DNA of 47,402 nt. It comes from Gammaproteobacteria bacterium. Its GTDB lineage: Bacteria; Pseudomonadota; Gammaproteobacteria; Pseudomonadales; Azotimanducaceae. The notes under the pieces were generated by a model. The model was given only the letters and a program-made list of their open reading frames with translations. It was not told the origin of the DNA and did no database searches. This document shows, piece by piece, positions 1-47,402 of the stretch. Position 1 is the first letter of the stretch; each line of letters begins with the position of its first letter. The DNA lies in contig VYDB01000082.1 in the NCBI GenBank assembly GCA_009843635.1, positions 1 through 47,402 on the forward strand, read 5' to 3'. The translations under genes were made by a program, and so were the position numbers.

Positions 1-232
1 GCGCTGGCAGTGCGTTCTGGGGCCGTGGGGGTGCTGGGGCGGGCGGGGGGATGGGGAGTCGTGCCGCGACATAGCCACCGAGAGCAGCGATCAGGCAGTC
101 TTGAGCCTGCGCTATCGCTTCGTCCTCGGTCGCACCATCCGTCAATGCCTCTGGAATATCTGGAAAGGACACCAAGATCGTTCCATCCTCCTGCGGAGCC
201 AATTCCACCGGCCAAGCAACACTCTGTTTCAT
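1..232 (-). CDS. HicB-like antitoxin, 3' end cut by window edge
   Basis: Reading the minus strand from an ATG at 232 gives 77 codons that run off the window edge. The protein has the HicB-like antitoxin fold signature: a short strand-rich start, then FPDIPEALTDGATEDEA (residues 23-39), a helix with DCLIAAL, and the proline-rich LPIPPPAPAPP that follows this domain in many family members. HicB proteins neutralise the HicA mRNA interferase and usually repress their own operon through a C-terminal DNA-binding domain, which lies outside the window. AGGGGA lies a few bases before the ATG and supports this start. The gene upstream on the same strand is a GST, so a HicA partner is not in its usual position; it would have to lie beyond position 1 or be absent. 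Family assignment is good; toxin-antitoxin function is unproven. Confidence 0.75.
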   Translation of the reverse strand, partial: MKQSVAWPVELAPQEDGTILVSFPDIPEALTDGATEDEAIAQAQDCLIAALGGYVAARLPIPPPAPAPPRPQNALPA

Positions 233-277
233 TCTATCGTTCCCCTGACCAGATCATACCGCCAGCTACGAGAGTCA

Positions 278-892
278 TCATGCCGCCATCGCCGCCTGAT
301 AGCCCGACCGGCTCTCCAAGTCCGCCAGGTAGCGCCAGGCGGCGGGGGCGCTCGCTTCGGTCAGCAGCCCGAGCAGTTTGGCGACCATGAGGGTCCAGGC
401 CATGATGATGTCGGCGTTGGTGAATTCGTCGCCGAGCAGGTAGGCGTTGTCCGTCAGGTGGCGCTCGGTTGCGGCAAGGCAGGGTTCGGCGCGCAACCGG
501 GCGTCGGCCACCACGCCGGGGATGCGCTGTTCCGGCGGACGCAGGCGTTCGTGGTGCACCCAGTCGCCCAAGGGGCGGGCGAAACTGGACTCGGCGAACC
601 AGCACCATTGCTGGTAACGGGCCGCTTCGGCGGTGCCGGGCGGGGGCTGCAGGCGACCTTCGCCGTAGCGGTCGAGCAGGTATTGGTTGATGGCGCAGGA
701 TTCGAAGATGGTGACCTCGCCGTCGGTCATCACCGGCACCTTGCCTTGGGGGTGCTTGGCGCGCCACTCCGGGCTTTGCCGGTAGGCGGGGGAGAAGTCG
801 ATGGCGACCGCCTCGTAGGGCAGGCCGAGCTCTTCGCACAGCCAGATGTTGCGCACCGAACGGGTGCTCTTGGCGTGATAAATGCGGATCAT
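278..892 (-). CDS. Glutathione S-transferase family protein
   Basis: A 204-residue protein with a thioredoxin-like N-terminal domain (MIRIYHAKSTRSVRNIWLCE) and the glutathione-site segment GKVPVMTDGEVTIFES, where the VP cis-proline and the E-S pair bind the glutathione peptide. The all-helical C-terminal domain ends with LLGDEFTNADIIMAW, the usual N-capping box region of GSTs. It probably conjugates glutathione to electrophiles or reduces peroxides in the cytoplasm; the substrate cannot be read from sequence. The ATG at 892 is chosen because homology begins there. The open frame continues upstream for another 300 codons, but that part is antisense to malate synthase. It diverges from glcB across an 81-base spacer. 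Confidence 0.9.
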   Translation of the reverse strand: MIRIYHAKSTRSVRNIWLCEELGLPYEAVAIDFSPAYRQSPEWRAKHPQGKVPVMTDGEVTIFESCAINQYLLDRYGEGRLQPPPGTAEAARYQQWCWFAESSFARPLGDWVHHERLRPPEQRIPGVVADARLRAEPCLAATERHLTDNAYLLGDEFTNADIIMAWTLMVAKLLGLLTEASAPAAWRYLADLESRSGYQAAMAA

Positions 893-973
893 GGCGATTG
901 TTCCCAAGGCATTTCCAAATCCCGCCGCTATACTAGCTCGCTTTTCCCTTAGGCGGGCAATCAAGGAGGATCG
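893..973. promoter_or_regulatory. Divergent spacer between GST gene and glcB
   Basis: This 81-base spacer separates the two start codons and must hold or border both promoters. A plus-strand -10-like hexamer TATACT lies at 929-934, but I see no matching -35 at the right distance. AAGGAGG just before position 974 is a strong ribosome binding site for glcB. No inverted repeat large enough to suggest an operator was noticed. Confidence 0.4.
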
Positions 974-3163
974 ATGACGGCAAGGGTGGCTCGCGGTGGC
1001 TTGCAGGTGGCCGCGGAACTGGACGAGTTGGTGAACGAACGCATGCTGCCTGGCACGGGCGTGGATGGCGATGCCTTTTGGGCGGGCTTTCAGGCCGCTC
1101 TCGATGAGTTGGGGCCGCTGAATCGGTCGCTCCTGGCGAAGCGGGAGGCCTTGCAGGAGAAGATCGACGCTTGGCATCTGGCCCGCAAGGGCCAGCCGCT
1201 CGATGCGCAGGCATACCGGGCTTTCCTTGAGGAAATTGGCTATCTCGTCCCCCAGCCGGGCGAGTTCACCATCGCCACGGACAACGTCGATCCGGAAATC
1301 GCCGTTCTGGCCGGGCCGCAATTGGTGGTGCCGGTGATGAACGCCCGCTATGCGTTGAACGCGGCCAACGCCCGCTGGGGCAGCCTCTACGACGCCCTGT
1401 ACGGCACCGACGTGCTGCCGGAGACGCCGGGCCGCGAAAAGGGCAGCAGCTACAACCCAGCGCGGGGCGAATTGGTCATCGAGCGGGCCGCCGAGTTTCT
1501 CGACGACACCGTGCCCCTGGCGGGCGCCAGCCACAAGGATGTGCGCCTGTACGGCATCGGCCAGGGCGAAGGCGGCAATGGCCTGCGCGCGGTGTTGGCG
1601 GACGGCGGCAACACTGGCCTGGCCGACCCCAGCCAGTTTCAGGGGCACGTGGGGGAAGATGAGCTGAGCGTCATCCTGCTGCGCCACCACGGCCTGCACA
1701 TCGAGATTCAGATCGACCGCAGCCACGATGTGGGCGCCGCCCATCCAGCGGGCGTCAAGGACGTGGTGCTCGAGTCGGCGGTCACCACCATTCAAGACTG
1801 CGAAGACTCGGTGGCGGCGGTGGACGCGGAGGATAAGTGCCTAGTTTACGGTAATTGGCTGGGCCTGATGAAGGGCGATCTCGAGGAGCGCCTGGAAAAA
1901 GGCGGGCGCAGCATCGTGCGGCGGCTGAACCCGGATCGTGCCTACACGGGCAGCGACGGCGAACCCCTGACGCTGCCGGGGCGCAGCCTCATGCTGGTGC
2001 GCAACGTCGGCCATCTGATGACCTCCGATGCAGTGCTCGACAGCGCCGGCAGCGAGGTGCCGGAAGGCTTCCTGGACGCTTTCCTGACGGCCTTGGCGGC
2101 GGTCCACGACCTGCAAGGCGGTGGGCCGGTGCGCAACTCCCGCACGGGCAGCGTTTACATCGTCAAGCCGAAGATGCACGGGCCGGAGGAGGTGGCGCTC
2201 ACGGCCTCGCTGTTCAGCCGGGTTGAGAGCACTTTGGGGCTGAAGGCGAACACATTGAAAATCGGCGTCATGGACGAGGAGCGGCGCACCACGGTGAATT
2301 TGGCCGCCTGCGTCTTCGAGGCGCGCGAGCGCATCGTCTTCATCAACACCGGCTTCCTGGACCGCACCGGCGATGAAATCCACACCAGCATGCAGGCCGG
2401 CCCCTTCCTGCCCAAGGAGACCATCAAGGCGCAGCCCTGGATCGCCGCCTACGAGGACGCCAACGTCGATGTCGGCTTGGCCAGCGGCTTTCGCGGCCAT
2501 GCCCAGATCGGCAAGGGCATGTGGCCGAAGCCGGACGAGATGGCGGAAATGCTCACCGCCAAGATCGGCCATCCCAAGGCGGGCGCCAACACGGCTTGGG
2601 TGCCGTCGCCCACTGCGGCCACCCTGCACGCCATGCACTACCACCAGGTTGACGTGGGCCAGCGGCAGGCGGAGCTGGAGTCGCGCACGCCCGCTAGCCT
2701 CGATGACATCCTGCGCATCCCGCTGTTGGCGGGGGAGAACCTGTCCGCCGAGCAGGTGCAGGCGGAGCTCGACAACAATGCCCAGGGCATTCTCGGCTAC
2801 GTCGTGCGCTGGATCGATCAAGGCGTCGGCTGCTCCAAGGTGCCCGACATCAACGACGTGGGGTTGATGGAGGACCGGGCCACCTGCCGGATCTCCAGCC
2901 AGCACATGGCCAACTGGCTGCACCACGGCGTTTGCAGCGAAGCGCAGGTCCAGGAGACCTTCGAGCGCATGGCGGCGGTGGTCGATGCCCAGAATGCGGA
3001 CGACCCCGCCTATCGCAACATGGCGCCGAACTTTGCGGACAGCATCGCCTTTCAAGCGGCGAAGGACTTAGTGTTCAAGGGGCTGGTCCAGCCGAGCGGC
3101 TACACCGAGCCGATCCTGCACGCCCGGCGGCGGGAGGCCAAGGCCCAGACGAGCCATGATTAA
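974..3163 (+). CDS. glcB: Malate synthase G
   Basis: Condenses glyoxylate with acetyl-CoA to give malate in the cytoplasm, the second step of the glyoxylate route and the entry point for glycolate carbon. The 729-residue length fits the monomeric G isoform (about 720 residues) rather than the shorter A isoform. Recognisable family stretches include an N-terminal clasp, the [19 protein letters not shown] segment, the [11 protein letters not shown] region and the C-terminal domain with [27 protein letters not shown] at the ideal distance fixes the ATG at 974. The stop overlaps the start of the EthD gene by 8 bases, so the two are probably translationally coupled. No isocitrate lyase or glycolate oxidase gene is in the window. 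Confidence 0.97.
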
Positions 3164-3815
3164 GCTCTACGTCTTTCTGACCGCAGCGCCGGGTACCGAC
3201 CCGTTCCGTCACCGGGGCGCAGCGGCGCTAGCCGAACTGCACCGGGTGGCGCCGACGGCGGTGGAGTACGTGCAGACCCGCGCCTCTAGCCGGCAGCTCA
3301 CCGATGAACCGCCTGCGTTTGCGGGTACGGCCGAATTTCGCTTCGACTACGCGGCGCCCGCCGTGGAGGCGGCGGTCGATGTGGCCAAGTTGGCGAGCCT
3401 CTGGGCGGATGGTGCCAGCGTTGCCAAGGTCGTGGCCGGCCACGAGCGCACCATCATGCGTATGCCCGGCCACGTTCATGGCCAAGGCGTCAAGGGCGTG
3501 TTCCCCTTTGACCGCAAGCCGGACCTGAGCATTGACTACTTTCAAGCCTACTGGTGGCGCACCCACGGCCCCATCGCCGCCCGTACGGAAGGCGCGCTCG
3601 CCTACTTCCAGTGCCACCCGCTGCGCCATCTCTATGAAGGCGGAACGCCCGGCTTCGACGGCGTCACCGAACTGCACTGGCCGGACTTCGCCACCGCCGA
3701 AGCCGCCATGGCGTCGCGCCAAATGCGCGAGGACCAGTCCCAGGATGCACAGAACTTTGCCGACACCGGCTCCGTGCAGTTGTTCATGGCCGAGGAGGAG
3801 ATGGTGCAACCATAA
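3156..3815 (+). CDS. EthD-domain protein (dimeric alpha/beta barrel)
   Basis: A 219-residue protein with the EthD/ferredoxin-like ABM fold. Its second half carries the typical signature of a polar [21 protein letters not shown] segment (around 122-142), followed by a hydrophobic strand and an acidic end. EthD proteins occur beside oxidoreductases in degradation operons, including ethyl tert-butyl ether catabolism, and mostly lack an assigned reaction. The N-terminal half looks like a weaker copy of the fold, so this may be a two-domain pseudo-dimer. The gene overlaps glcB by 8 bases, and the next gene's ATG directly abuts its TAA. No signal peptide is visible. Family call is fairly firm; function is unknown. 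Confidence 0.75.
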
Positions 3816-4790
3816 ATGAAGGTCGGTTTCATCGGCTTGGGGAATGTCGGTGCCAAGTTAGCCGGCAGTCTGCTGCGCAACGGATTTGACCTAACGGTCC
3901 GGGACATCGACAAGACGGCAGCCGCGCCGTTGCTGCAGTCCGGAGCTTCTTGGGATGAATCGGGAAGGCGGGTCGCGCAGGGCAGCGACGTGATCGTCAC
4001 CTGTCTGCCGTCCCCGGAGGTCTCGGCGCAGGTTCTCGAAGAGCCCGACGGCGTCCTCTCGGGAATCTCCGAGGGCAAGATCTGGCTCGAGGCGTCCACC
4101 ACCTCGGCCGATGAAGTGAAGCGCCTCGGCGCGTTGGTGGCGGCCAAGGGTGGGATGGCCTTGGATACGCCCGTATCCGGAGGCTGCCACCGGGCGGCTA
4201 CCGGCAACATTTCGGTTTTTGCCGGCGGCGAGCGCGGCGCCTTCGAGCAAGTGCTGCCCGTGCTGACGGCCATGGGGCGACAGGTCGTTCACACGGGTGC
4301 GCTCGGCACGGCGTCGGTGCTCAAGGTCATCACCAACTACCTCGCCGGCGTGCATCTGCTGTCCACTGGCGAAGCGTTCATGGTCGCCAAGCAAGCGGGC
4401 ATCGACTTAGGTGTCGCCTACGAAGCAATTCGTGTGAGTTCCGGTAACTCCTTCGTGCACGAAACCGAAGGGCAACTGATTCTCAACGGCAGCTACAACG
4501 TCAACTTCACTATGGATCACGAAGTCAAGGACTTGAGCCTGTTCGACGAACTGGGCAGGTCGTTAGGCGTACCCTTGGAACTGTCCCCGGTTTGCGTCGC
4601 CATGGTGCGCGATGCGCTGCGCCGCTACGGGCCGCGGGCATGGTCCACGCAGGCGGTGAAGCGGCTTGAGGACGATTGCGGCGTCAGCCTTCGGGCGCCG
4701 GGCTTCCCCGCGACCTTGACCGATGATGAACCCGAAGCACTGGGTGCGGAAGTGGTGGCGCGGCAACGCACCGGGTCAACGCATTTGTGA
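3816..4790 (+). CDS. NAD(P)-dependent beta-hydroxyacid dehydrogenase family protein
   Basis: A 324-residue member of the 3-hydroxyisobutyrate/tartronate semialdehyde reductase family. The Rossmann motif is GLGNVG (8-13) and strand 2 ends in Asp30, which favours NAD over NADP. The substrate loop DTPVSGGCHRAATGN and the catalytic lysine K170 in LKVITN (169-174) are present. The family oxidises or reduces short 2- or 3-hydroxyacids. The link to malate synthase makes a glyoxylate-related substrate such as tartronate semialdehyde possible, but the loop differs from typical GlxR/GarR sequences, so the substrate stays open. The ATG directly follows the EthD stop codon. Codon use looks somewhat less GC-biased than in neighbours. 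Confidence 0.88.
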   Translation: MKVGFIGLGNVGAKLAGSLLRNGFDLTVRDIDKTAAAPLLQSGASWDESGRRVAQGSDVIVTCLPSPEVSAQVLEEPDGVLSGISEGKIWLEASTTSADEVKRLGALVAAKGGMALDTPVSGGCHRAATGNISVFAGGERGAFEQVLPVLTAMGRQVVHTGALGTASVLKVITNYLAGVHLLSTGEAFMVAKQAGIDLGVAYEAIRVSSGNSFVHETEGQLILNGSYNVNFTMDHEVKDLSLFDELGRSLGVPLELSPVCVAMVRDALRRYGPRAWSTQAVKRLEDDCGVSLRAPGFPATLTDDEPEALGAEVVARQRTGSTHL

Positions 4791-4848
4791 GGCCGCGCTT
4801 AGCGCTGCCCGTCATCTTCGGGCAGTCGCTGCTAAACGCCCCTCACAA
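4785..4848. terminator. Nested palindrome between convergent genes, probable bidirectional terminator
   Basis: An inner perfect 7-base stem CTGCCCG (4805-4811) / CGGGCAG (4819-4825) with a 7-base loop is extended by AGCG/CGCT across one bulged T. An outer perfect 8-base stem TTGTGAGG (4785-4792) / CCTCACAA (4841-4848) encloses it. Both stop codons lie in the outer arms, because both genes end in TTG TGA. There is no long U-run, so efficiency as an intrinsic terminator is uncertain. Confidence 0.6.
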
Positions 4849-7398
4849 TGCCTTCAACTCAATCAGCAGCTCAAGCGCCTGCATCGGGGTGAGGTTGTCG
4901 GGGTCGATGGACGCCAAGCGGGTCCGCAGAGGATCTTCGGGCGCCTCCTCCACAGGGGGCCGAACGAACAGGTCGCCTTGATCGGCGTTGGCGGCCGGTT
5001 GGGATTCCAGTTCCCGTAGCCGGGCTCGGGCCTTGTTGAGCACCGCGGCGGGCACGCCGGCCAGCCGGGCTACCTGGATGCCGTAGCTTTGGTTGGCGGG
5101 CCCAGGCTGGACTTCGTGCAGGAAGACCACCTGGTCCTTGTACTCGGCGGCGGTGAGATGCACGTTGGCGGTGGCGGGCAGGCTTGCGGCCAAGCCGGTC
5201 AGCTCGAAGTAGTGGGTGGCGAACAGCGTGAAGGCGCGGCGCGATTCGGCGAGGTGCTGGGCGGTGGCGGAGGCCAGCGCCAAGCCGTCGTAGGTGCTGG
5301 TGCCGCGCCCGATTTCATCGAGCAGGACTAGGCTCCGGTCGGTGGCGCTGTGCAGGATGTTGGCCGTCTCGGTCATCTCCACCATGAAGGTGGAGCGTCC
5401 GCCGCTGAGATCGTCGGCAGCGCCGATGCGGGTGAAGATTCGATCCACGGGGCCGATGGTGGCCGCCGCCGCCGGCACGTAGCTGCCGGTGCAGGCGAGC
5501 AGCACGATGAGCGCGGTTTGGCGCATGTAGGTCGATTTGCCGCCCATGTTGGGGCCGGTGATGATGAGCATGCGCTGACGGTCGTTCAGGTCGAGATCGT
5601 TGGGCACGAAGGGCTCGCTCAGGGCCTCGCGCACCATCGGGTGCCAACCGCCGCTGATGGAGAAGCCGGGCTGGCTGGTGAAGCGGGGGGGCGCAAAGCC
5701 TAGGCGCTGCGCTCGTTCGGCGAAGGCGGCGAGCACGTCCAGCTCGGCCAGGGCCTCGGCGGCGCGGCGCAGGGGCGCGGCTTCGGCGGCGAGTTCGACG
5801 AGCAGGGCGTCGTAGAGCGACTTTTCCAGTTGCAGGGCACGGGCGCGGCTGGTCAAGGCCCGGTCCTCGAAGGACTTCAGAGTCGGGGTGATGTAGCGTT
5901 CAGCGTTCTTCAGCGTTTGGCGGCGAACGTAGTCGGCAGGAACCGCGCTGGCTGCGGCCTTGGACGTCTCGATGTAGTAGCCGTGCACCCGGTTGTAGCC
6001 CACCTTGAGGTTGGCGATGCCGGTGCGCTCGCGTTCGCCGGCCTCGAGTTCCCGAAGCCAGTCGGCGGCCCGCTCGGTGAGGCTGCGCAGTTCGTCGAGT
6101 TCCGCGTGGTAGCCGCTGGCGATCACGCCGCCGTCGCGGATCGTGGCGGGCGGCGACTCGACCACCGCCCGGTCGAGCAGGTCCCGGACGCTCGGGAAGT
6201 CCGGCATCCGCTGCGCCAGTTCCGCTAGATGGGGGGCGTCCAGGGATTCGATCACTGCCCTGATGCCGGGGATTTGGTGGAGGGCGGTGCGCAATCGCGA
6301 CAGGTCCCGGGGCGGTGCCGACTGCAGGGCGATGCGGGAGACGATGCGCTCCATGTCCCCGACTTCCTCAAGGCGCTTGCGCAGATCGTCTCGCTGGTCG
6401 GCCTCAAGCAGGGCGGTGACGGCGTTTTGACGCAGGCTGATGACCGCCTCGACGGTGGACGGCGCGTTCAGCCAGCGGCGCAGCAGGCGCGCCCCCATGG
6501 CGGTTCGCGTGCTGTTCATCAGCGCGAACAGGGTGCCGGATTCGCTGCCGTCCGTGCGCCTGTCAATCTCCAGGTTGCGACGGCTGTGGGGGTCGAGCTT
6601 GAGGAATTCGCCCTTGGCCACGGGCGTGATGCGATCGATGTAGGTCAAGCTCTGGCAGTGGGTGGCTTGGGCGTACTTCAAGACCGCGGCGGCGGCGCCG
6701 ATGGCCGGGTCGTCGGGTGCCAAGCCGAATCCGCGCAGGTCGGCGGTGCCCAAGTGCTCGCAGAGAAAGCGAAAGCCGAGGTCCGCATCGAAGCGCAGGC
6801 CGTCCAGCGCCTGTTGGGGCAGGTCGCTCAACGCCTCAAGCTCCGCTGGCGTAAGGATTTCCGCCGGTTCCAGCCGGGCGATCTCGGCCCGCAGATCGTC
6901 TTCGCCGTCGATGGTTTGGGTGGCCAGTTCGCCGCGGCCCAGGTTGAGGATGGCCATGCCGTAGCGCCTTGGCGCGCCCCGGCCCACGGGGGCCAGCCCC
7001 AGCAGCGTGCTGTCGCTGGCGTTTTCGAGCAGCGCCTCCTCGGTCACTGTGCCCGGCGTCACGATGCGCTGCACACGGCGCTCCACCGGCCCCTTGGTCG
7101 TTGCCGGGTCGCCGATTTGCTCGCAGATGGCGACCGAGACGCCTAGGCGCACCAGTTTGGCGAGATAGCTTTCGACGGCGTGAAAGGGCACGCCGCACAT
7201 GGGAATCGGCGCGCCGTTGGCGTGGCCGCGGCTGGTAAGGGTGATGTCGAGAAGCTGCGCCGCCCGCTTGGCGTCATCATAGAAGAGTTCGTAGAAGTCG
7301 CCCATGCGGTAGAACAGCAGGTGTTCGGCGTGTTCGGCCTTGATGCTGAGGTACTGCTGCATCATGGGCGTGTGGCGGGGGCGGTCCATGAGCGCCAT
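4843..7398 (-). CDS. mutS: DNA mismatch repair protein MutS
   Basis: Recognises base mismatches and small loops and recruits MutL. The protein is about 851 residues, close to the 853 of E. coli MutS. The mismatch-reading Phe-Tyr-Glu motif lies in [12 protein letters not shown] near residue 35. The Walker A motif is [13 protein letters not shown], followed by the [16 protein letters not shown] Walker B/ABC signature and the ATHYFELT switch. The short C-terminal end LIELKAL matches the dimerisation and tetramerisation tail region. A GTG at 7404 would add two residues and an ATG at 7389 would remove three; none of these has a strong ribosome site, so the start is approximate. It is transcribed away from recA. 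Confidence 0.97.
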
Positions 7399-7404
7399 TT
7401 TCAC

Positions 7405-7581
7405 CCAAAGGGCGGATAGTGGCGAATCTTTGGAGCGAGTGGGTGAGCGCGATGGCTGTGCGACATTGGCTCCGGGGGCTGTAAGCGATCACCTATTTCG
7501 CCCGAACGCCGCTTTAGGTGTTGCCTTTGGCGCTTGCGGCATATACGGTCAAACCTTCATTTCAACGGCTTGGAAATCGCC
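7405..7581. promoter_or_regulatory. mutS/recA divergent spacer
   Basis: The largest intergenic region in the window, about 180 bases. A possible plus-strand promoter for recA is TTGCCT (7521-7526) with TATACG (7542-7547), but the 15-base spacing is short. CTGTAAGCGATCACCT at 7479-7494 matches the gammaproteobacterial LexA consensus CTGT-N8-ACAG in only six of the eight fixed bases. No full SOS box is visible. No obvious RNA gene or open frame with coding character lies here. Confidence 0.4.
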
Positions 7582-8661
7582 ATGGCGAAGGTAACTTCCG
7601 CGACCGCAGACGCGGCGCGCAGCGGCAATCGGGAACGGGCTTTAAGCGCCGCCCTCACGCAGATCGAGCGCCAGTTCGGCAAGGGCTCGATGATGCGGCT
7701 TGGCGACCGCGAGCGGGTCGCCATCCCCTCCATATCCACCGGTTCCTTGGGGCTGGACGTGGCCTTGGGCATCGGCGGGCTGCCCCGGGGCCGCGTGGTC
7801 GAGATCTACGGCCCGGAGTCGTCCGGCAAGACCACCCTAACCCTGCAGGTGATCGCCGAGGCCCAGAAGGCCGGTGGCGTGTGCGCCTTCATCGATGCGG
7901 AGCACGCCTTGGATCCCATCTACGCGGAGTCCCTGGGCGTGGATACGGAAGACCTGCTCGTCTCGCAGCCGGACACCGGCGAGCAGGCGCTGGAGATCGC
8001 CGACATGATCGTGCGCTCCGGGGCGGTGGACGTGGTGGTGGTGGATTCGGTGGCGGCGCTCACCCCCAAAGCCGAAATCGAAGGTGAGATGGGCGACTCC
8101 CACGTGGGCTTGCAGGCCCGCCTGATGAGCCAGGCCCTGCGCAAGATGACCGGCTCCATCAAGCACTCCAACACGCTAGTGATTTTCATCAACCAGATTC
8201 GCATGAAAATCGGCGTGATGTTCGGCTCGCCGGAGACCACCACCGGCGGCAACGCGCTGAAGTTCTACTCCTCTGTCCGCCTGGACATCCGCCGCATCGG
8301 CGCCGTCAAGGATGGTGATGAGGTCATCGGCAACGAAACCCGGGTCAAGGTGGTCAAGAACAAGGTGGCGCCGCCGTTCCGGCAAACCGAATTCCAGATT
8401 CTCTACGCCAAGGGCATCAACCGCATGGGCGAAATCCTGGAGCTCGGCGTGCAGCAGGGCATCATCGAAAAGTCCGGTGCCTGGTACGCCTACAACGCCG
8501 AGCGCATCGGCCAAGGCCGCAAGAACGCCGGTGATTTCCTGGAGGCCCATCCGGAGATCTGCGCGGAGTTGGAGGCTTCCATACGGCGCCAGTTGCTTCC
8601 GGAGCAGGGTGCTGACGAAGCCGCCAACGAAGCGGATGCCCTATCCGGCGCGGCCAACTGA
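7582..8661 (+). CDS. recA: Recombinase RecA
   Basis: Forms the ATP-dependent filament on single-stranded DNA that drives strand exchange and LexA cleavage. The 359 residues from the ATG at 7582 carry Walker A GPESSGKT (77-84), the [10 protein letters not shown] segment, the [18 protein letters not shown] Walker B/L1 region, and [17 protein letters not shown] after the L2 loop. The acidic C-terminal tail is retained. An in-frame start 16 codons upstream is possible, but homology starts at MAKV. The weak GGAAA at about 7570 is the only ribosome site seen. recX follows 22 bases downstream, as in many gammaproteobacteria. Confidence 0.98.
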
Positions 8662-8683
8662 AGGGGCGGCGTCAAAGCAAGTC

Positions 8684-9169
8684 ATGGCCGGTGCCGAGGC
8701 CGGAGAGCATGATCGGGCGCAAGGTTTGGCCCTGCGCCTGCTGGGGCAGCGTGAGCATGGCCGCGCCGAACTGCAGGCCAAGCTAACCGCCAAGGGGTGC
8801 CCTGCGGCGGTGGCCGCCGAAGTGCTCGAGGCCTTGCAGGAGAACGGTGCCCAAAGCGATGAGCGCTTTGCCGCCGCGCTCGCTCGCCGCCGTGTCGAGC
8901 GGGGATATGGGCCCTTGTACATTCGTGCGGAGCTCAAGGACCGCCAAGTGGACGAAGGCTTGGCGGAAGACGCGTTGAACCAGCCGCCCGCCTACTGGTC
9001 GGAAGTGGCGACCCGAGCCTTGGCCAAGAAGTTTCCCAACCGCGATGACAGCGGCACCGGCACCCCTGCCAAGGGTGCCAGCTACGCCGCCCAAGCCCGC
9101 TTTCTCTCCCGCCGCGGGTTCCCTTCCGAACTGATCTACCGCCTGCTTGAATCAAGGGATCCGCTTTAG
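8684..9169 (+). CDS. recX: Regulatory protein RecX
   Basis: A 161-residue protein built of the three-helix RecX repeats: ALRLLGQREHGRAELQAKL, then the middle repeat FAAALARRRVERGYGPLYIRAEL written here in part, then ARFLSRRGFPSELIYRLL at the end. RecX binds the RecA filament and limits its extension and ATPase activity. The frame is open far upstream inside recA, but family homology and gene order place the start at the ATG at 8684. The TAG stop overlaps the presumed -35 of the alaS promoter. Position directly after recA supports the assignment. Confidence 0.92.
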   Translation: MAGAEAGEHDRAQGLALRLLGQREHGRAELQAKLTAKGCPAAVAAEVLEALQENGAQSDERFAAALARRRVERGYGPLYIRAELKDRQVDEGLAEDALNQPPAYWSEVATRALAKKFPNRDDSGTGTPAKGASYAAQARFLSRRGFPSELIYRLLESRDPL

Positions 9170-9193
9170 GGGCACTGCTTCCGGAGCTATACT
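9165..9193 (+). promoter_or_regulatory. Candidate sigma-70 promoter of alaS
   Basis: TTTAGG (9165-9170) and TATACT (9188-9193) are separated by 17 bases. A GC-rich discriminator follows, and the alaS ATG lies 28 bases downstream. The -35 overlaps the recX stop codon. The -10 is good and the -35 is weak. Confidence 0.45.
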
Positions 9194-9220
9194 TGCCGCC
9201 TTTTCCGCAGGCGAGTTCCC

Positions 9221-11830
9221 ATGAAGACCGCAGAGGTGCGCCAGGCGTACCTGTCCTACTTTGAAGGCAAGGGCCATCGAGTGGTTCCGTCGAGCACGTT
9301 GGTGCCTCGTGATGACCCGACCCTGCTGTTCACCAACGCCGGCATGAACCAATTCAAGGACGCCCTGCTCGGCCGGGAGGATCCCGGCTACAAGCGAGCC
9401 GTCTCCTCGCAACGCTGCGTGCGGGCCGGGGGCAAGCACAACGATCTCGAAAACGTGGGCTACACGGCCCGCCACCTGACCTTTTTCGAGATGCTCGGGA
9501 ATTTCAGCTTTGGCGACTACTTCAAGGAAGAGACCATCGCTTGGGCTTGGGCGTTCGTGACCGAGGAACTCAAGCTGTCGAAGGATCGTCTTTGGGTCAC
9601 CGTGCACCCCACCGACGATGAAAGCCGCTGCCTATGGCGGGACAAGATTGGCATTCGGCCGGAGCGCGTGGTGGATCATGGCGACAACTTCTGGGCGATG
9701 GGCGATACCGGCCCCTGCGGCCCTTGCACCGAGATCTTCTACGACCACGGCCCCGAAGTGCCCGGCGGCCCGCCGGGTTCCGCCGATGAGGACGGCGACC
9801 GTTACATCGAGGTTTGGAACCTGGTGTTCCCCCAGTTCGACCGCGCCGCCGACGGCGAACTTACTCCCCTGCCCGCGCCGGGCGTCGATACCGGGATGGG
9901 GCTTGAGCGCATGGCCACGGTGCTGCAGGGCGTGCACAGCAATTTCGAGATCGATCTCTTTGCGGGCCTCATGCGGCGGGCCGGGGAATTTGCCGGCATC
10001 CGCGGCCGGGCGGCGGTCCTGGCCAATCCGTCGCTGCGGGTCATCGCCGACCATCTCCGGTCGAGCGCCTTTCTCATCGCCGACGGCGTTGCGCCGGGCA
10101 ACGAAGACCGGGCCTATGTGCTGCGCCGCATCATCCGCCGGGGATTGCGCCACGGCTACAAGCTGAAGATCCAGGAGCCCTTTTTCCACCAACTGGCCGA
10201 CCATCTGGCTGCTGAAATGGGCGAAGCCTATCCGCTGCTGGTGGAGAAGCTGGCTGACATCAAGCGCACCTTGCTGGCCGAGGAGGAGCGCTTTGCCGAG
10301 ACCTTAAGCCAAGGCATGGAACTGCTTGAAGGCACGCTGGCGGGCCAAGACGACGATTGCATTCCGGGCGAAGTGCTCTTCAAGCTGTACGACACCTACG
10401 GCTTTCCCACCGACCTCACCGCCGACATCGCCCGCGAACGGGGCTTGGCCGTTGACATGCCGGGGTTCGAGGCGGAAATGGAGCGCCAGCGGGAGCGGGG
10501 CCGAGCGTCGGCGCGCTTCGACTTCGCCTTGGGGCAGAAGGTGCGGGTCGACTCCAAGGTCGATTTCCTGGGCTACGACGGCTGTGCCGGCCAGGGCAAG
10601 GTCGTGGCCCTGTTCGATCCGGCGGGGGATGCCGTCGAATTCATCGGCGAGGGCGCCGAAGGCATTGCCGTTCTCGACCAGACACCGTTTTATGCAGAAT
10701 CCGGCGGTCAGGTGGGCGATACGGGCGCCCTCGGCAACGGCGGCATCCGCTTCGAGGTCTCGGACACCATCACCGCCGGTGAGCAGCACCTGCACATCGG
10801 CAAGATGGCCCAAGGCGAACTTCGCGTGGGCGACCCCGTGGCGGCGGAAGTGGACGCCGAGCGGCGCCGGCTGATACGCGCCAACCACTCGGCCACCCAC
10901 CTGCTGCATGCGGCCCTGCGCCGAGTGCTCGGTGATCATGTTCAGCAACGCGGCTCCTTGGTGGACGCCGAACGGCTGCGCTTCGACTTCTCCCACGGCC
11001 AACCGGTCAGCGATGCCGAGGTCGAAGCCATTGAGCGGCTGGTGAACGACCAGATCCAAGCGAACAGCGAAGTGGCCACCCGCCACATGAGCTACCCGGA
11101 GGCGATCGAGAGCGGCGCCGTGGCGCTGTTTGGCGAGAAGTACGGTGACCAAGTGCGGGTACTGGCCATGGGCGGCGACTACTCCGTGGAACTGTGCGGC
11201 GGCACCCACGTGGCCCGCACCGGGGACATCGGCCTGTGCAAGGTCACCAGCGAGTCCGGCATCGCCGCCGGCGTGCGCCGCATCGAAGCGGTCACCGGCA
11301 ATGCCGCGCTGGCGCGCATGGCCGATGCGGAACGACGCTTAAGCCAGTTGGCCGAGGCTCTCAAGACGACCCCCTTGGGCCTGCATGAACGGCTGCTCGC
11401 CGTGCTTGACGAAAACCAGGCATTGAAAAAGTCGTTGCGAGACGCCACCGATCGCATGGCGAGGGACGAAGGCAGCGGCCTTGCCGAGGAGGCTGCGGAC
11501 GTCAACGGCATCAAGGTGGTCGCCGCCGAAGCGCCGGGCGACGCCAAGGCGATGATGAAAACCCTCGACTTGCTCAAATCGCAGCTCGACCGCTACGTCA
11601 TCGTGCTTGGGCAGGCCAACGGCGGCAAGGTGAGCTTGGTGGCCGCCCTTTCTGCGGACCTCACCGACGTCTTCCAGGCGCCGGAATTGGTCAATGCGAT
11701 TGGCGTGGAAGTGGGCGCCCGTGGCGGCGGCCGGGCGGAACTGGCGCGCGCTGGCGGTGGCGACCAGGTCGACCGGCTCGCCGGGGCCTTGGCTGGGGTC
11801 GCCGACTGGGTCCGGGAACGGGTGGCCTAA
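9221..11830 (+). CDS. alaS: Alanine--tRNA ligase
   Basis: Charges tRNA-Ala and edits mis-acylated tRNA. The 869 residues compare with 876 in E. coli. The class II catalytic core starts at residue 1 with the SYFEGKGHRVVPSSTLVPRD motif 1 region and contains FTNAGMNQFKD. The editing domain has the zinc-type ATHLLH (HxxxH) and CGGTHVART (CxxxH) motifs. A C-Ala domain with a glycine-rich GARGGGRAELARAGG stretch ends the protein. It lies between recX and lysC, the order seen in Pseudomonas-like gammaproteobacteria. lysC begins two bases after the stop codon. Confidence 0.98.
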   Translation: MKTAEVRQAYLSYFEGKGHRVVPSSTLVPRDDPTLLFTNAGMNQFKDALLGREDPGYKRAVSSQRCVRAGGKHNDLENVGYTARHLTFFEMLGNFSFGDYFKEETIAWAWAFVTEELKLSKDRLWVTVHPTDDESRCLWRDKIGIRPERVVDHGDNFWAMGDTGPCGPCTEIFYDHGPEVPGGPPGSADEDGDRYIEVWNLVFPQFDRAADGELTPLPAPGVDTGMGLERMATVLQGVHSNFEIDLFAGLMRRAGEFAGIRGRAAVLANPSLRVIADHLRSSAFLIADGVAPGNEDRAYVLRRIIRRGLRHGYKLKIQEPFFHQLADHLAAEMGEAYPLLVEKLADIKRTLLAEEERFAETLSQGMELLEGTLAGQDDDCIPGEVLFKLYDTYGFPTDLTADIARERGLAVDMPGFEAEMERQRERGRASARFDFALGQKVRVDSKVDFLGYDGCAGQGKVVALFDPAGDAVEFIGEGAEGIAVLDQTPFYAESGGQVGDTGALGNGGIRFEVSDTITAGEQHLHIGKMAQGELRVGDPVAAEVDAERRRLIRANHSATHLLHAALRRVLGDHVQQRGSLVDAERLRFDFSHGQPVSDAEVEAIERLVNDQIQANSEVATRHMSYPEAIESGAVALFGEKYGDQVRVLAMGGDYSVELCGGTHVARTGDIGLCKVTSESGIAAGVRRIEAVTGNAALARMADAERRLSQLAEALKTTPLGLHERLLAVLDENQALKKSLRDATDRMARDEGSGLAEEAADVNGIKVVAAEAPGDAKAMMKTLDLLKSQLDRYVIVLGQANGGKVSLVAALSADLTDVFQAPELVNAIGVEVGARGGGRAELARAGGGDQVDRLAGALAGVADWVRERVA

Positions 11831-11831
11831 G

Positions 11832-13058
11832 ATGACTCTCATCGTTCAGAAGTACGGCGGCACCAGCGTCGGCAGCATCGACAAGATTCGTGCGGTTGCC
11901 AAGCGGGTGGGGGATGCGCGTGATGCCGGGCACGAGGTGATCGTGGTGCTTTCGGCGATGGCGGGTGAAACGGATCGCCTGCAGGACCTCGGTTCATCGA
12001 TTTCGGCGCGGCCAGCTCCGGAGGAGATGGACGTGCTGCTGGCCGCCGGGGAGCAGGCGTCAATTGCCCTGTTGGCCATGGCGCTCAAGGACCTCGGCCA
12101 TCCCAGCCGTTCCTACTTGGCGCACCAGGTGGGCATCCGCACGGACGCCGACCACCAGCGGGCCCGGATTGAACAGATCGATACAGCCGCCTTGCGCGAA
12201 TCGTTGGCTGCGGGAGTGACGCCGGTGGTGGCGGGCTTTCAAGGCATCGAAGGATCTTCGGGCCGGCTCACCACCTTGGGTCGCGGCGGTTCGGACACCA
12301 CCGCGGTCGCCGTGGCGGCGGCGGTTGAGGCGCACGAGTGCCAAATCTGCACCGACGTGGACGGCGTGTACACGGCCGACCCGAGGATCGTGGCCGACGC
12401 CCGCCGCCTTGATCACGTCACCTTCGAGGAGATGTTCGAATTGGCCAGCCTCGGCTCCAAGGTGCTGCATCCCCGGTCGGTTGAGTTCGCCGGCAAGTAC
12501 GCGGTGCCGCTGCGCGTGCTGTCGAGTTTCGCGGCGGGCGGCGGCACCCTCATCACCGTGGAGAGCGAATCTATGGAACAGCCCATTGTGTCCGGCATTG
12601 CCCATGCGCGCGACGAAGCCAAGATCACCATGTCCGGGGTGCCGGACGTGCCCGGCGTTGCGTCGAAGATCCTCGGCCCGGTGGGCCGCGCGCCCATCGA
12701 CGTGGACATGATCGTGCAGAACACCGGCGCCGACGGCCTGACCGACTTCACCTTCACGGTGAAGCGCGGCGACTATGCGAGGACCTTGGAGTTGGTGCAG
12801 CCGGTTTGCGCGGAACTCGGCGCCCGTTCGGTCTCCGGCGATGACCAGATCGCCAAGGTGTCGGTGGTCGGCGTCGGCATGCGCTCCCACGCCGGCGTCG
12901 CGATGCGGGTGTTCGACACCTTGGCAGCGGAGAACATCAACATTCAGATGATCTCCACCTCGGAAATCAAGATCTCGGTCGTCGTCGCGGAACGCTACAT
13001 GGAACTCGCGGTTCGGGCCCTGCACGCGGCCTTCGAACTCGACGAGCCGAAGGATTGA
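11832..13058 (+). CDS. lysC: Aspartate kinase
   Basis: Phosphorylates aspartate, the first step to lysine, threonine, methionine and diaminopimelate. The 408 residues carry the N-terminal kinase motif VQKYGGTSVG (5-14), TLGRGGSDTTAVAVAAA, and two C-terminal ACT domains with a VGVGMRSHAGVAMRVFD segment, typical of feedback-regulated monofunctional aspartokinases. The chosen ATG at 11832 lies one base after the alaS TAA; the open frame upstream is inside alaS. csrA, which often follows lysC in gammaproteobacteria, is not here. Instead a MaoC-like gene starts three bases after the stop. Confidence 0.97.
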   Translation: MTLIVQKYGGTSVGSIDKIRAVAKRVGDARDAGHEVIVVLSAMAGETDRLQDLGSSISARPAPEEMDVLLAAGEQASIALLAMALKDLGHPSRSYLAHQVGIRTDADHQRARIEQIDTAALRESLAAGVTPVVAGFQGIEGSSGRLTTLGRGGSDTTAVAVAAAVEAHECQICTDVDGVYTADPRIVADARRLDHVTFEEMFELASLGSKVLHPRSVEFAGKYAVPLRVLSSFAAGGGTLITVESESMEQPIVSGIAHARDEAKITMSGVPDVPGVASKILGPVGRAPIDVDMIVQNTGADGLTDFTFTVKRGDYARTLELVQPVCAELGARSVSGDDQIAKVSVVGVGMRSHAGVAMRVFDTLAAENINIQMISTSEIKISVVVAERYMELAVRALHAAFELDEPKD

Positions 13059-13061
13059 ACC

Positions 13062-13928
13062 ATGCCCTATGACGCGACGCTGGTGGGCCAATCCACGAAG
13101 CCCATCCACCACGAGGTGGATGCCCGGTGGATCATGTCCTATGCGGCGGGGCTCAATGACTGCAACCCGGCCTACTTGGGCACTGATCGCGCCAAGGTGG
13201 TGGCCCATCCGCTGTTTCCGGTCTGCCTGGAGTGGCCGACCATCCTGAGCAGCCGGCACATGCCCGGCTACGACACCCTGACGCCTGCCGAGGCGGCCCG
13301 GAGTGTCCATGCCGCACATGATCTGCACATCTTGCGGCCCATTGCGGAAGGCGAAACCTTGACCACGCAGGCGACCGTCACTGGCATGGAGGCCATCAAG
13401 CCAGGCGTCGCCGTCACCACCCGGCTTGACACCCGCAGCGCGGACGGCGAATTGGTGGCGCGCACTTGGCAACTCGGCATCGCCAGGGGCGTCGCCCTCA
13501 ACGGCACAGGCAGGGCGTTTGAACCGCCGCCGCCCCGCCCGTCGCTGCCATCGCCTTGGCGCCAACCCCAGCGCTTGCCCATCCCCGTCGCGGCCAATGC
13601 CGCCCATGTCTACACGGAGTGCGCGCGCATCTGGAACCCGATCCACACCGACCGCCGGGTGGCGTTGGAGGCTGGCTTGCCAGACATCATCCTGCACGGC
13701 ACGGCGACCTTGGCGCTGGCGGTCTCCAGGCTGGTGGATGAGTTCCTTGATGGGGAGCCCGGCCGAGTGCGACGCATCGGTGGCCACTTCAGGGCCATGG
13801 TGTTGATGCCTTCGACCATTGTTCTAGAAGTGCTCGGACGATCCGCGGACACCCTGTTCTTTCAAGTGTTGACCGCCAGCGGGGAGCCTGCCATCAGCCA
13901 AGGCTTCTTGAGCTACGGCGGGGCATGA
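13062..13928 (+). CDS. MaoC-like double-hotdog dehydratase family protein
   Basis: A 288-residue protein with two hotdog folds. The N-terminal half contains LNDCNPAYLGTD (31-42) and the C-terminal half ARIWNPIHTDRRVALEAG (188-205) followed by IILHGTATLALAV, the classical hydratase-2 region. These proteins hydrate or dehydrate enoyl/3-hydroxyacyl-CoA thioesters. The usual Asp-x-Asn-Pro-x-His dyad is split here: the N-half keeps Asp33 and Asn35 but has Tyr38 for His, while the C-half keeps Asn192 and His195 but has Ile190 for Asp. It therefore may have altered catalysis. The start is supported by GAAGGA upstream, and the stop overlaps selO by an ATGA junction. The natural substrate is unknown. 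Confidence 0.8.
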   Translation: MPYDATLVGQSTKPIHHEVDARWIMSYAAGLNDCNPAYLGTDRAKVVAHPLFPVCLEWPTILSSRHMPGYDTLTPAEAARSVHAAHDLHILRPIAEGETLTTQATVTGMEAIKPGVAVTTRLDTRSADGELVARTWQLGIARGVALNGTGRAFEPPPPRPSLPSPWRQPQRLPIPVAANAAHVYTECARIWNPIHTDRRVALEAGLPDIILHGTATLALAVSRLVDEFLDGEPGRVRRIGGHFRAMVLMPSTIVLEVLGRSADTLFFQVLTASGEPAISQGFLSYGGA

Positions 13929-15544
13929 GTCCCATGGCGGGCCTCTCGGCGCTGGCTTTCGACAACCGATTCACCCGCGAACTGCCGGCGGACCCCATCA
14001 CGGGCAGCGCTCGCCGGCAGATTCGCGGCGCGCTGTACTCGCGGGTGTCGCCGACGCCGGTGGTGGCGCCGGAACTGCTCGCCTACGCCATCGAAGTGGC
14101 CGAGTTGATCGGCCTTTCGGAGCGGGACTGCGCGTCGGATGCCTTTGTGCAGGTGTTTTCCGGCAATCGGGTGCTGGCCGACATGGACCCCCACGCCACC
14201 TGCTATGGCGGTCACCAGTTCGGCAACTGGGCGGGCCAGCTTGGCGATGGCCGAGCCATCAATCTTGGCGAGGTGATCGGGCCCGAGGGCCGTCAAACCC
14301 TGCAGCTCAAGGGCGCAGGGCCGACCCCCTATGCCCGCACCGCCGACGGCTTGGCGGTGCTGCGCTCCTCGGTGCGCGAATTCCTGTGCAGCGAGGCCAT
14401 GCACCACCTCGGCGTTCCCACCACCCGGGCGCTGAGCCTGGCGTTGACCGGCGAGAGCGTCGTGCGGGACATCCTGTACGACGGGCACCCGGCACCGGAG
14501 CCGGGGGCGGTGGTTTGCCGGGTAGCGCCTTCGTTTACCCGCTTCGGCCACTTCCAGATGTTGGCCGCCCGGGGTGAGACGGACCTGTTGCGGGCATTCT
14601 TCGACTACACGGTGGCGGCGGACTTTCCCCATCTGTTCGATGGCGAGGCAACCGGCGATGCGGATCTCCCCTTGGCCTGGTTCACCGAAGTCTGCGAACG
14701 CACCGCTGCCATGGTGGCGCACTGGATGCGGGTGGGCTTCGTCCACGGGGTGATGAACACGGACAACATGTCGGTGCTCGGCTTGACCATCGACTACGGC
14801 CCCTACGGCTGGCTGGAGGACTACGACCCGAACTGGACCCCGAACACCACCGACGCCGCCGGGCGCCGCTACCGGTTCGCCCACCAGCCGGCCATCGCCC
14901 AATGGAATCTGCTGCAGCTCGCCAACGCCATTTGTCCCCTGGTGGGCGAGGCGGCGCCCTTGGAGCAGGCGCTCAAGGACTTCGAGACCCGCTACATGGC
15001 CCACTGGCGCGCCATGATGAGCGCCAAGCTTGGCTTTGCGTCCCTGGGCGAGGCCGACACCGGCCTGCTGGACGAACTCGATGCCGTCCTCCAACTGACC
15101 GAAACCGACATGACGTTGTTCTACCGTGCCTTGGCTGACCTGTCGCCCGATCTTCTGGATCGCGATGTTCCGGACAGTGACGCCGCGTTGGTGGACCACT
15201 TGATGCGGGCCTACTACCGCCCGGATGAAGTGGCCGGCGAGCGGCGCGAGCGCATCAACGCTTGGCTGCGCGCCTACTTGATGCGCACCCGCCAGGAAGG
15301 CCGCCTCGCCGCCGAGCGCCAGGCGGCTATGAACGCGGTCAATCCACGCTACGTGCTGCGCAACTACTTGGCGCAACTGGCCATCGACCAGGCGGAGGCG
15401 GGCGATGCGTCCTTGATCCACGAGCTGCAGGACGTGCTGCGCAACCCCTACGCCGAGCAGCCCGGCAAGGACCAATTTGCGGAAAAGCGCCCGGAATGGG
15501 CCCGCACCCGCGTCGGCTGCTCCCAACTCTCCTGCAGTTCCTAA
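13925..15544 (+). CDS. selO: Protein adenylyltransferase SelO (YdiU family)
   Basis: A pseudokinase-fold enzyme that transfers AMP to hydroxyl side chains of proteins, linked to redox stress in E. coli. The 539-residue protein keeps the family blocks CYGGHQFGNWAGQLGDGRA, LQLKGAGPTPYAR with the ATP-contacting lysine, SSVREFLCSEAMHHLGVPTT, and GVMNTDNMS followed by DYGPYGWLEDYDP with the metal-binding Asn and Asp. It ends in LSCSS, the serine form of the C-terminal motif, where some eukaryotic members have Cys-Ser-selenocysteine. ATGA overlap with the MaoC-like gene indicates coupling. MPMAG-type alternative starts a few codons in are possible. Confidence 0.95.
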   Translation: MSPMAGLSALAFDNRFTRELPADPITGSARRQIRGALYSRVSPTPVVAPELLAYAIEVAELIGLSERDCASDAFVQVFSGNRVLADMDPHATCYGGHQFGNWAGQLGDGRAINLGEVIGPEGRQTLQLKGAGPTPYARTADGLAVLRSSVREFLCSEAMHHLGVPTTRALSLALTGESVVRDILYDGHPAPEPGAVVCRVAPSFTRFGHFQMLAARGETDLLRAFFDYTVAADFPHLFDGEATGDADLPLAWFTEVCERTAAMVAHWMRVGFVHGVMNTDNMSVLGLTIDYGPYGWLEDYDPNWTPNTTDAAGRRYRFAHQPAIAQWNLLQLANAICPLVGEAAPLEQALKDFETRYMAHWRAMMSAKLGFASLGEADTGLLDELDAVLQLTETDMTLFYRALADLSPDLLDRDVPDSDAALVDHLMRAYYRPDEVAGERRERINAWLRAYLMRTRQEGRLAAERQAAMNAVNPRYVLRNYLAQLAIDQAEAGDASLIHELQDVLRNPYAEQPGKDQFAEKRPEWARTRVGCSQLSCSS

Positions 15545-15564
15545 ACCAACGTAAAGGAAATCCC

Positions 15565-16044
15565 ATGACCACTCTCAATGAAATTGCCCCGGCGTTCATC
15601 GACATGGCGCACCGCATCGTCTGGTGCTCGGCGGCCACCGTCGATGCCAAGGGCCGTCCGCGCGCCCGGGTGCTGCACCCCATCTGGCAGTGGGACGGCG
15701 CTGAATTGACCGGCTGGATCGCCACCGGCCCCACGCCCATCAAGCGGGCGCACTTGGCGACCAGCCCGCACGTCTCCTGCAACTACTGGTCGCCGAACCA
15801 GGACACCTGCGTCGCCGAATGCCACGCGGAGTGGGCCTTCGACGATGCCACCAGGCAAATGGTCTGGGATCTGTTCGCCAACGGCCCGGCTCCGGTGGGC
15901 TACGACCCGTCCATCATCCCCGGCTGGGACAACGCCGCCTCGCCCAACTTCGCGGCCCTCAAGCTGCGCCCTTGGCGCATCCGCGTGATGGCTGGCGACG
16001 TGATGATGAAGGGGGAGGGCGCACCCTTGGTTTGGCAGGGCTAG
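15565..16044 (+). CDS. Pyridoxamine 5'-phosphate oxidase-like flavin split-barrel protein
   Basis: A 159-residue single-domain protein with the split-barrel fold of PNPOx-like proteins. TVDAKGRPRARVLHPIW (near 25-41) corresponds to the strand and loop that hold the FMN or F420 phosphate, and PHVSCNYWSPNQDT to a following strand. It is too short and lacks the C-terminal region of true PdxH, so it is better called a general-stress or uncharacterised flavin oxidoreductase. AAAGGAAA before the ATG at 15565 supports this start over the longer open frame, which lies inside selO. Its TAG stop is part of a CTAG shared with the convergent SDR. Confidence 0.78.
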   Translation: MTTLNEIAPAFIDMAHRIVWCSAATVDAKGRPRARVLHPIWQWDGAELTGWIATGPTPIKRAHLATSPHVSCNYWSPNQDTCVAECHAEWAFDDATRQMVWDLFANGPAPVGYDPSIIPGWDNAASPNFAALKLRPWRIRVMAGDVMMKGEGAPLVWQG

Positions 16045-16919
16045 AACTGCTCCCCCCTGGCTAAGCCGGCTGCTATCGCCCCCAGATCCACGGCGGCGGG
16101 TCCGCCGCGGGCCAGGACGTGCTCAATACGGGAGCGCACGAAATCGTCCCACGGGGGGTGCGGCAGGATGTAGAGCCGATCCTCTTCGATGGACTGCACC
16201 ACGGCCTCGGCGATTTCGGCGGGCGCCTTTCCCTGTTCGAGCAAGGCACGGCCGACAGCCATCGCTTCCGAGGGGGCGTCGGACGAATCGCTGCGCAGTT
16301 CGGTCGGGCGATTGCGCTCGGCGTCGTAAATTTGGGTGTTGACCAAGCCGGGGCAGAGCACCGAGGCGCCGATGGCGGCATCTCTAGCCTTGAGATCGTT
16401 GTAGAGGTTTTCGGTCAGGACCAAAACCCCATGCTTGCTGACGCCGTAGCTGCCCGTTGCGGGCATCAACGCGGCCAGCGAGGCGGTGTTGACGATGTGC
16501 CCGCTTTCGCCGTGCTCCAGCATGTGCGGCACGAAGGCCCGCAGGCCGTACAGCACACCATGGAGGTTGACGCCGAGCACCCAGTCCCACTCGGACTCCG
16601 GCAGTTCCCAAACGCCGGCGTTAGCGCTGCTGGTGCTGACCACCCCGGCGTTGTTGCATAGCACATGCACCTTGCCGAAGGCGTCGATGGTTCGCTCGGC
16701 CAACTCGAAAACGCTTTCCCGGACCATGGTGTTGACCGGCACGCCGATGACTTCGGCCTGGCGCGCTTCAAGTTGTTCCACCGCCTGGCTTAAGGCGTCC
16801 TCCTCGATGTCGGCGAGCACCACCCGCATTCGAGCGGCGGCGAACCGTTCAGCCAAGGCGAGGCCGATGCCGCTGGCGGCGCCGGTCACCACGGCGGTCT
16901 TGCCTGCAAAGTCCTTCAT
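16041..16919 (-). CDS. SDR family NAD(P)-dependent oxidoreductase
   Basis: A classical short-chain dehydrogenase of 292 residues. It has TGAASGIG (12-19) for the cofactor, Asp37 at the end of strand 2 suggesting NAD preference, NNAG (89-92), catalytic Ser147, Tyr158 and Lys162 in YGVSK. The C-terminal extension after CPGLVNTQIYDAERNRP is longer than in minimal SDRs and may form the substrate lid. Substrate is not predictable. It is convergent with the flavin protein gene and diverges from xth across an 88-base spacer. Confidence 0.88.
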   Translation of the reverse strand: MKDFAGKTAVVTGAASGIGLALAERFAAARMRVVLADIEEDALSQAVEQLEARQAEVIGVPVNTMVRESVFELAERTIDAFGKVHVLCNNAGVVSTSSANAGVWELPESEWDWVLGVNLHGVLYGLRAFVPHMLEHGESGHIVNTASLAALMPATGSYGVSKHGVLVLTENLYNDLKARDAAIGASVLCPGLVNTQIYDAERNRPTELRSDSSDAPSEAMAVGRALLEQGKAPAEIAEAVVQSIEEDRLYILPHPPWDDFVRSRIEHVLARGGPAAVDLGAIAAGLARGEQF

Positions 16920-17007
16920 GATGTCGTTCCCTTGTTGGTGGTTTGTGGGTCGTTGAGGAGGGGCTCAAACCGCGTCAGTATAGTGGTCGCCTCGGAGGTA
17001 TGCCCAA
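16920..17007. promoter_or_regulatory. SDR/xth divergent spacer
   Basis: TATAGT at 16979-16984 is a good plus-strand -10 for xth, with CGGAGG just before the ATG at 17008 as ribosome site. No convincing -35 is found at 16-18 bases. A small inverted repeat TTGAG (16953-16957) / CTCAA (16964-16968) lies in the -35 area and might be an operator half or chance. Confidence 0.35.
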
Positions 17008-17775
17008 ATGCGCATCTTGAGTTGGAATGTCAATGGTCTGCGCGCCTGCACCCGCAAGGGCTTTCGCGGTTTTTTGGCTGATTGCGGCGCTGACGTCCTG
17101 GCCTTGCAGGAAGTGCGGGCTTTTCCCGAGCAGCTCGATGCCGACGTGCGGGCGCCGGAGGGTTGGCAGGCGGCATTCGCCCCAGCGGAGCGGCCGGGCT
17201 ACAGCGGCGTGGCGCTGTACAGCCGCCAGGCGCCGGATCGCATTGAAACCGAGCTTGAGCCGCGCTTTGACGTGGAGGGCCGCTTCATCGCGGCCCACTT
17301 TGGCCGCCTGGTGGTGGCGAGCGTCTATTTCCCCAAGGGCAGCGGCCGGGAGCGGGACAATAGCCGCGTGCCCTACAAGCTCGACTTCTACCGCGCCGTG
17401 TTTGATCGCGTTGAACGCCTGCGCCGCCGGGGGCCGGTGTTCGTCGCTGGCGACTACAACACCGCCCACGAGGCCATCGACCTGGCGCGGCCCAAGGGCA
17501 ACGTGAAGAACAGCGGCTTCCTGCCCGAGGAACGGGACGAGATCAGCCGCTGGCTTGATGCTGGCTGGGTGGACACCTTTCGCGCCCGCCACCCCGATGC
17601 GCCTGGCCACTACACTTGGTGGCGGCAGTTCGGCGGCGCCTGGGAACGCAACGTCGGCTGGCGCATCGACTACATCTTGGCCTCGCCGTCGGCAAACAAA
17701 CGGGTGCAACGGGCCTTCATCTGGCCGCAGGCCACCGGCTCCGATCACTGCCCGGTGGGCGTGGACATCGCCTAA
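17008..17775 (+). CDS. xth: Exodeoxyribonuclease III / AP endonuclease
   Basis: Cleaves DNA 5' of abasic sites and removes 3' blocking groups in base excision repair. The 255-residue endonuclease/exonuclease/phosphatase fold keeps the metal and catalytic residues: Asn7 and Asn9 in SWNVNGLR, Glu35 in LALQEVR, Asp149 and Asn151 in AGDYNTAHE, and Asp246 with His247 in GSDHCPVG. The segment GWRIDYIL is typical of the ExoA/Xth branch. It is followed 34 bases later by the acyl-CoA ligase gene on the same strand, with no terminator seen between them. Confidence 0.95.
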   Translation: MRILSWNVNGLRACTRKGFRGFLADCGADVLALQEVRAFPEQLDADVRAPEGWQAAFAPAERPGYSGVALYSRQAPDRIETELEPRFDVEGRFIAAHFGRLVVASVYFPKGSGRERDNSRVPYKLDFYRAVFDRVERLRRRGPVFVAGDYNTAHEAIDLARPKGNVKNSGFLPEERDEISRWLDAGWVDTFRARHPDAPGHYTWWRQFGGAWERNVGWRIDYILASPSANKRVQRAFIWPQATGSDHCPVGVDIA

Positions 17776-17809
17776 ACTTGAGCCCGGAAACGCACGAGGA
17801 GGCTGGTTC

Positions 17810-19348
17810 ATGGATGTGCGCACGTTAATGCGGCGGGCGGCGGAACACTACAGCGGCTTGGAGGCCGTGGCGCACGGCAAGCGCCGCCTGACCTTTCGGG
17901 AGTCCTGGTGCCGCTCTTTGCGGCTCGCCAACGCCATGCTCGGCGCTGGCCTCAAACCGGGCGACCGGGTGGGAGTGCTGGAGGACAACTCCATCGAGGC
18001 GGCGGACCTCTTCGGTGCCGCTGCGGCGGCCAATCTCGTGCGGGTGCCGCTCTATCCGCGCAACGGACGCGACGCGCATCGGCACATGCTAGGACACACG
18101 GGTTGCCGGTTGTTGATCGTCAGCGCCGCCTATCGGGACGAAGTGGCCGGCTTGGCGGATGAACTGCCCGACCTAGCTCATGTCTGGGTGCGTGATGCCG
18201 GCTATGAACGCTGGCTGGCCGACCAATCGAATGCGGATCCGAACCCCGACATCGGTGAGGACGACCTGTTCATCATCCGCCACACCGGCGGCACCACCGG
18301 CAAATCCAAGGGCGTTGCCTACACCCATCGGGCATGGCTGGCGGCGGGACGGGACTGGTTCTACACCTTTCCGCCGGTGGAGCCCGGCGATAAGTGCCTG
18401 CACCTGGGTCCCATCTCTCACGGCTCGGGATACCAGTACCTGCCCATGTGGCTGGCGGGCGGCTGCAACCTGATGCTTGATCACTTCGATGTGCGGGAGA
18501 CCCTGGACGTGATGGAACGCGAGCGCATCGCCTTCGGCTTCATGGTGCCGACCATGGTCAACGCCATCGTGCAGGACAACAGCGCCCGTGGCCGCGACTT
18601 TTCCGGCTTGAAGTGCGTGCTGATTGGCGCAGCGCCGATCCAGGACGCCACCGCCTTGGCCGCTCGCGAGGTCTTTGGCGACGTGCTCTACCAAGGCTAT
18701 GGCCAGACCGAGGTGTTGCCCGTGTCGATGATGGGGCCGCGCCAGTGGTTCGCGGAGGTCGAGGGCTCAACGCCGCTGCGGGCTTGCGGGCTGGCGCTGC
18801 CCTTTGCCGAGGTGGCGATCTGGGATGAGCGCAACCAGCCGCTGCCGACCAACGAGGTGGGCGAGATCGTGGCCAAGTCCGACGGCATGATGACCGGCTT
18901 TTGGAACAACGAGGAGGCGACCCGGGAGCGCTTGGTCGATGGCTGGGTGAAGACCGGCGACTTAGGGCGCATCGATGCCAACGGCTATCTCTACGTGGTG
19001 GACCGGGCCGATGACATGATCATCTCCGGCGGCTTCAACATCTGGCCGGCGGAAATCGAGAATGCGATCGCCCATCATCCAGCGGTGGTTGAGGTGGCCG
19101 CCTTTGGCGTCCCTCACCCCAAGTGGGGCGAAACGCCGCATGCCGTTTGCGTGGTCAAGGATGAAGGCGACCTGACCGCTGACGAAGTCATCGACATGGC
19201 GGCGCGGGAGCTTGGCTCCTACAAGAAGCCCGGCGGCGTCACCATCACCACCGAACCCCTGCCGAAGAGTCCGGTGGGCAAGATCAAGCGCAAGGACCTG
19301 CGCGAGCCCTTCTGGGCCGGGCAGGACCGGCGGGTGTCGGGCAGCTAG
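17810..19348 (+). CDS. AMP-dependent acyl-CoA synthetase/ligase
   Basis: Activates a carboxylic acid to its CoA thioester through an acyl-adenylate. The 512-residue protein has the P-loop HTGGTTGKSKG (158-168), GYGQTE for adenine contact, GWVKTGDLG in the hinge region, RADDMIISGGFNIWPAEIE, and the catalytic lysine Lys491 in KSPVGKIKRK. It lacks any extra domain, so fatty, aromatic or steroid-type acids are all possible substrates. GAGGAGG before the ATG at 17810 decides the start; the longer frame is antiphase inside xth. The amidohydrolase gene follows 56 bases downstream, suggesting a joint degradation route. Confidence 0.92.
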   Translation: MDVRTLMRRAAEHYSGLEAVAHGKRRLTFRESWCRSLRLANAMLGAGLKPGDRVGVLEDNSIEAADLFGAAAAANLVRVPLYPRNGRDAHRHMLGHTGCRLLIVSAAYRDEVAGLADELPDLAHVWVRDAGYERWLADQSNADPNPDIGEDDLFIIRHTGGTTGKSKGVAYTHRAWLAAGRDWFYTFPPVEPGDKCLHLGPISHGSGYQYLPMWLAGGCNLMLDHFDVRETLDVMERERIAFGFMVPTMVNAIVQDNSARGRDFSGLKCVLIGAAPIQDATALAAREVFGDVLYQGYGQTEVLPVSMMGPRQWFAEVEGSTPLRACGLALPFAEVAIWDERNQPLPTNEVGEIVAKSDGMMTGFWNNEEATRERLVDGWVKTGDLGRIDANGYLYVVDRADDMIISGGFNIWPAEIENAIAHHPAVVEVAAFGVPHPKWGETPHAVCVVKDEGDLTADEVIDMAARELGSYKKPGGVTITTEPLPKSPVGKIKRKDLREPFWAGQDRRVSGS

Positions 19349-19404
19349 TTTGCTAAGATGCGTGCTTCTTTTCTGCAAATTGAATCTGAGGGGGAGTGCG
19401 GATC

Positions 19405-21069
19405 ATGGCTCATGACTTGGTAGTGCGTGGCGGGCAGCTCGTGGACGGCGCGGGGGGTGAACCCCGGCTTGGCGATCTGGCCATTGATGACGGGCTGATC
19501 ACGGCGGTCGGCGAAGTTTCGGGGCGTGGCAGGCGGGAAATCGATGCCCAAGGGCACATGGTGACCCCCGGCTTTGTCGATATCCACACCCATCTCGACG
19601 CGCAGATCGGCTGGGACCCGAACCTGACGCCGGTGAGCTGGCATGGCGTCACCACGGCGCTGATGGGCAACTGCGGGGTCACCTTCGCCCCCTGCAAGCC
19701 CGCCGACAAGGAGCTGCTGGCGGGCATGATGGAAACCGTGGAGGACATCCCCAAGCACGCCATTCTGAACGGCCTGTCCTGGGATTGGGAGGACTACGGC
19801 GGCTATCTGGATGCCATCGACCGCCTGGATCCCGCCATCAACATCGCCGGCATGGTCGGCCACTGCGCGGTGCGCTTCTACGTCATGGGCGAGCGGGCGG
19901 TGGAGGAGCAGGCCAGCGAGGACGAAAAGCGGCAAATGGCCGACATCGTTGCCCACTCCATCGACCAGGGCGCGGTGGGCTTCTCCACCAACCGCTATCC
20001 GCCCCATGTGCTGCCGGACGGCCGCTCCATCCCCGGCACTTTCGCCGACCCCGACGAACTGATGCAGATCGCCAAGGCCATTGCGCCGCGCAATGCGCTG
20101 ATGCAGAACGTGCTCGACTTCTCCGACCGGGCGTTCAGCGCCGGCCTGCTGCGCGACATGGCCCGCACCACCGGCAGCCGGGTGCTGTTCAGCTTCGGGG
20201 TTTCCGCCAACCCGGAGTCGGGCAAGACGGCGGCTCGGTTCGTCGAAGGGCTGTGCGAAGGCGGCTTGGACATCACCGCCATCTCCCAGCCCCGGGGTTC
20301 CGGATTCGTCCTGTCGCTGCAGTCCATGCTGCCGGTCAAGGGTTCGACCTGGAAAAGGCTCTCGGCCATGGACCTTGACGGTCGGTTGGCGGCCATCCAA
20401 AACGCCGAGACCCATGCCGCCCTGGTTGCGGAAGCCAAGGCGCCGGACGCGACGCGCATTCCGATGGACCAGGTCTTCTTCATGGGCACTGGCGAGGTGC
20501 CGGACTACACCGCCAAGGACGAGGAGAACCTGCAGGCGATGGCGGATGCCGCTGGCGAGCACTGGTCACAGACCTTCCTGCGGCTCTCCAAGGAGACCCA
20601 GGGCCAGGGGCTGTTTACGCTGCGCATGTTCAACCGCAGCCTTGAGGCCTTGGCCGATCTCTTCAGGAGCGAGCGGGTGTTCCCCAGCTTGGGCGATGCC
20701 GGCGCTCACGTTTCGCAGATCATGGATGCGGGCTGGGCTACCTTCGTGCTCTCCCATTGGGTGCGCAAAACCGGCCTTTACAGCATGGGCGAGGCGGTGC
20801 GCCGCCTCACTTCAGCGCCGGCGCGCATCGTCGGCCTGAAGGACCGGGGGGTGTTGGCGCCGGGCCTGCGCGCGGACGTGAACGTCTTCGATGCCGATAC
20901 GGTGGCCGAGTGCCAGCCGCAACTGGTGCGTGACTTCCCCGGCGGCGCCCCGCGCTTCATTCAGCGCGCCAAGGGCTATCGCGCCACCATCGTCAACGGC
21001 GAGGTCAGCGTTCTTGAGGGCGAGCACACCGGCGCCCGGGCCGGCCGCGTCCTACGCCACTCGCCCTGA
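19405..21069 (+). CDS. Amidohydrolase, N-acyl-D-amino-acid deacylase-like
   Basis: A 554-residue metal-dependent hydrolase of the D-aminoacylase/D-hydantoinase superfamily. It carries the beta-1 metal motif DIHTHLDAQ with His61 and His63 (from 59), the family-specific GNCGVTFAP with Cys90, and a C-terminal composite beta sandwich beginning near VLAPGLRADVNVFD. GDAGAHVSQIMDAGW supplies the late metal-binding Asp. The family removes acyl groups from D-amino acids, but many marine members of this length have unknown substrates. GAGGGGGAG upstream favours the ATG at 19405 over the GTG three codons earlier. An RraA-like gene follows after 26 bases. Confidence 0.85.
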   Translation: MAHDLVVRGGQLVDGAGGEPRLGDLAIDDGLITAVGEVSGRGRREIDAQGHMVTPGFVDIHTHLDAQIGWDPNLTPVSWHGVTTALMGNCGVTFAPCKPADKELLAGMMETVEDIPKHAILNGLSWDWEDYGGYLDAIDRLDPAINIAGMVGHCAVRFYVMGERAVEEQASEDEKRQMADIVAHSIDQGAVGFSTNRYPPHVLPDGRSIPGTFADPDELMQIAKAIAPRNALMQNVLDFSDRAFSAGLLRDMARTTGSRVLFSFGVSANPESGKTAARFVEGLCEGGLDITAISQPRGSGFVLSLQSMLPVKGSTWKRLSAMDLDGRLAAIQNAETHAALVAEAKAPDATRIPMDQVFFMGTGEVPDYTAKDEENLQAMADAAGEHWSQTFLRLSKETQGQGLFTLRMFNRSLEALADLFRSERVFPSLGDAGAHVSQIMDAGWATFVLSHWVRKTGLYSMGEAVRRLTSAPARIVGLKDRGVLAPGLRADVNVFDADTVAECQPQLVRDFPGGAPRFIQRAKGYRATIVNGEVSVLEGEHTGARAGRVLRHSP

Positions 21070-21095
21070 CCGAAGCGAAGGGAGCGGAGCTGGGC

Positions 21096-21794
21096 ATGGC
21101 GGGGTTGAATGACGAGCTGACCGCCGCCCTAGGGCGCTTGGACACGCCCACGGTCTGCAACGCCTTGGAGGTGGTGGCGCCGGAGCGTCGCGGCCACGGC
21201 TACACCACCGCGCCCCTGGTCTGCGTTCGACCGGAGTTGGGCTCGCTGGTGACCGTCGCCCGCACCGCGACCATCCGCGCTGCCCATCCTGGCCAAGGCA
21301 CACGTGGCGGCCGCACCGCCATCGACTACTACGCCTACATCGACGGGGGTCCTAAGCCCTGCGTGACCGTGATTCAGGACCTCGACGGTCCGCAACGCGC
21401 CTACGGCTCGTTCTGGGGCGAGGTCAACAGCAACGTTCACAAGGGCCTGGGCTGCATCGGCGTCATCACCGACGGCAGCGTACGCGACCTCCCGGACATC
21501 GCCGAGGGCTTCCAAATGCTGGCCGACCGGGTGGGACCGTCCCATGCCCACGTCCACGTGGTGGACTTCGCCTGCCCGGTGACGGTGGCGGGCATGGCGG
21601 TGGCCGACGGCGATCTCATTCATGCCGACCAGCACGGCGCGGTGGTCGTTCCTTGGGAGGTGACGGAGCAAGTCGCTGAAGCCGCAGCCCAAATAGCGCG
21701 CCGCGAAGCCGTCATCATCGGCGCGGCCCAGAAGCCGGGCTTCAACATCGACCGGCTGCGGGAGGCGTTTGGGCAGGCGGCGAAGGCGGGTTGA
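21096..21794 (+). CDS. RraA-like family protein
   Basis: A 232-residue protein of the RraA/HMG-aldolase fold. GVITDGSVRD (122-131) contains the Arg130-Asp131 pair and upstream Asp126 that bind metal and pyruvate-type enolates in HMG/CHA aldolases. VADGDLIHADQHGAVVVP is the second family block. True RraA, the RNase E inhibitor, is shorter (about 160 residues), so an aldolase or oxaloacetate decarboxylase role is more likely. It follows the amidohydrolase on the same strand and converges with the ThuA-like gene with 46 bases between stops. Confidence 0.85.
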   Translation: MAGLNDELTAALGRLDTPTVCNALEVVAPERRGHGYTTAPLVCVRPELGSLVTVARTATIRAAHPGQGTRGGRTAIDYYAYIDGGPKPCVTVIQDLDGPQRAYGSFWGEVNSNVHKGLGCIGVITDGSVRDLPDIAEGFQMLADRVGPSHAHVHVVDFACPVTVAGMAVADGDLIHADQHGAVVVPWEVTEQVAEAAAQIARREAVIIGAAQKPGFNIDRLREAFGQAAKAG

Positions 21795-21840
21795 TGCGGC
21801 GGCGTTTCAGTGTTGGTCGCGGTTGGGCGGTGCTCAACGG

Positions 21841-22650
21841 CTAGTCCCGCGCTTCCGGCGACGCCACCCACTTGAGGGCGTTTTCCAGCAGCTTCCTGAA
21901 GTTCGGATTGTCAAAGGCCGTCGGGCTGTCGCCCACGTCGGACGCCACCACCGGGCTGGCCTCCACGGTGTGCGCCCAGACCATCAGGTCGCTGCCGGGG
22001 GGGTGATTCCAGTTGGCTTGCTCCTCGGGCGGGGCCAAGGGCGGGGGGGTGAAGTTCTCGGCGACGAAGTCGTAGTCACCGCGCATCAGGGGGGTCACCC
22101 CTTGCTCGAAGCCCGCGGTTTTCAAGTAGATTTCGTCGGTGATCTCGAAGCCGTCCTCAAGGCCCTTCAAGACGGGGTGTTCGCATTGCGGAACCAGCTT
22201 CAAGGTGGGGTTGGGGTGGGGGCCGTGACCACCCCGGTACCCGGAGCCCGGCACGGTTTGGCCGTCGAGCTCCCCGGATTGCAGCATGAACGAGGAGCCG
22301 GAGATGCGCCGCCACAGGGGCCAGAGCGGCCAGGACACGGTGGCGTGATTGAGCAGCACCAAGCCGGTGCCGCGCTCGACGAGGGCCTCGATGCTGGCGC
22401 GGTAGTCGGCGGGCGGCAGGCCGGTGTCGCCTGCGCCGTCGTGCAGCAGGCCGATGCCGGGGATGCCGGACATGTCGTAAAACAGCACGCAGTCGTAGTT
22501 GCCGACGTGCTCGGGCTTCAGGACCACCTGGGCGGCGGGCTGCTCGACCAGGGTGGCGGTCACGCCGGGCATGTCGGCGAACATCGCCAAAAAGCAATTG
22601 TGGTCGTAGTCGTGGCCCTTGCTGACGATGAGAACGTTGACGCTATCCAT
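21841..22650 (-). CDS. ThuA-like domain protein
   Basis: A 269-residue protein of the class I glutamine amidotransferase-like ThuA fold. NVLIVSKGHDYDHNCF starts strand 1, then NYDCVLFYDMSGIPG, the large loop with GTGLVLLNHATVSWP, and a C-terminal VWAHTVEASPVVASD. ThuA proteins are linked to sugar (trehalose-type) utilisation, but their reaction is undefined. The catalytic Cys-His-Glu triad of amidotransferases is not evident. AAGGAAG upstream fixes the ATG at 22650; the open frame continues upstream through the spacer. It diverges from the NTF2-like gene. Confidence 0.82.
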   Translation of the reverse strand: MDSVNVLIVSKGHDYDHNCFLAMFADMPGVTATLVEQPAAQVVLKPEHVGNYDCVLFYDMSGIPGIGLLHDGAGDTGLPPADYRASIEALVERGTGLVLLNHATVSWPLWPLWRRISGSSFMLQSGELDGQTVPGSGYRGGHGPHPNPTLKLVPQCEHPVLKGLEDGFEITDEIYLKTAGFEQGVTPLMRGDYDFVAENFTPPPLAPPEEQANWNHPPGSDLMVWAHTVEASPVVASDVGDSPTAFDNPNFRKLLENALKWVASPEARD

Positions 22651-22711
22651 GGACGGCTTCCTTGTTAGCATATGGCTTGGATTCAAAAAGCATAACCCAA
22701 GGGAGGGAAAC
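22651..22711. promoter_or_regulatory. ThuA-like/NTF2-like divergent spacer
   Basis: Sixty-one AT-richer bases separate the two start codons. Both flanking ribosome sites are clear (AAGGAAG on the minus strand, GGGAGGGAAA on the plus strand). Hexamers such as CATAAC at 22691-22696 could serve as a -10, but no convincing -35 pairs with it. Promoter positions remain undetermined. Confidence 0.35.
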
Positions 22712-23164
22712 ATGGACCCGATGCAGGAACTGGTCGAAATCGAGGCCATTAAGAATCTGCGCATCCAGTACTCGCACTATTTTGATGGCCAGCATGTCGA
22801 TGCGCTGGCGGACCTTTTCACGGAGGATGCGGTCTGCGAGTTTGGCCCGGACTATGGCGGCGACTGGGTGGGCAAGGCCCAGATTCGCGAGAATTTCCAG
22901 CAGTGGTCCCTGGGCGAGGGCGACCCCTACAGCGTCCTGCACGCGGTGACCAACCCACTCATCCGCCTGATCGACGAGACCACCGCCCACGGCCGTTGGT
23001 ACCTGCTGGACCTGCGCACCACCGAGGGGGTGGACAATCCGCTGATCCTGTTCGGCATCTACGACGACGTCTATCGCAAGGTGGACGGCAACTGGCTGAT
23101 CCACCGCACCCGCATCGACTTTTTGTGGCCGAAACGACACATGGGTGAGCCCCGGAGCTTGTAA
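22712..23164 (+). CDS. NTF2-like (SnoaL-type) family protein
   Basis: A 150-residue cone-shaped NTF2-like domain. It begins MDPMQELVEIEAIKNLRIQY and continues with the HYFDGQHVDALADLFTEDAV helix-turn typical of the limonene-epoxide-hydrolase/ketosteroid-isomerase-like set, then HAVTNPLIRL and WLIHRTRIDFLWP at the end. Members act as isomerases, dehydratases or ligand binders, often in aromatic or terpenoid degradation. GGGAGG before position 22712 fixes the start. Only nine bases separate it from queA, so the queuosine operon may receive transcripts from here. Confidence 0.82.
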   Translation: MDPMQELVEIEAIKNLRIQYSHYFDGQHVDALADLFTEDAVCEFGPDYGGDWVGKAQIRENFQQWSLGEGDPYSVLHAVTNPLIRLIDETTAHGRWYLLDLRTTEGVDNPLILFGIYDDVYRKVDGNWLIHRTRIDFLWPKRHMGEPRSL

Positions 23165-23172
23165 AAACGCCC

Positions 23173-25622
<2,450 letters not shown>

Positions 25623-25647
25623 TGCCCTGAGTTCGAAGGGGTAGTTG

Positions 25648-27543
25648 ATGGTTGGCGAGCGCCTGCTCGGCTTGTCCCCGGCGAAGCAGCGGGCACCGAA
25701 CACCTACCCTTTAGGCCGCTACCTGTTCGTGCTGGTGGTGGTCACGCTTGGCGCGCTGTACGCCGCGCCCAACGTCTTTGCGCCGGACCCGGCGCTGCAG
25801 GTCAAGCCGGAGGATCCTGATCGCGGCTTGAGCGCCGCCGCGCTGGAACAAGCCAGCACGGCCTTAGCGGAAGCCGGCATCACTTTGAAGGCCGCTGAAC
25901 TGGAGGACGGCTCCGGGTTTCTGCGCTTGGTGAACGACGGTGACCAACTGCGGGCCCGGGAAGTTGTGATGCAGGCGCTTGCCGGCGGTGAGGACCACCA
26001 CATCGTCGCCTTGACCCGGGCCTCCACCACGCCTCAATGGCTGGCGGACCTTGGCGCCACGCCGATGTCCCTGGGGCTTGACCTATCCGGCGGCGTCCAC
26101 CTGCTGCTGCAGGTCGATATGGAGAAGTTCGTCGGCGACCGCATGAGGAGCATGGAGGAGACCGCCCGCGATGCCCTGGTGGCGGCGCGCATCCGCTACG
26201 TTGGCCGCAATTGGGTGGACGGCACCGAGCTGCGCATCCCGTTTCAGAGCGCCGCCCTGCGCGACGAAGCGGCGGAGTTGCTAACCGAGCAGTTCGAGGG
26301 CTTTGAAATTTCCGAGACCGACGTCGATGGCCGCCCGGCGCTCGAATTTACGATGGTGGATGAGTACCTGCGCCAACTGGAGGACGCGGCCATCTCCCAA
26401 AACCTGCAAAGCCTGCGCAACCGGGTCAACGAACTGGGCGTGTCCGAGCCGCTGGTGCAGCGCTTGGGCCGGGAGCGCATCGTGCTCGACCTGCCGGGCA
26501 TCCAGGACAGCGCCGAGGCCAAGCGGATCATCAACAAGTTCGCCAACCTGGAGTTCCGCTTGGTGGCCCTGCCCGGCGACCGCGCCTCGCAGACCGAGAC
26601 CCTGGACTACCGGGGCACCCCGACCACCCTGCTGCGGCGCAACATCGTCACCGGCGACCAGGTCACTTCCGCCAGCCAGGACTACGACCCGGAGACCAGC
26701 CTGCCCCAGGTGAGCATCGGCCTCGACAGCGATGGCGGCCAGCGCATGAACGACGCCACCAAGGACAACGTGGGCCGCTCCATGGCCATCATCTTCATTG
26801 AGCAGAAGCCGCGGGCCCGCACGGTGATGGTGGATGGCGAGGAGGTGATTGAGCGCTACACGGTGGAGGAGCGCCGCCTGATCAGCGTGGCCACCATTCA
26901 GTCGGCCTTGGGCTACAACTTCCGCATCACCGGCTTGGAACTCGGCGAGGCGCGCGACCTGGCCCTGCTGCTGCGCTCCGGGGCGCTGGCCGCACCCATG
27001 TACATCGTCGAGGAGCGCACCGTCGGCGCCAGCCTCGGCGACGAGAACATCAAGCGCGGCCAGCAGTCGGTGGTGGTCGGATTCATCCTGGTGATGATCT
27101 TCATGCTCATCTACTACCGTGGCTTCGGGCTGGCCGCCGACTTGGCGCTGATCGCCAACCTGACGCTGCTGGTGGCCGTCATGTCGGTCCTGGGCGCCAC
27201 CCTCACCCTGCCCGGCATCGCCGGCATCGTGCTCACCGTGGGCATGGCGGTGGACGCCAACGTGCTGATCTTTTCGCGCATCCGCGAGGAGCTGAAGCAG
27301 CGGGCGCCGCAGCAGGCCATCGCCGCCGGCTTCGACCGCGCCCTGCTGACCATTCTCGATGCCAACATCACCACCTTCTTCGTTGCGATCATCCTCTTTT
27401 CCATCGGCAGCGGCCCCGTCAAGGGCTTCGCCGTGACCTTGGCAGTGGGCATCGTCACCTCCGTGTTCACCGCCATCATGGGCACCCGGGCGCTGGTCAA
27501 CCTGATGTACGGCGGCCGCAACTTGAAGGCCGTAAAAATATGA
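25648..27543 (+). CDS. secD: Protein translocase subunit SecD
   Basis: Uses the proton gradient to pull and release exported proteins on the periplasmic side. The 631-residue protein has a first transmembrane helix (LFVLVVVTLGALYA), a large periplasmic P1 domain starting with LGLDLSGGVHLLLQVD (the D1 motif), and five further helices including VLTVGMAVDANVLIFSRIRE, the D4 proton-path segment with Asp. ATG 25648 is preferred over the TTG one codon earlier. It overlaps secF by 4 bases. It is slightly longer than the E. coli protein (615). Confidence 0.97.
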   Translation: MVGERLLGLSPAKQRAPNTYPLGRYLFVLVVVTLGALYAAPNVFAPDPALQVKPEDPDRGLSAAALEQASTALAEAGITLKAAELEDGSGFLRLVNDGDQLRAREVVMQALAGGEDHHIVALTRASTTPQWLADLGATPMSLGLDLSGGVHLLLQVDMEKFVGDRMRSMEETARDALVAARIRYVGRNWVDGTELRIPFQSAALRDEAAELLTEQFEGFEISETDVDGRPALEFTMVDEYLRQLEDAAISQNLQSLRNRVNELGVSEPLVQRLGRERIVLDLPGIQDSAEAKRIINKFANLEFRLVALPGDRASQTETLDYRGTPTTLLRRNIVTGDQVTSASQDYDPETSLPQVSIGLDSDGGQRMNDATKDNVGRSMAIIFIEQKPRARTVMVDGEEVIERYTVEERRLISVATIQSALGYNFRITGLELGEARDLALLLRSGALAAPMYIVEERTVGASLGDENIKRGQQSVVVGFILVMIFMLIYYRGFGLAADLALIANLTLLVAVMSVLGATLTLPGIAGIVLTVGMAVDANVLIFSRIREELKQRAPQQAIAAGFDRALLTILDANITTFFVAIILFSIGSGPVKGFAVTLAVGIVTSVFTAIMGTRALVNLMYGGRNLKAVKI

Positions 27544-28466
27544 AGTTCCCGGAGTTCAATTTCGACTTCATGGGCCGCCGCAAGCTGGCGGGGAGCCTGT
27601 CGATCGGCTTGATCGTGCTGTCGCTGGCCTCCTTGACCTTCAACGGCCTCAATTTCGGCCTCGACTTCACTGGCGGCACCTTGGTGGAGGTCGGCTTTCC
27701 CGAGAGCGCCGATCCCGAAGCGCTGCGCAGCCAACTCGACGACGCCGGCTTCGTCAACGGCGTGGTGCAGCACTTCGGCTCCGAGACGGAAGTGCTGATC
27801 CGCATGCCGCCCCAGGCAGAGGGCGATCCGGCGGGCCTTGGCGACCGCATTCTGGACACCATTCGTCAGCAGGCGCCCGGCGCCGAGATGCGCCAGTCCA
27901 ACTTTGTCGGCCCAGTGGTGGGGGAGGAACTGGCCGAGAGCGCCGGGCTCGCCATTCTCACCGCCCTGGCGGTGGTGATGCTCTACATCCTGTTCCGCTT
28001 CACCAAGCAGTTCTCGGTTGGCGCCGTGGTGGCCCTAGCCCATGACGTCACCTTGGTGCTGGGCCTGTTCTCCCTCCTGCAATGGACCTTCGACCTGGCC
28101 GTGGTGGCGGCGGTGCTGGCGGTGGTGGGCTACTCGCTTAACGACACCATCGTGGTTTCGGACCGGATTCGGGAGAATTTCCGCACCCTGCGCAAGGGCG
28201 CGCCCGTCGAGGTCATCAACCGCTCCCTCAACCAGACCCTGGGCCGCACCTTGGTGACCTCCATGACCACCCTGTTCGTGCTGCTGGCGCTGCTCATCGC
28301 CGGCGGCGAGGGCATCCGCGGCTTTGCCGCAGCGCTCACCTTTGGCGTGGTGATCGGCACCTACTCGTCAATCTACATCGCCGCCAACATGCTGTTGGTG
28401 ATGAACATCTCCCGCGAAGACCTGGTGGTGCCAGAGAAGGAGAGCGCCAAGGAGTCCTATCCCTAG
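27540..28466 (+). CDS. secF: Protein translocase subunit SecF
   Basis: Partner of SecD in the inner membrane. The 308-residue protein starts with a membrane helix after a basic MGRRKLAGS, followed by LNFGLDFTGGTLVEVGFP (D1-like motif), a short periplasmic domain and five helices, with VVGYSLNDTIVVSDRIREN as the F4 segment. It overlaps the secD end by an ATGA junction. Its TAG stop shares a CTAG with the convergent suhB, so no terminator lies between them. Confidence 0.97.
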   Translation: MKFPEFNFDFMGRRKLAGSLSIGLIVLSLASLTFNGLNFGLDFTGGTLVEVGFPESADPEALRSQLDDAGFVNGVVQHFGSETEVLIRMPPQAEGDPAGLGDRILDTIRQQAPGAEMRQSNFVGPVVGEELAESAGLAILTALAVVMLYILFRFTKQFSVGAVVALAHDVTLVLGLFSLLQWTFDLAVVAAVLAVVGYSLNDTIVVSDRIRENFRTLRKGAPVEVINRSLNQTLGRTLVTSMTTLFVLLALLIAGGEGIRGFAAALTFGVVIGTYSSIYIAANMLLVMNISREDLVVPEKESAKESYP

Positions 28467-29254
28467 CCTCTTAGGTGTCCCCGCAGGCAGGCCACCATCA
28501 ACTTGTAGCATCTGGGGTTGGCCGCCACGATGTCGCCGCTCTCGAAGTGCCGCTCCCCGCCTTCAAGATCGGAAACGAAGCCGCCGGCCTCCTTGACGAT
28601 CAACGATCCGGCGGCGATGTCCCAGGGCGCCAAGCCCATTTCCCAGAAGCCGTCGAGCCGTCCGCTGGCCACGTAGGCCAGGTCCAGCGCGGCCGAGCCT
28701 TGGCGGCGGATGTTTCGGCAGCTATCGGTGAACTCGGCCACCGCGGCGTTGAAGACGCCCAGCCGGCCCCGGGCGCCGGGTGGCAGCCCGGTGGCGACCA
28801 CGGCATCGCGCAAGCGGTGGGTGGCGCTGACCCGGATGCGCTTGCCGTTGAGTTGCGCGCCGGTGCCCCGGCTCGCCACCCACTCCTCGTTGCGCACTGG
28901 ATCGACGATCACGGCGTGCTCGATTTGCCGTCCGCGCCGTGCCGCGATGGAGATGGCGAAGTGGGGAATCCCCTGCAGGTAGTTGAGCGTCCCATCCAAC
29001 GGATCGATGAGCCAGGTGAATTCGGCGTCGGCGCGGTCTTCGCCGCTGCCTTCCTCGGCCAGCACCCCATGGTCCGGGTAGGCGTCGAGCAGCGTATCGA
29101 CGATGACCCGCTCCGCCTGCCGGTCGATGCTGGAGACGAAGTCGTTGGGGGCCTTTTCCTCCACCTTGAGCTCATCGAGCCGGTCCATGGCCTGCAGGAG
29201 GATTGGTGAGGCGCGGCGGGCGGCCCGCAATGCCATGTTGGCCATCGGCTGCAT
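28463..29254 (-). CDS. suhB: Inositol-1-monophosphatase SuhB
   Basis: A magnesium-dependent phosphatase; in E. coli SuhB also binds NusA and the rRNA antitermination complex. The 263 residues from the ATG at 29254 align with the E. coli start (MQPMANMALRAARRA). The metal ligands are Glu67 or Glu68 in LAEEGSG and Asp84/Asp87 in WLIDPLDGTLNY, and the second motif is GLAPWDIAAGSLIVKEAGG. An upstream extension is open but lacks homology. It diverges from trmJ with only 21 bases between start codons. Confidence 0.95.
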   Translation of the reverse strand: MQPMANMALRAARRASPILLQAMDRLDELKVEEKAPNDFVSSIDRQAERVIVDTLLDAYPDHGVLAEEGSGEDRADAEFTWLIDPLDGTLNYLQGIPHFAISIAARRGRQIEHAVIVDPVRNEEWVASRGTGAQLNGKRIRVSATHRLRDAVVATGLPPGARGRLGVFNAAVAEFTDSCRNIRRQGSAALDLAYVASGRLDGFWEMGLAPWDIAAGSLIVKEAGGFVSDLEGGERHFESGDIVAANPRCYKLMVACLRGHLRG

Positions 29255-29275
29255 GGCCGGGTAGCCTACTGCAAT

Positions 29276-30019
29276 ATGAGCCTGAACAACATCCGCATCG
29301 TGCTCGTGGCGACCAGCCATCCGGGCAACATCGGCGCCGCCGCTCGGGCCATGAAGACCATGGGGCTGTCACAACTGGTGTTGGTCAATCCCCTGCGCTA
29401 TCCCGACCCCCAGGCCGAGTGGCGGGCGGCTGCGGCCACCGACGTGCTGGACCAGTGCCGGGTTTGCGCGAGACTCGACGAGGCGATCGCGGATTGCCAT
29501 TGGGTGGTCGGCGCCAGCGCCCGGCCAAGGCGCATCCCCTGGCCGGTGGCGGATGTCCGCACCTCAGCGCGGAAGCTGCTCGCCGAAGCGGGCGCCGGCC
29601 AGGTGGCGGTGCTGTTCGGGCGCGAAGCGGATGGTCTCAGCAACGAGGAGCTGCAACGCTGCAACGCGCATCTGCGCATTCCCGCCTCCCCGGACTATCC
29701 ATCCTTGAACTTGGCCATGGCCGTGCAGGTGGTCGCTTACGAACTCTTCGCCGCCCAAGCGGTGCCGGCCGAACCCGAGTGGGACCGGCCCCCGGCCACT
29801 GCCGCAGAAGTTGAAGCCATGCTGGCCCACTTGGAGCGGCTGCTGGTGGCCACGGACTTCCTCGACCCTGACAACCCAGGCCAAACCCTGACCCGCCTTC
29901 GCCGCCTGGCCGCCCGCGCCGGCCTGGACCAGACCGAAGTGCGCATGCTGCGCGGCATCGCCACCCAGTTGGAAAAGCGCAGCGCCGTTCCTGCGCGACG
30001 ACGCCCTAGCTCGGCGTAG
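29276..30019 (+). CDS. trmJ: tRNA (cytidine/uridine-32-2'-O)-methyltransferase TrmJ
   Basis: A SPOUT-class methyltransferase that modifies position 32 of tRNAs. The 247-residue protein starts IRIVLVATSHPGNIGAAARA, has GREADGLSNEEL and LNLAMAVQVVAYEL as the knotted S-adenosylmethionine site, and a helical C-terminal extension typical of TrmJ. Its place next to suhB matches the E. coli order suhB-trmJ. There is no ribosome site before the ATG, so the transcript may be leaderless or very short-leadered. Its 3' end overlaps the convergent SRPBCC gene by 14 bases. Confidence 0.95.
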   Translation: MSLNNIRIVLVATSHPGNIGAAARAMKTMGLSQLVLVNPLRYPDPQAEWRAAAATDVLDQCRVCARLDEAIADCHWVVGASARPRRIPWPVADVRTSARKLLAEAGAGQVAVLFGREADGLSNEELQRCNAHLRIPASPDYPSLNLAMAVQVVAYELFAAQAVPAEPEWDRPPATAAEVEAMLAHLERLLVATDFLDPDNPGQTLTRLRRLAARAGLDQTEVRMLRGIATQLEKRSAVPARRRPSSA

Positions 30020-30470
30020 GCCCTTCGTTCGCCAGAGCCTCGGCGCGCTGCTTCAAGCCATGGGCGACGCTGTTGAATCCCCGTTCGACGGCCCGGCCAG
30101 CGACAGCCACCACCAAGGGCGTCAGCAAGCCACTGAAGGCGTCCGTCGTGACGTAGCGGCACTGGCTCTCGCCTAGGGCTTCAAGCCGCTGTTCCCGCAA
30201 TGCGTAGAGCAGGAAGCGAGTGCCCATGGTGGTGTACCACGCCAGCAGGCGGGGCGGCTCGACGGCGCAGACAACTTCCGTCTGCTTCAGGCGAATGGGC
30301 CCCATCTGGACCCGCATATCCACCCGAGAGCCCCTCTTGAGGTCGGTTTTGACCGAAGGCGTGAACGGATTCCACTCACCGTAGTCCTCCACCGCGGCGA
30401 GCACCTGCCAAGCGGTCTCGATGGGCGCGTCTATGGTGATCTGGTCGGAACGCAGGACGTGGTTGAACAT
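30006..30470 (-). CDS. SRPBCC (START/Bet v1-like) family protein
   Basis: A 154-residue single helix-grip domain: SDQITIDAPIETAWQVLA at the start, the conserved EDYGEWNPFTPSV turn, and a C-terminal helix ending near the stop. Such proteins bind hydrophobic ligands, for example sterols, polyketides or aromatic compounds, in a central cavity, and some act as aromatases or cyclases. GAGGAAA before the ATG at 30470 supports the start. It is the last gene of the minus-strand run that begins with iscR. The specific ligand is unknown. Confidence 0.83.
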   Translation of the reverse strand: MFNHVLRSDQITIDAPIETAWQVLAAVEDYGEWNPFTPSVKTDLKRGSRVDMRVQMGPIRLKQTEVVCAVEPPRLLAWYTTMGTRFLLYALREQRLEALGESQCRYVTTDAFSGLLTPLVVAVAGRAVERGFNSVAHGLKQRAEALANEGPTPS

Positions 30471-30490
30471 AAGTCAATTTCCTCTAACGC

Positions 30491-31471
30491 CTATGGTTGC
30501 GCCAGCCACCCCTCCGAGAGCGCCCAGAGCCGCTCGGCGACCGAGGCATCGAGCGCATCGGCGGAGGGTTGGCTGACGGCGCAGCGATCATAATAGCGCC
30601 CGCCTTGCACATCGGCATCCGTCGCGCAGAAGAGGGTGGTCTGGGCGCCTTGCAGCGGCGACAGCAGCGCCACCTTCGCCGGGGCAGCCATCAGCCACTG
30701 AATCGGCCGAACGCGGCTGTAGGACTCAAGCCCGCCAGCGACCAGATTGGTGTACACCGAGCCCGGATGCAGGGACAGCGCGCGAAAATGTCCCGTCCCG
30801 CCATGTCGGCGATGCAGCGCCTGCGCCATGTGGATCAGCGCCAGCTTGGATTGGCCGTAGGCGTCCCAGGGGTTGTGGTTGGCGAATGCCGCAAGCAGGC
30901 GATCGTTGCGGCCCCGCACGTGTTGATGCGAGGTCACGTTCAGCACCCGGGCGTCGCCATCCGCCTCCGCGCTGTCGATGAGCAGGGGCAGCAGCAGGCT
31001 GGTGAGATGGAAGGTGCCGAGGTAGTTGATGCGCCAGTGGATTTCCACGCCGTCCGCCGAGCGTTCCACTTGGCGCCGCAACGCCAGCAGGTCGTGGAGG
31101 ATGCCGGCATTGTTGATCAGCACGTGCAGTGCGCCGAAGCGCTCACGATACCAATCAGCAAAGGCGCTGACGCTGTCGCGGTCGGCAAGGTCCAGCGTCC
31201 GCGCCGTCAAGCTGCCGCCACCGGTGCCGAGTTCGGCCCGCAGCGCTTGCTGCAGCGAGTCGGCGTCGCTTCGTCCGGTCGCCACGACTTGAGCGCCCCA
31301 ACGGGCCAACTGAAGGGCGACCATGTAGCCCATGGAACCCTCTGATGTGCCGGTCACGATCACCTGCCGGCCGGTCATGTCCACGGGCTTGGCCATGGGC
31401 TTCGGACCGAGGAGCCGGGCTAGGTGCAGTGCGCCGTCGCGGATCATGGTGGGGAGGTGCGTGCTGGCCAT
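30491..31471 (-). CDS. SDR family oxidoreductase, retinol-dehydrogenase-like
   Basis: A 326-residue SDR with an N-terminal extension of about 35 residues before the Rossmann fold. The glycine motif reads TGTSEGSMG (40-48) instead of TGxxxGIG, with the spacing changed by one residue. Catalytic residues Ser181, Tyr205 and Lys209 (YGQSK) and NNAG (120-123) are intact. A C-terminal domain with SLHPGSVYTNL resembles retinol dehydrogenase/WW-oxidoreductase relatives, which act on isoprenoid or steroid alcohols. AAGGA before the ATG supports the start; the preceding SDR gene stops nine bases upstream. Confidence 0.85.
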   Translation of the reverse strand: MASTHLPTMIRDGALHLARLLGPKPMAKPVDMTGRQVIVTGTSEGSMGYMVALQLARWGAQVVATGRSDADSLQQALRAELGTGGGSLTARTLDLADRDSVSAFADWYRERFGALHVLINNAGILHDLLALRRQVERSADGVEIHWRINYLGTFHLTSLLLPLLIDSAEADGDARVLNVTSHQHVRGRNDRLLAAFANHNPWDAYGQSKLALIHMAQALHRRHGGTGHFRALSLHPGSVYTNLVAGGLESYSRVRPIQWLMAAPAKVALLSPLQGAQTTLFCATDADVQGGRYYDRCAVSQPSADALDASVAERLWALSEGWLAQP

Positions 31472-31480
31472 GGTTGGTCC

Positions 31481-32461
31481 TTAGGTTGCGTCGGGCGTGA
31501 ATGGGCGCAGCAGCGCCTCGCTGGCCGTCCAGAGCCGGGCTCCGTTTTGCGCGTCGCTGGCCTTCGGCGAGGGGGCCTTCTCGCGCATCATGTGCAGGTA
31601 GAGGCCGGTGCGCTCGCCAGCGGCATCGGAGCAGCAGAGGTAGGTCACCGGCAACGCGGCCTTGGTTGGGCTTAGGAAAAAGGCCCGCATGATCGGGGCG
31701 AGCACCGGCTTCAGCAACAGCGGCGCCTCGCGGGCGATGTTGGAATTGATCGGCCCAGGGCAGAGCGCATGCACTGCAACGCCGATTTGTCCGGTCGGAT
31801 TCAATCGCCGGGAGAGCTCCTGAGCGAAGGTGCATTGGGCCAGCTTGCTCTGTCCGTAGTGCTTAAGGCCATCCTTGAAGGGATAGTTGACGAATGCGCC
31901 GAGACGGTCGAAGTCGATCGGCTCGGCGCCGCGATGGGTTTCGGAAGACACCAGGACGATGCGTGGCGCCTCGCTGCCGCCATCCGCAGGCTTGAGCAGG
32001 CCGTCCTCAAGCAGGCGCCCCACCAGCGCCCGGTTGGCCAGGAAGTGCACCGCGAACATCAACTCGAACCCTTGTTTGGACTGGCTGGCCTGGCGTGGCA
32101 TCAGGCCGGCGTTCAAGACCGCGATGTCGATGCGAGGCGTGGTGGCGCGCAGTTCGTCGCACAGCCCGTGGACGCTCGCCAGATCGGCCAGATCCACCTT
32201 GAGCATCCGCACCTCGCCGGAGTCCGAGCGGCGTTTCACGTCCTCGCCAGCTTCGGGATGGCCGCTGCGGCAGGCCATCAGCACGGTGCCGCCGCGCTGC
32301 GCCAGATCGATGGCGACGGCCTTTCCGAGCCCGCTGTTGGCGCCGGTCACCAAGCAGAACTTGCCGTCGATGCGCCGGCTCTTGGGCACCGGCTCGATGG
32401 CCGGCCTTTCCGTGGCCCGTTGGCCGATGGCCGCGCGCATGGCGCTCATGATGCTCTTCAT
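31481..32461 (-). CDS. SDR family oxidoreductase, retinol-dehydrogenase-like
   Basis: Also 326 residues, with a canonical cofactor motif TGANSGLG (39-46), LNAG (116-119), serine pair 172-173, Tyr202 and Lys206 in YGQSK. ACRSG after strand 2 suggests NADP binding. The YGQSKLA active-site string and overall length match the neighbouring SDR, so the two may come from an old duplication. ATGA overlap with the sulfotransferase gene implies translational coupling. Substrates are not predictable; alcohol/ketone steps on lipophilic molecules are the family norm. Confidence 0.87.
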   Translation of the reverse strand: MKSIMSAMRAAIGQRATERPAIEPVPKSRRIDGKFCLVTGANSGLGKAVAIDLAQRGGTVLMACRSGHPEAGEDVKRRSDSGEVRMLKVDLADLASVHGLCDELRATTPRIDIAVLNAGLMPRQASQSKQGFELMFAVHFLANRALVGRLLEDGLLKPADGGSEAPRIVLVSSETHRGAEPIDFDRLGAFVNYPFKDGLKHYGQSKLAQCTFAQELSRRLNPTGQIGVAVHALCPGPINSNIAREAPLLLKPVLAPIMRAFFLSPTKAALPVTYLCCSDAAGERTGLYLHMMREKAPSPKASDAQNGARLWTASEALLRPFTPDAT

Positions 32462-33723
32462 GGGGACCGCTCGCTTGGAATGCGGTAGCGCGCCCGATAG
32501 GCGGCGAAGCCATCCCCTGCTTCGGTGCCGCCCAGGCCAAAGTCGGCGGCGTTGTAGATGTGCTTGCCGTGGCGGTGCTGCGGGTTGCGCTTCAGGGCCA
32601 AGGCGGCGGCGCCCTGCGCCTCAGCACAAAAGGGGATGCCGGCTTGGCGGTAGATCCGTTCGAGCTGCGCCTTTGGGTCGCGCAACAGGTCGCGGTAGAG
32701 CACATCCACGAAGCGAGCCGGGTCGGTTTGGCATCGCACCGCCTCGGCGCGCTCGATCATCCGGCAGACTTTCGCCGTCCAGTGGCGGGCAATCGCCTTG
32801 GCATCGACCCGGTCGCTGAACACCCCCCGTCCATGGGCCACCATGCTGAGGAACGAGGCCAGGGCCACTTGCGGGTCGCGGTGGGTCTGCACCAGGGTCA
32901 AATCGGGGAAGGTCTTGAACGCGACGTCCAGATGTTCCAGGTGGTGGGGTGTCTTCAGCACCCAATGCTTGGCGGGCCGTTGCCAGTGCAGGACCTTTAG
33001 CAGGGTCCGCAGATCGCGGTAGGCCGGCGCATGGTCCTGCCCTTCCAGCCAGGTCGCGTAGCTTGGGACGCGCATCGTGGCTTCGGCGGTCTGGCTCATG
33101 AACGACAGGTCGAGCAGCAGGATGTCCTCCTCCGGCGCATCGTGGTCGATGGGGTGCACGGCAAAGAAGGCGGGCGCGAGGTAGGCGATGGTCCGTTCGG
33201 CCAATCGGCCCCGCCGCAGCCGCCGGTCGAACCCCCGGTCGCCCTCGCCGGGCAGAGGCGCGGGATTGAGGGCCTCCCAGGACATCAGCGCCCGCATGTC
33301 GGGATGCGAGGCCACCAGCCGGTGCAACGCGGTGGTGCCGGTGCGCTGCAAGCCGGCGATCAGCACCACCTTGCCCAGTTCCAGGTCATGGATTTGCGGA
33401 TGGCGCTTGAGCATCTGCTGTGCCCGCAGCCGGTTCGCCAAGGCGCCCTCGATGCGTTGGCGTTGCAGCAGAACGCCGGTGGGCGTGAGTTCGGCCTCGT
33501 CGTTGATGGCACGCACCAGCACCCGCAGCGCCGTCAGGCAGCGTTCGTCACCCAGATCCTCCAATCCCGTGCGCCGACGGGCATTGGCCAGCATCCGGTC
33601 GGCATCGAGCCGCCGCAGCGAACCGGCGCGCGGCGTTCGGCGCGCCAAGGCGTTGAAGGCAGCCACGGGCCAGGGCCGATAGGGGCGGGCGTAGTCGGTC
33701 GGCGTTTCGGCAATGGGTTTCAC
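32458..33723 (-). CDS. Sulfotransferase family protein
   Basis: Transfers sulfate from PAPS to a hydroxyl or amine. The 421-residue protein has a helical N-terminal region and then the 5'-phosphosulfate loop AGLQRTGTTALHRL (123-136), followed by HPDMRALMSWEALNP. The RDPQVALASFLSM segment matches the 3'-phosphate-binding motif with Arg and Ser. This long sulfotransferase type is common in marine and soil bacteria with lipid or steroid clusters, and its substrates are largely unassigned. The GTG start at 33723 is chosen because it forms a GTGA overlap with the DUF1214 stop; a longer open frame lacks homology. Confidence 0.88.
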   Translation of the reverse strand: MKPIAETPTDYARPYRPWPVAAFNALARRTPRAGSLRRLDADRMLANARRRTGLEDLGDERCLTALRVLVRAINDEAELTPTGVLLQRQRIEGALANRLRAQQMLKRHPQIHDLELGKVVLIAGLQRTGTTALHRLVASHPDMRALMSWEALNPAPLPGEGDRGFDRRLRRGRLAERTIAYLAPAFFAVHPIDHDAPEEDILLLDLSFMSQTAEATMRVPSYATWLEGQDHAPAYRDLRTLLKVLHWQRPAKHWVLKTPHHLEHLDVAFKTFPDLTLVQTHRDPQVALASFLSMVAHGRGVFSDRVDAKAIARHWTAKVCRMIERAEAVRCQTDPARFVDVLYRDLLRDPKAQLERIYRQAGIPFCAEAQGAAALALKRNPQHRHGKHIYNAADFGLGGTEAGDGFAAYRARYRIPSERSP

Positions 33724-34928
33724 GAAGAAAGGGGCGCTTGCCGCAACATGGCGAGGTCGCCGAGCTTGACCACGCGGGTGACGGGTTCGGGATGGGCCAC
33801 CGCCCGCACCCAGCGAAAGCACATGGTGCCCGACCGATGGCCGGCGGTTTCGATCCAGTTCGGAAGTTCCGGATCTTCATGGGCCACCACCAGCCGGATG
33901 CTGCCGTCGGCCTCATGGCGCGCCAAGTGCTTGTTGGTGTGAATCCGGTGGTAGCGGTAATCCAAGGACTCCATCCAGTAGTTGTTGAGCTGGAAGTTCC
34001 AGTACTCGCAATCCGGCGGCACCACTTCGATGACCAGCGCCTCGTCTTCGGCCAGCGCCCAATGGCTGTGGTAGTAGGCGATGTTGGGATCGCCGCCGGC
34101 GGTGTTGGACACGTCCTGATCGAAGCGGGGCAGGGCGTTGCTGTGGCGCTGAAAGCCCTGCGCCCACTTGGCGAACATCAGGGGCGCGCCCGCCACCAGC
34201 AGGCCCGCTGACTTCAGGCCCTCGTCCAAATGCTGGGGCGTCAAGGGGGCAGGGCGCTTGTCCTCCGCTGCGCAGTTGATCCGCTCAATGGTCAGTTCGG
34301 CCGGTTCTTCCCGTTCGCGGTCGGCAAAGGTCTGACGCACGATCAAGGTGCCCGTTTCGGACGTCATCGGCAGCCAGTTGCTGGGCTGGGGACGTTGGCT
34401 CAGGACCAGCTCGAAGCGTCCCTCGGCGTCCAACTCGATCTCGGTGGCGTCGATGTGGCCCGTGGGCGGCAGGCCGCCACTCTGCCCATAGCGGCCGACG
34501 TGGGTGCCGAAGACGAGGTAGGTCACGGTATTGCGCCGCCCGGTGATGCGGTACTCGTAGTCCCCGTTGATCGCCGCGGTCAGGTAGTGATTGTCCGGGT
34601 TGTCAGCGCCGAGCTTGACGGTCTCGTGGGCCACGCGATGCAGCACCGGGGCGTTCGGGTCGGCGTGTTCGACGAAGGCCATCAATCCCCCGCGCGCCAA
34701 GCGGCTGAGATAGCGATAGCCCTCGGCTTGGTTGAAGGCGTCCTGCGGCGTGCCGGGAAAGCTCAGCGAGGCCCCGGCGGCCTTCAGGGTGTCGCAGAAT
34801 TCATCCCACGCCCGCCCACTGACCACCCGCTCGGCGGCGAGGTCGTCGGGCGTCTTGCCGGTGAGCCTTCTCGCAAGCAACAAAAGCCTGCGGAACGCCG
34901 CCAGCAATCCGATTGCGAGCTTCCTCAC
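33720..34928 (-). CDS. DUF1214-domain protein
   Basis: A 402-residue protein whose C-terminal half carries the DUF1214 signature: [20 protein letters not shown] followed by the [19 protein letters not shown] region. The domain is often found with DUF1254 and has no established reaction. The N-terminal part begins with a basic-hydrophobic stretch ([20 protein letters not shown]) that might be a membrane anchor or weak signal. GTG 34928 is chosen because it overlaps the iscS stop as GTGA; a downstream start is possible. Linked to a sulfotransferase and two SDRs, it probably serves the same unknown pathway. Confidence 0.8.
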
Positions 34929-36070
34929 GTCGCCCGTAGCCCCGACACCACTTCCACCACCCGCCGTGCCGCGTAGTCCACCTCCTCCTCGGTGGTGAAG
35001 CGGCCGATGGTGAAGCGCAGGCTGGCGTGGGCGATCTCGTCGGGGACGCCGAGGGCGCTGAGGACGTAGGATGGCTCTATGCTGGCGGACGTGCAGGCGG
35101 AGCCGCTGGAGACGGCGACGTCGTCGAGGGCCATCAGCAGGGTTTCGCCGTCGATGCCGGCGAAGCCGACGTTGAGGTTGCCGGGCAGCCGCCGGTCCTC
35201 GTCGCCGTTCAGCACCGCGCCGGGGGCTTGCTTCAAGTGCGACCACAGGCGCTTGCGCAGGGCCAGGATGCGGGCGTTTTCGGTCTCCATGACCCGGCCC
35301 AGGATGGCGCACGCCTCGCCCATGCCCACCACTTGGTGGGTGGCCAAGGTGCCGGAGCGCATGCCGCGTTCGTGCCCGCCGCCGTGCATCTGCGGACGCA
35401 GGCGCATGGGCGGCTCCCGGCGCACGTACAGGGCGCCGACGCCCTTGGGGCCGTACATCTTGTGTGCCGACAGGCTGATCAGGTCGATGGCCATGGCCTG
35501 CACGTCCAAGGGGAGCTTGCCGGCGCTCTGGGCGGCGTCAACGTGGAAGCGAACCCCGGCGGCACGGCAGATTTGGCCGATGGCGGCGACATCGTTGACG
35601 ACGCCGATTTCGTTGTTCACGTGCATCAAGGAGACCAGCAGGGTGTCCTCGCGCAGCGCCTCGGCCACTTGATCGGGGCGGATGATGCCGTCCGCCGGTG
35701 GCACCAGCCAAGTGACCTCGAAGCCTTGGGCTTCAAGGTGGGCGCAGGTGTCGAGCACCGCCTTGTGCTCGATGGCGCTGGTGACGATGTGGCGGCGGGA
35801 TGCGCCTTCGGCCAAGCCCTTGATGGCCAAGTTGTCCGATTCGGTGGCGCCGGAGGTCCAGACGATTTCCCGGGGGTCGGCGTTGAGCAGCCGGGCCACG
35901 TCGGCGCGGGCCGCCTCCACCGCCTCTTCGGCATGCCAGCCGAAGGTGTGGCTGCGCGAGGCCGGGTTGCCGAAGTTGTCCTCCGCCAACAGGCAGGCGT
36001 TCATCTTGGCCGCCACTTGGGGGTCCACCGGCGTGGTGGCCGAGTAGTCTAGGTAAACTGCTTTGCGCAC
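34925..36070 (-). CDS. iscS: Cysteine desulfurase IscS, short C-terminus
   Basis: A PLP enzyme that converts cysteine to alanine and passes sulfur to acceptors. The 381 residues match E. coli IscS over nearly the whole length: [12 protein letters not shown] start, [24 protein letters not shown]-lysine K204 in [10 protein letters not shown], and catalytic Cys326 in [10 protein letters not shown]. It ends shortly after [15 protein letters not shown], about 22 residues before the E. coli end, so the tail implicated in IscU contact is missing. It starts with GTG. iscU does not follow; a DUF1214 gene overlaps its stop. Confidence 0.95.
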
Positions 36071-36094
36071 TTAAGCTTCGCCTTTCCGGTGAGC

Positions 36095-36115
36095 CAGTCC
36101 AGGTCCTGCAGACTG
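36095..36115 (-). promoter_or_regulatory. Hairpin between iscR and iscS
   Basis: CAGTC (36095-36099) pairs with GACTG (36111-36115), and CAG (36100-36102) with CTG (36106-36108) around a GTC loop, with CA bulged. It directly follows the iscR stop codon in the 45-base gap. In E. coli a structure in this gap protects the iscR part of the transcript when iscS mRNA is degraded; the same role here is inference. Confidence 0.45.
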
Positions 36116-36583
36116 TTAGGCGAGTTGGCTCAGAATGACCTCTTCGGCACGGCGGTCCTGCCGGTGGGCGATGGACTGCACCTCCCGGCGCTGCACCAAG
36201 CTGGCCAAGGTGACCCGCTTGAGGAAGCCGTCGATTTCCATGGACAGGTCGCTCCACAGGTCATGGGTGAGGCAGATGGTGCCGCCTTGGCAGTCGGCGG
36301 TGCCGTGGCAGCGGGTGGCGTCCACGCCCTCGCCGACCGCGGCAATGATCTCGGAAACACTGATCGACTCCAAGGCCGCTCCGAGCCGGTAGCCGCCGCC
36401 CGGCCCGCGCAGGCTCTCCAGCAGCCCAGCGCGCTTCAAGCGGCCGAAAAGCTGTTCCAAGTAGGACGGCGAAATGCCCTGCCGCTGTGCGATGTCCGTC
36501 ACGCTCACCGGCCCCGATTGCCGGTGCAGCGCGATGTCGAGCATGGCGGTGACCGCATAGCGGCCCTTGGTCGTCAGGCGCAT
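36116..36583 (-). CDS. iscR: Fe-S cluster regulator IscR
   Basis: An Rrf2-family winged-helix regulator that binds a [2Fe-2S] cluster and represses or activates genes depending on cluster supply. The 155-residue protein starts [19 protein letters not shown] and has the recognition region [19 protein letters not shown] with SLRGPGGGY for the wing. Cluster ligands Cys92, Cys98, Cys104 and His107 are in the same positions as in E. coli. The open frame continues upstream, but homology begins at the ATG at 36583. It heads the minus-strand run ending at 30006 and diverges from a crotonase gene. Confidence 0.96.
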
Positions 36584-36613
36584 GGCGTCATGCCCCCTGC
36601 CCACTGTGCGATG

Positions 36614-36683
36614 ATTGCGCTTGAGTATGCAATAGCCAGCCCAATGCGTCCACTTCAAGCGCCGGGGTGCTGCTCTTGAGTAT
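36614..36683. promoter_or_regulatory. Repeated TTGAGTAT boxes in iscR/crotonase spacer
   Basis: TTGAGTAT occurs at 36621-36628 and again at 36676-36683, starts 55 bases apart, in the AT-richer spacer between iscR and the crotonase gene. The first copy lies within an inverted repeat ATTGC (36614-36618) / GCAAT (36629-36633). Read on the minus strand, ATACTCAAG partly resembles one half of type 1 IscR sites. It may be an IscR operator; the match is incomplete. Confidence 0.4.
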
Positions 36684-36711
36684 CGTCGGTTTGTAGGGAA
36701 AACGGAGGACC

Positions 36712-37491
36712 ATGACAATGAAAGTGGAATCAACCACCCATGGCCGGGTGGCCCTGGTCACCATCAATCGCCCTGAAGTCCGCAACGCCGTCGATGGAGA
36801 GACGGCCGAGGGCTTGGCCGATGCGTTCGCCCGCTTCGATGGCGACAGCGATCTTGACGTGGCCGTGCTGACCGGCGCGGACGGCGTGTTCTGCGCGGGT
36901 GCCGACCTCAAGGCCGTCTCGGAAGGCCGGGGCGCGCCGAAGCTCAAGCCCGAGGGCCGCGGGCCGTTGGGCTGCACGCGCATGCTGCTGTCGAAGCCGG
37001 TGATTGCTGCGGTGGAAGGCTTCGCCGTGGCGGGCGGCTTGGAGTTGGCGCTTTGGTGCGACCTGCGGGTGGCCGCCCAGGATGCGGTGTTCGGCGTGTA
37101 CTGCCGTCGTTGGGGCGTGCCCCTGGTCGATGGGGGCACCATCCGCTTGACTCGCCTGATCGGTCACAGCCATGCGCTGGACCTGATTCTCACTGGCCGC
37201 GGGGTGGCGGGGGAGGAAGCCAAGGCCATGGGCTTGGCCAATCGGCTGGCGCCGCCGGGCCAAGCCTTGGCAGCGGCCCTGGCGTTGGCGGAAAGCCTCA
37301 CCGCCTTTCCCCAGCTTTGCCTGCGCAATGACCGGATGTCCTCCTATCGGCAGTGGTCGCTGCCGCTCGATGAAGCGCTTGAGGAGGAGACCCGCCTGGG
37401 CCTGGAAGTGCTCGCCTCCGGAGAGACCCGGCGCGGCGCCTCACGCTTTGCGGCAGGCAAGGGACGCCACGGGGACTTTGAGGCCATCTAG
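36712..37491 (+). CDS. Crotonase (enoyl-CoA hydratase/isomerase) family protein
   Basis: A 259-residue crotonase fold with the oxyanion-hole segments FCAGADLKA (60-68) and GFAVAGGLE (103-111). The first catalytic glutamate is present as Glu111. At the second position, 20 residues on, where enoyl-CoA hydratases have Glu, this protein has Cys131 (FGVYC). It is therefore probably not a standard hydratase and may be an isomerase, hydrolase or decarboxylase of acyl-CoA. GGAGG before the ATG at 36712 supports the start, with a second ATG two codons in. It shares the spacer with iscR and lies just upstream of the ndk promoter. Confidence 0.88.
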
Positions 37492-37495
37492 CGCG

Positions 37496-37545
37496 TATAA
37501 TGCGCGTCCCGAAAGCAGGGCCGAAGGTCCTGTGCCGAAACGCAC
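37496..37545 (+). promoter_or_regulatory. ndk promoter -10 and leader hairpins
   Basis: A perfect -10 TATAAT at 37496-37501 is followed by the GC-rich discriminator GCGCG, as in stringently controlled promoters. No good -35 is visible. The leader can form CAGGGCC (37516-37522) / GGTCCTG (37526-37532) with a GAA loop and one G-U pair, and alternatively GTGC (37532-37535) / GCAC (37542-37545). The two stems overlap by one base. Confidence 0.55.
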
Positions 37546-37581
37546 CCTTACCTGTTTTGAGCGGACATTGCGGAGACCTCT

Positions 37582-38010
37582 ATGGCCGTGGAGCGCACTT
37601 TATCCATCGTCAAGCCCGATGCGGTGGCCCGTAACCTCATTGGCGAGATCTACTCGCGCTTTGAACGCGGCGGCTTGAAGATCGTCGCCGCCAAGATGAT
37701 GCGGCTCGACAAGCCCCGGGCCGCAGGCTTCTACGCCGAACATGTGGGCAAGCCGTTTTACGAGGGGCTGTGCGCCTACATGACCTCCGGCCCCATCATG
37801 GTGCAGGTCTTGGAAGGCGAGGACGCCATCGCCTTGAACCGCCGGCTGATGGGTGCCACCAACCCGGCGGAAGCGGCGCCGGGCACCATCCGGGCGGACT
37901 TCGCCGAATCCCTGGACGCCAATTCGGTGCACGGCTCGGACGCCCCGGCGTCGGCCCTCCGCGAGATAGCCTACTTCTTCGAACCATCGGAGATCCTCTC
38001 CGGCCCTTGA
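37582..38010 (+). CDS. ndk: Nucleoside diphosphate kinase
   Basis: Moves gamma-phosphates between nucleoside triphosphates and diphosphates through a phosphohistidine. The 142-residue protein has [12 protein letters not shown] at the start, the Kpn-loop region, and the active His117 in NSVHGSDAP. Length and sequence are typical. GGAGA before the ATG supports the start. It opens the ndk-rlmN-rodZ-hisS-yfgM-bamB-der series; rlmN begins ten bases after its stop. Confidence 0.98.
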
Positions 38011-38020
38011 GGCCGCCCCG

Positions 38021-39109
38021 ATGCGCAACCTATTCGACTACGACCGAACGGGGCTCGAAGCGGCCTTTCAAGCGGCGGGGCACAAGGCGTTTCGCGCCCG
38101 CCAGATCATGAAGTGGGTCTATCACCGCGGTGTTCGGGATTTCTCCGCCATGACCGATCTCGCCAAGAGCCTGCGCGCCTGGCTCGGGGAAACGGCGACC
38201 CTTGCGGTGCCGGAAGTGCGGTCCCGGCGCGACTCGGCGGACGGCACCATCAAGTGGGCGATGGGCATTGGCCAAGGCGATGCGGTGGAGACCGTGCTCA
38301 TACCGGAAGCGGGCCGCAACACGCTGTGCGTCTCCTCGCAAGCCGGCTGCGCGCTGGACTGCAGCTTTTGCGCCACGGGCAAGCAGGGCTTCAACGGCAA
38401 TCTGACCACGGCGGAGATCATCGGCCAGGTTTGGCTGGCCAACGAGGCGCTCAAGGCCGAGGGCCGGAGCGTGAGCAACGTGGTGCTCATGGGCATGGGC
38501 GAGCCGCTGCTCAACTTCGATGCGGTGATCCGCGCCGTCAATCTGATGATGGACGATCTGGCCTTCGGCATCTCCAAGCGCCGGGTGACGATTTCCACCG
38601 CCGGCGTCGTTCCGGCCATCTACGACTTGGCCGAGGTGAGCGACGTATCCTTGGCGGTATCCCTGCACGCGCCGGATGACGCGCTGCGTGACGAACTCGT
38701 GCCCATCAACCGCAAGTATCCCTTGAGGGAACTGCTCGCCGCCTGTCGCCACTACGTTGCGGGCCTCGGCGAACGCCGTTCCCTGACGGTGGAGTACACC
38801 CTGATCAAGGGCGTCAACGACAGCCTCGCCCAGGCGCGGGCGCTGGCGCGGCTGCTGCGCGGCCTGCGCTGCAAGATCAACCTGATCCCGTTCAATCCGT
38901 TCCCCGCATCGGGCTACGAGCGCCCCGGCGCCGGTACGGTGCGCGGCTTTCAAACCGCGCTCCTAGACGCCGGCTATGCGGCCATGCTGCGCACCACGCG
39001 TGGCGACGACATCGGCGCCGCCTGCGGCCAACTGACTGGTTCGGTCAATGACCGGACCCGGCGCCAGGCCCGCTATCTTGCGCGGTTGCAAGTGGCGCAG
39101 GCGAGTTGA
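38021..39109 (+). CDS. rlmN: Dual-specificity RNA methyltransferase RlmN
   Basis: A radical S-adenosylmethionine enzyme that methylates C2 of A2503 in 23S rRNA and A37 in some tRNAs. The 362 residues include the cluster motif CALDCSFC with Cys110, Cys114 and Cys117, the GMGEPLLN segment, and the mechanistic Cys335 in [12 protein letters not shown] near the C-terminus. The N-terminal RNA-binding domain ([14 protein letters not shown]) is present. pilF, which usually comes next in gammaproteobacteria, is absent; a short rodZ-like gene starts three bases downstream. Confidence 0.97.
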
Positions 39110-39111
39110 TC

Positions 39112-39489
39112 GTGGCCGAGGCAGGCGAAGGCCCCGGCGCGGCGCTGCAGGCGGCGCGCGAGGCGCAGCAGCTCAGCGTCCCCCAGGTGGCAGATCAGCT
39201 CAAGCTCTCTTCGGCGGTGGTGGCGGCCTTGGAGGCCAACGATTGGGATCGGCTGCCGGCGCAAGTGTTCGTGCGCGGCTACGTTCGCGCCTATGCCCGG
39301 CTGATGGGCTTGGATGACGAGGAATTGCTGGACAGCGAGCGGGGCGCCACGGGCGGTGAGGTCCGGGGTGAGTTTTCGGTGATCCACACGTTGGAAGGTC
39401 GGCGCGGCTTGGTTTGGTGGATCACTGGTGCCGTTGCCGCACTGGCCGCCGCCATCGCCGGCGCCTTGGCCATGTTCTCGGATCGATAG
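39112..39489 (+). CDS. Short RodZ-like helix-turn-helix membrane protein
   Basis: A 125-residue protein with an N-terminal RodZ-type helix-turn-helix (ALQAAREAQQLSVPQVADQL onward, about 11-72, including the PAQVFVRGYVRAYARLMGL helices). A single transmembrane segment (LVWWITGAVAALAAAIAGAL, about 100-119) follows and then three or four residues. Full RodZ (337 residues in E. coli) has a periplasmic beta domain that is missing here. It likely binds MreB through the cytoplasmic domain, as RodZ does. GTG 39112 is chosen as the first start after the rlmN stop. hisS begins two bases after the stop. Confidence 0.8.
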   Translation: MAEAGEGPGAALQAAREAQQLSVPQVADQLKLSSAVVAALEANDWDRLPAQVFVRGYVRAYARLMGLDDEELLDSERGATGGEVRGEFSVIHTLEGRRGLVWWITGAVAALAAAIAGALAMFSDR

Positions 39490-39491
39490 TC

Positions 39492-40757
39492 GTGGCCCGC
39501 CTAGTACGGGGCATGCGCGACGTGCTGCCGGACGAGACCCGGCGTTGGCGCGCGGTCGAAGAACAGATCGTCGATATCCTCGATGGCTTTGCGTACGAGG
39601 AATTGCGCCTGCCCTTGCTGGAGATGACCGAGCTCTTCGCCCGCAGCGTCGGCGCTTCGACCGACATCGTCGAAAAGGAGATGTACAGCCTCATCGACCG
39701 CGACGGCAACAGCATCTCGCTGCGTCCGGAGGGCACGGCTTCCTGCGCTCGGGCACTGCTGGAGAGCGGCCTGTTGCGCAACCAGGCGCAGCGGGTGTTC
39801 TACCGCGGCCCCATGTTTCGCCATGAGCGGCCGCAGCTGGGCCGCTTCCGCCAGTTCCACCAGGTCGGCGTGGAGGTCTTCGGACCGCCGGGGCCGGACG
39901 TGGACGCGGAGCTGATCCAGATCGGCACCGAGATTTGGCGGGCACTGGACCTCGCCGACGAGATTCAACTCGAGCTCAACACGCTCGGCGCACCAGCCGC
40001 TCGGGCCGCTTGGCGTGATGCCTTGGCCGCCTATTTGAGGCCGCACCGCGCGGCGCTCGATGCCGACAGCGCCCGCCGCCTGGACCGCAATCCGCTGCGC
40101 ATTCTCGACAGCAAGTCAGCGGCCACCCAGGCGCTGCTGGCGGATGCCCCCAGCTTCGACGACTACATCGATGACGAAAGCGCCGAGCACTTCGAGGCGC
40201 TCAAGGGGCTGCTCGATGAGTTGGGCATCGCCTATGTGCTGAATCCGCGCTTGGTGCGCGGATTGGACTATTACGGCCGGACGGTCTTCGAATGGACCAC
40301 CGGGCGCTTGGGCGCCCAAGGCACGGTCTGCGCCGGCGGACGTTACGACGGCCTCGTTGAGATCATCGGCGGCAAGCCGACCGCGGCGGCGGGTTTTGCG
40401 CTCGGGCTGGAGCGCGTGCTGTTGCTGCAGCAGGCGCTTCACGAGGCCGCCCCGGAGCCGCCGGTCGATGTCTATTGCTGCGTCCTGGAGCCGCGGTGGC
40501 AGGGCGTTGTCCTGGCTGCCGTGCAGCGGCTGCGGGAGGGACTGCCGGGGCTGCGCTTCCGCGTGCATGCCGGCGGGGGCAGCCTAAAGAGCCAGCTCAA
40601 GCGCGCCGATCAGTGCGGTGCCCGTTGGGCGCTGTTGTTTGGGGAAGATGAATTGAGGGACAATCGCATGGCGTGTAAGGATCTGCGCTCCGGCGCCCCC
40701 CAGGAGGTGCTGACCGCGCAGGCCGTCATTGAGCGTTTGCTCGGCGAGACGGCTTGA
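39492..40757 (+). CDS. hisS: Histidine--tRNA ligase
   Basis: A class II aminoacyl-tRNA synthetase of 421 residues (E. coli 424). Motif 1 is near the start, motif 2 is YRGPMFRHERPQLGRFRQFHQ (given here as separate parts RGPMFRHERP and GRFRQFHQVG), the histidine-A motif is LVRGLDYYGRTVFEW, and motif 3 is GFALGLERVLLL. The anticodon-binding domain ends the protein. GTG 39492 is chosen because homology (VARLVRGMRDVLPDE) begins there. ispG, the usual upstream neighbour, is missing. Confidence 0.97.
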   Translation: MARLVRGMRDVLPDETRRWRAVEEQIVDILDGFAYEELRLPLLEMTELFARSVGASTDIVEKEMYSLIDRDGNSISLRPEGTASCARALLESGLLRNQAQRVFYRGPMFRHERPQLGRFRQFHQVGVEVFGPPGPDVDAELIQIGTEIWRALDLADEIQLELNTLGAPAARAAWRDALAAYLRPHRAALDADSARRLDRNPLRILDSKSAATQALLADAPSFDDYIDDESAEHFEALKGLLDELGIAYVLNPRLVRGLDYYGRTVFEWTTGRLGAQGTVCAGGRYDGLVEIIGGKPTAAAGFALGLERVLLLQQALHEAAPEPPVDVYCCVLEPRWQGVVLAAVQRLREGLPGLRFRVHAGGGSLKSQLKRADQCGARWALLFGEDELRDNRMACKDLRSGAPQEVLTAQAVIERLLGETA

Positions 40758-40804
40758 GCGGGATGGAGACGATCCGATTTAGGACGCAATCAGGAGTGCG
40801 GTGA

Positions 40805-41515
40805 GTGTCCGACTATCTCAGTGAGGAAGAGCAGCTTGAGCGGCTGAAGAGCTGGTGGAGCACCAACGGGACCAGCCTGCTGACCGGCTTGGCCTTGGCC
40901 GTCGCCGGGCTGGTCGGGTGGCGTTGGTACGACCATTCGACCACCGAGGCGCGGGAGTCGGCATCGGACCTCTATGAGACCTTCCTGGCGGCGGAAGGCG
41001 ATGGGCGTGCGGCCTTGGCCGAACAGCTTGACCAGAACATCGAAGGCAGCGCCTACCAGGCGTTCACCCTGCTGCACAGGGCGCGCGAAGCCGTCGAGGC
41101 CGACAGCATCGAGGCGGCGGTGGCCTACCTGCAACGCGTCATCGACGCCGATTCCCCGAGTTCGCTCCAGGACCTGGCCCGCGTTCGCTTGGCCCGGTTG
41201 CATCAGCAGGGTGGCGACGGCGCGGCGGCGCTTGCCGTGCTGGCGGGCGTGCGCGGCAGCGGCTACCGGGGCCTGGCCCAGGAGCTTAAGGGCGACATTC
41301 ACGTGGAGCAGGGGGAGCGCGCCTTGGCCCACGAGGCTTACCGCTCCGCACGCCAGGAGATGGGCGACGACCGTAACCGGCCGATTCTGGACATAAAGAT
41401 CAACGACACCGCGCCGCCCGAGCAGCCCGAACCCCAAAGTGCGGAACCTGAGCCGGAGATCGCGGAGCCGGAGCCACAGCCACAGCCGGAGAGCGCGGAG
41501 GCCGTGCCGGAATGA
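40805..41515 (+). CDS. yfgM: YfgM-like tetratricopeptide membrane protein
   Basis: A 236-residue inner-membrane protein facing the periplasm. The cytoplasmic start SDYLSEEEQLERLKSWW is followed by one transmembrane helix (TSLLTGLALAVAGLVGW, 23-39) and a TPR-like helical domain with YQAFTLLHRAREAVEAD and ARVRLARLHQQGGD. YfgM associates with PpiD and the SecYEG translocon in E. coli. A proline- and glutamate-rich tail (from about residue 204) is unusual. CAGGAG upstream supports the GTG start. ATGA overlap with bamB. Confidence 0.9.
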   Translation: MSDYLSEEEQLERLKSWWSTNGTSLLTGLALAVAGLVGWRWYDHSTTEARESASDLYETFLAAEGDGRAALAEQLDQNIEGSAYQAFTLLHRAREAVEADSIEAAVAYLQRVIDADSPSSLQDLARVRLARLHQQGGDGAAALAVLAGVRGSGYRGLAQELKGDIHVEQGERALAHEAYRSARQEMGDDRNRPILDIKINDTAPPEQPEPQSAEPEPEIAEPEPQPQPESAEAVPE

Positions 41516-42822
41516 ACCAGTTGCTCGACAAAACTCCACTGCGCCGCTCCTCACTTGCCCGCATAGTGCCTTTGCTGGCCGTTGCCCTCCTAGCGGGTGG
41601 CTGCAGTTGGTTCTCCTGGATCCCCGGCATTGGCGGCAAGGACGACAAGGAGGACCAGCTCAAACCCGCCGAGCTGGTGAACTTTGAGCCCGAGGCGCGC
41701 ATCAGGCAACTGTGGCGCACCAAGATCGGCAAGGGATTGGGACGCAAGTACCTGCGCCTGGATCCAGCGCCCCTGGCGGATCGGATCATCGCCGCCGACG
41801 GCTACGGCACGGTGGAAGCCAGGGACCGCTTTTCCGGCAAGCGCGTCTGGCGCGCCCGCATCGGCCAGGAGGGACGATCCGACCGCTCCCCTAGGTCGGG
41901 CATGGGGCGCTTCGTGCCGCGAGTCCAGTTCAAGGTCTTTGATCGGCGGGATCCCAGCTTCGTCAGCGGCGGCGTCGGCGTCGGCGACGGCTTCGTGCTG
42001 ATCGGCACTACCGGCGGGGCGCTGGTGGCGCTGTCGGCAGCCGATGGCAGCGAGGTCTGGCGAACCCATGTGGGCGCGGAGATTCTCAGCCGGCCGGCGA
42101 CCGGCGACGGGGCCATATTCATCCAAACCATCGACGGGCGGCTGCTGGCCTTGGAGCAGACCGACGGCAGCGTGCGCTGGAGCTTCGACAACCAGGTGCC
42201 GGTGCTTACCCTGCGCGGCAGCGCCTCACCGGTGTTCAACGGTGACATCGTCTATGCCGGCTTTGCCAATGGCATGGTCGGCGCCATCCGCACCGGCAAT
42301 GGCGAACCCCTGTGGGAGCATCGGGTGATGCTGCCGGAAGGCCGTTCGGAACTCGATCGCATGGTGGACGTGGACGCCTCGCCCTTCATCAATGGCCCGC
42401 TGCTGTACGCGGTGTCCTACCAAGGGCGGCTGAAGGCGCTGCGCGTCGCCGACGGCGCCGCCGTGTGGCAGCGGGAAGCCTCAAGCTACTTGGACCTCGC
42501 CGTGGGATACGGCCAAATCTACGTGGTCGATGAAACCGATGCGGTGATCGCGATCGACGAGCAGACCGCCGAGGAGGTGTGGCGCCAGGAGGCGCTGTAC
42601 CGCCGCAAGCTCTCCAACCCGGCCGCCTTCAGCAACTACTTGGTGGTCGGTGACGACGACGGCTACCTGCACGTGCTAGCCCAAAGCGACGGCCGCTTTC
42701 TGGCCCGCCGCAAGCTTGATGGCGACGGCCTGCGCTCCGGCATGGCGGTGGTCGATGGGCGCACCCTCTACGTCCTCGGCAATTCCGGCTCCCTGCACGC
42801 CATCGAGATCGAGGCTCGGTGA
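41512..42822 (+). CDS. bamB: Outer membrane protein assembly factor BamB
   Basis: A lipoprotein of the BAM complex that folds beta-barrel proteins into the outer membrane. The 436-residue precursor has a signal with lipobox LAGGC and lipidated Cys31; Ser at +2 sends it to the outer membrane. Eight PQQ-like beta-propeller repeats follow, for example ALSAADGSEVWRTHVG and ALEQTDGSVRWSFD. It is about 45 residues longer than E. coli BamB, mainly from insertions near GQEGRSDRSPRSGMGRF. Order yfgM-bamB-der is canonical; the end overlaps der as GTGA. Confidence 0.97.
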   Translation: MNQLLDKTPLRRSSLARIVPLLAVALLAGGCSWFSWIPGIGGKDDKEDQLKPAELVNFEPEARIRQLWRTKIGKGLGRKYLRLDPAPLADRIIAADGYGTVEARDRFSGKRVWRARIGQEGRSDRSPRSGMGRFVPRVQFKVFDRRDPSFVSGGVGVGDGFVLIGTTGGALVALSAADGSEVWRTHVGAEILSRPATGDGAIFIQTIDGRLLALEQTDGSVRWSFDNQVPVLTLRGSASPVFNGDIVYAGFANGMVGAIRTGNGEPLWEHRVMLPEGRSELDRMVDVDASPFINGPLLYAVSYQGRLKALRVADGAAVWQREASSYLDLAVGYGQIYVVDETDAVIAIDEQTAEEVWRQEALYRRKLSNPAAFSNYLVVGDDDGYLHVLAQSDGRFLARRKLDGDGLRSGMAVVDGRTLYVLGNSGSLHAIEIEAR

Positions 42823-44225
42823 TACCCCAAATCGTGCTGGCTGGCCGCCCTAACGTCGGCAAATCCACTCTGTTCAATCGGCTCACCGGCAGCCGGGATG
42901 CCTTGGTCGCCGACGTGCCGGGCCTCACCCGTGACCGGCGCTACGGCCGCGCCCAGTTCGGCGGCAAGCCCTGCGTGCTGATCGACACCGGCGGATTGGG
43001 TGCGGACGGCGAGTTTGCCGATCTCATCGGCGAGCAGGCGGAGATGGCGTTGGCCGACGCCCACTGCGTGCTCTTCCTGGTCGATGCCCGGGCCGGGCTG
43101 ACCGCGGGCGATGAAGCCATTGCCGAGCAATTGCGGCGCAGCGGCAGGCGGGTGGTGCTGGTCATCAACAAGATCGACGGCCTCGATGCCGAAGCGGCGG
43201 GATCGGACTTCGCCCGCCTTGGCTTTGCCGACACCTACCGGATTGCAGCCAATCACGGCCGGGGGGTCGCCGCCTTAACCGCCTTCTTGGCGCGCCTTTT
43301 GCCGGAGGGGACGACGGTGCCGGAGACGGACCCGGATGCCATACGCACGGCCATCGTCGGCCGTCCCAACGTCGGCAAATCCACCTTGGTCAACCGGCTG
43401 CTCGGCGAGCAGCGCCAGATCGTCTTCGACCAGCCCGGCACCACCCGGGACGCCATCGAGATTCCCTACCAACGGCGGGGCGAGCGTTTTCTGTTGATCG
43501 ACACCGCCGGGGTGCGGCGCAAGGGCCGGGTCGAGGGCGTCGTTGAGAAGTTCTCCGTGGTCAAGGCGCTCGATGCCATGGAACGGGCCCACGTAGTGGT
43601 GCTGATGCTCGACGGCGAGGAGGGAGTGGTGGATCAGGATCTGCACGTCCTCAAGCTGGCCGCCGATGCGGGGGCGGGGTTGGTGGTGGCCGTCAACAAG
43701 TGGGATGCGCTCGGCAGCGATGAGAAGCGCCGCCGGCAAGTGGCCCTCGACCGCCGTCTCGACTTCATCCCCTGGGCGCCGCTACGCTTCATATCCGCCC
43801 TGCGCGGCCAGGGGGTGGGGCGCTTGATGGAGGAGGTGGTGGCCGTCTTTCGCCGCGGCCGGTTCGCCGTCAACACCGCCACCCTCAACCGGGCCCTGAA
43901 CGGCTTGGTTCGCGAGCACCCGCCGCCGTCGAAGCGCGGCCGGCCCATCAAGCTGCGCTACGCGCACAAGCTGGGCGAGCATCCGCCCCGCATCGGCATT
44001 CACGGCAGCCAAGCCGAAGCGCTGCCCGCCAGTTACGTGCGCTACTTGGAAAACGGCTTTCGGGAGGCCTTCGACCTGGTCGGCAACCCCGTCCGCCTAG
44101 CGCTGCGCAGCGGCGGCAACCCCTACGCCGGCAGAACCAACACCTTGACCCCACGCCAGCAGCGCAAGCGAACGCGCCTGGTGCGCCGCCGCAAGCTGCA
44201 GGATCGCAAGAAGAGCAAAGGTTGA
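42819..44225 (+). CDS. der: Ribosome-associated GTPase Der (EngA)
   Basis: An essential GTPase in 50S ribosome maturation with two consecutive G domains. G1 motifs are GRPNVGKSTLFNRL (from residue 9) and GRPNVGKSTLVNRLL (near 182), with DTGG/DTAG switch II motifs and NKID/NKWD base-recognition motifs. A C-terminal KH-like domain ends with a basic tail (RKRTRLVRRRKLQDRKKSK). The 468-residue length is slightly below E. coli (490). The GTG start overlaps the bamB stop. Confidence 0.98.
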   Translation: MIPQIVLAGRPNVGKSTLFNRLTGSRDALVADVPGLTRDRRYGRAQFGGKPCVLIDTGGLGADGEFADLIGEQAEMALADAHCVLFLVDARAGLTAGDEAIAEQLRRSGRRVVLVINKIDGLDAEAAGSDFARLGFADTYRIAANHGRGVAALTAFLARLLPEGTTVPETDPDAIRTAIVGRPNVGKSTLVNRLLGEQRQIVFDQPGTTRDAIEIPYQRRGERFLLIDTAGVRRKGRVEGVVEKFSVVKALDAMERAHVVVLMLDGEEGVVDQDLHVLKLAADAGAGLVVAVNKWDALGSDEKRRRQVALDRRLDFIPWAPLRFISALRGQGVGRLMEEVVAVFRRGRFAVNTATLNRALNGLVREHPPPSKRGRPIKLRYAHKLGEHPPRIGIHGSQAEALPASYVRYLENGFREAFDLVGNPVRLALRSGGNPYAGRTNTLTPRQQRKRTRLVRRRKLQDRKKSKG

Positions 44226-44282
44226 CGCGGGGTGTTGAAGGCAGAAAGATGTTGCGTTTCGCCGCCGAAGGAAAAGGATGAC

Positions 44283-45833
44283 ATGAGGGCAACGAATCTT
44301 GGATTTACTGGAAAACTCAATCAGCTAGCGACCGCCGTGTTGCTTACGGCATTGTGCTCCGCCGGTGCCCAGGCCTCGGATATCGAGCAGCAGTGCCATA
44401 AGCTGTACAGGCTGACGGACGTTTCCCACGCCATAGAACCGGGCATTCCGGTGGCTGCAAACGAGGAAATGCCCGCCCATTGCAAGGTGCGCGGGGTGGT
44501 CAATCGGGCCATTCGCTTCGAGGTCCGGTTGCCGATGGCAGGCTGGAACGGCCGCATGATGTTCACTGCCGTGGGCGGCTCGGCGGGGGTGATCGGCGAT
44601 ACCACCTCCCTGCTTGCCGACGGCTTCGCCATGGCGTCCACCGACACCGGGCATGAGATCAGCGAGGGCTTCGAGTTCTACCGGCAGCCGGAAGCGGCCA
44701 TCGACTACGCCTACCGGGGCGTTCACCTAGCCACCTTGGCGTCGAAGCGGGTCATCTCCGAGTTCTATGGCCGGGACATCGACCACGCCTATTTGACGGG
44801 TTGCTCAAACGGCGGCCGGGCGGCGCTGATGGAGGCGATCCGCTTCCCGGACGACTACGACGGCATCATCGCCGGTGCGCCGGCCTTCCGGTTCCAGGAG
44901 TTCGCCTCCTGGATGATCGCCATGCACCGCCTGCAGAGCGCCCATCCCCTGACCGATGAATCCCTGCTGCTGCTCGACAATGCCTCGCGGGAAGCCTGCG
45001 ACGGCATCGATGGCGTGGTGGACGGCGTGATCGACGACCCCCGCCTGTGCACCGCCGATGTGCTCGATCTCGATGCCTTGGCCTGCGCGGACGGGCAAGC
45101 CGAAGGCTGCCTGACCGAGGGCCAGATCGCCACCGCCCGCGGCCACTACCAAGACCTGACCAACGCCGCCGGCGAAGTGGTTTCCGCCGGTGTGCCGCCG
45201 GGTGCGGAGGCAGCCGGCGACTGGGCGTTCTGGATGCAGCCCCATGAACAATTCGGCGACGATTCCCCCATAGGCTCCATGGATGACATGGTGGCCTTGC
45301 TGATGCGCTACGAACCTGATTTCAACGTCGATGACTACGACCCGGCCGAAGACCGGGATCGGATCGCCGAGGTCACCACGCCCCTCGACGTGCGCACCGG
45401 CGATCTCTCCGAGTTCCGCGACCGCGGCGGCAAGCTGCTGATGTACCAAGGCTGGAACGACTATCCGCTGCGCCCGCAGCGGGCCATCGACTACCTGGGC
45501 AAGGTCGAGCAAGCCATGGGCGGGGCCGAGGCTACCAGCAGTTTCCTGCGCCTGTTCATGGTGCCCGGCATGACCCACTGCGCCGGCGGGCCTGGGCCTT
45601 GGCAGGTGGATTACGTCAAGCCGCTGGTGGCTTGGCGGGAGGAGGGCAAGGCCCCGGAGCGGATCGTCGGCACCCAGCCCGGCCCGGTTGAATTCGATCA
45701 CTTGGCGCCGGACGCCAGGGCCGTTCAGCCGCATCGCTTCACCCGGCCCCTGTGTCCCTATCCTGAATACGCCAAGTACAGCGGGGACGGCGATCAGAAC
45801 GACGAGCGCAACTTCGATTGCGTGAGCCCCTAG
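44283..45833 (+). CDS. Secreted tannase/feruloyl esterase family protein
   Basis: A 516-residue exported hydrolase with a Sec signal peptide (about residues 1-31, ending AGAQA). The CS-D-HC motif of the tannase family is complete: Cys174-Ser175 in TGCSNGGRA, Asp393 in GWNDY, His432-Cys433 in GMTHC. A calcium-loop-like DGIDGVVDGVIDD lies at 240-252. The family includes feruloyl esterases, tannases and MHETase; substrate is not predictable. GAAGGAAAAGG before the ATG at 44283 supports the start. It follows der by 57 bases and has lower GC at its 5' end, so it may be a later addition. Confidence 0.9.
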   Translation: MRATNLGFTGKLNQLATAVLLTALCSAGAQASDIEQQCHKLYRLTDVSHAIEPGIPVAANEEMPAHCKVRGVVNRAIRFEVRLPMAGWNGRMMFTAVGGSAGVIGDTTSLLADGFAMASTDTGHEISEGFEFYRQPEAAIDYAYRGVHLATLASKRVISEFYGRDIDHAYLTGCSNGGRAALMEAIRFPDDYDGIIAGAPAFRFQEFASWMIAMHRLQSAHPLTDESLLLLDNASREACDGIDGVVDGVIDDPRLCTADVLDLDALACADGQAEGCLTEGQIATARGHYQDLTNAAGEVVSAGVPPGAEAAGDWAFWMQPHEQFGDDSPIGSMDDMVALLMRYEPDFNVDDYDPAEDRDRIAEVTTPLDVRTGDLSEFRDRGGKLLMYQGWNDYPLRPQRAIDYLGKVEQAMGGAEATSSFLRLFMVPGMTHCAGGPGPWQVDYVKPLVAWREEGKAPERIVGTQPGPVEFDHLAPDARAVQPHRFTRPLCPYPEYAKYSGDGDQNDERNFDCVSP

Positions 45834-45850
45834 TTGCAGAGGAGAGCCTT

Positions 45851-46477
45851 GTGGCAGAAGAACTGGTTTTCTACACCAACCCCCAATCCCGGGGCCAAAT
45901 CGCCCGCTGGATGCTGGAGGAGGTCGGCGCGCCCTACCGGGTGGAGCCCGTGCGCTACGGCGATGAAATGAAGTCGCCGCCCTATCGGCAGATCAACCCG
46001 ATGGGCAAGGTGCCCGCCATTCGCCATGGCGACCAAGTGGTGACCGAGACGGCGGCCATTTGCGCCTACCTGGCCGACGCCTTCCCGGAAGCGGGCCTTG
46101 CCCCGCCCGCGGATCAGCGAGGCGCGTACTACCGTTGGCTCTTCTTCGGCGCCGGTCCCCTCGAGGCGGCGGTCGCCAATAAAACCATCGGCTTCGAGCC
46201 GAGCGCCGATCATGAGATGACGCTGGGCTTCGGCAATCTCGGCACCGTGATGGACGTCCTGGAGGCCGAATTGACCGCCCGGGAGTACATCGCAGGCGAC
46301 CGTTTCACCGCAGCGGACGTTTACATCGGGGCGCACATCACTTGGGGCGTGAACATGATGCACACCTTGGAGAAGCGGCCCGCGTTCATCGACTACGCGG
46401 AGCGGATGAACGCCCGCCCAGCCCAGCAACGGGCCAGTGCGCTCGACGAGGAGCTAGCCTCGAAACTGGAAGTCTAG
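45851..46477 (+). CDS. Glutathione S-transferase family protein
   Basis: A 208-residue GST starting VAEELVFYTNPQSRGQIARW from a GTG with GAGGAG upstream. The glutathione-site stretch GKVPAIRHGDQVVTETAAIC and the C-terminal ALL-helix box YIAGDRFTAADVYIG are present. Ser-Arg at the start of helix 1 (PQSRG) suggests a serine-type catalytic residue. It differs clearly from the GST at the left end. Linked to the tannase-type hydrolase by 17 bases. Its TAG lies in a CTAG shared with the convergent peptidase gene. Confidence 0.9.
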   Translation: MAEELVFYTNPQSRGQIARWMLEEVGAPYRVEPVRYGDEMKSPPYRQINPMGKVPAIRHGDQVVTETAAICAYLADAFPEAGLAPPADQRGAYYRWLFFGAGPLEAAVANKTIGFEPSADHEMTLGFGNLGTVMDVLEAELTAREYIAGDRFTAADVYIGAHITWGVNMMHTLEKRPAFIDYAERMNARPAQQRASALDEELASKLEV

Positions 46478-47274
46478 CCCTCGTTCAGGATCGCCATCAC
46501 GGTCACCGGGTCCACCCGGTTGCCGTTCAGGCTCACCGACCAGTGCAGGTGGGCGCCGGTGACCCGCCCGGTGGCGCCCACCTCGCCGATCACTTGGCCG
46601 CGCTCGACCTCATCGCCTTCCGCAACCGCGATGGCGTTCATGTGGCAGTACATGGTCACCAAGCCTTGGCCATGATCGAGGAAGACGGTCTTGCCGTTGA
46701 AAAAGAGCTCGCCCGTCAATACCACTGCGCCGGGCGCGGGCGCGTGGATGGGCGTGCCGGTGTCGGCAGCGAGATCGAGGCCGGAGTGCGGATTGCGCGG
46801 CTGGCCGTTCAGCACCCGCCGATGGCCGAAGACGCTTGACACCCGGCCGGTCACCGGCAGCACAAAGGGGGAGAGGTCGAGCGGCCGCGCCGTGAAGCGC
46901 CGGTACTGCGCCAACTGCCGGGCAGTCTCCTCGCGGATGCGGACCAGATCGCTCTCCGGGGGATTCACCAAGCGCTCGTTGGCAATGGTCAGGTGCTCTT
47001 CGGGATACTGTTTGGCAGCGACTTGAAAGCGGTGGCTTTGGCTGCCGGCGGCACCCTTGAGCTGCAGCTCGTGCTCCCCAGGCTCGGTGTTGATGTGCAG
47101 GCCAACCAAGGCTTGGCCCCGGTGGATCATCACCGGCCGCTCCTGAAACAAAGCGGAGTCGAACCCCGTCGGCATCTCGAATAGATAGACCCCCCCAGGG
47201 ACCGCATCCGCAGCCGCCCAGCAAGAGGCTGCAGTGCAAAACAAGGCCGCTACAGCAGCAATGAGCCGGCTCAT
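46474..47274 (-). CDS. M23 family metallopeptidase (LytM domain)
   Basis: A 266-residue exported protein with a signal peptide (cleavage near AAADA, about residue 23). The N-terminal half is a beta-rich domain, probably for binding or regulation. The C-terminal LytM domain has zinc and catalytic residues His163 and Asp167 (PHSGLDLAA), His211 (YCHM) and His242/His244 (AHLHWS), so it should be an active peptidoglycan endopeptidase. The overall layout resembles NlpD/YebA-like cell-wall hydrolases rather than EnvC. A good promoter lies 30 bases upstream. Confidence 0.92.
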   Translation of the reverse strand: MSRLIAAVAALFCTAASCWAAADAVPGGVYLFEMPTGFDSALFQERPVMIHRGQALVGLHINTEPGEHELQLKGAAGSQSHRFQVAAKQYPEEHLTIANERLVNPPESDLVRIREETARQLAQYRRFTARPLDLSPFVLPVTGRVSSVFGHRRVLNGQPRNPHSGLDLAADTGTPIHAPAPGAVVLTGELFFNGKTVFLDHGQGLVTMYCHMNAIAVAEGDEVERGQVIGEVGATGRVTGAHLHWSVSLNGNRVDPVTVMAILNEG

Positions 47275-47303
47275 GGAGTTCCCTCTAGTCTGGCCACTGC
47301 CGC

Positions 47304-47332
47304 GATATAGACGACAGGTGCAAAGAATGCAA
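47304..47332 (-). promoter_or_regulatory. Candidate sigma-70 promoter of the M23 peptidase gene
   Basis: Read on the minus strand, TTGCAT (47332-47327) and TATATC (47309-47304) are separated by exactly 17 bases. The start codon at 47274 lies 29 bases beyond the -10. This is the best-matching promoter seen in the window. Confidence 0.55.
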
Positions 47333-47402
47333 GATACCCTCGCTCCGAGCCAGGCCTATTCAAAAGTCCTTGATTTGCCGTTGATCGGTCGGGTTTTTGG
47401 AG
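47333..47402. other. AT-richer right edge, no gene seen
   Basis: No open frame or RNA gene is evident in the last 70 bases. A T-run occurs in GGTCGGGTTTTTGG near the end, but the matching stem before it (GATCGGTC is only a weak palindrome) is not convincing as a terminator. Confidence 0.3.

Follow-up and report, generated by a model that had tools for sequence, protein, structure and literature searches.

The seven genes that run along the minus strand of the window (the whole 47,402-nucleotide stretch analysed here) are best read as two units joined by history, an iscR-iscS pair and a cassette of five genes, and judged from gene families and neighbours we give an even chance to the cassette sulfating a lipophilic alcohol, probably a sterol. 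The pair would be what is left of an ISC locus in a lineage that relies on SUF alone, with trmJ-iscR-iscS-ndk as presumed ancestral order; in a small clade a transferable five-gene cassette would have landed immediately behind iscS, and the iscRS block of that clade would now point opposite to trmJ and ndk.

The run begins with iscR (Rrf2 family, 155 aa, 36116–36583; assigned from ORF list, sequence and family profiles) and continues on the same strand with iscS (381 aa, 34925–36070; ORF list and family match), the first cassette gene, encoding a DUF1214 protein (PF06742, 402 aa, 33720–34928; family profile, alignment and fold search), a PAPS-type sulfotransferase gene (PF13469, Sulfotransfer_3, 421 aa, 32458–33723; profile and motif alignment), two adh_short genes, SDR1 (31481–32461) and SDR2 (30491–31471), both with PRK06197 as best NCBIfam match, below cut-off (profiles and alignment), and a gene for an SRPBCC/Polyketide_cyc2 protein of lipid-binding type (30006–30470; ORF list and profile). 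This order had been proposed in a sequence-only reading and was confirmed: the largest gap is the 45 bases between iscR and iscS, three consecutive 4-base overlaps follow in the junction sequences (iscS/DUF1214, GTGA; DUF1214/sulfotransferase, GTGA; sulfotransferase/SDR1, ATGA), and gaps of 9 and 20 bases separate SDR1 from SDR2 and SDR2 from the SRPBCC gene. Mechanical ORFs of iscR, DUF1214 and sulfotransferase start upstream of the genes implied by that reading; the DUF1214 and sulfotransferase alignments fit the shorter starts. On the plus strand trmJ (29276–30019; ORF list and family match) converges on the run and overlaps the 3' end of the SRPBCC gene by 14 bases at its own 3' end; its neighbour, in relatives too, is a suhB-type inositol monophosphatase gene (28463–29320, minus strand; family match and locus comparison). 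Divergent from iscR lies an enoyl-CoA hydratase gene (PRK08259, 36712–37491, plus strand; family match), followed by ndk (37582–38010, plus strand; ORF list and locus comparison), the gene that adjoins iscS in those relatives that show the presumed ancestral order. No RNA elements or tRNAs were found in the window, and an island of odd composition was rejected (GC 0.64–0.68 across the window).

The sulfotransferase matched PF13469 with E 3.1e-43 and its GLQRTGTT and THRDP regions, which we take to be the PAPS-binding regions, are conserved in alignment A3 (without L087, L108 and L168), so that by profile and motifs it qualifies as a predicted member of the PAPS-dependent family. Its closest solved relatives were 2zq5 (E 1.2e-51) and 2z6v (E 1e-36), presumably the mycobacterial sulfotransferases STF1 and STF9; they are remote from the window protein, and their PDB names give no acceptor. 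SDR1 keeps TGANSGLG and YGQSK, SDR2 keeps TGTSEGSMG and YGQSK, and T39, G40, S173, Y202 and K206 were invariant across 17 SDR1 and SDR2 rows; by TG-loop and YxxxK both are predicted classical SDRs. The DUF1214 protein (alignment A2, without L069, which has a stop in its coordinates, and without genome-search loci) was 51% identical to 6ans from Burkholderia cenocepacia (TM 0.88) and matched VPA0735 (3vb9) remotely in fold. Both are DUF1214 proteins with uncharacterised titles that give the family no function, and all good-score matches of the fold search were likewise without a named function (cupin-like matches, weak at a TM below 0.3, were disregarded). The possibility that a 345-aa gene next to a Mycolicibacterium sulfotransferase is a DUF1214 homologue was rejected (no Pfam family, no significant match). 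Steroid-degradation genes lie close to distant DUF1214 relatives, a setting that would fit breakdown.

Conservation of gene order, expected by the sequence-only reading for the whole run, holds for the cassette and fails for its link to iscRS. The sulfotransferase gene adjoined DUF1214 in 72 of 80 DUF1214 loci, and DUF1214-sulfotransferase-SDR1 was present in 57/80, from several phyla and with many sponge-symbiont MAGs, which is more than chance, a judgement that does not draw on expected-number sums for adjacency (these presuppose independence and random placing); many carriers are apparently sponge symbionts. SDR2 (23/80) and SRPBCC (30/80) were often absent and some loci are incomplete. The cassette seems to have moved between phyla; the tree comprised a manual selection of 62 of the 80 loci plus the window, with group labels entered by hand (four 'unk') and SH-aLRT support only. 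In eight loci (seven actinobacterial and L036; Pfam-checked for L057) sulfotransferase and SDR1 form one open frame, which suggests that both act on the same substrate. APS kinase, CysNC or CysD genes stood beside the cassette in 14/80 loci (L035, L041, L045, L046, L054-L057, L061-L063 and L070-L072; Pfam run on representatives). APS kinase was found in 34/34 genomes (four being genus members without the cassette), which says little because it was common in controls (11/14). Seven loci with the actinobacterial cassette have FA_hydroxylase and a second sulfotransferase family next to it (fragmentary in L062); FA_hydroxylase in this position would also fit another lipid.

The sterol link comes from PF01222 (sterol reductase). 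Together with a further SDR it adjoined the cassette in 5/80 loci of three phyla (L032, L037, L040, L075 and L076), and the best solved match of the L040 copy was the Delta14-sterol reductase 4quv. Of the 50 carrier genomes searched, which represent 50 of the 80 loci, 40 had PF01222 above the cut-off, compared with 10 of 275 sampled Gammaproteobacteria. Among relatives, whose carriers do not overlap with that set, it occurred in 6/6 carriers (DUF1214 at least 73%) vs 3/32 others, and within an actinobacterial order chosen around a carrier in 3/3 carriers vs 0/76 others. It was absent from the remaining 10 of the 50 carrier genomes, of which L047, L059, L061 and L063 have all five genes; both Solimonas genomes searched were negative, and so, at the cut-off used, were G027, G031 and G032, which hold more distant DUF1214-sulfotransferase pairs (48–54%). 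Because some carriers are without PF01222, its association with the cassette may in part stem from a common habitat, steroid clusters being in their own right typical of sponge symbionts (PMC9531527). The window genome (G000) matched PF01222 twice, on contigs C62 and C22, and on C22 sterol reductase, PF13469 sulfotransferase and DUF1214 paralogs lie side by side. Annotation of the run gave no cyclase, epoxidase, CYP51 or reductase of sterol biosynthesis, and PF08491 (squalene epoxidase) gave 0 matches in the window genome (96.46% complete); in its sibling G007 a fusion of squalene epoxidase and cyclase lies next to a sterol reductase. Strong squalene-epoxidase matches were limited to 10 of 50 genomes (6 relatives and 44 PF01222-searched carriers), with a profile that also matches E. 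coli and Caulobacter.

In the order of steps that we infer, SDR1 and SDR2 would determine whether a position carries a hydroxyl or a keto group, the sulfotransferase would transfer sulfate from PAPS to the hydroxyl and the SRPBCC protein would hold or carry the lipid, with the DUF1214 protein as a constant partner of unassigned chemistry; the sterol could be made by the bacterium (cf. G007) or derived from the host. The earlier proposal that the added genes make, oxidise, sulfonate and bind a lipophilic molecule thus keeps its biochemical part, where PAPS-supply genes, the sulfotransferase-SDR1 fusion and, in some loci, a nearby sterol reductase strengthen the case for a sulfated sterol or other lipid, and loses iron control and feeding by IscS. 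Tentatively, and at less than even chances, symbionts of several phyla may share the cassette horizontally as an operon and use it to produce sulfated sterols within sponges; if so, some sponge sterol sulfates would be of bacterial origin and DUF1214 would be a working part of sterol sulfonation. The cassette provides a concrete, testable gene set for the question of who makes the sulfate, and a strong context for DUF1214, a family without assigned function.

Symbionts of Ircinia sponges carry ERG24-CYP51-LSS steroid biosynthesis operons in many phyla with evidence of horizontal transfer, as described by Kelly et al. 2022 (PMC9531527). These clusters resemble the cassette in setting, phyletic spread, transfer and Delta14-sterol reductase, but no mention of sulfotransferase or 'sulfat' was found in that text and their genes are absent from the window run. 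Brown et al. 2023 (PMC10070321) describe sponge symbionts with de novo sterol genes, methyltransferases included, which compare with the epoxidase-cyclase step of G007; sulfonation is not part of that system, and the text holds no word beginning with 'sulf'. In the Entotheonella polyketide cluster a sponge-symbiont sulfotransferase gene is tied to a sulfonated product, but the accessible part of the source describes a lipodiscamide-type assembly line and states no sterol link (PMC12858407). Literature searches (most subscription papers and all bioRxiv preprints lay outside them) returned nothing on DUF1214 with sulfotransferase and, for DUF1214 alone, only work on eukaryotic genome quality; for sponge symbiont sulfotransferases no title among the matches listed concerned the cassette.

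Sulfonation of a lipid other than a sterol (a quinone, hopanoid, long-chain alcohol or hydroxy-fatty lipid) is a possible but unlikely alternative. PF13469 relatives act on varied acceptors, and the seven actinobacterial loci with FA_hydroxylase and a second sulfotransferase family, like the 10 carrier genomes without PF01222, point the same way; PF01222 adjacency in three phyla and co-occurrence in two separate lineages speak against it, both being open to the habitat objection. We regard as improbable a catabolic cassette, with SDRs and DUF1214 contributing to the oxidation of sterols or steroids from the host and sulfonation serving to solubilise or trap an intermediate. Rv3529c-Rv3531c, which we take to be a sulfotransferase, an SDR and a DUF1214 gene, would suit such a role. 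They appear in the mycobacterial cholesterol gene list of PMC6429209. Of four plasmid regions viewed, two from Novosphingobium have CysQ and an extradiol dioxygenase in the vicinity of a DUF1214 gene, joined in one case by steroid Delta-isomerase and a FadD3-type ligase, and in a Sphingobium plasmid region a sulfotransferase gene adjoins a DUF1214 match near ring-cleavage genes. Against this, no ring-degradation enzyme occurred among 18 Pfam-run flanking-cluster representatives, a weak objection with most flanking genes unannotated, and some loci instead have sterol reductase and PAPS supply. Phase-II-like detoxification of lipophilic host or diet compounds is very unlikely. It would agree with the transfer of the cassette among bacteria most of which seem to inhabit chemically rich hosts (host partly inferred), but the linkage of SDRs, SRPBCC and, at some loci, sterol reductase points to a defined substrate.

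The iscRS part, returning to the reading of two joined units, is itself ordinary. The iscR product keeps C-x5-C-x5-C-x2-H, presumably the cluster ligands; the window IscS keeps its active-site loop and lacks the C-terminal tail, which we assume to be the IscU-docking part. From loop to stop, IscS measured 61–69 residues in 13/13 IscU-less genomes and 82 in 11/11 with IscU (the motif was not matched in 6 of 30 loci, all of them IscU-less). As claimed, iscU, hscB, hscA and fdx are absent from the run (profile annotation of its genes). The search elsewhere gave 0 IscU matches (PF01592, positive in 12/14 control genomes) in the window genome and all nine genus genomes (90–99% complete), and SUF in 9/9; missing iscU is ordinary because Fe-S assembly in the genus is SUF-only, and as an oddity it was rejected, tail loss being common to the 13 IscU-less relatives measured. 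The run thus shares iscR, iscS and the trmJ and suhB neighbours with the ISC operon iscRSUA-hscBA-fdx, but differs in having no IscU match in its genome and no IscS tail. An iron-responsive sulfolipid pathway under IscR, with IscS aiding sulfur supply, has tight spacing, three overlaps, an intact-looking IscR and a run interior without promoter-like or minus-strand terminator-like matches (consensus scan only) in its favour; it is nevertheless highly improbable, and as a general feature was rejected, since the cassette lies behind iscRS in only 3/9 genus genomes (five have iscS without it; G002 allows no verdict), one of the three (L014) has a gap of 126 bases in place of the iscS/DUF1214 overlap, iscS occurs in 2/80 cassette-type loci, both of the window's genus, besides the window, and locus comparison did not find iscR beside iscS in G001, G004 and G006. 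The link is local. PAPS sulfotransferases use sulfate and not IscS persulfide, whose sulfur does not have the oxidation level needed for PAPS; with CysD, CysN-C and APS kinase genes beside the cassette elsewhere, IscS was rejected as sulfur source. In the window the cassette may be transcribed by read-through from the promoter of iscR, which would be incidental. The consensus scan gave no sigma-70-like match in the iscR upstream region (36584–36711, minus strand); compared across the window, L013 and L014, this region has GCTATTGCATACTCAA(C/G)CGCAATCATCGCAC in common.

The minus-strand run from iscR to the SRPBCC gene (positions 30006–36583) was borne out when frames, families and exact junctions were re-derived. 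The iscR and iscS genes are 45 bases apart, three successive 4-base overlaps follow (iscS/DUF1214, DUF1214/sulfotransferase and sulfotransferase/SDR1), and gaps of 9 and 20 bases separate SDR1 from SDR2 and SDR2 from SRPBCC. A converging trmJ gene, whose 3′ end overlaps that of SRPBCC by 14 bases, bounds the run on the left; a divergent enoyl-CoA hydratase gene flanks it on the right. The conserved object is the cassette of the last five genes. It was surveyed in 80 loci with a DUF1214 relative, some truncated by contig ends: the sulfotransferase adjoined DUF1214 in 72, DUF1214, sulfotransferase and SDR1 were found in 57, SDR2 in 23, SRPBCC in 30 and all five genes in 19. Where DUF1214 reached 57% identity or more (61 loci), the sulfotransferase was present in 59, SDR1 in 57, SDR2 in 23, SRPBCC in 30 and the complete set in 19. 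No earlier description of this gene set was found in the literature searched, which left out most subscription journals.

The sequence-only reading had placed the whole run under IscR, with IscS perhaps feeding sulfur to a possible iron-responsive sulfolipid or sulfosteroid pathway; as a conserved order this was not sustained, since iscS occurred in 2/80 cassette-type loci and iscR-iscS was followed by the cassette only in the window and two genomes of the genus, G007 (L013) and G008 (L014). No cassette gene was found within 1.5 kb on each side of iscS in the 27 loci outside these three genomes, and longer stretches of five genomes (G001, G003–G006) agreed. In G001 and G006 the only DUF1214 match is a distant relative (43–44%), G003 and G004 gave no match, and G005 carries the cassette on a separate contig and without SDR2; the G002 locus (L015), which begins within DUF1214 at a contig end, was left out of this tally. 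In the window and L013 iscS and DUF1214 overlap, and in L014 they are 126 bases apart, while the DUF1214/sulfotransferase junction is −4 in all three. The attachment is local, and the link of iscRS to the cassette is very likely incidental.

The iscRS part of the run is ordinary. The absence of iscU from the run extends to the genome: none of the 9 genomes of the genus, the window's own among them, gave an IscU (PF01592) match by profile search, and 12/38 relatives did; SUFBD was matched twice in every one of the 9. The IscS tail was measured in 24 of 30 iscS loci (L123–L152), the other six, all from IscU-less genomes, having no motif match and being uncounted. IscS stops 61–69 residues past the active-site loop in 13/13 IscU-less genomes and 82 residues past it, with a common SPLW-type tail, in 11/11 genomes with IscU, so the tail was apparently lost together with IscU. 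This C-terminal tail is where IscU docks; it is missing from the window iscS (34925–36070). Tail loss may be a sign of an IscS freed from the scaffold. From neighbourhoods of 1.5 kb on each side, and longer stretches for the five genomes named, we infer the ancestral order trmJ-iscR-iscS-ndk, found in full in 7/19 IscU-less genomes and in part in others. No iscR was found beside iscS in G001, G004 and G006 (loci L129, L153 and L127). In G004, sequence resembling the iscR upstream region lies shortly before iscS, the layout that a deletion of iscR would leave.

The core of the cassette is likely PAPS-dependent sulfonation of an SDR product, as judged from motifs, solved relatives, gene fusions and neighbours. 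In alignments the PAPS motifs are conserved in the sulfotransferase, as are the cofactor loop and YxxxK in the two SDRs; the closest solved relatives of the window's sulfotransferase are mycobacterial sulfotransferases. Sulfotransferase and SDR1 share a single open frame in seven actinobacterial loci (L045, L046, L053, L055–L057 and L062) and in L036 (Pfam check on L057 only); upstream of the fusion the seven show matches to fatty acid hydroxylase and Sulfotransfer_5, and downstream of it six of them have CysD, CysNC and APS kinase. In 14/80 loci PAPS-supply genes lie next to the cassette, a minority of the flanking genes being annotated. APS kinase was present in 34/34 genomes searched, the window's own included, versus 11/14 control genomes. 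The DUF1214 model (mean pLDDT 85.7) matched 6ans (TM 0.88, 51% identity); as this Burkholderia protein is uncharacterised, no function can be read from the fold. A TetR-type neighbour was seen in L059, L061, L063 and L070–L072 (Pfam on two). That a small lipophilic alcohol is sulfonated by way of PAPS is, in our judgement, a good deal better than an even bet; that this alcohol is a sterol is about evenly balanced.

For a sterol, the sterol reductase family PF01222 (ERG4_ERG24) and an extra SDR directly adjoin the cassette in L032, L037, L040, L075 and L076; loci with adjoining PF01222 span Acidobacteriota, Gemmatimonadota and Gammaproteobacteria, and L028 and L031 have short, remnant-like matches at the equivalent position. 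For the L040 copy the nearest match is the Delta14-sterol reductase 4quv. PF01222 was over cut-off in 40/50 carrier genomes; among the 38 relatives it was found in all 6 carriers with DUF1214 of at least 73% (G000, G002, G005, G007, G008, G014) and in 3/32 others (G004, G015, G021), in 79 genomes of an actinobacterial order centred on carrier G064 only in its three carriers, and in a sample of 275 Gammaproteobacteria, the window's genome included, in 10, two barely over cut-off. The window's genome has two copies, one side by side with a PF13469 sulfotransferase and a DUF1214 paralog on contig C22 (9814–13636), and 7 DUF1214 matches in total, the window's included. The sibling G007, where iscRS and the cassette are arranged as in the window, encodes a 1270-residue squalene epoxidase-cyclase fusion together with a Rieske oxygenase and a sterol reductase on contig C77 (3752–11364). 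Squalene-epoxidase matches of 79–92 bits were obtained in 10/50 genomes and five weaker ones at 20–33 bits, with a profile that also matches E. coli and Caulobacter and with the cyclase half checked in the G007 protein only.

Against a sterol, PF01222 is absent in 10/50 carriers (L035, L044, L047, L058, L059, L061, L063, L064, L071, L072); four of these (L047, L059, L061, L063) have all five cassette genes, so the cassette needs no sterol reductase in the genome, and profile search found no squalene epoxidase in the window's genome. Cassette and PF01222 may both track a shared habitat, since steroid clusters are enriched in Ircinia symbionts according to Kelly et al. (PMC9531527). The DUF1214 genes of two Novosphingobium plasmids (L167, L169), with an SDR and a TonB receptor near CysQ and, in one, also near steroid-degradation genes, support a link to steroids, not to their synthesis.

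By record, the 61 loci fall in Gammaproteobacteria, Alphaproteobacteria, Acidobacteriota, Gemmatimonadota, Actinomycetota, Chloroflexota and Bacteroidota/Rhodothermota. Because carrier contigs reach 3.9 Mb (L018), 3.8 Mb (L048) and, in several others including L028, 0.3–0.65 Mb, the Acidobacteriota, Actinomycetota and Gemmatimonadota occurrences are solid; those in Chloroflexota, Alphaproteobacteria and Bacteroidota/Rhodothermota, on 5–69 kb contigs, could be binning errors. Some carriers, among them Solimonas, SAR86 and L063, are not known to be symbionts, and bins SB06, CO36, jk18x and p16x are presumably of sponge origin. The bin prefixes RHO, COS, IRC and APA fit the sponge hosts Rhopaloeides, Coscinoderma, Ircinia and Aplysina of Robbins et al. 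2021 (PMC8163846).

A tree of 62 loci and the window was built by a quick method with SH-aLRT support only; several branches are weakly supported, and the program warned of long branches to Solimonas/SAR86, which part these from the close group, and of L064 and L080. Gammaproteobacteria need five changes on it, of which starred branches force at least three: one group adjoins Acidobacteriota (SH-aLRT 81), L033 lies inside a Gemmatimonadota-Acidobacteriota-Chloroflexota group (95), and L058 groups with Bacteroidota, Alphaproteobacteria and one Acidobacteriota row (85). Together with DUF1214 identities to the window of 57–79%, mostly 64–79%, in the close group outside the genus, these changes fit repeated transfer. 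Nine acidobacterial cassettes (L017, L019–L021, L023, L025, L026, L068, L088) are preceded by genes of one cluster, which in L090 reads as P-type ATPase plus Band 7; additional Band 7 proteins accompany them, one of which begins with a histidine-rich stretch.
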